DNA from: Malaciobacter mytili LMG 24559
GTDB lineage: Bacteria; Campylobacterota; Campylobacteria; Campylobacterales; Arcobacteraceae
Direction of reading: 5' to 3'
Length of the DNA stretch: 64,000 bases
Assembly (NCBI RefSeq): GCF_003346775.1
Contig: NZ_CP031219.1
Span: 2,108,001-2,172,000 of the forward strand
In this document: positions 1-64,000 of the stretch, piece by piece
How the letters are laid out: each line of letters opens with the position of its first letter
Numbering within the stretch: the stretch's first letter is position 1
Made by a program: the position numbers and the translations under genes
Notes under the pieces: model-generated
Database searches by the model: none
What the model was told of the DNA's origin: nothing
What the model saw: only the letters and a program-made list of their open reading frames with translations

Positions 1-377
1 ATAAAGATTTCTTTTGGAAACATATAGAAGAATTTGATATAACAAAATTTATTGATTTATTATGGTACTTAGATTTTAATGATATTGATTTTGATAAGGT
101 TTCAAAAAATAAACTTTTAAATCAAATATATAATGCAAAAGGCTACTTAAAAACTTGTAATCATAGTAGTGATTTTGTACTTGATATTATGATTATCTTA
201 AATCGACATGAACATAAAGTGCCAGCTACCTTGGATTTTGAGTTTATTTGTACTTCTTGTAAACATATACATCCAATCTATGAATCAAGATGTCCACACT
301 GTCATAATATTCTAACTTTTAAAGTTAAATATAATTTAGCTAAGGATTTAAATGAAGAAAATCAATCTTTACAGTGA
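1..377 (+). CDS. C-terminal part of a zinc-ribbon protein (LapB/YciM-like tail)
   Basis: The reading frame is open from the window edge (first full codon at position 3), so this is the 3' end of a longer gene rather than a small gene starting at the in-frame ATG at 189. The last 50 residues carry two cysteine pairs, CTSC and CPHC, eleven residues apart. This resembles the rubredoxin-like metal ribbon at the end of LapB/YciM-type TPR proteins. The preceding residues look helical, but too little is present to count repeats. The stop overlaps rnhA by 26 bases, suggesting co-transcription and coupled translation. The family call is inferred from the ribbon alone. Confidence 0.6.
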   Translation, partial: KDFFWKHIEEFDITKFIDLLWYLDFNDIDFDKVSKNKLLNQIYNAKGYLKTCNHSSDFVLDIMIILNRHEHKVPATLDFEFICTSCKHIHPIYESRCPHCHNILTFKVKYNLAKDLNEENQSLQ

Positions 378-807
378 TGGTTCAAGTTTAGGAAACCCTG
401 GACCTGGAGGTTGGGGAACAATTCTTGAATATAATGGTTATGAAAAAGAACTTTTTGGAGGACAAAAAGATACTACAAATAATCAAATGGAATTAGTTGG
501 AGTAATTGAAGGTTTAAAAGCATTAAAAGAACCTTGTATTGTAAATGTGATTTCTGATTCAACTTATGTTGTAAAAGCAATTAATGAGTGGCTTGAAGGC
601 TGGGTTAGAAATAATTGGAAAAGTGCCTCAAAAAAACCCGTTAAAAATGTAGAGTTGTGGCAAGAGTATTTAAAAGTTTCAAAACCACACAAAATAAATG
701 CAATTTGGGTAAAAGGTCATGCAGGGCATGAGCATAATGAAAGATGTGATATACTAGCAAGAACATTTGCTGAAAACTTAAAAAGTAAAGGGGAAGAAAA
801 TGAGTGA
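352..807 (+). CDS. rnhA: Ribonuclease HI
   Basis: Cleaves the RNA strand of RNA-DNA hybrids, for example at Okazaki primers and R-loops. The 151-residue length is normal for the bacterial single-domain enzyme. The acidic catalytic set is complete: D9 (YSDGS), E47 (NQMEL), D69 (ISDST) and D133, with the flexible-loop histidine H123 in VKGHAGH. The start lies inside the end of the upstream gene, and the stop overlaps rnc by 8 bases, so rnhA, rnc and aroC form a tightly packed operon. A second, unrelated RNase H (type HII) is encoded near 18.6 kb. Confidence 0.97.
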
Positions 808-1477
808 TTACTCAAAGTTAGAAAAGTGTTTGGGTTATCAGTTTAAAAATAAAGATCTGATAATCGAAGCACTTACACATAAAAGTTTAAAAAAGCCTTA
901 TAATAATGAAAGATTAGAGTTTCTAGGTGATGCTGTTTTAAACTTAATTGTAGGAGAATATTTATACTTAAATTTTCCAACTTCAAATGAAGGTGAATTA
1001 TCAAAAATTAGAGCTTCATTGGTAAATGAAACAGGCTTTACTAAACTAGCAAATGAGATTAGATTAGGTGATTATATCTATATTTCTACAGCTGAAGAGA
1101 GAAATAAAGGTAGAACAAAAGCTTCTATTTTATCTGATGCTTTTGAAGCAATTATGGGTGCAATATATTTAGAATCAGGACTTGAAGTTTTAAAGCCAAT
1201 TATTTTAAATCTACTACGAAGCACTTATGATAAAATCAATTTGGATGTTTTATTTAGTGATTATAAAACTGCTTTACAAGAAATAACACAAGCACAATTT
1301 GGAAGTATTCCTGAATATAGAATTGAAGGTTCATATGGTCCTGATCATAAAAAAGAGTTTGAAGTATCAATTTGGATTGATGGGGTTAAATATGGACAAG
1401 CAAAAGGTAAAAGTAAAAAATTAGCTCAACAAGCAGTTGCTAAAATTGCTATTGACAAATTTAAGGAAATTAATTAA
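800..1477 (+). CDS. rnc: Ribonuclease III
   Basis: Double-stranded RNA endonuclease that processes rRNA precursors and structured mRNAs. The 225-residue protein has an N-terminal endonuclease domain with the signature NERLEFLGD (residues 36-44, catalytic E40 and D44) and the second acidic pair D113/E116 in LSDAFEA. The last 70 or so residues form a dsRNA-binding domain ending in a [12 protein letters not shown] helix. It overlaps rnhA by 8 bases and aroC by one base (TAATG), so translation is probably coupled. rnhA-rnc-aroC is a recurring order in Campylobacterota. Confidence 0.97.
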
Positions 1478-2553
1478 TGAATAGCTTTGGAGTAAAATTT
1501 AAATTTACAACTTTTGGTGAAAGTCATGGGAAAGCCTTAGGTTGTATTGTTGATGGAGTACCAGCAGGTATTAAAATAGATGAAGAATTTATTCAAAGTG
1601 AAATGAATAGAAGAAAGCCTGGACAAAATAAATATGCAACTGCAAGAAAAGAGAGTGATACAGTTGAAATTTTAAGTGGTGTCTTTGAAGGAGTAACAAC
1701 AGGAACTCCAATTTCTATGATAATTTTTAATGAAAATCAAAAAAGTAAAGATTACTCAAATGTAAAAGATTTGTTTAGACCAGGACATGCAGATTTTACT
1801 TACTTTAATAAATATGAAATTAGAGATTATAGAGGTGGAGGAAGAAGTAGTGCAAGAGAAACAGCAGCTAGAGTTGCAGCAGGAGCTATTGCTAAACTTT
1901 TATTAAAAGAGCTAAATATTAAAGTTCAAAGTGGAATTTGTGAAATTGATGGAATTAAAGCTTTAAATATTGATTTTTCAAATGTTGAAACTTCTGAGAT
2001 TTATGCTTTAGATAAACAAGTTGAAGAAGCCCAAAAAGAAGCTATTTTAAAAGCAAAAAATTCTCACAATAGTGTGGGAGGAGTTGCATTAATAAATATA
2101 CAAAATTGTCCTGTAGGACTTGGTGAACCACTATATTACAAACTTGATTCTCAATTAGCAAATGCAATGATGAGTATAAATGCAGTTAAGGCTATTGAAA
2201 TTGGTGATGGAATAAATAGTGTAGCTATTAAAGGCAATGAAAATAATGATGCCATAAGAGCAAATGGCTTTAAATCAAATCATAGTGGGGGAATTTTAGG
2301 TGGAATTTCAAATGGTGATGAAATTAACTTAAAAGTATATTTTAAACCAACCCCATCAATTTTTATAAAACAAGAAACAATTGATATTTATAATAATGAA
2401 GTTGAATGTGAATTAAAAGGAAGACATGATCCTTGTGTTGCAGTAAGAGGAAGTGTAGTAGCTGAATCTATGGCAGCTCTTGTAATTGCTGATATGTTAC
2501 TTTTAAATATGAGCTCAACAATTAAAAATATTAAAAAAGTTTATGGGAAGTAA
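1477..2553 (+). CDS. aroC: Chorismate synthase
   Basis: Last step of the shikimate pathway: converts EPSP to chorismate, using reduced FMN, for aromatic amino acids and other aromatics. At 358 residues it is the usual bacterial length. Family signatures are present: GESHGKALG at residues 14-22, the glycine/arginine-rich [11 protein letters not shown] near the middle, and [10 protein letters not shown] near the C-terminus. It is the last gene of the rnhA-rnc-aroC run; a terminator hairpin follows about 60 bases downstream. No flavin reductase domain is fused, so an external source of reduced FMN is needed. Confidence 0.97.
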
Positions 2554-2610
2554 AAAGAAAAGATTAGTTTATAAAGTAAGTTTTACTTAATTTTTTTTAT
2601 ATATAATTTC

Positions 2611-2648
2611 AAAAGTACCTCTTTGGTCAAGGGGTACTTTTTTTTATA
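2611..2648. terminator. Bidirectional terminator between aroC and the NifX-like gene
   Basis: Perfect 9-bp stem, AAAAGTACC at 2611-2619 pairing with GGTACTTTT at 2633-2641, followed by more T on the + strand and preceded by A/T-rich sequence. It lies between two convergent genes and the stop of the minus-strand gene is directly beside it, so it can end both transcripts. Confidence 0.85.
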
Positions 2649-2970
2649 TCTTTTTTAATTTATCTTGAACAAAATCACTATATAAAGATAAAACTTTTTT
2701 TCTATTTTCTTCAACAAAAATAGATACTCCATTTTTCTTTAATTCTTCAATAGGTAAACCTTCTGTTTGAGAAACAACTATAACATTAAAATTATTCTTC
2801 TTAAACTCTTTTACAAGATCTTTTGAAGTTCTTTTTTTATCTAACATCTCTACAGAACTAATTGTTTGTCCAGTAAGATTTAAAATAGTAAAATATGAGG
2901 CTTCATTTATATTTGAAGCAACTTGTGACATGTAACTTAGATTTTCAACTGTAGGAAAGACTATTCGCAT
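2644..2970 (-). CDS. NifX/NafY-like cofactor-binding domain protein
   Basis: A 108-residue stand-alone protein with the layout of the dinitrogenase iron-molybdenum cofactor domain (NifX/NifB C-terminal fold): MRIVFPT first strand, YFTILNLTG second strand, then NVIVVSQTEG and a final helix-strand GVSIFVEENRK. Members bind metal-sulfur cofactors or precursors, but many small versions have no known partner. No nif genes are in the window, so a nitrogenase role is not implied. It is divergent from a DUF134 gene whose own tail looks NifX-like, which supports a functional link. Confidence is high for the fold and low for the substrate. Confidence 0.7.
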   Translation of the reverse strand: MRIVFPTVENLSYMSQVASNINEASYFTILNLTGQTISSVEMLDKKRTSKDLVKEFKKNNFNVIVVSQTEGLPIEELKKNGVSIFVEENRKKVLSLYSDFVQDKLKKI

Positions 2971-3072
2971 TTTATACCTTTTATCAAATTTTTAAAACAA
3001 TAAAAAGGATTTTTGTAAAAACTTAAAAAATTGATTATATATATAAAAAAGTTTTTACAAAAATAATGGTGT

Positions 3073-3078
3073 TATAAT
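3073..3078 (+). promoter_or_regulatory. -10 element of a promoter driving the non-coding stretch
   Basis: Perfect TATAAT preceded by T-rich runs, as usual for Campylobacterota sigma-70 promoters. Transcription should begin near 3083-3086, about 310 bases before the next coding start and right at the left arm of an inverted repeat. Confidence 0.65.
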
Positions 3079-3081
3079 CTT

Positions 3082-3231
3082 GATTGTCCCAAGAGAGGAG
3101 TGTTATTTTGTATGTTAGGCTAGACAACTAAACAAAATGGACAATCAAATTATATGTTAATATATTCTTCAAACCTAACCCCAATTCAAGTTCAACTAAG
3201 AATAAATTTGAGAGAGCGGGTTCACTTAGTT
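3082..3231 (+). ncRNA. Candidate structured RNA or leader of unknown family
   Basis: A promoter at 3073-3078 points into this gene-free stretch. GATTGTCC (3082-3089) pairs with GGACAATC (3139-3146), and stacked directly inside it ATTTTGT (3105-3111) pairs with ACAAAAT (3132-3138), leaving a one-sided 15-base purine-rich bulge (3090-3104). The 20-base loop contains GTTAGG (3114-3119), which is complementary to CCTAAC (3174-3179) downstream, a possible pseudoknot. A further stem joins AACTAAG (3194-3200) and CTTAGTT (3225-3231). No clear U-run terminator was found. It is either an independent RNA or a long leader of the DUF134 gene; it matches no family I recognise. Confidence 0.4.
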
Positions 3232-3357
3232 TAATTAAAAATTTATGTGCTATTCATAAAATTTTCATTTTGAGTTAAGTCTTATGAACATATGACCGAA
3301 TAATATCATTTATTTGAGCATATGTCAAGTACTTTTTTAAATTTTTCAATAAAATTA

Positions 3358-3366
3358 TGATAAAAT
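3358..3366 (+). promoter_or_regulatory. Extended -10 promoter of the DUF134 gene
   Basis: TGATAAAAT fits an extended -10 (TGn followed by TAAAAT). It lies about 30 bases before the start codon and upstream of an AAGGAG ribosome site at 3387-3392. This would let the gene be transcribed without the upstream structured stretch. An imperfect repeat with CATATG cores (3289-3295 and 3320-3326) lies just upstream and could be an operator. Confidence 0.55.
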
Positions 3367-3396
3367 AACCAAATCAAAAGAACACTAAGGAGATAA

Positions 3397-3987
3397 ATGC
3401 CTAGAGAAAAATTAGAGAGAAAATTAGATTTAAAACCTGTGTGTAAATACTTTGGACCCAAAGATACAAAAGCTAGTGAAGATGTGGTTTTACTACATGA
3501 AGAACTAGAAGCAATACATTTAATGGATTCATTTTGTATGTATCAAGAAGATGCAGCGAAAAAAATGAATGTATCAAGAGCAACATTTGCAAGAATTATA
3601 AAAAGTGCAAGAAAAAAAATCTCTTTGGCATTAATAACTGGTAAAAATATAAAAGTACATGAAGTTAAAAATGAATTTCATATAGCAATATGTTCAAATA
3701 CAAAAGATGAATTTGAATACTCTGAGGCTGAAGCAAAATATATATGGATTATATTTATAAAAGATTATAAAATTAAATCTATTAGTTGCATAAATAATCC
3801 AATGTTTGAAAATGAAGAAGAAGCTACATGTAATGTACTGCCTGATGTTTTATATGATTATGGAGTTAATTATTTTATGATAAAAGATATTGATTATGAT
3901 TTAAAAATTTCTTTAATTGCAAAGGGAATTTATCCTATTTTAAAAGAAGAGATACAAATAGATAATTTAGTAGATATTTTTCAATAG
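3397..3987 (+). CDS. DUF134 helix-turn-helix protein with NifX-like C-terminal domain
   Basis: The N-terminal half (about residues 1-90) is a DUF134 protein: MPREKLERKL start, the helix ELEAIHLMD, and a sigma-like helix-turn-helix DAAKKMNVSRATFARII. The C-terminal half (about 92-196) has strands and helices in NifX order, with FHIAICSNTK, YIWIIFIKDYK, then LPDVLYDYGVNYFMIKDI and IAKGIYPILKE. DUF134 genes often sit next to NifX/NifB-type genes; here one such gene is divergent and a second copy of the domain appears fused. A role as a DNA-binding sensor of a metal-sulfur cofactor is inference. AAGGAG at 3387-3392 supports the start. Confidence 0.75.
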   Translation: MPREKLERKLDLKPVCKYFGPKDTKASEDVVLLHEELEAIHLMDSFCMYQEDAAKKMNVSRATFARIIKSARKKISLALITGKNIKVHEVKNEFHIAICSNTKDEFEYSEAEAKYIWIIFIKDYKIKSISCINNPMFENEEEATCNVLPDVLYDYGVNYFMIKDIDYDLKISLIAKGIYPILKEEIQIDNLVDIFQ

Positions 3988-4005
3988 AGACCTTTAAAGT
4001 CTCTA
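3985..4005. terminator. Hairpin shared by the convergent DUF134 and htpX genes
   Basis: TAGAGAC (3985-3991) and GTCTCTA (3999-4005) form a 7-bp stem with a 7-base loop; the stop codons of both genes are inside the arms. The T-run begins only at about 4011, so termination strength is uncertain. Confidence 0.6.
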
Positions 4006-4851
4006 TATCTGTTTTTTCAACTCTTCTAATCTTGCTATTCTATCTTCTGTTGTAGGATGAGTTCTAAATAAATCAGAAAATTTCATATCTTTTCCACTAA
4101 ATGGATTTATAATAAACATATGAGCTGTTTGTTCTGTTGCATTATGAACTTCACCTCTTTTTGCAAAACTTTCCAATTTACTTAAAGCACTTTGTAATGC
4201 ACTAGGATTTCCTGTAAGTCTTGCAGCACCTTCATCAGCCATATACTCTCTACTTCTACTTACTGTCATTTGTATAATTGCAGCAGCTAATGGTAAAACT
4301 ATTGCTAAAATAATCATAATAATTGGGTTTGAGTTTTGTCTATCATTTCCACCACCAAACATTGCACCAAATTGCATCATATTTGCAATCATTGCAATTG
4401 CTCCTGCAAAAACAGCAGCTATTGTTCCAATTAAAATATCATAATGCCTAACATGTGATAATTCATGGGCAATTACTGCTTCTATTTCTTTTTCATTTAA
4501 TAAATCAATTAACCCTTGAGTTACAGCAATAGCTGCATGCTCATGATTTCTACCTGTTGCAAAAGCATTTGGAGTATGTTCAGGAATTATATAAACTCTT
4601 GGCATTGGTAAATTTGCTTTATATGCTAGTTTTTGTGTAATTTGATATATATAATTTCTTTTATCAAGAACTTCAACGGCATTGTATTGTGCAAGAACTT
4701 GTTTATCTGAATAATAATAAGCATAAAAGTTCATCCCACCAGCAAGCAAAAAGGCAATAAGCATTCCATTTGCTCCTCCAAAAGAGTAACCAATAAATAC
4801 AAATAATACAGATAAAAGAGCTAAAAAAAATACTGTTTTTACTTGTTCCAT
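4003..4851 (-). CDS. htpX: HtpX-type membrane zinc protease (M48)
   Basis: Inner-membrane endopeptidase that degrades damaged membrane proteins. Two hydrophobic segments lie at about residues 5-20 and 28-48. The zinc motif is HELSH at 129-133, followed by two further hydrophobic stretches (about 143-165 and 178-196), and the third ligand is E202 in [12 protein letters not shown]. At 282 residues it is the usual length. It is convergent with the DUF134 gene and divergent from a SixA-like gene. In other bacteria htpX responds to membrane or heat stress; no heat-shock operator was recognised here. Confidence 0.95.
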
Positions 4852-4948
4852 AACTCTACCTTTTAATTAAATTTCATATACTATATTATATTATAATTTA
4901 TCAAGTTTAACAAACAATTAAAAGCTACTAAATTCTTAAGGAGATATT

Positions 4949-5440
4949 TTGAAAAAGTTATATTTAATTAGACATGCTAAGTCTTCATGGAAAAATTTAA
5001 CCCTAGAAGATTTTGATAGACCTTTAAATAAAAGAGGCAAAAAAAATGCACCATTTATGGGAAACTTACTAAAACAATTGGAAATAAAACCTGATTTAAT
5101 CATAGCCTCTCCTTCATATAGAACTAGAATTACAGCAGAATTAATAGCTTTGGAAATTAATTATGACAAACATAAAATAGAATATTATGAAAATTTATAT
5201 GAAGCTTCTTTAGAAGATATAGAAGAGGCTATAAAATATTTAGAAGATAAATATGAAACTATATTTTTAGTGGGACACAATCCAAGTTTAAATCAATTTA
5301 GTGAAAAATTTGCTTCATTTAAAGATAATATCCCCACTTGCGGAATTATTGAATTAAGCTTTAATTGTCAAAATTGGCAAAAGATTTCACCTAGCAATTG
5401 TAAATTAATATCTTTTGAATATCCAAAAAAATATAAATAG
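4949..5440 (+). CDS. SixA-like histidine phosphatase, first copy
   Basis: Member of the histidine phosphatase (phosphoglycerate mutase-like) superfamily, of the small SixA type, which removes phosphate from phosphohistidine in phosphorelay proteins. The 163 residues begin MKKLYLIRHAKSSW with the catalytic RH at 8-9; the second histidine is in LVGHNPS near residue 113. The start is TTG at 4949, supported by AAGGAG at 4938-4943 five bases upstream and by alignment with the second copy. The physiological target is unknown; the window encodes several histidine kinases but no Hpt domain was seen. Confidence 0.85.
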   Translation: MKKLYLIRHAKSSWKNLTLEDFDRPLNKRGKKNAPFMGNLLKQLEIKPDLIIASPSYRTRITAELIALEINYDKHKIEYYENLYEASLEDIEEAIKYLEDKYETIFLVGHNPSLNQFSEKFASFKDNIPTCGIIELSFNCQNWQKISPSNCKLISFEYPKKYK

Positions 5441-5513
5441 TAAAAAATAATGTCATTTTTATTAATTTTCAAGTTAAAACTTTTTACAATTAAAAAAATG
5501 ATTTAGGGTTAAT

Positions 5514-5987
5514 ATGAAAACATTATATTTATTAAGACATGGGGAAAAAGAAGAGAATATTTCTCAAGATGATTATGATATTAATCTAACGCAAAAAGGC
5601 AAAGATGATATTGCAAAGTTAGCAAAAAAACTTCTAAAAAGAGAAATAAATCTTGATTTAATAGTTTCAAGTCCAGCAAATAGAGCAAGACAAACTGCTG
5701 AAGTTTTAGTAAAAGAGCTAAATTATCCAAGAAATATTATGTATAATGAAGTAATTTATCAAGCTTTTTTAAATGAACTAAATGAAACAATTACTTATAC
5801 TTTTGACACAGTTAATTCTTTATTAATTGTAGGACACAATCCTTCTTTAGCTGCCCTTGCTTATACTTTTTGTGGTTTTAGAGAACCCTTTGATATGGGA
5901 GATATAATAAGAATTGATTTTAATTGTAACTCTTGGGTAGAAATAGGAAAGCATAATGCTAGTTTTAACTTTTTTGAAAAGCCATAA
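5514..5987 (+). CDS. SixA-like histidine phosphatase, second copy
   Basis: A 157-residue paralogue of the preceding gene, 73 bases downstream on the same strand. It has RHGEK at residues 8-12 and the partner histidine in IVGHNPS. Both copies share the arrangement ASPxxRTRxTAE or SSPANRARQTAE that follows the catalytic core, so both look catalytically intact. They differ throughout, which suggests an old tandem duplication with divergence in target. AGGG a few bases before the ATG is the likely ribosome site. A hairpin follows the stop. Confidence 0.85.
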   Translation: MKTLYLLRHGEKEENISQDDYDINLTQKGKDDIAKLAKKLLKREINLDLIVSSPANRARQTAEVLVKELNYPRNIMYNEVIYQAFLNELNETITYTFDTVNSLLIVGHNPSLAALAYTFCGFREPFDMGDIIRIDFNCNSWVEIGKHNASFNFFEKP

Positions 5988-5993
5988 AAATTA

Positions 5994-6026
5994 GGAACTA
6001 GGATTTTATAATAATCTCCTAGTATC
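5994..6026. terminator. Hairpin between the second SixA-like gene and mnmE
   Basis: ACTAGGA (5997-6003) pairs with TCCTAGT (6017-6023) and flanking GGA/TCC can extend the stem. It lies between convergent genes; no strong T-run follows on either strand. Confidence 0.55.
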
Positions 6027-6029
6027 CAA

Positions 6030-7373
6030 TTATTTACCTAAACAGAACTCTCCAAACATAACATCTAACATCTCGTCATTGTCATATGGTCTTGTAATAT
6101 TTGAAATATTATGTAAAGCTTCTGTTATATGATGAGCAAAAAATTCCAATTCTCCTGTTTGTAAAGGGAAAGTTGCTTCATTTATATGATGTAAAGTTAG
6201 CTCAACACTTTGAATTTGTCTTTTTGAAATTAGAGTCATCTCATCACTATGAGTATTGGCATCTAAAATTTTTTCTATTTTTTCTATTAAAGGATTAATA
6301 CTTTGCTTAGTACTTAATTCAATAAAATCATTAAGTTTAGATTTTTCAAAAGAATTTTGTAAATCTGTTTTATTTAATACTTTAATAATTTGCTTATTTG
6401 AATTTTCTTTTAATAAAGATAAAATCTTTTCATCTTCACTATCACAAGGTTTACTATTATCAAATAAAGCTACAACAATATCTGCTTGCTCTATTGCTTC
6501 AATTGATTTTTCAATTCCAATTTTTTCTATAATATCAGAAGTCTCATCTCTAATTCCAGCAGTATCTACTATTTTTATAATATGAGTTCCTATTTTAACA
6601 GACTCTTCAATAGTATCTCTAGTAGTTCCAGCAATATCAGAAATAATAGCTCTATCAAAATTTAGCAATTTATTTAATAAAGAAGATTTACCAACATTTG
6701 GTTTTCCAACAATTGCTATTTTAAAACCTTCTATCATCCCTTCTCTTCTCTTACTAGCTTCAAGAGTGTTAGAAAGTTTTTCTTTTATTTTTGTAAGTTT
6801 TACATCAATTTTTTCTAAAATATCATCTGGTAAATCATCTTCTGCATAATCAATACTAACTTCTGTATAAGCTAGCATAAAAAGTAAATCTTCTCTAATA
6901 TCATTTACAAAAAAACTTAATTCACCTTTTAACTGTTTAGCTAAAAGTTTAACTGCATCTTCACTTCTTGCTTCAATAATTTTAGAAATTGCCTCTGCTT
7001 TACTTAAATCTATTTTTCCATTTAAAAAAGCTCTTTTTGAAAACTCTCCAGGATTTGCTATTCTTGCACCAAGGGCAATTACTTCATCTAAAATCATATT
7101 AGCAATTGCTACTCCACCATGACATTGAAACTCAACAATATCTTCACCAGTAAATGAAAAAGGTGCTTTAAAATAGATTAATAAACCTTCATCAATAGGG
7201 TTTTCATCTTTTGAATAAAGTGTTGATAAAGTTACATATCTTGGAGTTAAATTAGTTTTTTTTGAGATTTTAAGAGCTATTGGTAAAGCGTTTTTACCAC
7301 TAACTCTTACAATAGAGATTGAACCAATACCATTGGCTGTTGCTATTGCAACAATTGTACTATCATCAAACAA
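6030..7373 (-). CDS. mnmE: tRNA modification GTPase MnmE
   Basis: Works with MnmG to place the (carboxymethyl)aminomethyl group on the wobble uridine of several tRNAs. The 447 residues have the N-terminal folate-binding domain (about 1-118), a helical domain and an inserted Ras-like G domain: G1 GKPNVGKSS at 223-231, switch region GTTRDT at 249-254, DTAG at 270-273 and NKTD. The protein ends in FCLGK, the conserved C-terminal cysteine motif. It is the last gene of the operon that begins at rpmH; the gap to the jag gene is two bases. MnmG is not in the window. Confidence 0.97.
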   Translation of the reverse strand: MFDDSTIVAIATANGIGSISIVRVSGKNALPIALKISKKTNLTPRYVTLSTLYSKDENPIDEGLLIYFKAPFSFTGEDIVEFQCHGGVAIANMILDEVIALGARIANPGEFSKRAFLNGKIDLSKAEAISKIIEARSEDAVKLLAKQLKGELSFFVNDIREDLLFMLAYTEVSIDYAEDDLPDDILEKIDVKLTKIKEKLSNTLEASKRREGMIEGFKIAIVGKPNVGKSSLLNKLLNFDRAIISDIAGTTRDTIEESVKIGTHIIKIVDTAGIRDETSDIIEKIGIEKSIEAIEQADIVVALFDNSKPCDSEDEKILSLLKENSNKQIIKVLNKTDLQNSFEKSKLNDFIELSTKQSINPLIEKIEKILDANTHSDEMTLISKRQIQSVELTLHHINEATFPLQTGELEFFAHHITEALHNISNITRPYDNDEMLDVMFGEFCLGK

Positions 7374-7375
7374 TT

Positions 7376-8248
7376 TTACTGCTCTTTACTTCTATATTCA
7401 TTAACAAGTACATATCTATCACCTCTAATATTTGTTTTAACAGCAACATATTTATTAGGGAATTCATCTCTTAATCTTTTAAGAGCAATATGAACTAAAA
7501 TTCCATCTAAAGGTTTTGTTTTAAAACTACCTTTTTCTTTTATAATTTCAATTGCAGGTTCTAAATATGTATGAATAGAATCTTCTTGATTTTTTAAAAA
7601 CTCTGCAACTTCTAATCTTAGCATAAGACCATATTTTTCATTTATCCAATTAAAAAGAATATAAGATAAGGCTTTATACCTATATCCTTCTTTTCCAATT
7701 AATAAAGCAGAGTCTACTCCTGTAAATTCAACATAAATTGTTTCATCATCATAAAACTCTACTTTAGTTTCATCAATATCATAACATGTGTTTGAAAACA
7801 AAGAATCAATTCCAGCTTTTACTTCTTGTAAAATTTCATCTTTATCTTTTTTTACAATTAATTGAGAAATTTGTTGTTTTTCATCTACCTCATAAAAGTT
7901 ATCAAAAATATTTTCTTTTGATTCTAAATTAGGAACACTTCTCAATTCTTGTTTTTTATAACTTTTTACTTGTATTTCTTCTTTATTTGAATCTTGTATT
8001 TTTTTAGAAACATCTTCGATTTTTATATCTTTTTTTCTAAAAGAGTGTTCTTTATTTTTTCTTGCGTAGCTACTAACTTGTGAGCTTTTTTCAAAAACTC
8101 TAATTATGGCATTTTTTTTGCCAATACCAAGAAATCCTTTTCTTGGTTGTTGGTCTATTTCAATTTCTAAATTAGTAATTGAGCACTGAAATTCATTTTT
8201 TGCTAATTCATAAGCTTCTTCTAAACTCTTTGCTTCAAACTTTTTCAT
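7376..8248 (-). CDS. jag: Jag/KhpB RNA-binding protein
   Basis: Cytoplasmic RNA-binding protein commonly encoded beside yidC. The N-terminal Jag domain (about 1-55) includes the motif KGFLGIGKKNA. A long charged linker (about 60-150) follows, then a KH-type domain with LIGKEGYRYKALSYI and an R3H-like C-terminal region ending in RGDRYVLVNEYRS. The 290-residue length exceeds many Jag proteins because of the linker. It sits between yidC (8-base gap) and mnmE. In Gram-positives KhpB affects cell division and elongation; its role in Campylobacterota is not established. Confidence 0.9.
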   Translation of the reverse strand: MKKFEAKSLEEAYELAKNEFQCSITNLEIEIDQQPRKGFLGIGKKNAIIRVFEKSSQVSSYARKNKEHSFRKKDIKIEDVSKKIQDSNKEEIQVKSYKKQELRSVPNLESKENIFDNFYEVDEKQQISQLIVKKDKDEILQEVKAGIDSLFSNTCYDIDETKVEFYDDETIYVEFTGVDSALLIGKEGYRYKALSYILFNWINEKYGLMLRLEVAEFLKNQEDSIHTYLEPAIEIIKEKGSFKTKPLDGILVHIALKRLRDEFPNKYVAVKTNIRGDRYVLVNEYRSKEQ

Positions 8249-8256
8249 ATTTTTTC

Positions 8257-9858
8257 CTATTTTTTTATAGCTCTTTTCTTCTCAAACATTCTATTTATTG
8301 TGTATTGTTGAGCTATTGTAAATACGTTGTTTACAAACCAATATAGAGTTAATCCTGCAGGGAACCATAAGAAGAAGAATGTAAATACAATTGGTAACAT
8401 TTGGAAAATCTTCTTTTGCATCTCATCTTGCATTGTATTTGGAGTGATTTTTTGTTGTAACCACATTGAAACACCCATTAAAATTGGTAATACAAAATAA
8501 GGATCCATTTCTGCTAAATCATGAATCCAGAAAATCCACTCAGCACCTTTTAACTCAATAGCATTTAATAAAACTCTATAAATAGCAAAGAAAACTGGAA
8601 TTTGTAATAAAATAGGTAAACATCCACCCATTGGGTTTGCACCATTTTTCTTATAAAGTTCCATCATATGCATTGAAGCTTTTTGTTTGTCATCTTTATA
8701 TTTTTCTTGTATCTCTTTAATTTTTGGTGCTAAATCTTTAAGCTTTTGCATTGATACCATACCTTTGTATGATAAAGGATATAATACTAACTTAATTAAG
8801 ATTGTAACAATAACAATTGTCCATCCCCAGTTTCCAACCATATTATGAATATATTGTAATAATACGAACATTGGTTTTGCAATAAACGTAAACCAACCAT
8901 ATTCAATAACATCTGTTAATTCAGGATTTAACGCTTTTAAAGTATTAAACTCTTTTGGTCCTAAATATCCACTAAATGTAATATTATCATTTCCATGAAT
9001 AAAAGCTTGTGGATTATTTTGTGAATCAGGCATTACTGTAACAGCAAGTGATTGTTGGAAATTATAAATAACTGTTGCATAATATCTATCAAAATTTGAT
9101 ACAAATTTAATACCAGTATAATTATTAGTTTTACTTAAATCTCCATCTTCTACTAATTCCATAGTTCCATCATTTAGTTTTACATACATACCATGATCTG
9201 CATACATATCTGCTAATACATTTGGTCTAAATCCATTTGTAATAAAGAATTTTTTATCATTTGTAGAAGATATTTTTAAATCATAATGACCATCTGGATA
9301 AAAAGTAAACTCTTTTGTTAAAACTGTATCTGTTAAGTTTTGTGTTAAAACAACTTTTTGTGTAGAAGAAGTTGCATCAACATTACTTTTATCTGCAATT
9401 AAATTTACTTTAAAAGCTTCATTATTTACATTTACATCAGCAAATCTTACTTCTAAAGGTCTTAATTGATTAGCTTCAAAAAGTTTTATTTGCTCATGAT
9501 TACCATCAATATATTGTTTATCTTGTAAAGTAACTTGTGCAATTCTTCCTAAATTATCAATCTCAATTATATTATGTTTAGTTTTAACTTGAGTAATTAT
9601 TTCATTAGAACCAATTGCTTTAGAAGATAAAGCATTAACTGATTTTGACATATTTTCTGCTGAAGCAGATACATTTGTTCCTTGTTCAACTGCTGGCGCA
9701 CTATTTTGAGTTGTTTGTGTTTGTGCTTGGGCTTGTTTTGCTTCTTGTTGAGGCTTTAATACCAAAAATTCATATGCAATAAAAAATACAAAAACTACCA
9801 ATGTCATAATTAACATTCGTTTTTGCATACCACCATTATCTTGATTAAAGTTGTTCAT
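8257..9858 (-). CDS. yidC: Membrane protein insertase YidC
   Basis: Inserts and folds inner-membrane proteins alone or with SecYEG. This is the long Gram-negative form (533 residues): N-terminal TM at about 14-30, a large periplasmic beta domain (about 75-320), then the conserved core of five TMs beginning near residue 345, containing KLVLYPLSYKG and MGGCLPILLQIP. It overlaps yidD by 14 bases and is followed by jag after 8 bases. The basic tail (EKKRAIKK) is consistent with ribosome contact. Confidence 0.97.
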   Translation of the reverse strand: MNNFNQDNGGMQKRMLIMTLVVFVFFIAYEFLVLKPQQEAKQAQAQTQTTQNSAPAVEQGTNVSASAENMSKSVNALSSKAIGSNEIITQVKTKHNIIEIDNLGRIAQVTLQDKQYIDGNHEQIKLFEANQLRPLEVRFADVNVNNEAFKVNLIADKSNVDATSSTQKVVLTQNLTDTVLTKEFTFYPDGHYDLKISSTNDKKFFITNGFRPNVLADMYADHGMYVKLNDGTMELVEDGDLSKTNNYTGIKFVSNFDRYYATVIYNFQQSLAVTVMPDSQNNPQAFIHGNDNITFSGYLGPKEFNTLKALNPELTDVIEYGWFTFIAKPMFVLLQYIHNMVGNWGWTIVIVTILIKLVLYPLSYKGMVSMQKLKDLAPKIKEIQEKYKDDKQKASMHMMELYKKNGANPMGGCLPILLQIPVFFAIYRVLLNAIELKGAEWIFWIHDLAEMDPYFVLPILMGVSMWLQQKITPNTMQDEMQKKIFQMLPIVFTFFFLWFPAGLTLYWFVNNVFTIAQQYTINRMFEKKRAIKK

Positions 9859-10183
9859 TATTGTTATTCCACTCCCTATTTTTAAGTACCAAATATCTAT
9901 TATTTTTTATAGGTATATACCAATATTTGATTTTAATTTTTTTATAGTTAATATTATTATGCTTGGCAAGCTTTATAATTGGATAATCAAATCCACCTTC
10001 AAAAAGCTGATTACATTTTAATATGCGTGTTATTGTAAAATAAATAGCCTTAAAAAAAGTATTATTTTCAAATTGCCAAACAGCATATTCAGAACATGTT
10101 GGGTAATATCTACAACTTCCATATGAAAAAATAGATAAATATTTTTGATAAAATCGAATAAGATATTTAGCTATTAGTCTCAT
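9845..10183 (-). CDS. yidD: Membrane protein insertion efficiency factor YidD
   Basis: Small, positively charged, membrane-associated protein that helps YidC-dependent insertion. The 112 residues carry the family core YGSCRYYPTCSEYA and the later ILKCNQLFEGGFDYP (family form: P(W/L)xxGGxDPVP), with the three conserved cysteines. The C-terminal 35 residues beyond the core are an unusual charged extension. The ATG overlaps the rnpA stop (ATGA) and the 3' end overlaps yidC by 14 bases, so the whole block is translationally coupled. Confidence 0.93.
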   Translation of the reverse strand: MRLIAKYLIRFYQKYLSIFSYGSCRYYPTCSEYAVWQFENNTFFKAIYFTITRILKCNQLFEGGFDYPIIKLAKHNNINYKKIKIKYWYIPIKNNRYLVLKNREWNNNNEQL

Positions 10184-10515
10184 TTTAGAAGTTCTAATCT
10201 TTTAAGAGCAAAAAGAAAATCTTTTTCTAACTCTTTAACGTCTCTTTCAAAAATATTTTGTTTGGCAACAAAAATGTAATTTCCAGAAATTACCTTGTTT
10301 TCAAAAGAAACAAACATTCCTCTAAGTCTTCGCTTAGCCCTATTTCTTTCAACCGCTTTTCCAACTTTTTTAGAAGCAACAAAGGCAACTTTTAAGTTAG
10401 TATTAGGCGAAAAAAAAGCGACAAATGAATGGGTATGCCATTTTTTGTCGCTTTTATATATTTTGTTAAAATCGCTTGAACTATTAATTCGGTGTTTTTT
10501 GCTTAAACAGCTAAT
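10180..10515 (-). CDS. rnpA: Ribonuclease P protein component, non-ATG start inside rpmH
   Basis: Protein subunit of RNase P, which matures tRNA 5' ends. Reading the minus strand between rpmH and yidD gives a 111-codon frame with family features: [13 protein letters not shown] near the N-terminus and the RNA-binding signature [17 protein letters not shown] at about residues 49-65. The frame has no ATG, GTG or TTG before the conserved core; the first in-frame ATG is codon 67. The only codon compatible with initiation after the upstream stop is ATT at 10513-10515, nine bases after AAAGG (10525-10529) inside rpmH. Rare ATT initiation, as in infC, or frameshifted entry from rpmH are the options. 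The stop overlaps the yidD ATG. Confidence 0.9.
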
Positions 10516-10637
10516 CTTTTTCTACCTTTAGCTCTTCTAGCTTTGATAATTTTTCTACCGTTTTTAGTAGCCATTCTAACTCTAAAACCATGTGTTCTCT
10601 TTCTAGGAGTATTATGTGGTTGATATGTTCTTTTCAT
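10503..10637 (-). CDS. rpmH: Large ribosomal subunit protein bL34
   Basis: The 44-residue ribosomal protein reads [19 protein letters not shown] at the start and ends [11 protein letters not shown], which is typical of bL34. It is the first gene of the rpmH-rnpA-yidD-yidC-jag-mnmE operon, an order conserved across bacteria. Its 3' end holds the ribosome site and probable ATT start of rnpA, so the two overlap by 13 bases. TATAAT at 10674-10679 provides the promoter. Confidence 0.97.
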
Positions 10638-10673
10638 CTTTAGTTTTCCTCTTATTGACTAATTAAGTTGCGG

Positions 10674-10679
10674 ATTATA
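10674..10679 (-). promoter_or_regulatory. -10 element of the rpmH operon
   Basis: TATAAT on the minus strand, 37 bases before the rpmH ATG, with T-rich sequence upstream. The inverted repeat TTAAACTA/TAGTTTAA (10692-10711) lies just upstream, where it can also end the preceding kinase transcript. Confidence 0.7.
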
Positions 10680-10691
10680 GTTAAATACAGC

Positions 10692-10711
10692 TTAAACTAT
10701 CTTTAGTTTAA
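10692..10711 (-). terminator. Hairpin after the first sensor kinase gene
   Basis: TTAAACTA (10692-10699) and TAGTTTAA (10704-10711) form a perfect 8-bp stem with a four-base loop just past the kinase stop. There is no T-run, so it could instead be an operator near the rpmH promoter. Confidence 0.45.
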
Positions 10712-10725
10712 ACAAATCTTAATAA

Positions 10726-12624
10726 TTAGATTTCTTTTGGAAGTCTAATTATAAAACTTGCTCCTTTATACATCTTTTCATTATATTTATATTTTACATT
10801 TTGAACTTTTATTTCACCTTTTAAATGCTTAGTTACTATTTCTTTACTCATATAAAGCCCTATTCCTGTACCATTTGTATCTTTTTTAGTTGTAAAGTAT
10901 GGATCAAATATTTTATCAATAATCTTTTTATCAATTCCCTTTGCATTATCTTTTATCTCTATTAAAACACTATTATTTTCATCTTTTATATTAATAAAAA
11001 TAAATCTTTCATTTTCTATTTTAATTAATTCATCTCTTGCATTATTTAAAATATTAATTAAAACCTGAACTAATTCATTTTCAAGTGATTTTATTTTTAT
11101 ATCTTCTATATTTTTTATTATTTCAATATCTTTATTTTTATATTGAGCATAAACTAAACTTAAAGTTTTAGTTATTGAATCATTTAAACTAATTTTGCTA
11201 GTCTGTTTATTTTTATTAAAAAAGTTTCTAAAGTCATCTATTGTTTTAGAAAGATATTGTACATTTTCATTTATAGAGTCAAGTGTTCTATTTTCAAATT
11301 CATCTTCTAAAACTCCAAGTTCTTTTTGTAATTTTATAGCACTTGAAGCAGAACTTATGGCATTTAAAGGTTGTCTCCATTGATGAGCAATATTACCTAT
11401 CATTTCTCCCATACTTGCCATTTTTGATTGGTATGCAATTAAATTATCTTTTTTTATATTCTCTTTTAATTGGCTATTAATAGCTTTTTTATATCGTAAA
11501 AAAATTTTTTCAACTAGTTTTGAAATATATAAAGAAATAAGTAATGAGACAATAGTTGAAATAATAGCTATTTTATAAAAAGCAGAAATCTCTTTTTTAT
11601 ATTCATCTTCTAAAGAATGCTCTTTTTTTTCCAATTCATTATAAAAATCATCTAAATAAAAGCCTGTTCCTATAATCCACCCCCAATCTTTAAAAGCTTT
11701 TACATAAGTTGTTTTTCTTATAGTTTTACTTTTATGGGGTTTATTCTTATGCAAATAAGTTATATAACCACCTTCTTTTGCATTTTCATTTAATTGCTCA
11801 ATAAAAATATCTTTATTTTCATATGCTACATAATCTTTTATATTTTTACCAATTAATTTTTTATTATAATAACTTAAATATTCACCTTTATAATTAGTAA
11901 CAAAAATATATCCAGATTCATTAAGTTTTATATTAGCAATATAATTTATTACCTCATTTTTTATATTATTTTCAAAATCAAGTATAAACTTTCCTGTTCC
12001 AATATAAATTCCAAGATTAGGCATTTTTTTAAAAAAGCCTAGTTTTTTATACTCTTTATCATCTTTTTTAGGCCAATACCAATAATAATACAATTCATCA
12101 TTAGTTGCAAATAATGCTTTTAATTCTTGTGAAATTAAAGCACCTTTTTTATCCACATAATTCCATAAGTTTTTACCTTCAATATTATTTACTGGATGTA
12201 AAATATTTTTGCCTTCTAAATCATAAATAAAAAAATAGCTATCTTCATCTTGGTCATATCTAAAATCCCTAAGAACTTCTTTGATTTTAAAAAGTATCTC
12301 TTCTTTTGATTTTTTTTCATTTAGTTTATATATTTTATTAGCAATTATAGTAGCATTTTCAACTGCATTTTTTATTTTGTTTTTAAGTTCTATTTCTGTT
12401 GAAAGTTGTTTATATCTAATATAATAAATAATTTCATCCACATTACTTTTTATAAAGTTTTTATTAATTGATATAAAATTCTCTTCTATTTGTAGTTTAT
12501 TTGACTGGAAAGTAGTTTTTTTATTATTAAAAAAATATAAGTTAATAGCAATACAAAGAGTAAATATAAAAATTACTGGGGTATATTTAATTATAAAAAG
12601 AATTTTTTTTTCTTCTTCTTTCAT
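10726..12624 (-). CDS. Membrane sensor histidine kinase with tandem Cache domains
   Basis: Predicted sensor of an extracellular small ligand. TM1 is at about residues 13-30 and TM2 at about 349-370; between them are two Cache-type modules, each with an aromatic motif (YYYWYWPKKDD...GIYIGTGKF and GWIIGTGFYLDD). The cytoplasmic part has the phospho-acceptor helix NIAHQWRQPLNAISS and an ATPase domain with NILNNARDEL, DNAKGI and GTGIGLYMSK. No HAMP or PAS domain is obvious. No response regulator is adjacent, so it is an orphan kinase. The transmitter closely resembles the kinase at 15.3-17.5 kb. It has its own extended -10 promoter and a ribosome site inside a hairpin with clpB-side sequence. Confidence 0.92.
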   Translation of the reverse strand: MKEEEKKILFIIKYTPVIFIFTLCIAINLYFFNNKKTTFQSNKLQIEENFISINKNFIKSNVDEIIYYIRYKQLSTEIELKNKIKNAVENATIIANKIYKLNEKKSKEEILFKIKEVLRDFRYDQDEDSYFFIYDLEGKNILHPVNNIEGKNLWNYVDKKGALISQELKALFATNDELYYYWYWPKKDDKEYKKLGFFKKMPNLGIYIGTGKFILDFENNIKNEVINYIANIKLNESGYIFVTNYKGEYLSYYNKKLIGKNIKDYVAYENKDIFIEQLNENAKEGGYITYLHKNKPHKSKTIRKTTYVKAFKDWGWIIGTGFYLDDFYNELEKKEHSLEDEYKKEISAFYKIAIISTIVSLLISLYISKLVEKIFLRYKKAINSQLKENIKKDNLIAYQSKMASMGEMIGNIAHQWRQPLNAISSASSAIKLQKELGVLEDEFENRTLDSINENVQYLSKTIDDFRNFFNKNKQTSKISLNDSITKTLSLVYAQYKNKDIEIIKNIEDIKIKSLENELVQVLINILNNARDELIKIENERFIFINIKDENNSVLIEIKDNAKGIDKKIIDKIFDPYFTTKKDTNGTGIGLYMSKEIVTKHLKGEIKVQNVKYKYNEKMYKGASFIIRLPKEI

Positions 12625-12627
12625 AAA

Positions 12628-12681
12628 TTCTCCTTTGAGAAAGAAATTATAACATAACTTATAATTTTTTCTAAAGGAGAA
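12628..12681 (-). promoter_or_regulatory. Long hairpin containing the kinase ribosome site
   Basis: AAAGGAGAA, the ribosome site of the downstream kinase (12628-12636 on the minus strand), is exactly complementary to TTCTCCTTT (12673-12681) nearer clpB. Inside, a 5-bp and a 9-bp stem (12638-12642 with 12668-12672; 12644-12652 with 12659-12667) continue the helix with two single-base bulges and a 6-base loop. In a transcript that reads through from clpB the ribosome site would be buried. Confidence 0.6.
12646..12654 (-). promoter_or_regulatory. Extended -10 promoter for the sensor kinase gene
   Basis: Minus-strand TGTTATAAT is an exact extended -10 (TGn-TATAAT). It predicts a start near 12639, which would leave a 15-base leader containing the ribosome site but not the complementary arm of the hairpin. 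Confidence 0.65.
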
Positions 12682-12689
12682 ACTTAAAT

Positions 12690-15266
12690 TTACTTTATAT
12701 TAATAACTATTCTATCATCTACACAATCAAAATTAATACTATTACCTTCTTTTAGTTTATCTTCTAAAATTAAATCAGCTAATTTATCTTCTACAATTTC
12801 ATAAAGTGCTCTTTTTAAAGGTCTTGCACCATATACAGGATCAAAACCAGCTTTAGCGATAAACTCTTTTGCACTTTGTGATAAAGTAATAGTTATATCT
12901 CTTTCTTCTACTTTTCTTTTAATTTTTTCAAATAATATTTCTACAATATTTGAAATTGCTTCTAAATTTAGTTGTTCAAAAATTATAATATCATCTAATC
13001 TATTTAAAAATTCTGGTTTAAAATATGCTTTTAAAATACCTAGAACCTCTTTTCTTCTATTTTCTTTATCCAAAATTTCTATAATTTGAGAACTTCCTAT
13101 ATTTGAAGTTAAAATAATAATTGTATTTTTAAAATCTACTGTTACACCTTTATTATCTGTAAGCCTTCCATCATCTAATACTTGTAAAAGTATATTAAAT
13201 ACATCAGGATGGGCTTTTTCAATCTCATCAAATAAAATTACACTATAGGGTCTTCTTCTTACAGCTTCAGTTAATTGTCCACCCTCATCATATCCAACAT
13301 AACCTGGTGCTGCACCAATTAGTCTTGAAACTGCATGTTTTTCCATATATTCACTCATATCAAATCTTATAAGTGATCTTTCATCATCAAATAAAAATTT
13401 AGCTAAAGTTTTTGCACTTTGTGTTTTTCCAACACCTGTTGGTCCTAAAAACATAAAAGAACCAATTGGTCTATTTGCCTCACTAAGCCCTGCTTTATTT
13501 CTTTTTATTGCTCTACTTATTGCTTTTATAGCATCATCTTGTCCAACAACATCTTCTTTTAAAACAGCTTCAACTTTTAAAACTCTTTGCTTTTCACTAT
13601 CCATCATTTTATTTACAGGAATTCCTGTCCATCTACTTACAATTGAAGCAATTGATTCTTCATCAACGCAATTTCTAAGTAAAGTTCCTGCTTCTTGCAT
13701 CTGTTTCCATTTTTCTTCATTTTCTTTTATTTGTTTTTCTAAAGTTGGTATTTCACCATATTCAATAGAAGCAGCTTCTTCAAATCTAGATTCTCTTTTC
13801 GCAATATTTGCTTTAGTTTTTAGTTCATCTATTTTAGTTTTTAGTGTTGAAGTAGCATTAAAAGTCTCCTTCTCATTTTCAAATCTAGTTTCTAATGTAA
13901 TTTTTTCTTCATTTTTATTTGCTAATTCTTTTTCAATCTCAGCAATTCTTTGCTCATTTTTCTTACTTTTTTCCATCTTTAATGCTTCTTTTTCCACATT
14001 TAAAGATTGTATTTCTCTTTTTATTGATGATAAAGCATAAGGTTCACTTTCAATTTGCATTTTAAGTTCAGCTGCTGCTTCATCAATTAGATCAATAGCC
14101 TTATCTGGTAAAAATCTATCTGTTATATATCTATCTGATAATTTTGCAGCAGCAACTAATGCACTATCATTTATAGTTACATTATGATGCGTTTCAAGTC
14201 TTTCTTTTATACCTCTTAAAATTTGTAAAGCTTCATTTACACTTGGTTCATCAACTTTAACAGGTTGGAATCTTCTTTGCATTGCAGCATCTTTTTCAAA
14301 ATATTTTCTATACTCTTTTAATGTTGTTGCTCCAATTGTATGCAATTCACCCCTAGCTAAGCTTGGTTTTAGAATATTTGCTGCATCCATACTACCTTCG
14401 CTAGCACCTGCACCAATAATTGTATGAATTTCATCTATAAAAAGAATTATATTTCCAGCTTTTTTTACCTCATCAATAACTGATTTTAATCTATCTTCAA
14501 ATTCACCTCTATATTTTGCTCCTGCAATTAAAGCACTCATATCTAAAGTAACAACTCTTTTATTTAATAAACTTGTAGGTACATCTTTATTTACGATTTT
14601 TTGTGCAAGTCCTTCTGCAATAGCTGTTTTACCAGTTCCTGGCTCTCCCAATAAAATTGGATTATTTTTTGTTTTTCTAATTAGAATTTGCATCATTCTT
14701 GTAATTTGTTCATCTCTTCCAATTACAGGATCTAATTGTCCATCTATTGCTTTTTTATTTAAATCAATACCATATTTTTCTAAACTTTCTAAATTTTCAT
14801 CAGAAGTTGCACTATCAATAGTTGCACCAGCTCTTATCGCTTCTAGCTCTTTTTTAGCGTCTAATAAATTTACATATTTTCCTAAAATATCTTTTAGCTC
14901 TTTAGTATCAAAATTTGCTATTAGCCAAGTATCAACTGCAATAAATTTATCTGCATTTTTAGTCATAAGTCCTTGGGCTTTTTCTAAAGATTGCATAAAG
15001 TTTCTTGATAATCTAATATTTTCTTTAGAGATATTTGAAACACTTGTTAATTTAGAAGCATAAGATTTTACTTCTAATTCAATAGCTGTTTTATCAATAT
15101 TCATTTTATTTAATAGTTGATTTAATACTGAGTTTGTATTTGTAATTAAAGCCCATAGAAAATGAACTATTTCAACCTCTTGGTTTTTATTATGTAAGCT
15201 AAGAGAGACTGCTGAATCAATAGTCTCTGCTACTTGATTTGTTAATTGTTCAAATATTTTTTTCAT
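12690..15266 (-). CDS. clpB: ClpB protein disaggregase
   Basis: Hexameric AAA+ chaperone that, with DnaK, rescues aggregated proteins. The N-domain is at about 1-140, nucleotide domain 1 has [15 protein letters not shown] near residue 205, a long coiled-coil middle domain spans about 395-515, and nucleotide domain 2 has [15 protein letters not shown] near 595. The ATG at 15266 (MKKIFEQL) is the likely start, eight bases after GGAG. A GTG three codons upstream lies on the ribosome site and is unlikely. The product is then 858 residues, normal for ClpB. The promoter carries CIRCE-like and HAIR-like operators, which implies heat-shock control. Confidence 0.97.
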
Positions 15267-15268
15267 TT

Positions 15269-15295
15269 TTAGCACTCCTTTTTTATAACTGCTAA
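15269..15295. promoter_or_regulatory. CIRCE-type operator (HrcA site) in the clpB leader
   Basis: TTAGCACTC at 15269-15277 is a perfect CIRCE half-site. After exactly nine bases comes AACTGCTAA at 15287-15295, which matches seven of nine positions of GAGTGCTAA. The element overlaps the predicted transcription start and the GGAG ribosome site of clpB, the usual place for HrcA repression. Confidence 0.7.
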
Positions 15296-15298
15296 TGA

Positions 15299-15329
15299 AT
15301 TATAGCAAGTTGAGTGTATTAATGTCAAG
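15299..15329 (-). promoter_or_regulatory. clpB promoter with overlapping HAIR-like (HspR) site
   Basis: On the minus strand TTGACA (15323-15328), an 18-base spacer and TATAAT (15299-15304) form a near-consensus promoter. Overlapping the -35, CTTGACA-N7-ACTCAAC (15309-15329) matches the HspR consensus CTTGAGT-N7-ACTCAAG at 11 of 14 positions. Repressor binding here would block polymerase. Confidence 0.6.
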
Positions 15330-15340
15330 TAATATTTAAA

Positions 15341-17452
15341 TTATAAAGATGAAAAGTAGATTTTAAATTCACATCCATTATAAGTGTTTTCTTTATATTC
15401 AAAAGTTACATTTTCAACTTCTATAATCCCTTTCATATGATCAACAATAATTTGATGTGTCATATACAATCCTATTCCTGTGCCTTGAGATTGATGTTTT
15501 GTAGTAAAATATGGATCAAAAATTTTAGGTAAAATATCTTTTGGTATTCCTCCTGCATTATCCTTTATAGAAATAACTACATCATCTTTCTTTAAATAAG
15601 TTTTTATAAAAATAAATCTATTTTCTTCTTCATTTGTCTTTAAAGCATCTTTTGCATTATTTATAATATTTATAAAAGCTTGAGTTAATTCATTTGCATA
15701 ACCTTTTATAAATAAATCATCTTCATACTCAGTTTGTACACAAATATAATGATTTTTAAAACTTGAATCCAATAATTTAATAGCTTTATCAACTACATCT
15801 TGAATTTTTATATCTTCAATTTCCTTATCAACTTTAAAAAAGTTTCTAAAATCATCAATTGTTTTTGATAAATATTTTGTATTTTTAATAATCATATCCA
15901 AGGCAACATCTAAAGTTTCATCATCCAATAATCCAAATTCTTTTTCTATTTTTACACCACTTGCTGCTGTACTAATAGAACTTAATGGCTGTCTCCATTG
16001 ATGGGCAATATTTCCTATCATTTCTCCCATTGAAATCATTTTTGATTGTTGAGAAAGTAGCTTATCTTTATTTTTTAATTCAGTAATATCTATAAAACTA
16101 CTTATTTTTACTTTAACACCATTTAACTCAATAAATTTACCTTGAACTAAAGTAGTAAGTTTTTCGCCATTTAGTTTTAATATTTCCAATTCATAAGGTT
16201 CAGTATTAATTAATATATTTGTTTTTGCAAGATTCATAAAATTAGGAGAAATTATTTCAAAAATATCTTTTCCAATTAACTGCTCTTTATTTGTAGCACC
16301 TAAAAGTTTTAAAGTTACTTCATTTACATCTATACATACTTTTGTATCATGAATAATAATTGCTTCCATTGTAGAATTTAATAAAAACTCAAAGCTATCT
16401 CTTGATTTTTTTAGATTATCTTCTCTATTAATAATCTCTTTTTTCATTTTCTCAAAACTTTTAATTAATGAAGAAAACTCTTTATATTCTGATTTTTTTA
16501 TATTTTGATTATATTCACCATTTGAGATATTTTTAGTTGTTTCTTGTAAATAATCAATTTCATAAAAAACTTTATTAAAAATCTTAAAGATAAAATATAA
16601 AGCAAAAAGTATAAATAAAATTACTAAGAAAAAGATTGAAATTAATATTTTTTCTAAGGTATTTATAAATATCTCATAGCTTTCCCTAATAATTAAAATC
16701 CAACCTGTTTTTTCAACAATAGTATACATTCCAATATTTTTTTGTTTTTTTACTGCACCATCAAATTGTGTTAAAGTGTATTGGGGTTTATTTTCAATTA
16801 GTTGTTTAAATACGCTACTGTTTTTAACATTAAATCTTTGAGTAACAACAGAAGGCTTATCAGAATTTATAATAAAAACTCCATTTTTATCCAACATTCT
16901 TATCATATGGCTATCATCACTATTTTTAAACTTTGTAATAAACTCCGATAATTTTTCAAGTTCTAACATAATAACAATAATATTATTTTCATTTGTTTTA
17001 TATGAATAAGAAACAACTGGCAAATTATTTATAGAAGAAAGATAGATATTTGACCAATAATCTTTATCTTTTACATTTTTAAAAAACTCTTTATTTGAAT
17101 AATCAAATCCTTTATAAATATTATCATTGTTTTTACTATAAAAATTTTTTAAATATCCTTTATAGTCTAAAATTAAAATTGAAGAAATCTCAATATTTGT
17201 TTCAACTAAAGTTTTTAATAGTTCATCTTCATTGCTTTGATTATTTGAAATATATAATGCTGTATTTTCAATATTTTTTATTTGATTTTTTATTTCAAAA
17301 GAGACTTGCATTAAAACTTGTTTTAAAGAGTGTTCTACACTATTTATTTTCATATCATAAAAATTTAACATTGATAAAATGCCAATTAATAAAGAAACGA
17401 TAATTATAGAAAAAATTAGAAAGGAAGAGATTGTACTTTTTATACTTTTCAT
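15341..17452 (-). CDS. Cache-PAS sensor histidine kinase coupled to a binding protein
   Basis: A 703-residue membrane kinase. TM1 is at about residues 8-30, an extracytoplasmic Cache-type domain spans about 35-260, TM2 lies at about 268-292, and a HAMP-like linker follows with a PAS domain at about 350-455. The transmitter has NIAHQWRQPLSSIST and ATPase motifs NIINNAKDAL, DNAGGI and GTGIGLYMTH. Its start overlaps by one base the stop of the periplasmic binding protein gene, a strong sign that the two sense together. No response regulator is adjacent. The transmitter is closely similar to the kinase downstream of clpB. Confidence 0.92.
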   Translation of the reverse strand: MKSIKSTISSFLIFSIIIVSLLIGILSMLNFYDMKINSVEHSLKQVLMQVSFEIKNQIKNIENTALYISNNQSNEDELLKTLVETNIEISSILILDYKGYLKNFYSKNNDNIYKGFDYSNKEFFKNVKDKDYWSNIYLSSINNLPVVSYSYKTNENNIIVIMLELEKLSEFITKFKNSDDSHMIRMLDKNGVFIINSDKPSVVTQRFNVKNSSVFKQLIENKPQYTLTQFDGAVKKQKNIGMYTIVEKTGWILIIRESYEIFINTLEKILISIFFLVILFILFALYFIFKIFNKVFYEIDYLQETTKNISNGEYNQNIKKSEYKEFSSLIKSFEKMKKEIINREDNLKKSRDSFEFLLNSTMEAIIIHDTKVCIDVNEVTLKLLGATNKEQLIGKDIFEIISPNFMNLAKTNILINTEPYELEILKLNGEKLTTLVQGKFIELNGVKVKISSFIDITELKNKDKLLSQQSKMISMGEMIGNIAHQWRQPLSSISTAASGVKIEKEFGLLDDETLDVALDMIIKNTKYLSKTIDDFRNFFKVDKEIEDIKIQDVVDKAIKLLDSSFKNHYICVQTEYEDDLFIKGYANELTQAFINIINNAKDALKTNEEENRFIFIKTYLKKDDVVISIKDNAGGIPKDILPKIFDPYFTTKHQSQGTGIGLYMTHQIIVDHMKGIIEVENVTFEYKENTYNGCEFKIYFSSL

Positions 17453-18561
17453 TAATCTATCTTTTTATATTTTTTATTTTTTATACTCATTATAAAATAA
17501 TCTCTATAAACATCTCCAAAATCATCAAAAATAATCTTTCCTTGCAAACCATCATAGCTTTTTTTTGACAAAATAATTTTTTTGAATTCATTAGTATCTC
17601 TATGCTTTTTAAGTGTTTCTATTAAAATAGATGCCGTTTCATAAGCTTGTGCAGAAAAAACAGAAGGTAAATCGCCATATCTTTTTTGATATTTTTTTAC
17701 AAACTTCAAATATTTTGGATCTGTTGAATTATCATCATAACCAGTAACAAATATCATATCTTCAACAGCAATACCACCCTCTTCTATAAGCTTTAATTCT
17801 TTTGCCCAACCAGAAGAAATTAAAGTTTTTGAAAAATTATTTAATTTAAAAAATTGTGCAAGCTTTGCAGTATCAATTGCATTTGCAATAATAAAAACAG
17901 CATTAATTTTATCACTATTTATTTGTTTAAGAATTTCATTAAAATCTAAATTTAAATCTAATTTAGAAACTACTTTCCCATTGTATTGTTTATATGATTT
18001 TTCAAAATGTAAAGCAACACCTTTAGAATAATTACTATTTTTTAAATCATAGATTATTGAAATATTTTCAATATTGTTTTTAATTAAATATTTAGATAGT
18101 GTATCAAACTTTTTAGAATTATTTGCAACTTGAGTTCTAATAAAATTATCATCAATATTAGTAAATTCATTACTACTTGCTGTTGCAGAAATTAGTAAGA
18201 TTTCAGGATGAGAAAGAAGTTTATCTCTTGAAACTTTTGTCATAGAACTTGTAGTATTACCAACTATTATTTTTATATTTTCATTAATTAGTTCTTCTAC
18301 TACTTTTTCATCTTCACTTTGTTCTTGCTTATCATCTTTAATAATTAATTCTATTTTATTTTTATCTATTTTATAATCTATTTCTTCAAAGGCTAATTTA
18401 AATCCATTTAATACACTATGTCCCAAAGATGAGTATTTACCACTTAAACTAGAAATAAAGCCTATTTTTATTATTTCTTCATTACTATTCTTTTTTAAAA
18501 TAGCAAAAAGCAAAATAAGAAATAAAATAAAAATTATTAAAAAAATTGCTATTTTTTTCAT
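17452..18561 (-). CDS. LivK-type periplasmic ligand-binding protein
   Basis: Branched-chain-amino-acid-type (Peripla_BP_6) binding protein of 369 residues. A hydrophobic N-terminal segment (about 5-24) without an obvious cleavage motif may act as signal peptide or membrane anchor. The fold begins IKIGFISSLSGKYSSLGHSVLNG, typical of the family, and includes the hinge-region stretches INENIKIIVGNTTSS and VFSAQAYETASILI. No ABC permease or ATPase genes are nearby; instead the stop overlaps a sensor kinase start. It therefore probably acts as a sensory input rather than in transport. The ligand is unknown. Confidence 0.88.
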   Translation of the reverse strand: MKKIAIFLIIFILFLILLFAILKKNSNEEIIKIGFISSLSGKYSSLGHSVLNGFKLAFEEIDYKIDKNKIELIIKDDKQEQSEDEKVVEELINENIKIIVGNTTSSMTKVSRDKLLSHPEILLISATASSNEFTNIDDNFIRTQVANNSKKFDTLSKYLIKNNIENISIIYDLKNSNYSKGVALHFEKSYKQYNGKVVSKLDLNLDFNEILKQINSDKINAVFIIANAIDTAKLAQFFKLNNFSKTLISSGWAKELKLIEEGGIAVEDMIFVTGYDDNSTDPKYLKFVKKYQKRYGDLPSVFSAQAYETASILIETLKKHRDTNEFKKIILSKKSYDGLQGKIIFDDFGDVYRDYFIMSIKNKKYKKID

Positions 18562-18625
18562 AGGTTATACCTTAAAAATAAGTAAAGATTTATAATTATA
18601 CATAATTATTTATAAAAGGACACAT

Positions 18626-19192
18626 ATGTTATGTGGTATTGATGAAGCAGGAAGAGGACCATTGGCAGGACCAATGGTAATTGCAGGTGTTGTATTAAAA
18701 AAACAAATAACACAATTAGATGATTCTAAAAAATTAACTCAAAAAAAAAGAGAAGAACTTTTTGAAGAAATTATAAAAAATTCTATTTATCATATTGTTT
18801 TTAAAAGTGCAAAAGAGATTGATGAAAAAGGTATTAGTGCTTGTATAAAAAGTTCTATTTTAGAGATAATGAATAATATTAAAGCAGAAGAATATTTAAT
18901 GGATGGAAATACTTCCTTTGGTATTTTAAATCTTCAACATAAAATAAAAGCTGATGCCACAATAAAAGAAGTTAGTGCAGCTTCAATTTTAGCTAAAGTT
19001 AGTAGAGATAAGTATATGTGTGAAATTGCACCAAAATTTCCTAATTATGATTTTGAAAAACATAAAGGTTATGGAACAAAAGCTCATGTTGAAAAAATAA
19101 AAGAATTTGGAAGATGTAGGGAACATAGAGTTTCATTTAAATTAAAAAGTTTAAATGAAGATAATATTGGTATTCAAAAAAGCCTTTTTTAG
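18626..19192 (+). CDS. rnhB: Ribonuclease HII
   Basis: Removes ribonucleotides misinserted into DNA and cleaves RNA-DNA hybrids. The 188 residues begin MLCGIDEAGRGPLAGP with catalytic D6 and E7, followed by the DSKKLTQKKRE helix and the later acidic residues in KADATIKEVSAASILAKVSRD. It is a single gene, divergent from the binding-protein gene and convergent with a UPF0045 gene whose stop lies two bases away. No hairpin lies at that junction. Confidence 0.96.
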   Translation: MLCGIDEAGRGPLAGPMVIAGVVLKKQITQLDDSKKLTQKKREELFEEIIKNSIYHIVFKSAKEIDEKGISACIKSSILEIMNNIKAEEYLMDGNTSFGILNLQHKIKADATIKEVSAASILAKVSRDKYMCEIAPKFPNYDFEKHKGYGTKAHVEKIKEFGRCREHRVSFKLKSLNEDNIGIQKSLF

Positions 19193-19193
19193 A

Positions 19194-19508
19194 CTATTTT
19201 GAAACTTCACCTATATATTCTTCTACTGATTTAACTTTTTTATGTATTCTATCTTTATGATTTGGTCTTATATCAAAGTTTATTGAAGAATATACTCTTA
19301 AACAACCTTCTTGTTCCAAAACTTGATAACATCTTCCTATTAAATCCAAAGCTTCACTCATTTTTGAAGTTTCAATTATAGTACACATTGAAGTTAATTG
19401 ATAGGAAAAACCACTATTTCTAATTACTTCAATAACCTTTGATACATATTTAGCTTTACTTTCACTTTTATCTGTAGGAAACATTGACATTTGAACTAAA
19501 ACACTCAT
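19194..19508 (-). CDS. UPF0045 / thiamine-binding-like protein
   Basis: Small MTH1187/YkoF-type alpha-beta protein: MSVLVQMSMFPTDKSES first strand, SGFSYQLTSMCTIIET with the conserved central strand, and a C-terminal SIDFDIRP-like stretch (SSINFDIRPNHKDR). Family members are reported to bind thiamine or related compounds, but most have no assigned role. The ATG at 19508 (104 residues) is chosen over one 13 codons upstream because AAAGG lies seven bases before it and the shorter form matches the family length of about 100. It ends against rnhB. Confidence 0.82.
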   Translation of the reverse strand: MSVLVQMSMFPTDKSESKAKYVSKVIEVIRNSGFSYQLTSMCTIIETSKMSEALDLIGRCYQVLEQEGCLRVYSSINFDIRPNHKDRIHKKVKSVEEYIGEVSK

Positions 19509-19575
19509 TTGTAAGCCTTTATCTAAAATAAATAATAATTTTGTCATATTATAAAATAATAAATCAAAAACGCAT

Positions 19576-19605
19576 AAAAATTTAAATTTAAATTTAAATT
19601 TTTTT
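19576..19605. repeat. AAATTT palindromic tract
   Basis: Four tandem copies of AAATTT flanked by extra A and T form an almost perfect 28-base self-complementary tract in the gap between the UPF0045 gene and the EAL gene. It could be a curved or melting AT element, or simple low complexity. No gene was seen in the surrounding 220 bases. Confidence 0.5.
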
Positions 19606-19678
19606 ATTAGTTTTTTTATAAAATTAGTCTAAAATATTTAATAAAGTTTTAATTTTTAAGTCTTTTAAAAGATATTAA

Positions 19679-19707
19679 TTGACACTATTAAATTACAATC
19701 TTATAAT
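19679..19707 (+). promoter_or_regulatory. Consensus sigma-70 promoter of the EAL protein gene
   Basis: TTGACA (19679-19684), a 17-base spacer and TATAAT (19702-19707) are a full match to the consensus, unusual in this genome where -35 boxes are generally weak. The coding start is 24 bases after the -10 box. Confidence 0.75.
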
Positions 19708-19730
19708 ATAATAAACAAAAAAGAGAGCTA

Positions 19731-21824
19731 ATGTTAAAAAATATTTCTTATAAAAATCTATTCGTTTCACTTATAATTATCTTTTCGCTAATTATTACAT
19801 TTATTGTCTATTTAGTATTTAGTAATATTGAAAAATTTCATATTGACAAACTTTCAAAAGATACTTATAATAGTGAAAAAATTCATATAAAAAGCTTTGT
19901 AAAAGAATATTTTGATGTTTACAATAACTTGCTTATTACACTAAGCAATACTAAAGAGATTATTGAATATGAAAATAATATAGAAATAATAGAAAAAATA
20001 TTTAACTCTTATGAAAAAACTCTACCAAATCTAATTGGAATAATATACCTTGATAAAAATCAAAATGAAATAATAAAAGTTAATAAAGTTTATGAATCAA
20101 TTAAAGAAGATTATACTTTTTTTAATAGTTTAGATAAAACATTTAAAGCTTATTTAACTAACCAAAAAATCTACCTTGGACAAAATATTTTTAAAGAAAA
20201 TAAAAAAATTTCTACACTTATTTTAAAAATTGATATTAAGGAATTTATCTCAAAACTTGTAAGTTCAAACCTATATAATCTAACGTTAGTTAATAAAGGT
20301 AAGCCTATTTTAAATAAAGAAAATCTTACTTTATCAAAAGAAGAATTTTCTTTAATTTTAAATAATGAAGAATATTTATCAAATAACCTTTATAGCTTTT
20401 CAATTAATGATTTTTACAATCAAAATATAAAAATTGTTCTAAAACCAAAACATACTTTAGATGATGAAAAATTAAAAAAGTCACAGGCTATAATTTTTCT
20501 AATTTTATTTTTCAGTTTTTTAATTTTAATTCCACTTGCTATGTATTTTTCAAATATTCCAAATAAAATTCTAAAAGAATATGAAGATAAACTTATTACT
20601 CATAATATTACTGGATTAAAAAATAGTATCTATTTAGATAAAGAGTTAAATAACAAAACTTTTAATAATTCTATAATAATTCTAGTTTACTTAAATAACT
20701 TCAAAAAACTACAAAGTGTCTATGGATACAAAATAATTAATACAATTTTAAAAGAATCTTCAAGATTAATTGAAAGCTATAAACATAAAGATGAAAATTT
20801 TGAAGAGTTATATTCTATAGAAAATAATCTTTTTGCAATAAAATATAATTTTACAAATGAAGCAAATCTTATTAAATTTACACAACTTTTATTTACTGAT
20901 TTAGAAAGAGTAGAAATATTAATTGATAAAAATAGTTCAATATATCTTGATTTAACTTTAGCTATTTCAAATCCTCTTGATGTGAAAAACAATGCACAAA
21001 AACTCCATGAAGCTCAAATGGCGCTAGAGTATGCTTTAGAAAATAAAATTGATATTTTAGTTTATGACCCAGAAGTAAAAACTAAAGATATTAATAGTCT
21101 AAATCTAAAAATTCTAAAATCAATTAAAAATGCCATTGATAAAAATGATTTAGTTTTACATTATCAACCAATATATAATAATAGAACTCAAAAAATTGAA
21201 AAATATGAAACTTTAATGAGAATAAGAAATAGCAATAATGAAATTATTTATCCAAACTCTTTTTTAGATATTGCAAAAAACTCAAGAAAATATAATAAAT
21301 TAACTTATGCCATGATTGAAAAATCTTTTAAATATTTTCAAAATAAAGAGTATGAATTTTCTATAAACTTAAGTGTCTTAGATATTGTAGAAAAAGGTTT
21401 TACTGCTTTTTTAGTTCAAAAAATAAAAGAGTATAATGTTGAAAAAAAATTAGTTTTAGAAATAGTTGAGTCTGAAAGTGTTACAAATTATAAAGAGATT
21501 AAAAAGTTTATTGTTGCAATAAAAGAATTAGGTTGTAAGATTGCTATTGATGATTTTGGAAGTGGATATGCTAACTTTCAACATATAATTAGTTTAAGTC
21601 AATATATTGACTATATTAAATTTGATGGCTCACTAATTAAAAATATACATAAAAATAGAAAATCTCAACTTCTTGTTGGGGTAATTAAATTTTTATGTGA
21701 TAGTTTAAATATACAAACTATTGCAGAGTTTGTTGAAGATGAAGATACTTTAAATTTTGTAGATTCAATGGGAATAAATTTTTCTCAAGGTTACTTTATT
21801 GGAAAACCTATAGAAAATATATAA
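19731..21824 (+). CDS. Membrane GGDEF-EAL protein, probable c-di-GMP phosphodiesterase
   Basis: A 697-residue inner-membrane signalling protein. TM1 is at about 10-30 and TM2 at about 250-275, with an extracytoplasmic sensory domain between. The GGDEF-like domain (about 290-445) lacks the GGDEF motif (YSIENNLFAIKY in its place) and is expected to be catalytically dead. The EAL domain (about 455-697) keeps the catalytic acidic residues in LEIVESES, DDFGSGYANF and KFDGSLIK, but the motif itself reads ETL instead of EAL (KYETLMR). Activity as a phosphodiesterase is likely but not certain. It stands alone with a strong promoter. Confidence 0.9.
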   Translation: MLKNISYKNLFVSLIIIFSLIITFIVYLVFSNIEKFHIDKLSKDTYNSEKIHIKSFVKEYFDVYNNLLITLSNTKEIIEYENNIEIIEKIFNSYEKTLPNLIGIIYLDKNQNEIIKVNKVYESIKEDYTFFNSLDKTFKAYLTNQKIYLGQNIFKENKKISTLILKIDIKEFISKLVSSNLYNLTLVNKGKPILNKENLTLSKEEFSLILNNEEYLSNNLYSFSINDFYNQNIKIVLKPKHTLDDEKLKKSQAIIFLILFFSFLILIPLAMYFSNIPNKILKEYEDKLITHNITGLKNSIYLDKELNNKTFNNSIIILVYLNNFKKLQSVYGYKIINTILKESSRLIESYKHKDENFEELYSIENNLFAIKYNFTNEANLIKFTQLLFTDLERVEILIDKNSSIYLDLTLAISNPLDVKNNAQKLHEAQMALEYALENKIDILVYDPEVKTKDINSLNLKILKSIKNAIDKNDLVLHYQPIYNNRTQKIEKYETLMRIRNSNNEIIYPNSFLDIAKNSRKYNKLTYAMIEKSFKYFQNKEYEFSINLSVLDIVEKGFTAFLVQKIKEYNVEKKLVLEIVESESVTNYKEIKKFIVAIKELGCKIAIDDFGSGYANFQHIISLSQYIDYIKFDGSLIKNIHKNRKSQLLVGVIKFLCDSLNIQTIAEFVEDEDTLNFVDSMGINFSQGYFIGKPIENI

Positions 21825-21909
21825 AAATAGATTATCAAATATTATTTTTAATATTTTATTTACAGTAAATTTGTTATATTAATTATATTATATATACTAA
21901 GGAGAGATA

Positions 21910-22251
21910 ATGCAAATTGAAATGACTGCGGAAGTAGTTTTGTCTCAATTGGGCTACACTAAAAGCGAAAGTTCACTTAAACAAGCTGAAAAAATGATTG
22001 AATCAACAAAAAATTTTGATAAGTTTGCAAAGCATATTATTAGTTTAAATGACCATTTAAAAAAAATGAATGCTTATGTTAGTTTATCTAATAAAACAGA
22101 TCACTTAAAAATCAAATGTGATGAAAATGATGCCGAAGAAATTTTAGAAGAATTTCATAATGAAGTAACACATTGGGCAAATAAATATAATGTAAAGTTA
22201 CAAAAACTTGATGGAAGACCTATTTATTATATCTTAGGTGTTACAGAGTAA
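21910..22251 (+). CDS. Conserved-looking small protein of unknown function
   Basis: I do not recognise this 113-residue protein. It is predicted mostly helical, with an N-terminal half rich in Lys/Glu and short strands in the C-terminal half (HLKIKCDENDAEEI, RPIYYILGV). There is no signal peptide or TM. AAGGAG directly upstream and the strong hairpin downstream support a real single-gene unit. A small palindrome ATTTACAGTAAAT (21858-21870) lies about 40 bases before the start and could be an operator. Confidence 0.7.
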   Translation: MQIEMTAEVVLSQLGYTKSESSLKQAEKMIESTKNFDKFAKHIISLNDHLKKMNAYVSLSNKTDHLKIKCDENDAEEILEEFHNEVTHWANKYNVKLQKLDGRPIYYILGVTE

Positions 22252-22258
22252 TTTATAG

Positions 22259-22290
22259 TTAAGTATATAAGTTTTTACTTATATACTTAA
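22259..22290. terminator. 14-bp perfect hairpin between convergent genes
   Basis: TTAAGTATATAAGT (22259-22272) pairs with ACTTATATACTTAA (22277-22290) around a TTTT loop. It separates the unknown 113-residue gene from msrBA and contains the msrBA stop. Neither strand has a following T-run, but the stem is long and perfect. Confidence 0.7.
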
Positions 22291-23141
22291 AAAATCTTAT
22301 TGTAGCTATGACAATAAGGTGTTTTATTATGTCTTACATAATAATTTTGATGATAATCTTCTGCTTCAAAAAAATGAAAAGCACTATGTAAAGTTGTTGC
22401 AACTTTATATCCCATTTCTCCCAAATTATCTAAAACATTCATTGCTATTTGTTTTTGTTTATCATCTGTATAAAAAATAGCTGATAAGTACTGGCTTCCA
22501 ATATCTGGACCTTGTCCATTTGTTTGTGTAAAATCATGTATTTCAAAAAAATATTTTACTAACTCTTCATATGTTATTTCACAACTATTATATTTTACTT
22601 TTACTACTTCTAAATGTCCACTCATTCCACTACAAACTATTTCATATGTAGGATTTACAATATGTCCACCCATATATCCAGATACAACTTTATAAACACC
22701 TTTTAGTTTTTGAAAATAGTATTCTACTCCCCAAAAACAACCAGCAGCAAAATAAGCAGTTTCTTGATTATTGCATACTTTTTTCTTAGTATCAAAATTT
22801 AATGAAATAGAGTTTACACAATGTCTAGTATTTTTAGCAGTAAAGCCTTCACCTTCAAATACATGTCCTAAATGAGCACCGCAAGAGGCACAAACTATTT
22901 CTATTCTTCTTCCATCCCTATCAGGTACTCTTTTTACAGCATCTTTTATCTCATCATCAAAACTAGGCCAACCGCAACCTGAAGAAAATTTATCTTCAGA
23001 TCTATATAAAGAGGCATTACATTTTTTGCATTTATAAATACCATCTTCATAAAAATCATTATATTTTCCAGAAAATGGTCTTTCTGTTCCTTTTTTTTCT
23101 ATAACATAAGTCTCTTCTTCTGATAACTCATTATATTTCAT
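22287..23141 (-). CDS. msrBA: Fused methionine sulfoxide reductase MsrB-MsrA
   Basis: Repairs oxidised methionine of both stereochemistries. The MsrB domain is first (about 1-120): zinc cysteines C38, C41, C84 and C87 and the catalytic C108 in RHCVNS. The MsrA domain follows (about 128-284) with catalytic C135 in AAGCFWG and the GYMGGH loop. The order B then A is the reverse of the PilB/H. pylori A-B order, though B-A fusions are known. No signal peptide is present, so the protein is cytoplasmic. It is transcribed alone. Confidence 0.95.
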   Translation of the reverse strand: MKYNELSEEETYVIEKKGTERPFSGKYNDFYEDGIYKCKKCNASLYRSEDKFSSGCGWPSFDDEIKDAVKRVPDRDGRRIEIVCASCGAHLGHVFEGEGFTAKNTRHCVNSISLNFDTKKKVCNNQETAYFAAGCFWGVEYYFQKLKGVYKVVSGYMGGHIVNPTYEIVCSGMSGHLEVVKVKYNSCEITYEELVKYFFEIHDFTQTNGQGPDIGSQYLSAIFYTDDKQKQIAMNVLDNLGEMGYKVATTLHSAFHFFEAEDYHQNYYVRHNKTPYCHSYNKIF

Positions 23142-23242
23142 TTATTTGCCTTTTTAAGATAAATAAGAAATAATAGCAAATTAAAAAATATTAAGAATTA
23201 AGAAAAAAAATAATTTGCAGCTTTAATCTATTTTAAATCTTA

Positions 23243-23860
23243 TTAAAGCACTTCAAAACAACTTTGAAGTAAAACTTCATTTTTATATAAGATTTTACCA
23301 AGAAAAATATCTCCAATTTTAAAACTTCCTACTCCACTTGGTGTTCCACTCATCAAAATATCTCCATCTTCAAAATCTAAAAAAGTTTTTGCTTCACTTA
23401 TAATCTCTTGTGGTTTATTTATCATTAAAGATACACCACCTTTTTGTTTTAATTCATCATTTATATAAAGTTCAACCTCTAAATCTTCAATGTTTTTATT
23501 AAAAGAGACAAATTTAGAAAAAACTGCTGATTTTCTAAAAGCTTTTGCTCTTTCCCAAGGTAAACCTTTTGTTTTTAAAATAGTTTGTTTTTCCCTTAAT
23601 GTTAAATCTAAACCAAACCCAACTGCTGTTATTTTATCTTCTTCAATTAAAAAAGAAATTTCAGCTTCATAATGACAGCTTTTTTCATTTTGAGGGAAAA
23701 CTAAACTATTACTAATTGAAGAGTTAGGTTTAATAAAAAATACCATTTCTTGTGGAACTTCATTATTTAACTCTTTGATATGATCTACATAATTTCTTCC
23801 AATACAAACTACTTTTGATGGAAATATCTCTACATTATCATTTAATAAAATTTTATTCAT
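23243..23860 (-). CDS. Fumarylacetoacetate hydrolase family protein
   Basis: Small FAH-fold protein of 205 residues (YcgM/FAHD1 type), metal-dependent hydrolases or decarboxylases of 2-oxo acids such as acylpyruvates or oxaloacetate. Family features: the start VVCIGRNYVDHIKEL, metal ligands in HYEAEISFLIEE, GFGLDLTLR, and the C-terminal DILMSGTPSGVGSFKIGD. It lies 10 bases downstream of the Nudix gene, in what looks like a bioA-nudix-FAH operon. Exact substrate unknown. Confidence 0.88.
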   Translation of the reverse strand: MNKILLNDNVEIFPSKVVCIGRNYVDHIKELNNEVPQEMVFFIKPNSSISNSLVFPQNEKSCHYEAEISFLIEEDKITAVGFGLDLTLREKQTILKTKGLPWERAKAFRKSAVFSKFVSFNKNIEDLEVELYINDELKQKGGVSLMINKPQEIISEAKTFLDFEDGDILMSGTPSGVGSFKIGDIFLGKILYKNEVLLQSCFEVL

Positions 23861-23870
23861 ATTTTTATTC

Positions 23871-24527
23871 CTAATATTTTTTTAAAAAGTCTTGTAAAAT
23901 AACAGCTGTCATTCCCCAAATAACTTCATCTTTATATTTATATACCCAAACTTTATGTTTTTTATTTCCCCAAGGCTCTTTATATACTTCTGGAAGACCT
24001 AACTCTTCTGCTGGAAAATATATCTCTTTTTCACCTAATTCATTTATTTCATAAGGTTTTACTTCACTTTTTAAGGTATATACTTCTGGCTCTTGCTTTT
24101 TTAAATATGATAAAGGAACTAAAATAATCTTTTCAACTTCATTTTTATCAATAACCATATTTTTTAAAGCTTTTTTCTTTATTATTCCTACAAAAACTTC
24201 TACAATAGCACCAATAGGAGCAACCATAGTATCAAGTTGCCCTACTATTTTTATCTCTTTTTTATCTATTCCAAGTTCTTCTTTTGTCTCTCTTAAAGCA
24301 GTTTGCTTAAAATTTTTATCAATACCTTTTTCAAAACCACCACCTGGAAAACAAATATCTCCACCTTGCCTTATATTTGCTGCTCTTTTTTGAAATAAAA
24401 GATAATATTCACCTTTTATTTTTACAAGAGGAATAAGCACTGCTGAGTTAAAAAATCTATCTCTTCCCAATACACTTGGATATTTTGGAAGATTAGAAAT
24501 CATTTTTTTTAAATCTTCTTTTTTCAT
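23871..24527 (-). CDS. Nudix hydrolase, CoA-diphosphatase type
   Basis: The 218-residue protein has the Nudix helix TALRETKEELGI near residues 92-103, preceded by FPGGGFEKGID, which matches the NUDT7/YeaB CoA-pyrophosphatase arrangement rather than the plain Nudix spacing. These enzymes split CoA or its esters to 4'-phosphopantetheine and ADP. The gap to bioA is a single base and FAH follows after 10 bases. Why a CoA hydrolase would be co-transcribed with biotin synthesis is not clear. Confidence 0.85.
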   Translation of the reverse strand: MKKEDLKKMISNLPKYPSVLGRDRFFNSAVLIPLVKIKGEYYLLFQKRAANIRQGGDICFPGGGFEKGIDKNFKQTALRETKEELGIDKKEIKIVGQLDTMVAPIGAIVEVFVGIIKKKALKNMVIDKNEVEKIILVPLSYLKKQEPEVYTLKSEVKPYEINELGEKEIYFPAEELGLPEVYKEPWGNKKHKVWVYKYKDEVIWGMTAVILQDFLKKY

Positions 24528-24528
24528 T

Positions 24529-25794
24529 TTAGCTCTTTACAGATTTAATAGCTTCTATCATTACCTTTACAATTTTTCTTAAATCTTCTTCTTTTATTGT
24601 ATAAGCTACAATAGAATAGATTAACTTACCAAAAGGTCTTATCCATACCCCATTTTTTACACAATAATCTTGTATTTCTTGTGCATATATATTATCTTTT
24701 AACTCAATTACTCCAATTGCTCCAATATTTCTAATATTTTCCACTAATTCTAAATTTTTTGCTGCTTCAAGTTCCTCTTTAAAAATAGCTTCGATAGTTA
24801 AAACTCTTTTTTGCCAAGGAGTTTCTAAAAGAAGTTTAATACTTTCAATCGCCACACTACAAGCTAAAGGATTTCCCATAAAAGTTGGTCCATGCATTAA
24901 AATACCTAGTTGTGAATTAGAAATAGTATCACTTACTTCTTTTGAAGTAATCATAGCAGCCATTGTCATATAACCACCAGTTAAGCCTTTCCCAACTGTC
25001 ATAATATCAGGTTTTATATTTGCATGTTCCATAGCAAACATTTTTCCGGTATGACCAAATCCTGTTGCTATTTCATCTGCAATAAATAAAATATCATATT
25101 TTATACATAATTCTTTAGCTTTTACTAAAAATTTAGGATTATAAATTCTCATTCCTCCAGCACCTTGAACAATAGGTTCAATTATAAATCCTGCAACTTC
25201 TTTATGATGTATTTCAAATGTTTTTTCAAGCTCTTCTATTGCTTTAGTACAATCATTATTAAAACCTAGTTCTGGAGCCTTTGTAAAAATATGTTTTGGT
25301 AAATATGTACCATAAATATTATGCATTGAATTATTAGGATCACATACACTCATTGCAGCTAAAGTATCTCCATGATAAGAGTGTTCACAAGCTATAAACT
25401 TATACTTTTTTAAACCTTTTGCTTCTTGATATTGAATTGCTGTTTTTAAAGCTACTTCAACGCAAACAGAACCACTATCACATAAAAATACACTATTTAA
25501 TCCTGTTAAATCAACTAATAACTTACATAAAGTTGCTGCATTTTCATGTGCAATACCTCCAAACATAATATGAGGCATAATATCAAGCTGAGTTTTAATA
25601 GCTTTTGTTAATCTTGGATTGTTATACCCATGAATTGCACTCCACCATGAACTCATTCCATCAATTAATTCTGTATTATCTTCTAAAAATATTGAGGTTT
25701 TATCAGTTCTTTTTACAGGTAAAAGTTTTGTTTTTGACGGCAATGAATTATAAGGATGCCAAACATGAGTTTTGTCAATATCTAACCAATGCAA
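24529..25794 (-). CDS. bioA: Adenosylmethionine-8-amino-7-oxononanoate aminotransferase
   Basis: Biotin pathway enzyme that transfers an amino group from SAM to KAPA to give DAPA. The 421-residue class III aminotransferase starts MHWLDIDKTHVWHPYNS and has SSWWSAIHG, the acidic IADEIATGFGHTG motif, and the PLP lysine K269 in TVGKGLTGG. No other bio genes lie in the window. It is first in a run with the Nudix and FAH genes and is divergent from a small unknown gene. Confidence 0.95.
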   Translation of the reverse strand: MHWLDIDKTHVWHPYNSLPSKTKLLPVKRTDKTSIFLEDNTELIDGMSSWWSAIHGYNNPRLTKAIKTQLDIMPHIMFGGIAHENAATLCKLLVDLTGLNSVFLCDSGSVCVEVALKTAIQYQEAKGLKKYKFIACEHSYHGDTLAAMSVCDPNNSMHNIYGTYLPKHIFTKAPELGFNNDCTKAIEELEKTFEIHHKEVAGFIIEPIVQGAGGMRIYNPKFLVKAKELCIKYDILFIADEIATGFGHTGKMFAMEHANIKPDIMTVGKGLTGGYMTMAAMITSKEVSDTISNSQLGILMHGPTFMGNPLACSVAIESIKLLLETPWQKRVLTIEAIFKEELEAAKNLELVENIRNIGAIGVIELKDNIYAQEIQDYCVKNGVWIRPFGKLIYSIVAYTIKEEDLRKIVKVMIEAIKSVKS

Positions 25795-25886
25795 AAGATT
25801 CCTTTATTTTTTTTGTATTTTATCAAAAAGTTATTTTATAACTACTTTTAGATAAAATTAGTCACTTTATTATCATATTACAAGAA

Positions 25887-25892
25887 TATAAT
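25887..25892 (+). promoter_or_regulatory. -10 element of the 94-residue protein gene
   Basis: TATAAT 30 bases before the coding start, with the AGGAG ribosome site between. Divergent bioA must use a promoter in the same 127-base gap. Confidence 0.6.
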
Positions 25893-25921
25893 ATTTAGCA
25901 AAATACTCTAGGAGAAAGTTT

Positions 25922-26206
25922 ATGGAACATCATGATTTAGAATTAAAACATATTGCAAGTTTAGGTGATAAAAGATTTTTTGTATCTACTATAAAAATGC
26001 ATGTAAGACATGCTTGGTTAAATCAACATGATAATGTATATGTGTATGAAACAATGATATTTAAAAAAGAAAATGGGAAAGTTTTATACCACGAACCAAT
26101 TTATAATAAAAGATATAGCTCATACGATATGGCAATAGAAGGTCATCAAAAAGCAATTGTAAATATTGAAGAAATAGTTAAAAAAGCACAAAATGATAAT
26201 AACTAA
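25922..26206 (+). CDS. Small protein of unknown function
   Basis: I do not recognise this 94-residue, His-rich (at least eight His) protein. Predicted strands in the first two thirds (RFFVSTIKMHVRHAW, VYVYETMIFKK) are followed by a helix (MAIEGHQKAIVNIEEIV). No signal, TM or cysteine. It has its own TATAAT, an AGGAG site and a strong terminator, so it is a well-defined monocistronic gene. Confidence 0.7.
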   Translation: MEHHDLELKHIASLGDKRFFVSTIKMHVRHAWLNQHDNVYVYETMIFKKENGKVLYHEPIYNKRYSSYDMAIEGHQKAIVNIEEIVKKAQNDNN

Positions 26207-26207
26207 T

Positions 26208-26245
26208 AAAAGAGTTAAAAGTATAAATACTTTTAACTCTTTTTT
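26208..26245. terminator. Strong bidirectional terminator
   Basis: A 13-bp perfect stem (26211-26223 with 26228-26240) flanked by AAA and a T-run, loop TAAA. It ends the 94-residue gene on the + strand and purH on the - strand. Confidence 0.92.
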
Positions 26246-26254
26246 ATTTATATT

Positions 26255-27787
26255 TTAGTGTAAGAAGTGTCTTTTTCCAGAGAAATAAAGTGCCATATTA
26301 TATTCATTTGCAGCTTCAATAATCTCATCATCTCTAATAGAACCACCTGGCTCAATTACACATTTAACCCCAGCTTTATTTGCTTCATCAATAGAGTCTC
26401 TAAATGGGAAAAATGCTTCAGAAGCCAATACAGCACCAGATACATCAAGTCCCATATCTTCTGCTTTTCTTAAAGCAGCTTTAGAAGCATCAACTCTTGA
26501 AGTCATACCCATTCCAACTGCAACCATAGCAGAATTTTTAACATATACAACACAATTTGATTTTGTTAAACTTGCAATTTTATATGCAATTTCCATATCT
26601 TTTATCTCTTGTTGCGTTGCTTGTCTTGTTGATTTAAGTTCTGCATTTCTAACTTCATCTTCTTCTACAAAGTCAGCATCTTGATATACAAATCCACCAT
26701 CAACTCTTTTAAAATCATATGTATCATTTGCAAGTTCTAAATATTGTGTACCTTGCTCAAAAAGTTTAATTCTTTTTTTACTTGCAAATACTTCTTGTGC
26801 TTCAGGAGTAATTTGTGCAGCAAATACTACTTCTAAGAAAATTTCATTCATTTTAATAGCTAATTCTTTATCAACTATTCCATTTACAGCAACCACACCA
26901 CCAAAAGCAGAAACTGGGTCACATTTTAAAGCTTCCACATATGAATCAAATAAATTATCTTTTATGGCAAAACCACAAGGATTTCCATGTTTTACTATAC
27001 AAACAGCAGGTTCTTTTCCAAACGCAGCAGCAATTTTAGCAGCACCACTAATATCACCCATATTATTAAAACTTGCTTCACCTTTTAAAGTGATAAATTT
27101 ACTTGTAAATTGGTTATCAAACTCATATAAAGCACCTTTTTGATGTGGATTTTCTCCATATCTTGTATCAAATACTTTAGAACCTACAATAAATTGTTTT
27201 GCACCCATTGCATTATTAAATCTTTTATTCATATAATTTGCAATCATAGCATCATATGCAGCTGTATGCTCATATGCTTTAATCATCATATCTCTTCTAA
27301 ACTCAACTGTATTAGTATTGTTTTTAAGATTATTTAATACTAAATCATAATCTGCAACATCAGTTACAATAATAACTGAATCAAAGTTTTTAGCCGCACT
27401 TCTAACCATAGCAGGCCCACCAATATCTATATTTTCAATAATCTCTTCAAAATCATCAGTTTTTTCAATTGTTGCTTTAAAAGGATATAAGTTTACACAA
27501 ACTAAATCAATACCTTCAACTCCAAGCTCTTTTGCTTGGTCTAAATGAGATTGTTTATCTCTTCTATGTAAAATTCCTCCATGAATATATGGATTTAAAG
27601 TTTTAACTCTACCTTCAAAACATTCAGGAAATTTTGTAACTTCATTTGCCTCTATTACAGCAATTCCTGCCTCTTTTAATTTATTATATGTTCCACCAGT
27701 TGAGATAATCTCATACCCTAAAGCAACTAATTCTTTTGCAAAATTCTCTATACCACTTTTATCACTAACACTAATTAAAGCTCTCAT
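26255..27787 (-). CDS. purH: Bifunctional AICAR transformylase / IMP cyclohydrolase
   Basis: Catalyses the last two steps of IMP synthesis. The N-terminal cyclohydrolase domain (about 1-195) opens [17 protein letters not shown] and has STGGTYNKL. The C-terminal transformylase domain contains [12 protein letters not shown] (Lys-His catalytic pair) and ends with SEAFFPFRD and the glycine-rich [14 protein letters not shown]. The 510-residue length is standard. It lies downstream of purL on the same strand but beyond a strong terminator, so it may have its own promoter. Confidence 0.97.
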
Positions 27788-27820
27788 TTTAAGTATCTTC
27801 TCCCCATAATTTATTATTCT

Positions 27821-27859
27821 AAAATAAAAAAAGCCAAACTCACTTTGAGTTTGGCTTTT
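27821..27859 (-). terminator. Terminator after purL
   Basis: A 13-bp perfect stem, AAAAGCCAAACTC (27829-27841) with GAGTTTGGCTTTT (27847-27859), and a T-run on the minus strand downstream (27821-27828). It is placed between purL and purH. Confidence 0.92.
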
Positions 27860-27872
27860 AGACTTATTTTAA

Positions 27873-30083
27873 TTATAAGTCTTGTTCAATTACTTTTTTA
27901 AATTTATTAAAGTAAATATCACTTGCTGCTTCTAATGAAATAGAAATATCATTAATACAAATTGTATTACCTTCAACTATACCAATTTCCTCACAAGCTA
28001 TACCATTTTCTTTTGCAATTGCAATAAAGTTTTCTTTATTTTCAGGATTTACTTCAACTAAAGCTCTACTTAAAGTTTCACTGAAAATATCTTTACTATT
28101 TGCTAAATTTACATTTACTTTTACACCTTTATTTCCAACAACTGCCATTTTTGCTAATGAAACTGCAATTCCACCAACATTTACATCTTTAGCAGCTACT
28201 AAAAGGTCTTGTTTATTAGCTTCAATTACTGTATTCCAAAGTTTTAACTCTTTTTCAAAATCAACTTCAGGATGAACTCCAGCTACTTTATTATACATTT
28301 TTTTCATATATAAAGAACCACCGAATTCACTCTTTGTTTCACCTAATAAGAAAATAATATTTCCTTGTTTTTGAACACAAGAAGGTAAAACTTTATTTGC
28401 ATCATCATTTACTCCAACCATTGCAATTGAAGGTGTTGGGAATACTCCTACCCCATTTGTTTCATTGTATAAAGATACATTTCCACCAATAACAGGAGTA
28501 ATAAGCTCTCTACAAGCATCTTTAATACCTTCACAAGATTGAGCAAATTGCCACATAACTTCTGGATTTTGTGGATTTCCAAAATTTAAACAATCTGTAA
28601 TTGCCTTTGGCATAGCACCAGTCATAGCAACATTTCTTCCAGATTCCATAACAGCTGCACTAGCACCTAATTTTGGATTAATATAACAAAATCTTGTATT
28701 ACAATCAGCACTCATTGCAAGTGCTTTTCCTGTCTCTTTAATTCTAATTGAAGAACCATCTAATTTTCCAGGTCCTTTAATAGTATTTGTTTGTACCATA
28801 GAGTCATATTGACTGTAAATCCAAGATTTATCAACAACTTCCATATCACTAAACATTGCATCAAAAGCTTCTTGATTAGCAATATCTTTATCTAAAGTAA
28901 TATTTGCAATATCTTTTAAGTATTCAGGCTCTTTAACAGGTCTATCTAATACTGGTGCTTGTTCACTTACTGGTTGAACAGGAACTTCAGCAACTTTTTG
29001 TCCATGCCAGAATAATTCCATATTACCTGTACTTGTAACTTCTCCAATAACAGCCACATCTAATTCCCATTTTTGGAAAATTTCGATGATTTTTTGCTCA
29101 CTTCCTTTTTTAGCACAAATAAGCATTCTTTCTTGAGATTCAGAAAGCATAAAATCATAAGGAGTCATTCCCTCTTCTCTTGCAGGAACTTTATCTAAAT
29201 GCATTATCATACCAGAACCACTTCTTCCAGCCATCTCAAAAGATGAAGATGTAAGTCCAGCAGCACCCATATCTTGGATACCTACAATTAAATCCTCTTT
29301 AAATAATTCTAAGCAAGCTTCCAATAGAAGTTTTTCAGTAAAAGGGTCCCCTACTTGTACTGTTGGTCTTTTTGATTCACTATCTTCATCAAAAGAAGCA
29401 CTTGACATAACCGCTCCACCAAGTCCATCTCTTCCTGTTTTACTTCCAACATACATAACTGGGTTACCAATACCCTCTGCTCTTCCATAGAAAATCTCAT
29501 CTGCTTTAGCAAGACCTAAAGTAAAAGCATTTACAAGATTGTTTCCTGCATAACACTCTTCAAAAGTTGTTTCTCCACCAATAGTTGGAACTCCCATACA
29601 GTTACCATAACCACCAATACCAGCAACAACCCCTCTTAATAAATATCTATGTTTTTGTGCAGTTTCACTATTACCTTCAATTGAAGCAAATCTAATTGAG
29701 TTCATATTTGCAATTGGTCTAGCTCCCATTGTAAATACATCTCTTAAAATTCCTCCAACACCAGTAGCAGCACCTTGGTAAGGTTCAATAAATGAAGGGT
29801 GATTGTGTGATTCCATTTTAAATACAGCAGCATATCCATCACCAATGTCAATAACACCAGCATTTTCACCTGGACCTTGGATTACCCAAGGGGCTTTTGT
29901 AGGGAAACCACTTAAATATTTTTTACTTGATTTATATGAGCAATGCTCACTCCACATAGCAGAAAAGATACCAATTTCTACATAATTTGGTTCTCTTCCT
30001 AAGATTTCTCTAATTTGTTCTAATTCCTCAAGCGTTAAAGAGTGCGCTAATGCAATCTCTTCAATATTCATCTCTTTTTGCAT
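27873..30083 (-). CDS. purL: Phosphoribosylformylglycinamidine synthase, small PurL
   Basis: Converts FGAR to FGAM in purine synthesis, together with separate PurS and PurQ subunits that are not in the window. This is the 736-residue Bacillus-type form. Signatures include [12 protein letters not shown], the MESHNHPSF metal/ATP motif, and [21 protein letters not shown] at 30083 follows AAGG by six bases; an alternative ATG four codons later is possible. Its promoter TATAAT is at 30120-30125. Confidence 0.97.
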
Positions 30084-30119
30084 CTGTTACCTTAAAAGTT
30101 ATTTCATAGTTAAGGTGCG

Positions 30120-30125
30120 ATTATA
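30120..30125 (-). promoter_or_regulatory. -10 element of purL
   Basis: TATAAT on the minus strand 37 bases before the purL start. No PurR-type operator was recognised. Confidence 0.6.
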
Positions 30126-30149
30126 TCCAAAAAGGGGTTAAAAAAACTT

Positions 30150-31106
30150 TTATCCTTCAGATAGTATTTCTATTTTATTATCTTTAAGCTCTATAAATAG
30201 CTCTTTTTTCCCATCAAATTTGTAACTATTTGTTCTATAAACTTCATCCATTAGAACCTTATACATTTTTTTATTTAAAGAATTTGGATAAGGAATTATA
30301 TTTATATTTGAAAAAATTATTGTTTTATCTTGTTTTCTTGAAAAAATTGTTTTTTTATACTCAGCAAAACTATTAAGTTCAACTCCATCATATCTTTTAA
30401 ACTCTTTTGAGTAAAAAGATAAATAAGCATCAATATCAGACTTTTTCCAAGCATCTTTCCATTTATAAATTGATGATAAAATTAAACTTATTTCATCTTT
30501 TGTACTTTTTTTAATTTCATCTTTTGAAATTAGTAATAAAGACTCTTCTAAATCTATTGTTTTATCAAGGTTTTGTAAATTTGGATTATCTAAAGCTATA
30601 CAACCTTTTGTAAACTCTTCTCTTTGCTGATTTAAAGGCATACCATGAATCCAAATTCCATGACCTTTTTTATTTAAAGCTTTATCAAAAGTATTAGGAT
30701 ATGAAGTAACTAGGGCTAAAGGACCATAAAAAGGATCTAATTTTGTAAGTTTATTTGTTAGTTTATAAACACCTTCTGGAGTTTTTAAATCACCTTCAAC
30801 TTTTTTATCTCCTTGTTTTTCTCCAATAATTACACTATCTTTTAGAATTTCAGAAAATCTATTATCAACTTTTTTATATACTTTTAACTCTTTTGTATCT
30901 TTGTCCACAAAAATTAAAAATTTAGTAGATTCATAATATCCATAATCAATATTTTTATCTTCTAAAAATTTTTCCCAATAACTTTTTTCTTGTAATTTTT
31001 TTTCTAATTGTTCTTTTACAGCATCAATTCCTTGTGTTCTATATATATCAACTAAATCAGCAAACAAAAAAGTTATACCAAATAATAAAAGCCCTAAAAA
31101 TCGCAT
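30150..31106 (-). CDS. Csd6/Pgp2-like L,D-carboxypeptidase (YkuD fold plus NTF2-like domain)
   Basis: Periplasmic peptidoglycan-trimming enzyme. Signal peptide at 1-16 (MRFLGLLLFGITFLFA). After a helical N-terminal region, the YkuD core (about 62-200) carries GHGIWIHG with H154 and the nucleophile C169 in TKGCIAL. The C-terminal 110 residues (YKWKDAWKKSDIDAYLSFYS...) form an NTF2-like domain, the layout known for H. pylori Csd6 and C. jejuni Pgp2, which cut tetrapeptides to tripeptides and are needed for helical shape. The ATG at 31106 fits the signal peptide better than an ATG 12 codons upstream. Divergent from a Csd3-like gene. Confidence 0.88.
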   Translation of the reverse strand: MRFLGLLLFGITFLFADLVDIYRTQGIDAVKEQLEKKLQEKSYWEKFLEDKNIDYGYYESTKFLIFVDKDTKELKVYKKVDNRFSEILKDSVIIGEKQGDKKVEGDLKTPEGVYKLTNKLTKLDPFYGPLALVTSYPNTFDKALNKKGHGIWIHGMPLNQQREEFTKGCIALDNPNLQNLDKTIDLEESLLLISKDEIKKSTKDEISLILSSIYKWKDAWKKSDIDAYLSFYSKEFKRYDGVELNSFAEYKKTIFSRKQDKTIIFSNINIIPYPNSLNKKMYKVLMDEVYRTNSYKFDGKKELFIELKDNKIEILSEG

Positions 31107-31145
31107 ACATACACCCCAACTATATTTATTTAAGTTTTGCAATTG

Positions 31146-31151
31146 TATAAT
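31146..31151 (+). promoter_or_regulatory. -10 element of the Csd3-like gene in a divergent promoter region
   Basis: TATAAT 34 bases before the ATG at 31185. The reverse strand offers TATT/TATACA-type sequence at the same place, so the two cell-wall genes probably share overlapping promoters in a 78-base gap. Confidence 0.55.
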
Positions 31152-31184
31152 AATACCCCTAATTTTTTTATAAAAGAAAGTTTC

Positions 31185-32363
31185 ATGAAAATTATATTAA
31201 TACTAATCATTTTTATTTCATCAATGTTTGCTTTACAAGTTCAAGAGCTAACTTGGCCAAAGGGAGATAGTTTTTTAACTTTTCTAGATAAATATAATAT
31301 TTCTCAAAAATTATATTTTGAACTAGAAAAAGAAGATAAAGAGTTGTGTTCAGAGATAGTTGCTGGAACAGAATATAATCTTTTATTAAATGAAGATGGA
31401 ACATTAAAACAAGTATTAATTCCTGTTTCTGAGGATATGCAACTACATATTTATGAAAGTAATAAGGGTGAATATAAATTTGAAGCCATTCCAATTTCTT
31501 ATCAAGAAATAGAAGAAACTATTGCAATTGAGATTAAAAAATCTCCTTTTCAAGATATATTTGAAGCAACAGAAAATTTAGCTTTAGCAAATGAAGTTAT
31601 GAGAGTATATGGAAGAAGTATAAATTTTAGAAGAATTCAAAAAGGTGATTTTGTAGCATTAAAATATAAACAAAAAATTAGAATGGGCAAATATTTTGGA
31701 AGCCCTGAATTAACTGCTGCAATGGTTGAAGTTAATGGAAAAAAACATTATAGATTTAAAAATAATAAAAATGACAAATATTATGATGAAAAAGGAAGAG
31801 GTTTTTCAAAAACATACTTTTTTAAGATACCATTATCATATAATAGAATTTCATCACAATTTACAAAAAGAAGATGGCATCCAGTTTTAAAAAAATATAG
31901 AGCCCACCTTGGAACAGATTTTGCTGCACCAAAAGGAAGACCTATTTACGCTGCGGGAGATGGGAAAATTATCTTTAGAGGTGTAAAAGGTGGTTATGGA
32001 AATGTTATAATAATTGATCATAAAAATGGTTATAGAACTTTATATGCTCATCAAAGTAGATTTAAAAGTGGTTTAAAAGTTGGAAGTTATGTAAGTAAGG
32101 GAACACATATTGGTTATGTGGGAAATACAGGACTAAGTTCAGGACCACATTTACATTTAGGTTTATATAAAAATGGAAGAGCAATTGATCCATTACAAGT
32201 TATAAAAAGAGGAAAAGAAATAAAGTTATCTGGAAAAGAACAAGCTACTTTTATAGCTAATACAAAAGATTATTTTAATGAACTTAATTTAGTAGTTAGT
32301 GATGAAAATAGAAAACTTCCTACAAGGTTGGCAAGAAAAGAGAGTTTTACAACAATACAATAA
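31185..32363 (+). CDS. Csd3/Pgp3-like M23 peptidoglycan endopeptidase
   Basis: Periplasmic zinc peptidase (LytM/M23). Signal peptide at about 1-17 (MKIILILIIFISSMFALQ). The N-terminal half (about 20-200) is the inhibitory/auxiliary region of Csd3-type enzymes; the catalytic domain has H241 and D245 in HLGTD and H322/H324 in PHLHLG. In H. pylori Csd3 (HdpA) and C. jejuni Pgp3 such enzymes cleave cross-links or the terminal D-Ala and affect helical shape. The ATG at 31185 (392 residues) is chosen because it starts the signal peptide; a longer frame from 31137 would place 16 polar residues ahead of it. mgtE follows after 17 bases. Confidence 0.88.
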   Translation: MKIILILIIFISSMFALQVQELTWPKGDSFLTFLDKYNISQKLYFELEKEDKELCSEIVAGTEYNLLLNEDGTLKQVLIPVSEDMQLHIYESNKGEYKFEAIPISYQEIEETIAIEIKKSPFQDIFEATENLALANEVMRVYGRSINFRRIQKGDFVALKYKQKIRMGKYFGSPELTAAMVEVNGKKHYRFKNNKNDKYYDEKGRGFSKTYFFKIPLSYNRISSQFTKRRWHPVLKKYRAHLGTDFAAPKGRPIYAAGDGKIIFRGVKGGYGNVIIIDHKNGYRTLYAHQSRFKSGLKVGSYVSKGTHIGYVGNTGLSSGPHLHLGLYKNGRAIDPLQVIKRGKEIKLSGKEQATFIANTKDYFNELNLVVSDENRKLPTRLARKESFTTIQ

Positions 32364-32380
32364 CTACAAAAGGAGTTTAA

Positions 32381-33733
32381 ATGCAAAATGAAAATATCAT
32401 AAAAGATCCTAATGAACTTTTAGAGAAATTAGACAATCTTCACCCCTCTGACATTGCATACTCCCTTAAAAAAATAGAAAATGAAAGCGAAGATGACTTT
32501 TTCTATGTACTTAAAACTATGCCAGATGAAATTCTGGGAGAAGTTTTATTAGAATTACCTGACAATTTAAGAGAAGCAGCATATGAAGAGTTATCTATTG
32601 AAAAACTTACTGATGCAGTTGATGAATTAGAATCTGATGATGCAACAGATATTATTCAAGAAATTGAAGAAATAGATAGAGAAAAAGCTAAAGAAATTTA
32701 TGAAGGTTTAGAAGAACAAGATAAAAAAGAGATTGATTGGCTTAGAAGATATGAAGAGGATGAAGCTGGTGCGTATATGCAAACTGAGCTTTTTTCTGCA
32801 AAGCTAAAAGAGACAATTGGACAATCAATAAAAAGATTAAAAGAAGCAAAAGCAGAAGATGCTTTAGAAAATATTCACCAAGTATTTGTTGTTAATGATG
32901 ATAAGTCTTTAATTGCTTCAATTTTATTAGAAGATTTAATTATTTTTGATTTTGATAAAACATATGAAGAAATTTTAAATGAAGCTGATGAGTATAAATA
33001 TAAACCTTTTAAAGTAAGTGATAAAACACATATTGATGAAGTTGCAAAACATGTTGAACAATATGACTTAAGTGTTGTTGCAGTTGTGGGTTATCAAGAT
33101 ATTTTAATGGGAAGAATTACAAGTGATGATATTTTAGATGTTATTGAACAAAATGCAACTGAACAAATCTATCAATTAGCAGGGGTAGATGAAGAGTTTG
33201 AGCATGAAGACAATCTTATTAATACAGCTAAAAAAAGAGCAATATGGCTATTTTTAAATCTAGGTACAGCAATTTTAGCTTCACTTGTTATTGGCTTATT
33301 TGACCAAACAATTCAAGCATATGTTGCTTTAGCAATTCTTATGCCAATTGTTGCCTCAATGGGAGGAAATGCAGGAACACAAACACTTGCAGTTATGGTA
33401 AGACAATTAGCATTAGGAGATATTGAGTTAGAAAATGCAAAAGATGCAGTAAAAAAAGAGGTTTTTATCTCTTTATTTAATGGATTTTTATTTGCATTAA
33501 TTATGGGAGTTATTGCTTGGATTTGGTTTGATGAAAAACTACTTGGATTAGTAATTGGTCTTTCAATGATTGTAAATTTATTTAGTGCAGGTTTTTTTGG
33601 TGCATCAATTCCTTTAATACTAAAAAAATTTAAAATTGACCCAGCAGTAGGAAGTACAGTTTTACTAACAACTGTTACAGATATAGTTGGCTTTTTTAGT
33701 TTTTTAATGCTTGCAAAAATTATACTTTTATAA
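32381..33733 (+). CDS. mgtE: Magnesium channel/transporter MgtE
   Basis: Mg2+-gated magnesium channel. Domains in order: helical N-domain (about 10-130), two CBS motifs (about 135-255), a plug helix, and five TM helices (about 288-450) including the pore region ILMPIVASMGGNAGTQTLAV, the family signature. The 450-residue length is normal. Acidic residues that bind regulatory Mg2+ are abundant in the N-domain. It sits between the Csd3-like gene and a MerR-type regulator whose start is ten bases after the mgtE stop. Confidence 0.96.
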   Translation: MQNENIIKDPNELLEKLDNLHPSDIAYSLKKIENESEDDFFYVLKTMPDEILGEVLLELPDNLREAAYEELSIEKLTDAVDELESDDATDIIQEIEEIDREKAKEIYEGLEEQDKKEIDWLRRYEEDEAGAYMQTELFSAKLKETIGQSIKRLKEAKAEDALENIHQVFVVNDDKSLIASILLEDLIIFDFDKTYEEILNEADEYKYKPFKVSDKTHIDEVAKHVEQYDLSVVAVVGYQDILMGRITSDDILDVIEQNATEQIYQLAGVDEEFEHEDNLINTAKKRAIWLFLNLGTAILASLVIGLFDQTIQAYVALAILMPIVASMGGNAGTQTLAVMVRQLALGDIELENAKDAVKKEVFISLFNGFLFALIMGVIAWIWFDEKLLGLVIGLSMIVNLFSAGFFGASIPLILKKFKIDPAVGSTVLLTTVTDIVGFFSFLMLAKIILL

Positions 33734-33743
33734 AAGGACTTTT

Positions 33744-34085
33744 ATGGCACTACTTGATAATGAAAAGTGTATTTTACCTATAAGCAGTATTGCAGAACTT
33801 TTAAGTACAAAACCTAGAACTTTAAAAATGTATGAAGAAAAAGGTTTGTTTCCTCAAGCTGAGGGAAAAATAAAAAAGTTATATTCTATAAATGATGTTA
33901 GATATATTGCATTTGTTCACTATCTTGCAAGTATAAAAAAAATAAATGCAAATGGTATAAAATATATTTTAGAAATGCTTTTAAATAATATGGATGAAAA
34001 AAATAGAAATGATTTTTTAGATATTGTAGAAACAAAACTTGAAAAAATCTCCACAAAAGATGTGGAAGATATAGAAAACTTTTAA
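33744..34085 (+). CDS. MerR-family regulator, HspR-like
   Basis: Small 113-residue regulator with one winged helix-turn-helix: ILPISSIAELLSTKPRTLKMYEEKGLFPQAEGKIKKLYS, then YSINDVRYI and a coiled C-terminal helix. The layout (no cysteine metal site, short C-terminal tail) recalls HspR rather than metal-sensing MerR proteins, but the sequence is divergent. The ATG at 33744 follows AAAAGGA by five bases; a longer frame starting inside mgtE lacks support. A HAIR-like site is present at the clpB promoter, a possible target, though this link is only inference. Confidence 0.75.
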   Translation: MALLDNEKCILPISSIAELLSTKPRTLKMYEEKGLFPQAEGKIKKLYSINDVRYIAFVHYLASIKKINANGIKYILEMLLNNMDEKNRNDFLDIVETKLEKISTKDVEDIENF

Positions 34086-34108
34086 AATAAGGAAAAATTC
34101 CTTATTTT
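34084..34108. terminator. Bidirectional terminator between the MerR-type gene and folE
   Basis: A perfect 11-bp stem, AAAATAAGGAA (34084-34094) with TTCCTTATTTT (34098-34108), and a three-base loop; stops of both convergent genes are at or inside its edges. Confidence 0.85.
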
Positions 34109-34674
34109 ATAGAAGCTGTTGAAACAATAGATAAAAACTCATCTTTTGTTTTTTTATTTTGCTTAAATAATCCTCTTAAAGCGGAAGTAACAGTTGTTGA
34201 ACATATTTTTTCAACTCCTCTCATCTCCATACACATATGTCTAGCTTCAATCATAACGGCAACACCTTTTGGATTTAAAGCATTATTAAGTGCATCGCAA
34301 ATTTGTTCAGTCATTTGCTCTTGAATTTGTAATCTTCTAGCAAATACATCTACTACTCTTGGTATTTTACTAAGTCCTACTACTTTACCATTTGGAATAT
34401 ATGCAACATGAGCTTTACCAATTATTGGCAACATATGATGTTCACATTGTGAATAAAATTCTATATCTTTAATTACAACCATTTCATCATTTGTACTTGT
34501 AAAAAGAGCTGAATTTATAATCTCTTCTGGATTTTGTTTATATCCGCCACACATAAACTCAAAAGCTTTTCTTACACGACTTGGAGTTTTTACTAACCCT
34601 TCTCTAGTTACATCTTCACCAATATATTCTAAGATATTTTTTATTGAGTTTTCAAACTCTTTTTCGCTAATCAT
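34102..34674 (-). CDS. folE: GTP cyclohydrolase I
   Basis: First enzyme of folate (tetrahydropterin) synthesis; converts GTP to dihydroneopterin triphosphate. The 190 residues have the zinc ligands C77 and H80 in QCEHH and C148 in ARHMCME, plus [21 protein letters not shown] and the C-terminal [10 protein letters not shown]. It is the first type (FolE), not the metal-promiscuous FolE2. It lies downstream of the Cts-like operon on the same strand, nine bases after ctsF-like. Confidence 0.97.
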
Positions 34675-34683
34675 TCTTTTCCT

Positions 34684-35859
34684 TTAATACTTAATTATTT
34701 CACTAATACTCCAAATGGGTACAAATATAGCAAATATAATCCATAAAATTAACCCTAGTATTATTATAAATACAAAAGGCTGTATCCAAAAGCATAGTGA
34801 CTTAATTTTTCTTTTATAACTATTTTTATAAATCTTCTCAATCTCTAAAGTTGCTTTTTTCAAACAGTTTGAATTTTCACCTGTTTGAATTAAATTTAAA
34901 ACTACATCATCAAAAATTTTTGTACTTGAAAAAGAGTAGCTTATACTTTTACCACTTTTTAAAAGATTTTCAATTTGCGTTATTTTATCCAAAAGATATT
35001 TGTTTTTAATTAAACTACTAAGACTATTTAAACAAGAGTGAAACTCATAGTTTTCTTTTTGCAAAATATTTAAAATAATAAAAAGTCTATACATTTGAAG
35101 ATTAAGAACTAAAGAACTAAATATTGGAATATTTTGTAAAATAATCTTATCAAACAGATATGCACACCTTTTATTTAATTTATAAAATATATAAACAACT
35201 ATAAAAGATAGTGAAAATATTATATTTAAATGCATAAAATAGTTCTTCAAAAAATCTTTTAACTTAAATAGTAAAAGAGTTGCTAAATTTTTATTTACTC
35301 CCTCTTGAAAAAGAAATAATTCAAAAGAGGGTAAAACTATATAAAAAATACTAAAAATACAAAAAAATAAAGTTATAAGTAAAATAAAAGGATATGAAAA
35401 AGCTTTTATTAACTCTTTTTTTATTTTTAAATTAAATTTTAAAAAGTTTGTTAAAGCATTAACTGTTAAATATATATTACCTTTACTATTTGCTATTTTA
35501 AAAAAATTTTTAACACTACTATCAAGACTAAAAGAGAGTGAATTAAAATCTATACCTTTCCCACAATTAATATTTTCAAGTAAAACAGAAATAAACTCTT
35601 TTATATTTTTATCTTTTTTATTTTTTAAAAGAAGTTCTAAAGCCTCTTTAATATGTATTTTGGCTTTTAACATTAGATTTAATTCTAAAAAGAAATAATA
35701 AGCTGTTTGTAAAGTGATTTTTTTCTTAAATAAATTAAAGGTTTTAGACTCTAGCTTTTTTATTTCTATTATATTTTTATTAATTTTTCTAAGTTCTTTT
35801 TTCTCTATTATTTCTTTATAAAGTTTAGAGTTTTTTTGATAGGTAATCTCATACTTCAT
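34684..35859 (-). CDS. ctsF: Inner-membrane platform protein of a DNA-uptake system (GspF/PilC family)
   Basis: Polytopic GspF/PilC-type protein, the inner-membrane base of type II secretion, type IV pilus and competence pseudopilus machines. Two GspF repeats are visible, each followed by TMs (about 155-185, 205-230 and 360-385). The order ctsE-ctsF and the gene set match the C. jejuni Cts transformation system, so the symbol is given by position and family. The ATG at 35859 is chosen; a TTG two codons upstream is also possible. It overlaps ctsE by 11 bases. Confidence 0.82.
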   Translation of the reverse strand: MKYEITYQKNSKLYKEIIEKKELRKINKNIIEIKKLESKTFNLFKKKITLQTAYYFFLELNLMLKAKIHIKEALELLLKNKKDKNIKEFISVLLENINCGKGIDFNSLSFSLDSSVKNFFKIANSKGNIYLTVNALTNFLKFNLKIKKELIKAFSYPFILLITLFFCIFSIFYIVLPSFELFLFQEGVNKNLATLLLFKLKDFLKNYFMHLNIIFSLSFIVVYIFYKLNKRCAYLFDKIILQNIPIFSSLVLNLQMYRLFIILNILQKENYEFHSCLNSLSSLIKNKYLLDKITQIENLLKSGKSISYSFSSTKIFDDVVLNLIQTGENSNCLKKATLEIEKIYKNSYKRKIKSLCFWIQPFVFIIILGLILWIIFAIFVPIWSISEIIKY

Positions 35860-37225
35860 CTTCAAAACCTAAAACTTTATAAACCTCATCTAATGTGGTA
35901 AGTGATTTTTTTACTTTCTCTTTTGCATCATCAAGAATATTTTTAAATTTAATAGTATTTAAATAAGTTTTAAAACTATCAAAGGTTTCATTTTTAGATA
36001 TTAGTGAACTTAAAACTTCATCTATTTTAATAACTTCTGCTATAACTGTTCTTCCTAAATACTTAGTATAGTTGCATTTATAGCAACCTTTAAAATTACA
36101 AAAAGGGCAAACTTTTAATACTAATCTTTGATAAAAAATATATTTTAAAGTGGAAGATAATAAAAAATTTTGGCACTTTAAATCTAATAATCTACTTATG
36201 GCATTTAAAGCATTACTTGAATGAATAGTTGAAAGAACTAAGTGGCCTGTTAAAGAAGCTTGAATAGCAATTTGCAAAGATAAAGAATCTCTAATTTCTC
36301 CAATAAAAATTATATCAGGGTCTTGTCTTAAAATATTTTTCAACACACTATTAAAAGATAAGCCTCTTTTTTTATCAATGTTTATTTGACAAATATTTTT
36401 AATTTTATATTCCACAGGTTCTTCAACTGTAATTATCTTTTTATTTTTATAATCTAAACTTTTTAATAAGGAATATAAAGTTGTTGTTTTCCCACTTCCT
36501 GTAGGTCCACACACTAAAACTAAGCCCTGAGTTAAACTACTAATCTCTTCTAAACTCTTAAAAATATTAGAAGAAAACTCTAAGGCATTTAACTTTTTAT
36601 CAATAGTTTTATTATCTAAAATTCTTAAAACAATTGATTCTCCATATAGTGTTGGTAAAATAGAGACTCTAAAATCATAAATACTATTTTGTATAGATTT
36701 ACTAAATCTGCCATCTAATGCAAGTTTATATTGGGTAATATCCAAGGAAGCTTTTAATTTAATAATTGAGCTTATAACTTTATAAAAATTTTTATGAAAA
36801 TTTATTATATGTTTTAATTTACCATCTATTCTAAACTTAATACATAAATAATCATTATGTGTTTCAAAATGAATATCACTAGCTCTTTTTTCAATTGAAA
36901 AATCTAGTAATAAAGTTAAAAACTCTTCTATACATTCTTGAGTGCTATTTGTTTTTACAACTTCTAAACTTAAATTATATAAAGCTATTCTTTTCTCAAT
37001 ATCACTTAAATAAAAGAGTATCTCTTCACTTTTAAATTCTAAGAATTTTGTAATATTAAAAAAGCAGGTTTTTGCAAATTTTATATCACTTTTTTTGCAA
37101 ACTGCACAACTTGTATAAATCTCATCTTCAAAAAAAGGCAAAATCAAAGCTTTTTCTAAAGCTTTTACATCATATTTTTTTACAAAATTATAATCTATTA
37201 TTAGCTCATAAAACTCTTTATTCAT
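35849..37225 (-). CDS. ctsE: Assembly ATPase of a DNA-uptake system (GspE/PilB family)
   Basis: Hexameric ATPase that powers pseudopilus assembly. It has Walker A GPTGSGKTTTLYSLL, the Asp box near IITVEEPVEYKI, Walker B-like DPDIIFIGEIRD, the His box LVLSTIHSSNAL, and a zinc-binding CPFC...CYKC segment near the C-terminus. The ATG at 37225 follows AAAAGG by six bases and gives 458 residues with a normal start; a 16-residue longer frame would overlap the upstream gene by 56 bases. The gene order resembles C. jejuni ctsX-ctsE-ctsF. Confidence 0.85.
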   Translation of the reverse strand: MNKEFYELIIDYNFVKKYDVKALEKALILPFFEDEIYTSCAVCKKSDIKFAKTCFFNITKFLEFKSEEILFYLSDIEKRIALYNLSLEVVKTNSTQECIEEFLTLLLDFSIEKRASDIHFETHNDYLCIKFRIDGKLKHIINFHKNFYKVISSIIKLKASLDITQYKLALDGRFSKSIQNSIYDFRVSILPTLYGESIVLRILDNKTIDKKLNALEFSSNIFKSLEEISSLTQGLVLVCGPTGSGKTTTLYSLLKSLDYKNKKIITVEEPVEYKIKNICQINIDKKRGLSFNSVLKNILRQDPDIIFIGEIRDSLSLQIAIQASLTGHLVLSTIHSSNALNAISRLLDLKCQNFLLSSTLKYIFYQRLVLKVCPFCNFKGCYKCNYTKYLGRTVIAEVIKIDEVLSSLISKNETFDSFKTYLNTIKFKNILDDAKEKVKKSLTTLDEVYKVLGFEDEV

Positions 37226-37868
37226 AGAAAACCTTTTGAACTTTATTATCTTTTTTAAATTGTATAAAATCATCTGATATGCTTATTATCTTATATGAAT
37301 TTATATAATCACCCACTGTATACCACCTATTTTCAATAAATACATAATTCATTACTACTGCTTCTATTTTAAAAGCAAATTTTTTATTTTCTTGCTTAAA
37401 ATCCTTTAACTTAAATCCTTTATTATTTAAATAAAACTTTTCAAAACCTACTTTTAAACTAACTAAAAAACTATTTTCATTTTTTAAAACTTCCATATGT
37501 TTAATATAAGAAAAATTATTATAGGTTTCAAGATAATAAATAGTTTTGACAAACTGCATAAAACTTGCAAAAAAGCTTAACTGTACTTCAGTATTTATTT
37601 GTTTGATTTCTTGCAAATTTATATTGTTGTCATTAAAGTAGTTTGTAAAATCTTTAATTATTTTTGTTTGATTTTTATTAAATATTCTATTTTCTTTTTG
37701 TATAGTAAAATTAAAACTATTATTATCATTTATAAGAATTAAAATTGTGATACTTAGAAGTATTGGAATTGAAAAAAGCTTTATTTTTTCAAAAAAAGAG
37801 AGTTTATCAATTTTATTTTCTAGTAGTATAAATACTTCCAAAAAGTTCATAATATTTACTTTCTTCAT
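37218..37868 (-). CDS. PilO/PilP-like inner-membrane component
   Basis: A 216-residue protein with one TM at about 30-47, a periplasmic alpha-beta region and a C-terminal beta-rich stretch (VVMNYVFIENRWYTVGDYINSYKIISISDDFIQF) that resembles the GspC/PilP core. It may be a fused PilO-PilP equivalent, which would explain the short operon. Its start overlaps the upstream gene by up to 56 bases; an ATG six codons later is an alternative and neither has a strong ribosome site. It occupies a position comparable to ctsX or ctsP in Campylobacter, but identity is uncertain. Confidence 0.6.
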   Translation of the reverse strand: MKKVNIMNFLEVFILLENKIDKLSFFEKIKLFSIPILLSITILILINDNNSFNFTIQKENRIFNKNQTKIIKDFTNYFNDNNINLQEIKQINTEVQLSFFASFMQFVKTIYYLETYNNFSYIKHMEVLKNENSFLVSLKVGFEKFYLNNKGFKLKDFKQENKKFAFKIEAVVMNYVFIENRWYTVGDYINSYKIISISDDFIQFKKDNKVQKVFYE

Positions 37869-38601
37869 TAAAAGATACTTCTTTTGTATCCAAATATTTT
37901 TTATTGTTATTAATAAACTTATAAAGCGAAACTTGCTCTTTTGAGTAAAAAACCACTTTAAATTCCCCCTTTGTAAAGTTAAGATTTTTTATATAAATAT
38001 TTGAATTATTTATTTCTTTAAATAGTTTAATTAATTGTGTAGAAAGAAGTTTTTTTTCTTGGTATAAACTAACTTCTTGCTTTTTTAAATTTTTATTTTT
38101 AAAAAGAGAAAATAAAGCAAATGAAAAAAGTAAAGTTGCTAAAAATAAAAATAGATATTTAAATTTTATATTTGAAGAAGAATTTATATCTTTTTGAAAA
38201 GATAATGAGTTTAAATAAATTGGTTCAACAGAAGAAAAATTAAATCTTTTAAAAAAATACTCTTTTATTTGTTCTTTAGTTAGTTTATATTTTAAATATT
38301 GATAATAGTAAAGTTTCTTATTTTTATATAAAATAAGATAATTTTCATATACAAAAAGTGTATAAATACTCTCGTTTTTAATATATTTTTCCAAATTAGA
38401 AAAATAGAATTTATTTGTTTTAAAAATAGTAATTTGATAGCTATTAAGCTCTTTTATAAAGGTATAAAATATATTTTCATTTATTTTTACTTTTATACCT
38501 TTTAATTTTAATGAAGTATCTATAAACTTATCAAGATTCTTTTGCAAAATCTCTTCATCAACACTAATAAGAACTGTTTTAAAATCAATAAACTTTTCCA
38601 T
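37813..38601 (-). CDS. PilM/PilN-like inner-membrane component
   Basis: A 262-residue protein with a cytoplasmic N-terminal part (about 1-145), a single TM at about 148-166, and a periplasmic coiled segment plus small beta domain (167-262). This bitopic layout is that of GspL or PilN. No ATP-binding motif of PilM was recognised. As first gene of the operon it is 31 bases downstream of the photolyase gene. It may correspond to C. jejuni ctsX. AT-rich, fast-evolving sequence makes the family call tentative. Confidence 0.55.
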   Translation of the reverse strand: MEKFIDFKTVLISVDEEILQKNLDKFIDTSLKLKGIKVKINENIFYTFIKELNSYQITIFKTNKFYFSNLEKYIKNESIYTLFVYENYLILYKNKKLYYYQYLKYKLTKEQIKEYFFKRFNFSSVEPIYLNSLSFQKDINSSSNIKFKYLFLFLATLLFSFALFSLFKNKNLKKQEVSLYQEKKLLSTQLIKLFKEINNSNIYIKNLNFTKGEFKVVFYSKEQVSLYKFINNNKKYLDTKEVSFNEESKYYELFGSIYTTRK

Positions 38602-38632
38602 AAAAAAGTTTAACCAATAATAACTAAAATTA

Positions 38633-40015
38633 TTATTTAATGCTTTTTGCTTTTTGTAAAAAATTCACTCTTGCTAAACTATGTTTTACTATTGGTTTTA
38701 CATAATCTTTAATCTCAGTATTAAATAAAAACTCTTCATCATGTAAATTTTTTGCTTCAATATCTTTTAAAATAGGTAAATATTTTTTTATATATATTGC
38801 ATCTTTATCAAATTTTTTACTTTGTGAATAAGGATTAAATACCCTAAAATATGGTTGTGCATCAACACCTGTACTAGAACTCCATTGCCACGATAAGATA
38901 TTTGAAGCAGCATCATAGTCCATTAAATACTTAGCAAAAAACTTTTCACCTTCTTGCCACGGTAACATTAAGTGTTTACAAAAAAAACTAGCTACTATCA
39001 TTCTTACTCGATTGTGCATATTTCCTGTTGTAATTAACTCAGTTACTCCAGCATCAATAATAGGAACTCCTGTTTTTGCACTAATAAAACTCTCATATAA
39101 CTCTTTATCAAAACTATAAGGAGCAGTTTTTTTAAAATCTTCTTTATGTAATTTAGGAAAATGAAAAAGTAAATAAGCATAAAAATCTCTAAAAACCAAT
39201 TGCCTAAAAAATCCTTCTGTTTGATGTTTTTGTCTTTTTAATTTTATTAAATATCTTAAAATCTCTCGAACACTAATAATCCCAAATCTAATATCTAAAC
39301 TTAAATTTGAAGTAGCATCTAAATTTAAAAAATCTCTATTTTCTTCATATTTATCAATTTTAAACTCCAATTGTTCTAATAAAACTTTTGGATTTTTATA
39401 GACTATTGAATTGCCATTAAAACCAATTGAGTTAATTTTTAATTCTTTGAAAAGCTTTTTAGTACTATCAAACTCTATAATAAAATTAAAATCACTATAA
39501 TTATATAAATAATTATTTTGTTTTTTATACTCTAAAGAGTGTTCTTTTACATAAATTCTTTTTGCTTCTTTAAAATATGGACTAAAAACTACATATGGAC
39601 TTTTATCAGCTTTTAAAATTTCATCTACATTGTAAATATAGTTATCTTGCAAAGGATTAAATTTTATTATTTTAGAGATTTCCAAATCTCTATTTTTTGC
39701 ATAGTTATCATAATCAATAGAAGCATATACTTCATTAAAACCATAATCTTTTAAATAATTAAAAACTTCTGTTGGTTTTGCATAAAAAATAAGTAAATCC
39801 AAGTTAATTTTTCTAAGATTTTCTTTTAATTGTAGAACTCTTTTAAAAATATAATCAACTCTTTTATCTTCTTTTTCTAAAGTATTTAAAATCTCTTTAT
39901 CAAATATAAATATAGGAAGAACTTCACCTTCAATACTTAAAAGTTGAACATCTTCTACTCTTAAATCTCTTCTATACCATAATATTGTTTTTTTATTTTC
40001 CACTTTTAATATCAC
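38633..40015 (-). CDS. phrB: Deoxyribodipyrimidine photolyase
   Basis: Light-driven repair of cyclobutane pyrimidine dimers using FAD. The 460 residues begin TILWYRRDLRVED (N-terminal antenna domain), and the FAD domain has RQLVFRDFYAYLLFHFP, then GVPIIDAGVTELITTGNMHNRVRMIVASF and WQWSSSTGVDAQPYFRVFNP, including the substrate-binding Trp. The start overlaps the TudS-like gene by 23 bases. A photolyase next to a DUF523-DUF1722 gene is seen in several bacteria (ybgA-phr in E. coli). Confidence 0.95.
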   Translation of the reverse strand: MILKVENKKTILWYRRDLRVEDVQLLSIEGEVLPIFIFDKEILNTLEKEDKRVDYIFKRVLQLKENLRKINLDLLIFYAKPTEVFNYLKDYGFNEVYASIDYDNYAKNRDLEISKIIKFNPLQDNYIYNVDEILKADKSPYVVFSPYFKEAKRIYVKEHSLEYKKQNNYLYNYSDFNFIIEFDSTKKLFKELKINSIGFNGNSIVYKNPKVLLEQLEFKIDKYEENRDFLNLDATSNLSLDIRFGIISVREILRYLIKLKRQKHQTEGFFRQLVFRDFYAYLLFHFPKLHKEDFKKTAPYSFDKELYESFISAKTGVPIIDAGVTELITTGNMHNRVRMIVASFFCKHLMLPWQEGEKFFAKYLMDYDAASNILSWQWSSSTGVDAQPYFRVFNPYSQSKKFDKDAIYIKKYLPILKDIEAKNLHDEEFLFNTEIKDYVKPIVKHSLARVNFLQKAKSIK

Positions 40016-40937
40016 TTCTTAATGCTAACTCATCTGGATAAGGTTGTAAAAATTTTTGTTTTAATAAAAACTCTTTATTGTATTTTACACTCAATAGTTT
40101 AATTAAAGCAATTACTGTTATTAAAGGTATAATTTTATTTTTATAATCATCAATTAGCTTTTTAAGTTCAACTTTTTCTTCTTTTGTAAGTTCTTTTTTA
40201 AAAAAACCTACCATATGCTCTAAAACATTAACTGTTTTACTAATCTTACTTTTTGTATTAATTGTTTGAAAAAAAAGCTCTTTATAGTTATTAACTATCT
40301 CTTCTAAACTTTTTGATTCTTGATTTGCTACTATTTTGCCCAACTGTCTATATAAAAGTTCATTTTTTGAATGAAGCAAATATTTATATGAAGTATGAAA
40401 TTCCACTAATTGGCTAATCTTACTAATACTATTACTTAATTTTTGCATATCACTATAAGCAAAAATTTGCATAATAAAGTTTTCCCTAAGCCAAGCATCA
40501 TTTAGTCTTGCTTCATCTTCTATGGCTAAATATGGGAATTTTTCTTTACATAAAGCAGCAAAAACTCCATCTTTTTTCCCTTGTGGCATACCATTTTCAT
40601 AATACTTTGCATCACCTAAACCACAGCTTGGCGATTTTGATTTTAGTATGATTCCACAAATAGGAAAATCTTTAAGTTTAGATGCTTCTTTTAAAGAAGA
40701 TTCCATTATTTTTTCAGTTACATCCTCTTTTGTAAAGACTGTCTTAAGGAAAATTTTATTTTTCTCACTAATTATTCGAATAGTCTCTCTTGGAGTTCCC
40801 AAGGCCAAATGTTCTGGACAGAAATGTACAAAATCTGCGTATTTACTTAAAGTATCTAAAATAAACTTATCTTTTTGATTTGTACCATCATATCTTACAT
40901 TATTGCCTAATAAACAACTTGAAACAGCTAGTAACAT
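39993..40937 (-). CDS. DUF523-DUF1722 protein (TudS/YbgA-like)
   Basis: Two-domain protein of 314 residues. The N-terminal DUF523 domain (about 1-150) has C8 in SSCLLGNNVRYDG, C40 in HFCPE and C105 in SPSCGLG, in the positions expected for an iron-sulfur cluster in TudS-type thiouracil desulfurases. The C-terminal DUF1722 (YbgA) domain (about 165-300) contains EFHTSYKYLLHSKN and a helical tail. Known TudS proteins desulfurate thio-uracil; whether this member does is inference. Overlap with phrB suggests a nucleic-acid damage or thio-base related role. Confidence 0.85.
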   Translation of the reverse strand: MLLAVSSCLLGNNVRYDGTNQKDKFILDTLSKYADFVHFCPEHLALGTPRETIRIISEKNKIFLKTVFTKEDVTEKIMESSLKEASKLKDFPICGIILKSKSPSCGLGDAKYYENGMPQGKKDGVFAALCKEKFPYLAIEDEARLNDAWLRENFIMQIFAYSDMQKLSNSISKISQLVEFHTSYKYLLHSKNELLYRQLGKIVANQESKSLEEIVNNYKELFFQTINTKSKISKTVNVLEHMVGFFKKELTKEEKVELKKLIDDYKNKIIPLITVIALIKLLSVKYNKEFLLKQKFLQPYPDELALRSDIKSGK

Positions 40938-41272
40938 ACCTTTTCCTTAAATAAAAAATTATAATATATTATAGCAACATTATTTGGTTTTTAATACACA
41001 ATTTTTGTTCATTTATCATTATATGTTTTTATTATAAATAATATCACTATTTTTTATATTTTTGATTTTTATTACAATAAGTAACATTAAAAAGCATATA
41101 TACTTATATATTACTTTAATTATATTATTAATATATTTAATAAAGTTTATTAGATAATTTTTATGTGTAGAATTTGCATACTTTATATTTTTACACATTT
41201 TTTACATAAATTTATGTTTCAAAATGAAACATTTATTTTTATTATGTGTAAATTTAAGAGAGAGGAGAGAGG
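40938..41272. promoter_or_regulatory. Gene-free control region upstream of the acetate-uptake genes
   Basis: This 335-base AT-rich gap holds no gene that I can see. Near its end is a perfect palindrome, ATGTTTCA-AAA-TGAAACAT (41214-41232), followed by TATTAT-like sequence and an AGGAG ribosome site before 41273. The palindrome lies about 40 bases upstream of the coding start, around the expected -35 region, and is probably an operator. The rest contains several T-rich runs but no other clear signal. Confidence 0.5.
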
Positions 41273-41587
41273 ATGAACGAAGAATTAGTAAACAAGATTG
41301 AAAATCATCCAAAGTATATTGAACTAATTTCAAAAAGAAAAAGTTTCAGTATTAAACTTGGAATTTTCGTATTGGTTATGTTTTATGCATATATTTTAAC
41401 TATTGCATTTAACAAAGAAATTTTGGCTACAAAAATAGGAGATGGTCTTACAACTATTGCATTTCCAATAGCTTTAGCTATTTTAGTAATTAGTTTTATA
41501 ACGACAATCATTTATGTAAGAAGAGCAAATGGTGAATTTGAAGATTTAATCAATGCTGTAAAAAATGATGTAAAGGATTCGTTATAA
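41273..41587 (+). CDS. yjcH: DUF485 small membrane protein (YjcH type)
   Basis: A 104-residue inner-membrane protein with two TMs (about 26-44 and 60-80), typical of the DUF485 proteins encoded before acetate permease. The N-terminal [14 protein letters not shown] is the family start. The last base of its stop is the first of the actP ATG, so the two are coupled. Its function in transport is not defined. Confidence 0.9.
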
Positions 41588-43236
41588 TGTTTAAGATTAT
41601 TGCACTACTACTATTAACTTGTTTTTCAATGTTTGCTGCGGGTGATGCAACATTTGAAGCAACAAAAAGAGAGTTAAATATTCCTGCTATTATAATGTTC
41701 TTTATTTTTATTGTTGGAACATTAGGAATTACTTATTGGGCTGCTAGAAAAACTAAATCTGCAAGTGATTTTTATACTGCTGGTGGAGGAATTTCAGGAT
41801 TTCAAAATGGTTTAGCAATTGCTGGAGATTATATGTCAGCAGCAGCATTTTTAGGAGTTTCTGGACTTATTTACTTAAAAGGGTATGATGGAGTTATCTA
41901 TGCTGTTTCATTTCTTGTTGGATGGCCAATTATTTTATTTTTTATGGCTGAAAAATTAAGAAACTTAGGTAAATTTACATTTGCTGATATTGCTGCATAT
42001 AGACTTGGACAAAAAGAGATTAGAACTTTAGCTGCATTTGGTTCATTATCTGTTGTTATTTTATATCTTATTGCACAAATGGTAGGAGCAGGGAAACTTA
42101 TTCAAGTTCTTTTTGGAATGGAATATGAGTTTGCAGTTATCCTTGTGGGTGTATTAATGATTATTTATGTAACATTTGGTGGTATGCTTGCAACTACTTG
42201 GGTTCAAATTATTAAAGCATGTCTATTACTTTCTGGGGTTTCATTTATGGCGGTTATGGTGTTATACCACTTTAATTTTAGCTTCGAAAGCTTAGCTGTT
42301 AAAGCAGTGGAAAATCATGCTTCAGGTGAGTCTATTTTAGCTCCTGGTGGATTTATTTCTGACCCTATTTCTGCTATTTCTCTTGGTATGGCACTTATGT
42401 TAGGAACAGCTGGTCTTCCACATGTTCTTATGAGATTTTTTACAGTTGGTAATGCTAAAGAAGCTAGAAAATCTGTTGTTTATGCAACTGGTTTTGTTGG
42501 TTACTTTTGGATAATTATTACTATTGTTGGATTTGGTGCAATTGCATTTTTAAATAGTGCAGAAGGTGCACAATATTTTGTTGATGGAAAACTATTTGGT
42601 GGAAATAATATGGCATCAATTCACTTATCTCATATGTTAGGTGGAAACGCTTTCTTAGGATTTATTTCAGCTGTTGCTTTTGCTACTATTTTAGCAGTTG
42701 TATCTGGTTTAACACTTGCAGGAGCAAGTGCTATTTCTCATGATATTTATGCAAATGTTATAAATCCAAATGCTAGTGATGAAAATGTTGTTAAATTATC
42801 TAAAATTACTGTTATTATCGTAGGTATATTAGGAGTTATTTTAGGAATAGCATTTGAACAACAAAATATTGCATATATGGTTGGTCTTGCATTTGGTATT
42901 GCTGCATCTGCAAACTTCCCTATTTTATTCTTATCTATTTACTGGAGAGGATTAACAACAAGAGGTGCATTTATTGGTGGATTTATTGGTCTTATAACTG
43001 CTGTTACTTTAGTTGTAGTTGGACCAATTGTATGGGTACAAATTTTAGGAAATGCTGAGGCATTATTTCCATATAAACACCCTGCACTATTCTCTGTAAC
43101 TGTAGCATTTGTTGCTATTTGGTTTTTCTCAATTACTGATAATTCACAAAAAGGAAAAGCTGAAAAACAACTGTTTAGAGCACAAAATATTAGGGCTGAA
43201 ACTGGATTTGGAGCTGCAGGAGCAGTTGATCACTAG
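41587..43236 (+). CDS. actP: Cation/acetate symporter
   Basis: Sodium:solute symporter family transporter (549 residues, about 13 TMs) for acetate and short-chain organic acids. The first 20 residues form a signal-like segment, then [29 protein letters not shown], which is the family signature, and [12 protein letters not shown]. yjcH-actP is a standard pair. Acetate uptake would suit a microaerobe that uses organic acids. A 16-bp hairpin follows. Confidence 0.95.
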
Positions 43237-43268
43237 AAATATAAAGGGGAAATTTCCTCTTTATATTT
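43237..43268. terminator. Terminator between actP and thiD
   Basis: A 16-bp inverted repeat (43237-43252 with 43253-43268) with one G-T pair and no free loop except the central bases. It serves both convergent genes. Confidence 0.8.
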
Positions 43269-44031
43269 TAACTTTATGATTTATTACACCTGTACCTTTA
43301 CCAATATTTGGAGCAGATAAAATAGCTTCATATACATACTCTTTTGCCTTTTTAATCGACTCTTCTAAAGATTTACCCAAAGCTAAATTTGATGCAATTG
43401 CAGAAGATAAAGTACAACCTGTCCCATGAAGATTTTTTGTTCTAATATATGGAGTATGAAAAGATTTTATATCATTTTTAGTATATAAATAATCAATACT
43501 ATAAATTATATTATTTATCTCTTTTATATGGTTTTTTATAAGAACATTTGTTTTTAATTCTCTAATTTTATTTAAATCATGTTTTTTATCTTCTTCATAA
43601 TTAAATAATTGTCTTGCTTCATACATATTTGGAGTAATTAACTTAGCATATTTACAAAGTTCTTTTAATTCATTTACTGCTTCTGTTTCAAGTAGAGCTG
43701 AACCTGCTTTTGAAACAAAAACAGGGTCTAATACAATTGGTATATCAAGATTTCTAATTGAGTTTTTAACTACTTGTATAATCTCTTTATTAAAAAGCAT
43801 TCCAATTTTAATAGCTTTTATATCTAAATCTTGTAATAAAGATTCAATTTGAGATTGAATAAATCTTGGGTCTACTTCATATATATCTTTTACTCCGGTT
43901 GTATTTTGTGCAGTAAGCACAGTTACAACTGAAGCTCCATATAAACCATGGGCTTCAAAAGTTTTCAAATCTGCTTGTATCCCAGCTCCACCACATGAAT
44001 CAGAGCCAGCAATAGTAAGAACAGCTTGCAT
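43261..44031 (-). CDS. thiD: Hydroxymethylpyrimidine/phosphomethylpyrimidine kinase
   Basis: Phosphorylates HMP and HMP-phosphate in thiamine synthesis and salvage. The 256-residue ribokinase-fold protein starts [23 protein letters not shown], has [15 protein letters not shown], and the anion-hole/catalytic [15 protein letters not shown]. No thiE is beside it. It is downstream of the LytTR gene on the same strand after 12 bases, so it may be co-transcribed with the carotenoid-like/LytS/LytTR genes. Confidence 0.94.
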
Positions 44032-44043
44032 AAAAAAATCCTT

Positions 44044-44736
44044 TTAATTATCAATAAACTCTCTAAATTTTTTTGCACCATCTTTACTTGAAATTACACT
44101 ATCTTTTATATTTGTAAAGAAAAACTCTATTTTACTTTGCTCTAAAGTCTTCATACTTTTTACATAATCAAGATTAATTATATATGATCTGTGTATTCTA
44201 AAAAAATTTGGTGTTGTAAGAAAATTTTCCATATCTGATATTTTTTTACTATAATAAGAAAAACCATCTTTTGTTCTAAAAATTACTTCATTTAAATCAG
44301 CTTGTATATAGACAATATCTTCTGGTTTTAAAAGATAAGCTTCATCACCATTTTTAGTTAAAAACTTAATACTTTTTTCTTGTTTTTTATATGAGATTGC
44401 TCTATTTATACTTTTTTGTAAATCATCTTTTGAAAAAGGTTTTAATAAATAATCAATTGCCCCTATTTCAAAAGCTTTTAACGCATACTCTTCATATGCC
44501 GTTTGGAAGATTACAAAAGCCTCTTTATTATTTGCAAAAATTTCAGAAGCCAACTCTAAACCACTAATCTCAGGCATATTTATATCAAGTATATAAATAT
44601 CAAAATTATGTGTATTAGTAAGAGCATCAAATTCTTGTTTATTATTTGCAATTTCGTAATAATATTTTAATTCTTCTAAAAATCTTATCAATCTTTTTAT
44701 TGCAAGCTCTTCATCATCCATTATTAATATCTTCAT
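44044..44736 (-). CDS. LytTR-type response regulator
   Basis: Cytoplasmic DNA-binding regulator of 230 residues. The receiver (about 1-120) has DDEE acidic pocket, phospho-acceptor D in IYILDINMP, and K in YLLKPFSK. The LytTR domain (about 130-230) has [13 protein letters not shown] and [16 protein letters not shown]. It overlaps the kinase gene by 23 bases and forms a two-component pair with it. The regulon is unknown; the kinase is encoded directly after an oxidoreductase gene. Confidence 0.92.
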
Positions 44737-45736
44737 TTTTCTTTCCTATTATAATTTTGTATGTGGGTAATTCTTTATTTACTAGCAAAACTTTTCCATT
44801 TAAAAGTATTTCCAATCTCTCCTTTAAATTCTTAAGTCCAATTCCAAAACTATCGTTTTTAACGGGTTTACCATTATTTGAAACAATTATTTCAAACTCT
44901 TTATTTTTAATACAAACTATATTTATAATTAGTTGTTTTTTATTTTTATCAAAACCATGTTTTATTGCATTTTCTACAAGTAATTGAATAGAAAACTTTG
45001 GAATTAAAATTTCAAAATACTCTTTTTTTATATCTAAATTTAAAACTATTTTATTTGAAAATCGAACATTTTCTAAGAAAACATATCTTTTTAGATTATC
45101 AATTTCATCTTTTAAACTATTTAAAGCAGACTCTTTCATACTCTGTCTTAAAAATTTTGAAAGTTCAACTAAATTCTCTTCTGCTTTATTTATATCTTCA
45201 TGCAAAAGTTCAACTAATGAATTTAAAGAATTAAATAAAAAGTGAGGATTTAATTGCCTTTGCAAAGATTTTAGCCTACTATCTAAAAGCAGTTTTTCAT
45301 TATGCTCTTTTTTATTACTCATTTTTACAAATTGATATAAAAGTGCTGCAACAAAATATGTAAGAAAACCTATAAAAATAGAAAAAAGAATATAGCTATT
45401 TTTAAATTTTTCAATTAAATAAATATCAAAAAAAATAGATAAAAAATAAGTTAAAATTGTACCTAGAAAGCCAGATAAAAAAGAAAAAACAATTGCCAAT
45501 AAAATCCAATATTTTTTTGAAACTTTTGGCAAAATATAGTTATTTAAATAGTTTATAAAAACCATTGAAAACATAAAAATATCAATACCTAAAAGTAATC
45601 CAAAATATAAAGCATTTTGTATATTTTCATCTATTAAAAAGTAACTGTAAATAGATAAAATAATAGAAAAGAATATGGCTATTATAAAAATAAAAAACCA
45701 ATCTTTAACTTTTATTTGTAATTCTAGATTTTTCAT
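44714..45736 (-). CDS. LytS/YehU-type membrane histidine kinase
   Basis: The 340-residue sensor has five or so TM helices in the first 180 residues with short loops (no large external domain), then the His-kinase domain LNPHFLFNSLNSLVELL and an ATPase with NAIKHGFDKNKK and GIGLKNLKERL. Such kinases often sense within the membrane. The ATG at 45736 overlaps the oxidoreductase stop (ATGA) and follows AAAGG by five bases; a frame 15 codons longer is not favoured. It pairs with the LytTR regulator. Confidence 0.9.
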   Translation of the reverse strand: MKNLELQIKVKDWFFIFIIAIFFSIILSIYSYFLIDENIQNALYFGLLLGIDIFMFSMVFINYLNNYILPKVSKKYWILLAIVFSFLSGFLGTILTYFLSIFFDIYLIEKFKNSYILFSIFIGFLTYFVAALLYQFVKMSNKKEHNEKLLLDSRLKSLQRQLNPHFLFNSLNSLVELLHEDINKAEENLVELSKFLRQSMKESALNSLKDEIDNLKRYVFLENVRFSNKIVLNLDIKKEYFEILIPKFSIQLLVENAIKHGFDKNKKQLIINIVCIKNKEFEIIVSNNGKPVKNDSFGIGLKNLKERLEILLNGKVLLVNKELPTYKIIIGKKNEDINNG

Positions 45737-47127
45737 ATTAACCTTTGAAAATTTTGAACTCCAAGCATAACTCCTGGCCAACCTTGAGCAGCAAATGTTG
45801 TATCACCAACATTATACAGACCTTTAATAGGAGTATCATTTGAAGGTAATCTAAAAACAAAATTATTAAATTTTACAGCAATTCCACCCAAACTTGTCCT
45901 ATTTATATATCTTTTAAAAGTTAAAGGGGTTGCAGCAAAACATTTTATAATTTCATCTTCTTTTATATTTAGCTTTTGACATATTATTTTTTTTATTATA
46001 TCTTTTAACTCTTGTTTTTTCTCTTTTGTGTTTTCATACCAAAATGAATTTTTTGTATGAATTGAAACTGTTATACTTCCTTTCATTTTTATATCATCAT
46101 TACTTCCAAAAGAGACAAATAAAGAGTTAGAAATAGTATTTTCTAAAATATTATCTAAAATTATTTGGTAGTGAGAATCAAAAATTCTATTTGTATTTAT
46201 TTTAAAATAGACCATAAAAGCAGATACACCTAAATCAAACTTTTTATATTTTGAAATATACTCTTTAATTTGTTTATCCTCAAATAAACAACTACTTTCA
46301 AATAAGGAACTATTTAAAACAATATTTTTACTTTCTATTGTAGTTTTATTAGAATGTACAATAAAACTATTTTTTGTTCTTTCGATTTTTTGTATAAACT
46401 CATTTACTCTTAAATCCTCGATTTTTTCACTCATAGCTTCAAAAATAGAACCCATTCCACCATAAATATAATAATTTGGCATAAATTGATACCCTAATGC
46501 TAAAGCACAAGTTAAAAAGTTCACTTCATTTGTTTTTGCTTGAGCAACAATTAAAACTTGATTATCAATAAAGTCTAAATACTCTTTTGAAATTCCTTGA
46601 AAAAAGCCATTTATAAATTTATCAGCTTTGATAAATAAGTATGAATAAAATTTTTTAAATAGTGTTTTAAAAGAGTATAAAGAGCTAAGTTTTGAAAATA
46701 GATTTTTATTAGAATAATAGTAATCATTAATTTGAAAAAATTCTTTATTTATATTATAAATTAAAGTATAAAATTCTAAATTTTTTTTATTTGGAAAAGC
46801 TTGATTTATTTCAAAAATAAAACTATCAAAATCCCTAAGTCGTTTTATTTTTTTATCACCTATTAACACAGTTAAAGAGGAGTCTAAAAGTTTTTTATTA
46901 AACTCTATATTATTTTCTTTAAAAAACTTATATAAAAATGTTCCTTCCTTATAACCTGCAAAAGTTGTAGCTCCACTATTGTAAAAGTAGTTACCTCTTT
47001 GAAAAGTTGATGCACAACCACCAAGATATGGCTCTTTTTCAAAAAGAGTAGTTTTATATTTTTTAGATAATAAAACTGAACAAGCAGTACCACCAATTCC
47101 CGCTCCAATTACAGTATAATCGTTCAT
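45733..47127 (-). CDS. FAD-dependent oxidoreductase of the phytoene desaturase/CrtISO family
   Basis: The 464-residue protein has the N-terminal dinucleotide fold VIGAGIGGTACSVLLSKKYKTTLFEKE, the substrate/FAD loop GGCASTFQRG, and the C-terminal LYNVGDTTFAAQGWPGVMLGV, as in carotenoid desaturases and isomerases. The substrate is not evident: no crtB or crtE gene is in the window. It is translationally coupled to a LytS/LytTR pair, so it may make or modify a membrane isoprenoid or lipid that the kinase senses, which is inference. Own TATAAT promoter at 47214-47219. Confidence 0.82.
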   Translation of the reverse strand: MNDYTVIGAGIGGTACSVLLSKKYKTTLFEKEPYLGGCASTFQRGNYFYNSGATTFAGYKEGTFLYKFFKENNIEFNKKLLDSSLTVLIGDKKIKRLRDFDSFIFEINQAFPNKKNLEFYTLIYNINKEFFQINDYYYSNKNLFSKLSSLYSFKTLFKKFYSYLFIKADKFINGFFQGISKEYLDFIDNQVLIVAQAKTNEVNFLTCALALGYQFMPNYYIYGGMGSIFEAMSEKIEDLRVNEFIQKIERTKNSFIVHSNKTTIESKNIVLNSSLFESSCLFEDKQIKEYISKYKKFDLGVSAFMVYFKINTNRIFDSHYQIILDNILENTISNSLFVSFGSNDDIKMKGSITVSIHTKNSFWYENTKEKKQELKDIIKKIICQKLNIKEDEIIKCFAATPLTFKRYINRTSLGGIAVKFNNFVFRLPSNDTPIKGLYNVGDTTFAAQGWPGVMLGVQNFQRLI

Positions 47128-47213
47128 TTTTAATCCATAAGTTTTATTATTAGTTTAATGTTTTTTTTTGATAAATTGTAGATTTATAATGTTAGTTAAT
47201 AAAACACAGTTCT

Positions 47214-47219
47214 ATTATA
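47214..47219 (-). promoter_or_regulatory. -10 element of the desaturase-like/LytS/LytTR unit
   Basis: TATAAT on the minus strand about 90 bases before the start codon at 47127, giving a leader of roughly 80 bases. Confidence 0.55.
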
Positions 47220-47225
47220 ATATAT

Positions 47226-47253
47226 AAATTAATACCTAAAAAGGTATTAATTT
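47226..47253 (-). terminator. Hairpin after the 63-residue protein gene
   Basis: AAATTAATACCT (47226-47237) and AGGTATTAATTT (47242-47253) form a perfect 12-bp stem around AAAA. It follows the small gene at 47273 on the minus strand and precedes the desaturase-like promoter. Confidence 0.7.
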
Positions 47254-47272
47254 AAAAGTTTGTTCTTATTTA

Positions 47273-47464
47273 TTAGAATTCTTCATCTTCATCATATTCA
47301 TATTCGTCATAGTCAACAGTAAATATTTTAGGATAACCTAATTTTTGTAATTCTATATCGATATTTTCTTCAGATAGTCTATTTTTAACCCTATCCATAA
47401 TAATTTCAATATCTTCTTCTTTTACATTATTCGCTCTTAGCTCATAAATAATTGACAATTGCAT
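47273..47464 (-). CDS. Small acidic protein of unknown function
   Basis: I do not recognise this 63-residue protein. The first two thirds are helical and amphipathic (MQLSIIYELRANNVKEED, IIMDRVKNRLSEENI) and the last 15 residues are a run of Asp, Glu and Tyr ending YDEDEEF. The ATG at 47464 follows AAGGA by five bases, so the seven-codon longer frame is rejected. A dedicated hairpin downstream supports a real gene. The acidic tail is like those of chaperones or toxin-neutralising proteins, but no function is claimed. Confidence 0.65.
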   Translation of the reverse strand: MQLSIIYELRANNVKEEDIEIIMDRVKNRLSEENIDIELQKLGYPKIFTVDYDEYEYDEDEEF

Positions 47465-47629
47465 TATATTCCTTAGTAAATACAATCAATGAATACCGTC
47501 TCTAAATTAGTTTTAGATACACCAAACTTACTTAACATTAAAATTATAATAAAAATTTTATTTGTTTTTGTAAAATTGAAAAAATTTTTTTATTTTTTCC
47601 CAAAAAATGGTGCTTCGAGTAGTTTAAGA

Positions 47630-47663
47630 AAAATAGAGTTTTTAAGAAAAAAACTCTATTTTT
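47630..47663 (-). terminator. Terminator after era
   Basis: AAAATAGAGTTTTT (47630-47643) pairs with AAAAACTCTATTTT (47649-47662) and is followed on the minus strand by more T. It lies about 12 bases past the era stop. Confidence 0.85.
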
Positions 47664-47674
47664 TTGAAGATTTT

Positions 47675-48559
47675 TTAAAAAGTTACATCATAACCTAGTT
47701 CTTTTAATCCTTTTTTATCTTTTGTCCAACCTTTTTTTATTGAAACAAAAAGTTCTAAAAAGCATTTTCTACCAGTTAATTTTTCTATTTTTGTTCTAGC
47801 ATCTTTGCCTATTCTTTTAATAGCAGTTGCCCCTTTTCCTATAATCATACCTTTTTGAGTACTTTTTTGTACAATAATAGTAGCTTTTATAACATCAACA
47901 TTAGGTTTTTCTTCTACTTTATTTACAATAACATCTGTTTCATAAGGAATTTCATCTGAAATATTTTCAAAAATTGATTCTCTAATAAACTCTTTAAATA
48001 TATCTCTTAAATGCTCAGTTGTCATAATTTCAGGGTCAAATAAATATGGGTGTTCTGGAAGATATTTTACAACTTCATCTAAAATATCAGAATGTTTTGT
48101 TGCTTTTTTTATTGAAATTGGAATAATTGCTTCATATTTATCACTATATTTTTCATATTCATGAATTTTTTGTAAAACCTCTTCACCTGATACATTATCT
48201 ATTTTTGTAAGTAATAAAATATGTTTTACATCTTTTTTATTTTTTTCTAAAAAACTTTCATAGTGAGTCAATTTATCTGTAACTGGTGCTAAAAATAGGA
48301 TTACATCACAATCCCCCATTGCTTTTAAGGCTTCATCTAACATAAATTGATTTAAAAGTTTTTCTGTTTCATGTAGTCCTGGCGTATCTACAAAAACAAT
48401 TTGATTATCATTGTGCATTACAATTATATTAGATCTTTTTCTTGTTGCATTAGCTTTGTGTGAAACCATTGCTATTTTTTCACCTACAAGCCAATTTAGA
48501 AGTGAGCTTTTACCTGCATTGGGTCTTCCTACTACAGATACATAACCACATTTTGTCAT
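47675..48559 (-). CDS. era: GTPase Era
   Basis: Essential GTPase for 30S ribosome maturation. The G domain (about 1-170) has G1 GRPNAGKSSLL, G2/G3 VDTPGLHE and TKID; the C-terminal KH domain (about 195-290) has IIGKGATAIKRIGKDARTKIE. The 294-residue length is standard. comM is upstream on the same strand but separated by a 218-base gene-free gap that contains palindromes. Confidence 0.97.
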   Translation of the reverse strand: MTKCGYVSVVGRPNAGKSSLLNWLVGEKIAMVSHKANATRKRSNIIVMHNDNQIVFVDTPGLHETEKLLNQFMLDEALKAMGDCDVILFLAPVTDKLTHYESFLEKNKKDVKHILLLTKIDNVSGEEVLQKIHEYEKYSDKYEAIIPISIKKATKHSDILDEVVKYLPEHPYLFDPEIMTTEHLRDIFKEFIRESIFENISDEIPYETDVIVNKVEEKPNVDVIKATIIVQKSTQKGMIIGKGATAIKRIGKDARTKIEKLTGRKCFLELFVSIKKGWTKDKKGLKELGYDVTF

Positions 48560-48777
48560 TAATTCTCCTCAAGCTTAAAGCTTTGTTTTATAATTTGATA
48601 TAATATCATCTTTGTAATTACAAAGTAGTAAAACTATTAAAATCATTTCAATGTGGAATAGTAGTAATTCTTCAATAAATATAAAATAGCCTGCTTAATT
48701 TTATTTTTCACAATATTTATATTATTTTCAAATAAATAGATATTTTATAACAATTTATTTATTAACTTAAATAATAA
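48560..48777. promoter_or_regulatory. Gap between comM and era with a 16-base palindrome
   Basis: The AT-rich region holds no gene I can support. It has a perfect palindrome CTTTGTAATTACAAAG at 48610-48625 and a smaller one, GATATAATATC, at 48597-48607, both 40-65 bases upstream of era. On the minus strand TATTATAT sequence here can serve as the era -10. Confidence 0.45.
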
Positions 48778-50289
48778 TTATCTTTTTCTATAACTTAGTG
48801 CAGTAAGGATGGAAGAAGTAGTAATTTGCTCTTGTTCTTCTAAATCTGCAATTGTTCTTGCTACTTTTATAACTTTATTTATACTTCTAAAAGATAGTGC
48901 ATAATTTTTTGAAGCAGTATGCAAAAGCTCTTCACACTTATCATCTAATGTAATAAACTTTTTTATATCCTTATCACTTAATTTTCCATTTAAGTCTTTT
49001 TGGCCTCTTCTCATTTGCATACAAAAAGCATTTATTACTTTTTCATGTAAGACTTTTGAGCTATATATTGCTTTATCTTTTAAATTTGCTTCTAACATAG
49101 TAACATATAAATCTATTCTATCAAGAAGCGGTTCAGATAGCTTATTTTTATACCTTTGAATTTCTATATCATTGCATCTGCACTCTTTAGTTGTAGAAAG
49201 AAGATTTCCACAAGGGCAAGGATTCATTGCACCTATAAATAAAAACTTTGTTTCATACTCAATTTTATTATTTACTCTACTTATTAATATCTTATAATCT
49301 TCAAGTGGTTCTCTTAAAGCTTCTAAGGTATTTTTTGAAAAATGAGGTAATTCATCAAAAAATAAAATCCCTCCATTTGAAAGCGCAATTTCACCTATTT
49401 TAGCACTATTTCCACTTCCTCCACCAAAAATAGAAGATTTTGTTGCTGTGTGGTGTGGATTTCTAAATACTCTTACTGGATAAAACTCAATTGGCTTATA
49501 TTCTAATGCTTGAAGCTTTGCTTTTTCTAAAATTTCATTTAAACTCATTGGAGGCATAATATAAGATAATCTTTTACTAATCATGCTTTTCCCACAACCT
49601 GCACTTCCTTCAAATAAAATATTATGATTTCCTGCGGCAGCAATAAGTGCAGCTTGTATTGCATAGTTTTGACCCCTTATCTCTTTAAAATCATTTTCAT
49701 ATTTATTCATATAAAAATAGTCTTTTTTTAAAATAGTTAATTTTTTATAAGGCAAGTTTGCAATTTTAAAAAGTTTTTCTTCTTTATTATTAAAAGTAAA
49801 AAACTCAATTGCTTCACTTAAAGTATCCACACTATATATATTTATATTTGGAATATTTGCTAATTTTTTTGCACTTTCTTTACAAACTAAAATATTTTTT
49901 AGAAGATTTTGTTTTACTAAAGATAAGACAATTGCAAAAATATGGCTACTATCTTTTATCTTTCCATCTAAACTCAACTCTCCTAAAATAAAAAAATCGT
50001 CAAATATAGCCTTTGTTTCATATAAAGCTATTAATAAAGCAATAGGCAAATCAAAATGAGTACCACTTTTTTGGATTTCTGAAGGGGATAGGTTTATGGT
50101 TATTTTCTTTGCTGGGAATTTATATTCATTGGATAATAAAGCTGATTTTACTCTATCTTTTGATTCTTGGATTATATTAGATGCAAGCCCCACAATTGTA
50201 AAAGAAGGTAGTCCATTTGTAAAACTTGCTTCAACTTCCACACACTTAGCCTCAATTGTTTGTAAAGTAGCAGAATTTACCTTTTTCAT
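48778..50289 (-). CDS. comM: ComM/YifB AAA+ ATPase
   Basis: Magnesium-chelatase-like AAA+ protein of 503 residues. In naturally competent bacteria ComM is a hexameric helicase that promotes branch migration during transformation. N-terminal Lon-like fold (about 1-170), then the ATPase with GSAGCGKSMISKRLS near residue 230, ALREPLEDYKI, and the MNPCPCGN zinc-like motif. The Cts-like operon in this window supports a role in DNA uptake. Divergent from a chemoreceptor gene. Confidence 0.93.
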   Translation of the reverse strand: MKKVNSATLQTIEAKCVEVEASFTNGLPSFTIVGLASNIIQESKDRVKSALLSNEYKFPAKKITINLSPSEIQKSGTHFDLPIALLIALYETKAIFDDFFILGELSLDGKIKDSSHIFAIVLSLVKQNLLKNILVCKESAKKLANIPNINIYSVDTLSEAIEFFTFNNKEEKLFKIANLPYKKLTILKKDYFYMNKYENDFKEIRGQNYAIQAALIAAAGNHNILFEGSAGCGKSMISKRLSYIMPPMSLNEILEKAKLQALEYKPIEFYPVRVFRNPHHTATKSSIFGGGSGNSAKIGEIALSNGGILFFDELPHFSKNTLEALREPLEDYKILISRVNNKIEYETKFLFIGAMNPCPCGNLLSTTKECRCNDIEIQRYKNKLSEPLLDRIDLYVTMLEANLKDKAIYSSKVLHEKVINAFCMQMRRGQKDLNGKLSDKDIKKFITLDDKCEELLHTASKNYALSFRSINKVIKVARTIADLEEQEQITTSSILTALSYRKR

Positions 50290-50411
50290 ATAATTCCTTT
50301 TAAATAATATTTTAAATTATATAATTATATAAATAAATTTCTTTAATTTATTGATTGTAATCAAGATAATTTTTATCCTATTTATTTATACTTCCACAAA
50401 AAGGAATAAAA

Positions 50412-51785
50412 ATGCAAATATTTAAATCATTATATTTTAGAATGACTATTATTCACTATATTGGTATGATACTTCTACCTTTAAACGCCATATTGTTTTC
50501 AGAAGATTTAATTTCAAAATCTATACAAATAATTCTTGCTATTGCTTTAATTTTCCATGAATTAGATGAAAGAAAAAATGGAAAACAGCTCTCTTCTAAA
50601 TTAATTGAATTTTTAAAAAATATGGATAATAAAAATATAAAATTTAATATAAATACAAATATGGCAAGTGAATATTCAAAAATTAAACAAATAATAGATG
50701 AAAGAGAAAAAAAGCTACTTTTATCTCAAGAAGAAGAAAAAATACTTTTAAAAGAATCAAAAGAAGTAATGGCTTTACTAATAAAAGGAGATTATAGTAA
50801 ACAAATAAACTCTAAAAGCTCAAATATTTCTTTAGAAGAATTAAAAAACTCTTTAAATGATATGATACAAAAAAGTAAATCTCACTTTACAAATATAAAT
50901 AATATTTTAAAAGAATACACTTCATATAACTATAAAAACTCTTTAAGTATAGAGAATCTGGAAGAAAAAAGTGATTTAAAAAAGATGATTGATGCTATTA
51001 ATTTATTAAAAGAGTCAATAGTTTTAATGCTAAAAGAAAATAATATAAATGCAAATGCTTTACAAAACTCTTCATTTACTCTTTTAAATAGTGTAGAAAA
51101 ACTAAATAAAAGTGCTTTAGATACACAAGAAATTTTAAATAACACAAACTCTATTATTACAAATGTTACAGAAAATATTACAACTATTTTTAATAAAAGC
51201 GCACAAATGTCAAGCCTTGCAGATTCTGTGACTACTTGCACAAACAATGGTGAAAAACTTGCTAAACAAACCTCTTTATCAATGGATAATATAAATGAAA
51301 AAGTTGAAGCTATAAATGAAGCAATAACAATAATAGACCAAATAGCTTTTCAAACAAATATCTTATCACTAAATGCTGCTGTTGAAGCTGCAACTGCTGG
51401 TGAAGCAGGAAAAGGTTTTGCTGTTGTGGCACAAGAGGTGAGAAACTTGGCTTTTAGAAGTACTCAAGCAGCAAAAGAGATTAAACATTTAGTCGAAGAA
51501 GCCACAACAAAAGCAAATAAAGGTAAAAGTGTAGCCTCACAAATGATAAGTGATTATGAGCAATTAGCTTTAAATATTTCTCAAACAACAACTATGATAG
51601 AAGAAGTATCAAATATCTCAAAAAATCAACAGGACAATATTTTAAATATAAATGAAAAAGTTTTTAGTTTAAAAGAGCAAATAAATACAAATATTGAAGT
51701 GGCAAATATTACAAATAAAATATCAAATGAAAGCTCATTTATAGCAAATAAAATTGTCCAAGAAAGTAAAAATAAAATTTTTTAA
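50412..51785 (+). CDS. Methyl-accepting chemotaxis-type receptor with short membrane anchor
   Basis: The 457-residue receptor has two close TMs in the first 52 residues (about 12-29 and 36-51) with almost no periplasmic domain. A coiled-coil cytoplasmic region follows, and the signalling tip lies at about residues 295-365 with [39 protein letters not shown] split across the hairpin. The tip is close to canonical but reads [10 protein letters not shown] where AARAGE is usual. It probably senses an internal or membrane state such as redox or energy. No che genes are beside it. Confidence 0.9.
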
Positions 51786-51858
51786 AATATTTTATTAATT
51801 TTATTTTTAATACCTTTAAAATCTTTATATTGTATGATTTTACGAAAAAGGATTATAT

Positions 51859-52227
51859 ATGCCATTAATCAAATGTAATGAATGTGAGCATCTAATTTTA
51901 TCAAGAATAGGTACTATTTGTCCAAACTGTGGACATACAGTAAGTTATTTTGAAGGAGATAAAAATAGAAAAAAATATGGTAAATTTTTTGCTATTAGTT
52001 TAATAATTCCATTTTTTTCTTTTTTTATGATTTTATTAACTTCAACAAGCTTTATAGCTTTTAATATTGCTGTAATTATTTATGCCATATTAGCTTATAT
52101 TTCATCACCTTTTAAATTTAAAGAGATATTTTTTACAACATTTGAAAAGTTCTTCTTTTTGGGGATTTGGAGTTTGGCAAATGCCTTATTAGTTACTATG
52201 ATTTATAATTTATATAATAAATTTTAA
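51859..52227 (+). CDS. Zinc-ribbon membrane protein of unknown function
   Basis: I do not recognise a named family. The 122-residue protein begins with a zinc ribbon (C6, C9, C21, C24 in KCNEC and CPNC) and continues with three hydrophobic helices (about 43-63, 66-83 and 95-118). Similar small ribbon-plus-TM proteins occur widely without assigned role. Single gene, convergent with def. Confidence 0.65.
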   Translation: MPLIKCNECEHLILSRIGTICPNCGHTVSYFEGDKNRKKYGKFFAISLIIPFFSFFMILLTSTSFIAFNIAVIIYAILAYISSPFKFKEIFFTTFEKFFFLGIWSLANALLVTMIYNLYNKF

Positions 52228-52228
52228 G

Positions 52229-52270
52229 AAAAAAGCTGTAAAACTAATTTTTAGTTTTTAGCTTTTTTTT
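52229..52270. terminator. Two-part terminator hairpin at the def end
   Basis: AAAAGCT (52231-52237) pairs with AGCTTTT (52260-52266), and inside AAAACTAA (52240-52247) pairs with TTAGTTTT (52251-52258); a T-run follows on the + strand. It contains the def stop and ends both convergent genes. Confidence 0.82.
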
Positions 52271-52759
52271 CCACTCTTTTTCAAATTTTTTTCTTTTTAT
52301 TATTGATAAATTTTCAATAAATAAATGTCCTGACAAATGTTCCATCTCATGTTGCCAAGCAACAGCTAAAAAGTCTTCAGCTTCCACTTTTTGTTTATTC
52401 CCATTTCTGTCAAAATATTCAACTACAATATGCTTAGCTCTTTTAACTTCTTCATTAAACCCAGGTACACTTAAACATCCTTCAACATTAATTTGAACTC
52501 CATCTTTATGCGTAATTACTGGATTAATAGCTTCTATTAAATCAGCTTTATCTTGAATATCCTCTTCATTTGGAAGATTGATAATTAAAATATTTAAAGG
52601 AACTGCCACTTGTATTGCTGCAAGTCCAACTCCATTTTCAAAAAGCATTGTATCATACATATCATCTAAAAGAGTGTGAAGTTCTTCATTGAAGACTTTC
52701 ACATCTTTAGATTTAGTTCGAAGTAGTTTATTTGGATATGTTATAACTTCTCTAACCAT
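52244..52759 (-). CDS. def: Peptide deformylase
   Basis: Removes the formyl group from nascent proteins. The 171 residues contain the three family motifs: GVGLAAIQ (43-50), EGCLS (93-97, metal ligand C95) and QHEMEHLSG (metal ligands H137, H141 and catalytic E138). The last motif has Glu where HExDH is usual, a mild variant. It is the third gene of tig-clpP-def on the minus strand, four bases after clpP, a grouping that links nascent-chain processing enzymes. Confidence 0.96.
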   Translation of the reverse strand: MVREVITYPNKLLRTKSKDVKVFNEELHTLLDDMYDTMLFENGVGLAAIQVAVPLNILIINLPNEEDIQDKADLIEAINPVITHKDGVQINVEGCLSVPGFNEEVKRAKHIVVEYFDRNGNKQKVEAEDFLAVAWQHEMEHLSGHLFIENLSIIKRKKFEKEWKKKLKTKN

Positions 52760-52763
52760 TTTC

Positions 52764-53348
52764 TTACTTATGACTTGTTATTACTTTATCAATTAACCCA
52801 TAGTCATTAGCTTCTTGGGCACTCATAAAGTTATCTCTGTCTGTATCTCTTTCAATAACTTCAATTGGTTGTCCTGTTTGCTCAGATAGTAACTGATTTA
52901 AGCTATCTTTCATTCTTTGAATCTCTTTAGCTTGAATTTGAATATCAGTTGCTTGACCTTGTGCTCCACCTAATGGTTGATGAATCATAATTCTTGAATT
53001 TGGTAAAGAGTATCTTTTACCTTTTGTACCAGATGATAATAAAAATGCTCCCATAGAAGCAGCTTGTCCTATACAAATAGTACAAACATCTGGTTTAATA
53101 TAATTCATAGTATCATAAATCGACATACCACTTGTAATAACTCCACCTGGAGAGTTGATATAAAGATAAATATCTTTTTCTGGGTCTTCAGCTTCTAAAA
53201 ATAAAAGCTGTGCAACAACAGTTGAAGCTACAGGGTCATTAATTTCACCACTAAGCATAATAATTCTATCTTTTAGAAGTCTAGAATAAATATCATAACT
53301 TCTTTCACCTCTTCCACTTTTTTCAACTACATATGGTATATAGCTCAT
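52764..53348 (-). CDS. clpP: ATP-dependent Clp protease proteolytic subunit
   Basis: Serine protease tetradecamer that works with ClpX or ClpA. The 194 residues hold the catalytic triad S98 (GQAASMGA), H123 (MIHQPLGG) and D172 (TDRDNF). It is preceded by tig (16-base gap) and followed by def; clpX is not in the window. Length and motifs are standard. Confidence 0.97.
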
Positions 53349-53364
53349 TATTTATCCTATTAAA

Positions 53365-54666
53365 TTATTTACCTAATTTTTCGTCTAATAATTTAGTAAT
53401 TACTTTATCTTCAATCATAGACATTTTAATAGCTGGTAGGTATCCAGCTTCTTGATATTGTTTTAAAATATCTTGTGGATTTTGTCCCATTTGTAATGCT
53501 TCATAATAGATAACTTGAGTAACTTCTTGATCAGATACATCAATACCTTCAGCTTTTGCTAAAGCATCTACAATAAATGTAGCTTTTACTGATTTTTCTG
53601 CATCTTCTTTTAGTTCATTTCTCATATCTTCAATTTTAGAAGCATCTTCTTGTAATGCTTTAATCTCTTCTTCACTCATAGTTCTTACTTTACTATTTAA
53701 AGCAAAGTTAATCTCTTGGTCAATTACTGAAGATGGTAAAGCAAAGTTTAATTCTTCAACTAATTTATCTAAATATGCTGGTTTTAACTCTTCTCTATAG
53801 TATTTGCTCATTTCTGCATATTTTAATTGCTCTTTAATTTTTTCTTTTAAAGTTTCAACTGTTGGATTTTCTTCATTTGGTAACATTTTTTTAGCAAATT
53901 CATCATCAATCTCTGCTGGAACTTTTTCTTGAATTTCATGTAAAGTTACTTTAAATACTGCTTCTTTACCTGCTAAATCTTTTGATTGGTATTCTGCTGG
54001 GAAAGTTACTACCACATCTTTTTGCTCTTCATATTTCATACCAATAATTTGTTCTTCAAATCCTGGGATAAATGCACCTGAACCAATTTGTAAAGGATAT
54101 TTTTCAGCTTTTCCACCATCAAAAGCCACATCACCAATAAATCCTTCAAAATCAATAACAGCAAAATCACCATCTTTTACAGCTCTTTTTCTTTTGATTT
54201 TTTCTAAAGGAGCAGAAGCTTTAGACATCTCTTCTAATCTTTCTGCAATTTCTTTTTCATCAATTTCTTTTTCTACCACTTCAGGAATTAATGATTTATA
54301 ATCACCTAAATCAATAACTGGTCTGCAAGCAACTTTGATTTCAACATCAATGTCACCATTTTCTTTTTTATCAAATTTTGAAAATGAAGGCTCACCAATT
54401 AAATCTTCATTTTTAATTTCTAATTGTGCTAAAGCGTTAGTAATTAATTCTCTTAATGCTTCGCTTTCTGCATCTTGCTCTAATTTATCAGCATATCTTT
54501 GTTTTACAACTGCTACAGGAACTTTACCTTTTCTAAAACCTTGAATATCAAGTGTTTTTGCAGCTTGCTTAGCTACTTTATCTAAATTTTTTTCAATTAA
54601 GTCTTTTGAAAGTGTTGCAGAAATCACTGCATTTGCTTCATCAACTCTTTGTGCGTTAAATTCCAT
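53365..54666 (-). CDS. tig: Trigger factor chaperone
   Basis: Ribosome-bound chaperone and peptidyl-prolyl isomerase. The N-terminal domain carries the ribosome signature GFRKGKVP (43-50), the FKBP-type domain is at about 150-245 (GDFAVIDFEGFIG and IPGFEEQIIGMK), and the C-terminal helical arms span the rest. The 433-residue length is normal. First gene of tig-clpP-def. Confidence 0.96.
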   Translation of the reverse strand: MEFNAQRVDEANAVISATLSKDLIEKNLDKVAKQAAKTLDIQGFRKGKVPVAVVKQRYADKLEQDAESEALRELITNALAQLEIKNEDLIGEPSFSKFDKKENGDIDVEIKVACRPVIDLGDYKSLIPEVVEKEIDEKEIAERLEEMSKASAPLEKIKRKRAVKDGDFAVIDFEGFIGDVAFDGGKAEKYPLQIGSGAFIPGFEEQIIGMKYEEQKDVVVTFPAEYQSKDLAGKEAVFKVTLHEIQEKVPAEIDDEFAKKMLPNEENPTVETLKEKIKEQLKYAEMSKYYREELKPAYLDKLVEELNFALPSSVIDQEINFALNSKVRTMSEEEIKALQEDASKIEDMRNELKEDAEKSVKATFIVDALAKAEGIDVSDQEVTQVIYYEALQMGQNPQDILKQYQEAGYLPAIKMSMIEDKVITKLLDEKLGK

Positions 54667-54757
54667 TAATTCTACTCCGAAAATATAATTTTGTGCGATT
54701 TTATCTAACTATTACTAAAGCTTTAATAAAATTGCTTTTTTACTAAGGAGTTAAAAG

Positions 54758-56494
54758 TTGCAGTTTTTATATCCAAATGTTTTATTTTTTATGTTAATTC
54801 CCACTATATTACTAGCATTTTTTATTACAACAAATAAAAAAAACATTGAAAAATATTTTACAAAAGAGGCTTTAAGTAAGCTACAAGTAGCCAATAAATT
54901 TCTATCTCAATCAAGTAGAAATATCTTATTTTTTATAGCAATTTTACTAATGATTATCTCCCTTGCAAGACCTGTTTTAGATAAAAAAGAAAAAGAGATA
55001 AAACAAGATATAAATTCATATATACTTGCTTTAGATGTTTCTAAATCAATGTTTGCACAAGATTTACCACCAAATAGATATACCTTTGCAAAAACAAAGC
55101 TTTTAAATTTTATAGAAAATTCAAAAGATAAAGAAATAGGAATTATTCTTTTTTCTAGTAGTTCTTATATTCTCTCTCCTTTAACACAAGATATTACTTC
55201 ACTAAAAGAGTTAGTAAAAAATCTTGACAATTCAATTCAACTAGAAAATGGTTCAGAAATTTCAACTGCTATTAAAACAGCTTCAAAACTTTTAAAAAAT
55301 AAAACAAATAAAAATCTTATTCTTCTTACAGATGGAACTGATAAACAAGAGTTTAAAGAAGAAATAGCTTTAGCAAATAATTTAAATATAAATATCTATA
55401 CAATAGGAATGGCTACAAATAAAAAAAGTGCCATAAAGCTAAATGAAAACCAATATTTAACAGATGAAAAAGGCAATATTGTAACTGTTGCTTTAAATGA
55501 ACAGATTAAACACTTAAGTTTAAATACAAATGCAGCTTATATAAACTTTACTTTTAATAACTCTGATATAAACCAAATTTTACAAGTTATTGATGAAAAA
55601 AAACAAAAAGAAAAAAATGATATTAAAAAATATAAAGTATATACAGAACTTTTTTATTTTCCTTTAGCTTTAGCTTTGCTTATTTTACTTATAGCTTTTT
55701 CTTCTCTTCCAAAACTTAAATATTTACCCTTTGTTTTACTTATATTTATCTCAACAGATACAAAAGCTTCAATTACTGATTTTAAAATAATAGATAAGGC
55801 AACAACTCTTTATGAAAATCAAAACTATAAAGAAGCCTCAAAAGAGTTTAAAAAAATAGCAAAAAACTCTGAAGCACACTATAATCTAGCAAACTCTTTA
55901 TATAAAGAAAAAAAGTATAAAGAAGCCATAGATGAGTATAAAAAAGTAGTAACTTCAAATGAAGACTTAGAGTTTAAAAAACTACATAATTTGGGAAATA
56001 GTTATACAAAAATAAATAAGCTACAAGATGCTATAAAAATGTATGAAAAAGCCTTACAAATAAAAAAGGACAAACAAACTAAAGAGAATTTAGAAATAGT
56101 AAAAAAAGCTTTAGAAAAAAATAAACAAGAAAATCAAAATAATAAAAATAAACAAGAAGATAAAAACAATCAAAAAGAGAATAAAAAAGATAAACAAAAA
56201 GATAAAAATCAAGAAAACTCTCAAAAAAATGAACAAAAAAATCAAGAAGAAAAAAATCAAGAAGAAAAAAATGAAAATCCAAAAGGAAATAAGCAAAAAG
56301 AAGAAAAAGATAGTGAAAATTTAAAAGAGAAAAAACAAGAAAATTCTAAAGATAAAAATTCCTCTTTAGAAAAAATAAAAAAAGAAGTCCCTATTTCTGA
56401 TATAGAAGAGAAAAAATGGCTAAAAGAACTTGAAAACTCTTCTACTGTTTTTTTAAAAAAAGATGAGCAAAAAAACACAAACTCAAAGTGGTAA
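54758..56494 (+). CDS. BatA/BatB-like von Willebrand factor A protein fused to TPR repeats
   Basis: The 578-residue inner-membrane protein has two N-terminal TMs (about 7-24 and 56-72), a VWA domain (about 85-270) with MIDAS motif DVSKSM and LLTDGTD, a further TM pair (about 298-330), TPR repeats (about 345-445), and then about 130 residues of Lys/Glu/Asn/Gln low complexity. This merges BatB-type and BatC-type parts of the aerotolerance operon in one protein. No batD, batE or moxR gene is beside it. The TTG start at 54758 follows AAGGAG by seven bases. Confidence 0.85.
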   Translation: MQFLYPNVLFFMLIPTILLAFFITTNKKNIEKYFTKEALSKLQVANKFLSQSSRNILFFIAILLMIISLARPVLDKKEKEIKQDINSYILALDVSKSMFAQDLPPNRYTFAKTKLLNFIENSKDKEIGIILFSSSSYILSPLTQDITSLKELVKNLDNSIQLENGSEISTAIKTASKLLKNKTNKNLILLTDGTDKQEFKEEIALANNLNINIYTIGMATNKKSAIKLNENQYLTDEKGNIVTVALNEQIKHLSLNTNAAYINFTFNNSDINQILQVIDEKKQKEKNDIKKYKVYTELFYFPLALALLILLIAFSSLPKLKYLPFVLLIFISTDTKASITDFKIIDKATTLYENQNYKEASKEFKKIAKNSEAHYNLANSLYKEKKYKEAIDEYKKVVTSNEDLEFKKLHNLGNSYTKINKLQDAIKMYEKALQIKKDKQTKENLEIVKKALEKNKQENQNNKNKQEDKNNQKENKKDKQKDKNQENSQKNEQKNQEEKNQEEKNENPKGNKQKEEKDSENLKEKKQENSKDKNSSLEKIKKEVPISDIEEKKWLKELENSSTVFLKKDEQKNTNSKW

Positions 56495-56506
56495 AACTAC
56501 CACTTT
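56485..56506. terminator. Shared terminator hairpin
   Basis: A perfect 9-bp stem, AAAGTGGTA (56485-56493) with TACCACTTT (56498-56506), loop AAAC, holding the stop codons of both convergent genes. Confidence 0.75.
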
Positions 56507-59028
56507 ACTCTTTCCTTTACTATATTTGGAATTTTATCTTCTTTATTTTCTTTTATCATCAATTCAATATATTTTTTATAAGCTTTTTTAGCTTCTTTTG
56601 TATTATAGTTACCCCAATAAGCATCTGCTAAATTATAATAAGCCACTATTCTATTTGGATATTTTTCTATTATTTTTTCTAAAAGAAAAATAGCTTCTGT
56701 ATTTTTATATATTTTTTGTAAATAGTATGCAATATTATTGTATAAAGTAATATTTTTATTTGAAAAAGGAATATACTCTACTAAAGTCCAAAAATAGATA
56801 ATATCATACCTATAAAGGTCTCTTCTTTTTTTAGTTTTAATCTCATTTTCTATATATTTTAAAGCTTTTAGTTTATCTTTTGGAAGATTTTTTAAAATCT
56901 CCCCTGATAACATATCTTTTTTAATATTCTCATAAAAATTTAAATTTGAACACTCTACAATTAACTCTTTATAATAGTTTGTATTTGAATATTGCTCTTT
57001 TATTTTATCAAAAAACTCTCCATAACCTTGAGTAATATAAAGTTTATAACTTTCATCATCATTAAAAGAATACACCCTACTAAAAGAATAAGTAGGAGTA
57101 TATTTAGAAAGATAATAATTTTCAGTTTTTGAATTTTTTAGATCATATAAAGCTAACTCACTTTTTGCAAGCATATATATAACTTTTGCTTTTTCTTCTT
57201 TATTTTGTGAGCTTTCTAAAGCTTTTTTATAATATTTTATAGAGGTATTTATTCTTTTTTCTTCTAAATTTTTATCTTTATAATAATAGTTACTTTTATA
57301 AACTGTTGTTAAACTAGCTGCATTTCCAAAATAACTTAGATTATAAATTGCAGTTGCATAATCATAATTTAACTCAAAAGAGTTTGGTTCTAATTTTAAA
57401 AGATATTGTATTTTTAATAGTTTTTCTAAAGCTTCTTTTAGTGTATAATTAGCCTTTGCTATTCTATTATTACCTTTTATAAAAGCTTGAAAAATATCAA
57501 AATTTATAACTTCTTCTAAAGCTTTACTTTTTGTTTCCAAGGCCTCTTTAAACATAAAATTATTGACATATGTTTTTACTTTTACTTCTTCTAAAGAGTT
57601 TTCTAATCTTTGTTTTTCTAAAGCTTTTACCATATATTTTTCTAAACTATTATTTTGTTTTGAGTTTAAAAATTCTTCAAGTTTTTTATATTTTTGTAAA
57701 TCTAAACTATTTATATCAAGATAATTAATTTGAGAACTTAAATAAGCTTTGAAGTTTTGATTATTGTTTTTATATAAACTTTCTAGTTTTGTAAAAGTAT
57801 AATCATGTATAGCTTTTTTTGTACATTGTTTTTCTAAAAGAGGAGATAATTTAGTATATATTTCCTTTTCTACTTTATTATTTATAGTTTTTAACTCATC
57901 TAAATAAATAACATATTCTAAATTTAAAGGCTCAATTGCATTTTGATTTTTTTCTTTTAATTTAGATATATACTCTTTTGATTTTTTAAAATCTTGCCCA
58001 TAAAAATACAAATAAGCTAAAGTTAGATTAACCATATACTTATCTTCTTTATTTACACTTTCAAGATAATTTATAAAATTTTTGTATTCAAGTTTTTTAT
58101 CAACTCTTTTTACATAATCATCAAAAAAGATTTGTGATTTTAAAAGGTATCTATATAAAAGCATATCAAAGTATTTGCTATTTATATCTATTGAAGCTAT
58201 ATTTTCTAACTCTAAAGGAATATTTGCATTTTTGTTTAATGCTCTTAAAGTATAGAATCTGATTTTTTCTTCACTATTTTTTGCAAACAACAATAGCTCT
58301 TGCCATTGCTTATCAGTTTTAATATATTTAAAATTATAAAAAGCTAAATGCCAATTGATTTTTGAGTTATCAAAAAGCTTACTAAACTCATAAACTCCTT
58401 TTACTACTTGTGCTCTTTTTACTAAAGCCCCAGCATATAAACCTTGAACCCAATCATTTATTATTGAATCTTTAAAAGGCTCTAAAAGATACCTATATGC
58501 ATAATAAACCTCTAAAGAGTTGATATTTTTATAATGAGCAAGTCTAAGCGCTAAGTAAAAATATCTTATTTTCAAATAATTTGATTTGATTGTTGAAATA
58601 TTTTTTAAAGCTTCATCTATTAAAACTTGTGGTTCAATAGCTTTAGCTTTATCTTTTTTTGAATAATAAGTATAGATAAAATCCACATATATCTCTTGCT
58701 TTTTTACAAATTTAATATATTCTAAAAACTCTTTATCTTCTATTTTTTCTAAATTCTTTTTTTTATATAAAAAATCTTCTAATTGTGTTTTTGTATATTT
58801 ATAATTTAGTTGTTTTTCCCACTCTTTTAAGTTTTCTTCTTTAGCTTTTTTATTATAGTTGTAAAGCAACTCATTATAAACTGAAGAATATTCTAAATTC
58901 TCAGCTATATTCATATATGGAAAATCTCTTTTTTCTAAAAATACAAACTTATAATCTTCTTCCCAATATCCAGCACAAGAAAAAAGTGACATATAAAAAA
59001 AGAAAATAGAAAAAACTATTTTATACAT
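56497..59028 (-). CDS. Large helical-repeat lipoprotein of unknown function
   Basis: I do not recognise this 843-residue protein. The N-terminus MYKIVFSIFFFYMSLFSC is a signal peptide with a lipobox-like LFSC, predicting lipidation at C18. Nearly all of the rest is alpha-helical with irregular solenoid repeats; the last 100 residues include two clear TPRs (YYLQKIYKNTEAIFLLEKII and VAYYNLADAYWGNYNTKEAK). Lys, Tyr and Asn are very common. Its ATG overlaps the upstream gene stop by one base, so the two proteins are made together and are probably partners at the cell envelope. Confidence 0.72.
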   Translation of the reverse strand: MYKIVFSIFFFYMSLFSCAGYWEEDYKFVFLEKRDFPYMNIAENLEYSSVYNELLYNYNKKAKEENLKEWEKQLNYKYTKTQLEDFLYKKKNLEKIEDKEFLEYIKFVKKQEIYVDFIYTYYSKKDKAKAIEPQVLIDEALKNISTIKSNYLKIRYFYLALRLAHYKNINSLEVYYAYRYLLEPFKDSIINDWVQGLYAGALVKRAQVVKGVYEFSKLFDNSKINWHLAFYNFKYIKTDKQWQELLLFAKNSEEKIRFYTLRALNKNANIPLELENIASIDINSKYFDMLLYRYLLKSQIFFDDYVKRVDKKLEYKNFINYLESVNKEDKYMVNLTLAYLYFYGQDFKKSKEYISKLKEKNQNAIEPLNLEYVIYLDELKTINNKVEKEIYTKLSPLLEKQCTKKAIHDYTFTKLESLYKNNNQNFKAYLSSQINYLDINSLDLQKYKKLEEFLNSKQNNSLEKYMVKALEKQRLENSLEEVKVKTYVNNFMFKEALETKSKALEEVINFDIFQAFIKGNNRIAKANYTLKEALEKLLKIQYLLKLEPNSFELNYDYATAIYNLSYFGNAASLTTVYKSNYYYKDKNLEEKRINTSIKYYKKALESSQNKEEKAKVIYMLAKSELALYDLKNSKTENYYLSKYTPTYSFSRVYSFNDDESYKLYITQGYGEFFDKIKEQYSNTNYYKELIVECSNLNFYENIKKDMLSGEILKNLPKDKLKALKYIENEIKTKKRRDLYRYDIIYFWTLVEYIPFSNKNITLYNNIAYYLQKIYKNTEAIFLLEKIIEKYPNRIVAYYNLADAYWGNYNTKEAKKAYKKYIELMIKENKEDKIPNIVKERVKW

Positions 59029-59960
59029 TAAAATCCTTTTATTAATTTATTTAAATCATATTTATTTTTATAATCAATTGTATAAAAAATCACTTCACTA
59101 AAAGAGTTTTTTGAAAGATTATAAAAATCCTTTAAAGCAACTTCTAACTCTTCAAAAGATGAATCTTCAAACCTAAAAATATCATTTTTATAAATATATT
59201 TTCCCCTAAAATAAAAACTCTTTGTTGCTTGAAAAATATTTTCATCAAGCTTTTTAAAATTATTTGAAAAATCTTCTATTTTAACCCCTTCAAAAAAATC
59301 TAAAGCTCTTTGATTTCTAAACTGTACAGCTTGAGAATATAAAGGAAGAGCAAGTTTTAATTTTAAAGGATATTTATCAAAATTATAGTGATATTTTTTT
59401 GCAATAGTATTATCTATAATAGAGTTTTTAACTTGAAAATCTTGAATATTTGACATATTATAATACATTAATACCCCATAATCTACCTTTGGAACACCAG
59501 TTTTTGCAAAATACTTTATTTGATGAAGTCTTATAGTAACGCTTAGTTTTTTATTTAGTTTTGTTTTTAATTCTTCAAGTAGTTTAAAATAGTTATATTT
59601 TGTATTTAAAGACCAATCACAATCAATTTGTACTTCATCATAGTTGAACTCTAAAGCATCTAAATTTTTTATAAGGCTATTTAAAATAGTATTTAAAGAA
59701 GCTACTTTAATTGTCTTATTTGTAATATACACAGTAGGAATAGAACCATCACGAGGTTGCTTTTCAAAAGAGGTTTTTATTATTTCTAGCTTATCCGAAT
59801 AATCAATATCCAAAACTTTTATATAAAGTTTTTCTTTTACATTTTCTAAAGAATAACTATTTTTCCAATGATAAAAACTATAAGTTAAACTATTATTTTG
59901 TTTAAAAAAAAGAAAAGAGACTATAAGAAAAAAGAAAAAGAGAAATATAAATTTTTTCAT
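59028..59960 (-). CDS. Exported TIM-barrel-like protein (DUF3142/glycosidase-like)
   Basis: A 310-residue protein with an N-terminal hydrophobic segment (about 3-20), so exported or anchored. The body resembles DUF3142-type barrels related to glycoside hydrolases: SLTYSFYHWK near the start, LYIKVLDIDYS, IPTVYITNKTI, the acidic strand EVQIDCDWSLNTKYNYFKLL, LSVTIRLHQIKYF, and VDYGVLMYYNMSN. The acidic VQIDCDW strand is at a site typical of barrel active centres. A polysaccharide substrate is guessed only from the fold. It is the first gene of a pair with the solenoid lipoprotein. Confidence 0.62.
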   Translation of the reverse strand: MKKFIFLFFFFLIVSFLFFKQNNSLTYSFYHWKNSYSLENVKEKLYIKVLDIDYSDKLEIIKTSFEKQPRDGSIPTVYITNKTIKVASLNTILNSLIKNLDALEFNYDEVQIDCDWSLNTKYNYFKLLEELKTKLNKKLSVTIRLHQIKYFAKTGVPKVDYGVLMYYNMSNIQDFQVKNSIIDNTIAKKYHYNFDKYPLKLKLALPLYSQAVQFRNQRALDFFEGVKIEDFSNNFKKLDENIFQATKSFYFRGKYIYKNDIFRFEDSSFEELEVALKDFYNLSKNSFSEVIFYTIDYKNKYDLNKLIKGF

Positions 59961-59966
59961 AAGTAG

Positions 59967-59990
59967 AAAAAAAAGAGCCGAAGCTCTTTT
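59967..59990 (-). terminator. UUCG-loop terminator of the ppk2 operon
   Basis: On the minus strand AAAAGAGC-TTCG-GCTCTTTT followed by more T: an 8-bp stem closed by the very stable UUCG tetraloop, placed directly after the second ppk2 gene. It separates the polyamine/polyphosphate operon from the lipoprotein pair. Confidence 0.93.
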
Positions 59991-61121
59991 TTAATAATCT
60001 TGAGATTTTCTCATTTGCATAAGCTCTTTTTGAACAGAAATATTTACTTTTTCATTTGGTTGAAAATCTAAAGCATAGTTTCTTCCATCATAATCAACTG
60101 AATTTAAAATAATTTTTAATGCTTCAAGTCTAGCTTTATGCTTATCATCACTTCTTACAATATGCCAAGGTGCACTTCTTGAGTTTGTTCTTCTTAACAT
60201 CTCATATTTTTTATCAGAGAACTCTCCCCATAACTCTTGTGCTTGCATATCAACTTCTGAGAATTTCCATTGTCTTAATGGGTCATTAATTCTTCTATCA
60301 AATCTTCTTTTTTGTTCTTCTTTTGATACAGAGAAATATAATTTAATAAGAATCATTCCTTGTCTTACTAAATCTTGTTCAAAATTAACTACATCTTCCA
60401 TAAAGATTTCATGTTCTTCTGGTGTACAAAATCCAAAGATTGGTTCAACCATAGCTCTATTGTACCAAGATCTATCAAATAAAACTATTTCACCACCTGT
60501 TGGAAAATGCTCAATATATCTTTGTAAAAACCATTGGTTTTTTTGAGTTTCTGTTGGTTTACCAAGTGCTACAACTCTATAGTGCTTATTATTCATATAT
60601 CTAGTGATTCTTCTAATAGCACCACCTTTTCCAGAAGCATCTCTTCCTTCAAATAAAATAATCATTCTTTTATTTTCATTTTCAAGATAGTTTTGAAGTT
60701 TGATAAGTTCTATTTGGTATTGTTTTAACTCTTCTGCTTCATATAATTTTTGAATACCATCTTTAATAACTTCAGGGTCATGAATAGAGAAATCTTCACC
60801 TAAAATCTCTTTCATTAGCTTATTTTCTTCTTTAAGCTTTATAATTTCATCATTATTTATTGACATAGAATTATTTTCCACTTTTTCTTTTATAATTTTT
60901 TTAGGCTCATTTGATATTAAAATAGAGTCTTTAAACTTTTGCATTAAATTTAATGCCATTTTTTTTGTCAATTCATCTTTTTTTGTATATCCCAATACTT
61001 TTACATATCTTTTCTTTTCATGCTGAAATCTAGCAATATATTTTTTTCCAAAAGTAGGATGAGCTACTTTTGAAACGTATAATCCACTATAGTTAGTTTT
61101 TTCAAAATCACTTAAATTCAT
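59991..61121 (-). CDS. PPK2-family polyphosphate kinase with N-terminal extra domain
   Basis: Transfers phosphate between polyphosphate and nucleotides. The PPK2 core (about 125-360) has Walker A FEGRDASGKGG at 157-167, the lid-type DRSWYNRAMVEPIFGF, and Walker B-like LIKLYFSVSKEEQKRRF. The first 120 residues are extra: about 10-65 (YSGLYVSKVAHPTFGKKYIA, then KRYVKVLGYTKKDELTKKMA) look like the arm-type DNA-binding strands of tyrosine recombinases, followed by a coiled-coil linker. That resemblance is by eye. It is downstream of the other ppk2 gene with a two-base gap. Confidence 0.9.
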   Translation of the reverse strand: MNLSDFEKTNYSGLYVSKVAHPTFGKKYIARFQHEKKRYVKVLGYTKKDELTKKMALNLMQKFKDSILISNEPKKIIKEKVENNSMSINNDEIIKLKEENKLMKEILGEDFSIHDPEVIKDGIQKLYEAEELKQYQIELIKLQNYLENENKRMIILFEGRDASGKGGAIRRITRYMNNKHYRVVALGKPTETQKNQWFLQRYIEHFPTGGEIVLFDRSWYNRAMVEPIFGFCTPEEHEIFMEDVVNFEQDLVRQGMILIKLYFSVSKEEQKRRFDRRINDPLRQWKFSEVDMQAQELWGEFSDKKYEMLRRTNSRSAPWHIVRSDDKHKARLEALKIILNSVDYDGRNYALDFQPNEKVNISVQKELMQMRKSQDY

Positions 61122-61123
61122 CT

Positions 61124-62008
61124 TTACTCAGCCTTTGCAAATTTATTTTCTTGTTCCATTATTTCTATCTCTTCAGTTCCACTGATAACTATATTTGAAT
61201 CTACAATAATCTTACTAGAGTCAATCTTATTAGGATACTCTACTTGTGTTAATATATGTTTAATACAATTTATTCTTGCACTTTTTTTATTATCACTTCT
61301 AATAACTGTCCAAGGTGCAAGTTCAGTATTTGAAGCCATCAACATAGAAAACTTCGCAACTGTATATTTATCCCATAAATTTTGAGATTCTTTATCTACA
61401 GGGGATAGCTTATATTGTTTTAAAGGGTCAATTTCTCTTTTTCTAAATCTTCTAGCTTGTTCTTTTTTTGATACAGAAAAATAAAATTTTAAAAGAGTAA
61501 TACCAGATTTTACAAGCATTTTTTCAAACTCTGGAACTTCTTTTAAAAACTCATGGTGTTCAGCCGTAGTACAAAACCCCATCACAGGCTCAACCCCTGC
61601 CCTATTGTACCAAGACCTATCAAATAAAACTATTTCTCCTGCACTTGGTAGGTGCTTTGTATATCTTTGAAAATACCATTGAGTTTTTTCTATATCACTT
61701 GGTTTTTCAAGGGCAACAACTCTTGCTCCCCTTGGGTTTAAATGTTCTGTGATTCTTTTAATAGTTCCACCCTTCCCAGCAGCATCTCTACCTTCAAAAA
61801 TCATTAATACTTTTAAACCTTTTTCTTTTACAAAGTTTTGAAACTTTAAAAGTTCAATCTGTAAAGTTCTTAACTCTTTTTCATATTCTAAAGTCTCTTT
61901 TCTAACCCAAATTTGAACTTTATTTACTTTTTTTCTATTTCTTGAAGATTTTAAATTCTCTTTATCTTTTAACTCACCCTTTATTATTTGTCTATCCTGC
62001 CCTAACAT
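61124..62008 (-). CDS. PPK2-family polyphosphate kinase, compact copy
   Basis: The 294-residue PPK2 has Walker A FEGRDAAGKGG at 71-81, DRSWYNRAGVEPVMGF, and LLKFYFSVSKKEQARRF. It lacks the N-terminal extra domain of its neighbour and instead has a short basic start. The two copies are about as similar as expected for an old duplication within the PPK2 core. The gene starts 14 bases after the nspC stop, so the run rubredoxin-nspC-ppk2-ppk2 appears to be one transcript. Class (NDP or NMP kinase) cannot be set from sequence alone. Confidence 0.92.
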   Translation of the reverse strand: MLGQDRQIIKGELKDKENLKSSRNRKKVNKVQIWVRKETLEYEKELRTLQIELLKFQNFVKEKGLKVLMIFEGRDAAGKGGTIKRITEHLNPRGARVVALEKPSDIEKTQWYFQRYTKHLPSAGEIVLFDRSWYNRAGVEPVMGFCTTAEHHEFLKEVPEFEKMLVKSGITLLKFYFSVSKKEQARRFRKREIDPLKQYKLSPVDKESQNLWDKYTVAKFSMLMASNTELAPWTVIRSDNKKSARINCIKHILTQVEYPNKIDSSKIIVDSNIVISGTEEIEIMEQENKFAKAE

Positions 62009-62022
62009 TATATATAAATCCT

Positions 62023-63162
62023 TTAAGATAATCTTGATTTATACTCATTATATCCAAAATTTTTTACAATTTGGTAACAATTATTGTCTTTTTTTATAAC
62101 AATTGATGGTAACTTAATTCCATTAAAGGTAGTTGTCTTTACCATAGTATAATGAATCATATCTTCTAGAATGATTTTATCACCTACTTTTAAAGGTTCA
62201 TCAAAAGAATAATCCCCGATAATATCCCCTGCTAAGCAAGTATTTCCACCAAATCTATAAGTATATTTTTTCTCATTTGCTAAGCCACTATTTCTAATTT
62301 CTGCTCTATATGGCATAGCTAAAGTATCAGGCATATGTGCCTCAGCAGAGGTATCCAAAATCCCAATATTCATTCCATTATCAATAATATCCAGTACAGT
62401 TGCCACTAAATATCCTGTCTTCCAACCTACTGCTTCACCTGGCTCTAAATATACTTCTAAGTGAGGGTATCTAGCTTTAAACTCTTTTAAAAGTTTAATT
62501 AAACCTTCCACATCATAATCATCTCTTGTAATATGATGCCCTCCTCCAAAGTTTACCCACTTCATTTGAGGTAAAAATTCACCAAATTTTTCTTCGAAGT
62601 TTTTAAGTGCCCCTTGTAATGCATCTACATTTTGCTCACATAAAGCATGAAAATGTAATCCATCAATTCCTTCAAGTTCATCTGCTTCAAAGTTTTTTCT
62701 AGTAATCCCCAGCCTTGAAAAAGCTCCACAAGGATTATATAAATCAACTTCAACAGAAGAATACTCTGGATTTACTCTAAGCCCTAAAGAAGTCTTACCA
62801 ATAGCTTTATGCTTAAACTGCTTTAGTTGAGAAAAAGAGTTAAATACCACATGATTTGATAGTGATACTATTTCATCAAACTCTTCTTCTTTAAAAGCAG
62901 GTGAGTAAGTATGAACTTCTTTTCCAAACTCTTCTGAAGCTAAAATAGCCTCATGTAAACCAGAAGCACAACAACCTTTTAGATATTTTTTACATAATTC
63001 AAAAGTAGAAAAAAGTGCAAACCCTTTTAAGGCTAAAAGTATATTTACACCAGCTTCATCTTGTACTTTTTTTAGTAACTTTAAATTATTTTCTAATAAC
63101 TCTTCTTCACACACAAAACTTGGACTTGGCAAGTTTTCAAAATTATTTACTGTTTCAATCAT
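62023..63162 (-). CDS. nspC: Carboxynorspermidine decarboxylase
   Basis: PLP-dependent fold III decarboxylase making norspermidine or spermidine from the carboxy form. The PLP lysine is K46 in LLALKGFA, with [29 protein letters not shown] and the C-terminal GGNTCLAGD motif. The ATG at 63162 overlaps the rubredoxin stop by 8 bases; a TTG four codons upstream sits too close to GAGG. The upstream carboxynorspermidine synthase gene, with its own terminator, completes the pathway. Confidence 0.93.
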
Positions 63163-63319
63163 CAAACGGTTCAAAATCCTCTTTTGTTACTCCACAGTCT
63201 GGACACTCCCAATCTTCTGGTAATTCCTCAAAAGGTGTACCAGGAGCTATCCCACTATCTGGGTCACCTAAACTTGGGTCATATATATAATCACAAACTG
63301 TACAGATATATTTTTGCAT
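63155..63319 (-). CDS. Rubredoxin
   Basis: Small iron protein for single-electron transfer, 54 residues. Reading the minus strand from ATG at 63319 gives [15 protein letters not shown]..., with the iron ligands C6, C9, C39 and C42 in ICTVC and WECPDC, and the conserved [18 protein letters not shown] precedes the ATG by eight bases. The stop overlaps the nspC ATG, so the rubredoxin is part of the polyamine operon. Its redox partner is not obvious. Confidence 0.96.
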
Positions 63320-63347
63320 AATAAGTCTCCTTAAATTATTTAACTTA

Positions 63348-63353
63348 ATTATA
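63348..63353 (-). promoter_or_regulatory. -10 element of the rubredoxin-nspC-ppk2 operon
   Basis: TATAAT on the minus strand 29 bases before the rubredoxin ATG, downstream of the terminator of the preceding gene. Confidence 0.65.
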
Positions 63354-63462
63354 CACCTAAAATCAACTTAAAAACCCTTAAGCAAGAGATTAATATTTTA
63401 ATTTAACTAATAATTTCTTTTTTAAAAAGAATTTTTAAAATTATCCCTTGTCTAAAGCTTTT

Positions 63463-63499
63463 AATAAAAAAGTATCAAGTAAGAAAGACTTACTTGATA
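63463..63499 (-). terminator. Terminator after the carboxynorspermidine synthase gene
   Basis: TATCAAGTAAG (63473-63483) with CTTACTTGATA (63489-63499), an 11-bp perfect stem; on the minus strand a T-run follows (63463-63472). Confidence 0.9.
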
Positions 63500-63517
63500 A
63501 ATAGGTAGTTGAAAGAA

Positions 63518-64000
63518 TTATTCTACTGGTAGTTCAATAATTTTCCAAGGTAAACCTTGTGTCATTAGCTCTTCCATAAATGGTGTTGCATCAAATTCTT
63601 CTATATTAAATACGCCTGTTCCATTCCATAACCCTTTATAGAACATCTTAGAACCAATCATCGCAGGAACTCCTGTCGTATAAGAAACAGCTTGAGCACC
63701 TGTTTCTTTATAACACTCTTGGTGGTCACAAATATTGTAAATATAAACTTTTTTCTTAACACCATCTTTTATACCTTCGATGATACATCCAATATTTGTA
63801 AGACCTACTGTTCTTGGCCCTAAGCTTGCTGGATCTGGTAATAGAGTTTTTAGAAACTCTATTGGAATAATCTTCATTCCTTGATGTTCTACTGGCTCAA
63901 TACCTAACATTCCAACATTTTGTAAACAATTCATATGCTGAATATAAGAATCTCCAAATGTCATAAAGAATCTAATTCTTTTTAGTCCTTTAATATTTTT
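63518..64000 (-). CDS. C-terminal part of carboxynorspermidine synthase (saccharopine dehydrogenase-like)
   Basis: The frame is open to the window edge, so this is the 3' part of a longer gene, not a gene starting at the ATG at 63964. It has features of the Lys9-type/carboxynorspermidine synthase family: GLTNIGCIIEGIKDG, YNICDHQECYKETGAQAVSYTTGVPAMIG, and the end GTGVFNIEEFDATPFMEEL. The enzyme condenses aspartate semialdehyde with a diamine to feed NspC, which is encoded downstream. Assignment to this exact activity rests on the NspC context. Confidence 0.85.
   Translation of the reverse strand, partial: KNIKGLKRIRFFMTFGDSYIQHMNCLQNVGMLGIEPVEHQGMKIIPIEFLKTLLPDPASLGPRTVGLTNIGCIIEGIKDGVKKKVYIYNICDHQECYKETGAQAVSYTTGVPAMIGSKMFYKGLWNGTGVFNIEEFDATPFMEELMTQGLPWKIIELPVE

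Follow-up and report, generated by a model that had tools for sequence, protein, structure and literature searches.

The gene-free stretch between a NifX-like gene and a DUF134 regulator gene in Malaciobacter mytili LMG 24559 carries a conserved block that, judged by sequence comparison, is a structured RNA on the minus strand. It is probably a DUF134-controlled small RNA of about 290 nt that acts in trans, with read-through into the NifX-like gene in some genera. The window analysed is a 64,000-nucleotide stretch of contig NZ_CP031219.1, and all positions refer to it. An earlier, sequence-only reading had proposed an unrecognised structured RNA in this gene-free stretch; covariation in the Arcobacteraceae bears out the RNA itself, whereas its strand, promoter and extent are revised here.

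Strand and conserved structure

The block lies at the same place in all six genomes of the Malaciobacter group (g1), and the other five, Malaciobacter halophilus among them, match it at E values of 1e-52 to 1e-80. It was compared with the corresponding loci of Halarcobacter and its relatives (g10) and of other genera (g3, g4, g17 and g18). Within the Malaciobacter group, mean identity is 94% in hairpin 1 versus 63% in the adjoining 5' leader; similarly, identity of hairpin 1' in g18 is 96%, versus 73% in the leader. Because an arm was misplaced when g1 and g18 were aligned automatically, the features shared by these two groups were compared by hand on extracted arms.

The stem differences in the six-genome alignment are mostly one-sided, and almost all of them give A·C when read on the plus strand and G·U when read on the minus strand. 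Therefore, the RNA is assigned to the minus strand. For instance, the outer helix pairs on that strand in 9/9 sequences (six from the Malaciobacter group and three from g18), with eight G·U cells that are A·C on the plus strand and no wobble cells in the opposite sense (G·U on plus only). The consensus fold of hairpin 1' has 18 G·U cells on the minus strand and no A·C, a count that leans toward that strand because the structure was fitted on it. Additionally, the 87-mer spanning 3069 to 3155 on the minus strand folds better than its shuffled versions (z = -3.07; 0/200 shuffles as good). In single sequences, the plus fold is sometimes as good as or better than the minus fold.

At the corresponding position, the 16 genomes of g10 have a hairpin of different appearance. 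On the minus strand 98.4% of its cells are paired, six pairs are changed on both sides, and none of 500 shuffles is as good. When that structure is read on plus, the paired share falls to 94.6% of cells, because 14 cells that are G·U on the minus strand alone turn into A·C, against two the other way. Thus, the block has both of the features generally expected of a structured RNA, namely two-sided changes that preserve its helices across the Arcobacteraceae and strand-specific wobble pairs.

Layout of the predicted transcript

The RNA is predicted to span 3003 to 3293 on the minus strand, its ends being placed from the promoter and hairpin positions. Transcription would begin some 7 nt past the -10 element and would end in the U-rich tract behind a terminator-like hairpin. 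The putative hairpin 2' (3194 to 3231, minus strand) would pair AACTAAG with CTTAGTT around the C/U-rich loop GUGAACCCGCUCUCUCAAAU; it is the further stem noted previously. It is invariant in Malaciobacter, and because its arms never vary, covariation does not settle its strand. Hairpin 1' (3073 to 3154, minus strand) consists of the outer stem UAUAAUUUGAUUGUCC / GGACAAUCAAGAUUAUA, an inner stem, a loop with GUCUAGCC and the bulge CACUCCUCUCUUGG. The terminator-like hairpin (3000 to 3064, minus strand) is an inverted repeat rich in A and T, UUUUUGUAAAAACUU ... AAGUUUUUACAAAAA, with UCCUUUUUA behind it. This repeat is long, perfect and highly stable between 3063 and 3010 (z = -5.17), has a loop of 22-28 nt, and changes in pairs on both arms across g1, g3, g4 and g18; its U tract is missing in one g18 genome. 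C/U-rich segments (CACUCCUCUCUU and CCCGCUCUCUC) are exposed in loops and bulges, and across the predicted transcripts of 29 genomes C/U-rich tetramers outnumber their complements by 153 to 42.

Two elements are common to the RNAs of g1 and g18: a loop of GUCUAGCC or AUCUAGCC, and a bulge rich in C and U (CACUCCUC, CAUUCCUU). A search pattern combining the two finds the locus in 6/6 g1 and 3/4 g18 genomes, and its four scattered single hits elsewhere in the family are taken as chance. No copies of the block beyond chance were found elsewhere in its own genome or in the family. The g1 and g18 RNAs and the g10 RNAs are not alike in sequence, and a covariance model of the g10 hairpin gave no real matches in other genera, the g1 RNA included; since this model misses the others, a family that crosses genera (except g1 with g18) rests on position, promoter and layout. 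One g3 genome (G033) has a homopolymer of ten C residues (C10) as the loop of the minus-strand RNA upstream of DUF134, at locus L056, with shorter C runs in G032 and G034, and this loop could be hypermutable.

The supposition that the RNA belongs to no known family agrees with searches of Rfam 15, which returned no match at or above the gathering threshold on either strand of the window or in seven relatives. Permissive Rfam scans gave chance matches far below threshold or none, and 6S RNA (RF00013) was discarded as a candidate, since its model matched nothing in the entire genome even at E values as high as 10.

Promoter and candidate DUF134 operators

The predicted RNA promoter (3300 to 3328, minus strand) consists of TTGACA at 3328-3323, a 17-nt spacer and the extended -10 TGA-TATTAT, with TATTAT at 3305-3300. 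It matches the consensus at 11 of 12 positions, was the best of 44 sites in a 7 kb scan, and is kept in five genera of the Arcobacteraceae (g1, g3, g4, g10 and g18). The DUF134 gene (3397 to 3987, plus strand) has a divergent promoter of its own with the -10 TAAAAT (3361 to 3366, plus strand; extended TGA), conserved in g1, g3, g4 and g10. This is the separate extended -10 (TGATAAAAT) that had been noticed before DUF134. The idea that the block might be a leader for DUF134 is not supported: DUF134 is transcribed the opposite way from this conserved promoter.

Two CATATG palindromes are proposed as DUF134 operators: one (3319 to 3324, within TTGACATATGCTCAA) overlaps the -35 element of the RNA promoter, and the other (3289 to 3294, within GGTCATATGTTCA) lies over the predicted RNA start. 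The arrangement TTGACATATG...TGNTATAAT...CATATG is found upstream of DUF134 in g1, g3, g4, g10 and g18. In 399 genomes of the order, the double-CATATG promoter pattern occurs at 48 places and a reversed control pattern at none. A DUF134 gene adjoins all 30 of the places inspected; therefore, the paired palindromes are very probably the DUF134 operator. Where the gene on the other side was identified, it was cydA, NifX, both, or the DUF134-divergent RNA. Palindromes placed over a -35 element and a start site have the usual geometry of repression; we infer that DUF134 binds them, and it most likely represses the RNA. The locus has the layout of a regulator-divergent small RNA, with back-to-back promoters and, as far as sequence can tell, sites associated with the neighbouring regulator. 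In Malaciobacter halophilus (G078; L064 / L035), about 50 bp are deleted, including the -10 element and the second CATATG, whereas the RNA hairpins are intact; this is a natural promoter variant.

Relation to the NifX-like gene

The NifX-like gene (2644 to 2970, minus strand) follows the RNA on this strand, and its Nitro_FeMo-Co domain scores below the Pfam cut-off. A strong terminator-like hairpin (2611-2641) lies between this gene and the convergent aroC gene. If the RNA were a cis-acting leader of NifX, riboswitch-like or an attenuator, then its terminator-like hairpin would decide whether transcription reads through. This is the main rival to a small RNA, though we regard it as unlikely. 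In Malaciobacter, Halarcobacter and g4, the gene immediately following on that strand is NifX, with the terminator-like hairpin before it, and bases left unpaired in the g10 hairpin hardly vary across the 16 genomes, as in an aptamer. However, g3 and g18 retain the promoter, hairpins and terminator-like repeat where NifX is not downstream; all that follows there is the tail end of a gene in convergent orientation (aroC, or in one genome an apparent transporter). The arrangement of a transcription-controlling riboswitch is found only in g1, g4 and g10, as g3 and g18 have no downstream gene on that strand. Retention of the RNA in g3 and g18, which the leader reading does not explain, speaks for an independently acting product. 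Additionally, no Rfam riboswitch matched, and g17 has this promoter driving NifX across a short gap with no room for such an RNA. The g17 loci (L063, L146 and L147) have DUF134 and NifX in divergent orientation and two or three copies of CATATG spaced by about 32 bp, an arrangement that is possibly the state before the RNA arose.

The plus-strand reading

An RNA on the plus strand that starts at the TATAAT of 3073-3078, as first proposed, is very improbable, although the strings on which it was built are all present. TATAAT, with an extended TG-T, occurs in the window and in most Malaciobacter, the arms of the stacked stem (GATTGTCC/GGACAATC and ATTTTGT/ACAAAAT, within 3082-3146) are present, as is the 15-base purine bulge (CAAGAGAGGAGTGTT), and hairpin 2 folds slightly better on the plus strand. 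However, the plus-strand fold is no better than those of shuffled sequences: z is +0.81 for the 158 nt of 3083-3240 (160/200 shuffles fold as well or better), -0.21 for 3083-3150 and -1.26 for the 65-base hairpin of 3082-3146. The asymmetry between G·U and A·C favours the minus strand in three genera, and the plus-strand structure with its TATAAT promoter was rejected on this asymmetry together with the shuffles. TATAAT is absent as such from other genera, g3, g4 and g18 among them. The outer stem on the minus strand extends to about 16 pairs that include it, so that TATAAT forms the 3' side of this stem and is conserved only in that role; the equivalent arm of g18 and g4 differs in letters and still pairs (in g4 by inspection). 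The pseudoknot between GTTAGG and CCTAAC was likewise discarded, since its pairing on the minus strand is broken in five of the six Malaciobacter species by a change of C to T in CCTAAC, although the resulting GTTAGG/CTTAAC pairing would survive on the plus strand as G·U.

Least probable, at a very slim chance, is a DNA element (protein-binding repeats or a cruciform) that makes no RNA, for the long perfect inverted repeat at 3010-3063 and the DNA palindromes certainly present upstream of DUF134 would suit one, but conserved loops alternate with covarying stems and a strand-specific wobble bias is expected only for RNA, because a DNA site needs no G·U pairs.

DUF134 and cytochrome bd

The DUF134 protein combines a helix-turn-helix with a NifX-like domain (Pfam DUF134, PF02001; E 1e-16; 61.8 bits versus a Pfam cut-off of 27), and in its structure model (pLDDT 82.5) the C-terminal half matches the NifX-like folds 2yx6, 1o13 and 9ian. 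Near the block, then, lie a NifX-like gene and a DUF134 gene that shares the NifX fold. Given this combination, a metal-sulfur cofactor signal is plausible, and the NifX-like domain of DUF134 plausibly binds such a cofactor. No functional study of DUF134 as a regulator was found in the literature searched.

Exact matches to TGACATATGTTCA are few in the genus and sit next to the second DUF134 gene that each genome carries. Throughout the Malaciobacter group (six genomes), this second gene diverges from DUF4492-cydA (cydA encoding cytochrome bd subunit I) with the same paired-CATATG promoter; the locus is G000:C1:905342-905382 (L100, L143). The DUF134 paralog is thus a candidate regulator of bd oxidase in Campylobacterota. 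Its cydAB promoter, in Malaciobacter and other Campylobacterota, has the same layout as that of the RNA (TTGACATATGTTCA...TANNAT...CATATGTTCA) but drives the protein operon DUF4492-cydA rather than an RNA.

Cytochrome bd was considered as the purpose of the RNA and rejected: the RNA persists in genomes that lack cydA (g18, g4 and part of g10), and two g10 cydA operons that were inspected carry no double-CATATG site. Families of the same order outside the Arcobacteraceae (L150-L157) have DUF134 with the same paired-CATATG promoter. At two of these loci (L154 and L155), NifX, DUF4492 and cydA stand together downstream of it, suggesting that the ancestral unit may have been DUF134 / NifX-cydAB.

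Proposed mechanism and comparison with known systems

In the small-RNA model, the RNA would be transcribed from TTGACA-N17-TATTAT (3328-3300), divergently from the adjacent DUF134 gene. The DUF134 protein would bind the two CATATG palindromes and most likely repress the RNA until its signal or ligand state changes. Once made, the RNA would fold into two hairpins with the C/U-rich single-stranded segments CACUCCUCUCUUGG and CCCGCUCUCUC exposed, and would end at the AT-rich terminator-like hairpin. It would probably act in trans, base-pairing with Shine-Dalgarno regions rich in G and A, and read-through would also feed the NifX-like gene in Malaciobacter, Halarcobacter and g4. Among the long matches, near-complements of both C/U loops lie almost entirely inside reading frames and none lies at a ribosome-binding site, so that no conserved target emerged from them.

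A more tentative proposal, which we hold to be possible rather than probable, is that these RNAs form a new Arcobacteraceae small RNA family under a metal-cofactor-sensing DUF134/NifX-like repressor, and that in Halarcobacter, for example, the DUF134 signal is passed mainly by RNA pairing. Halarcobacter genomes each have one operator site in the order-wide scan. If the proposal is true, then genera of the Halarcobacter type would use mainly RNA pairing rather than direct control of the cytochrome bd genes.

DUF134 is a widespread family of unknown function, and it gains here a candidate site, paired CATATG on TTGACATATG...TANNAT promoters, and candidate targets, namely the cytochrome bd operon, NifX and a small RNA. 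A strand-assigned RNA family is added in a phylum where Hfq-free regulation by small RNAs is an open question. The analysis also illustrates that wobble asymmetry can correct a strand call made from a single sequence.

In the OxyS / OxyR system, a regulator gene and a small RNA diverge from a single intergenic region, where their promoters stand back to back and have operator sites in common. DUF134 and its RNA are likewise divergent, in a shared intergenic region with proposed operator sites; however, OxyR is a LysR-type regulator and DUF134 has a NifX-like domain, the geometry here is likely that of a repressor, and the RNAs are unrelated in sequence.

The sX13 RNA of Xanthomonas is Hfq-independent and has several stable hairpins whose C-rich loops are believed to recognise G-rich motifs close to the start of translation by pairing (PMC3771888). 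Similarly, the DUF134-divergent RNA has several hairpins that present C- or C/U-rich loops, as in sX13 and RepG, but these are CUCCUC/CUCUCUC rather than CCCC, and the likeness to sX13 is one of loop layout. RepG and NikS are trans-acting small RNAs of Helicobacter pylori, a campylobacterotan without Hfq; NikS is repressed at its promoter by a metal-sensing regulator, and RepG pairs with homopolymeric G repeats (PMC8322730). The C10 loop of G033 is reminiscent of repeat-targeting RNAs such as RepG. However, the regulator (NikR) and the RNA of that system are unrelated to those described here, and DUF134 is encoded next door to its RNA. Overall, the DUF134-divergent RNA resembles OxyS-type RNAs, sX13 and RepG/NikS, a likeness that need not mean common descent with any of them.
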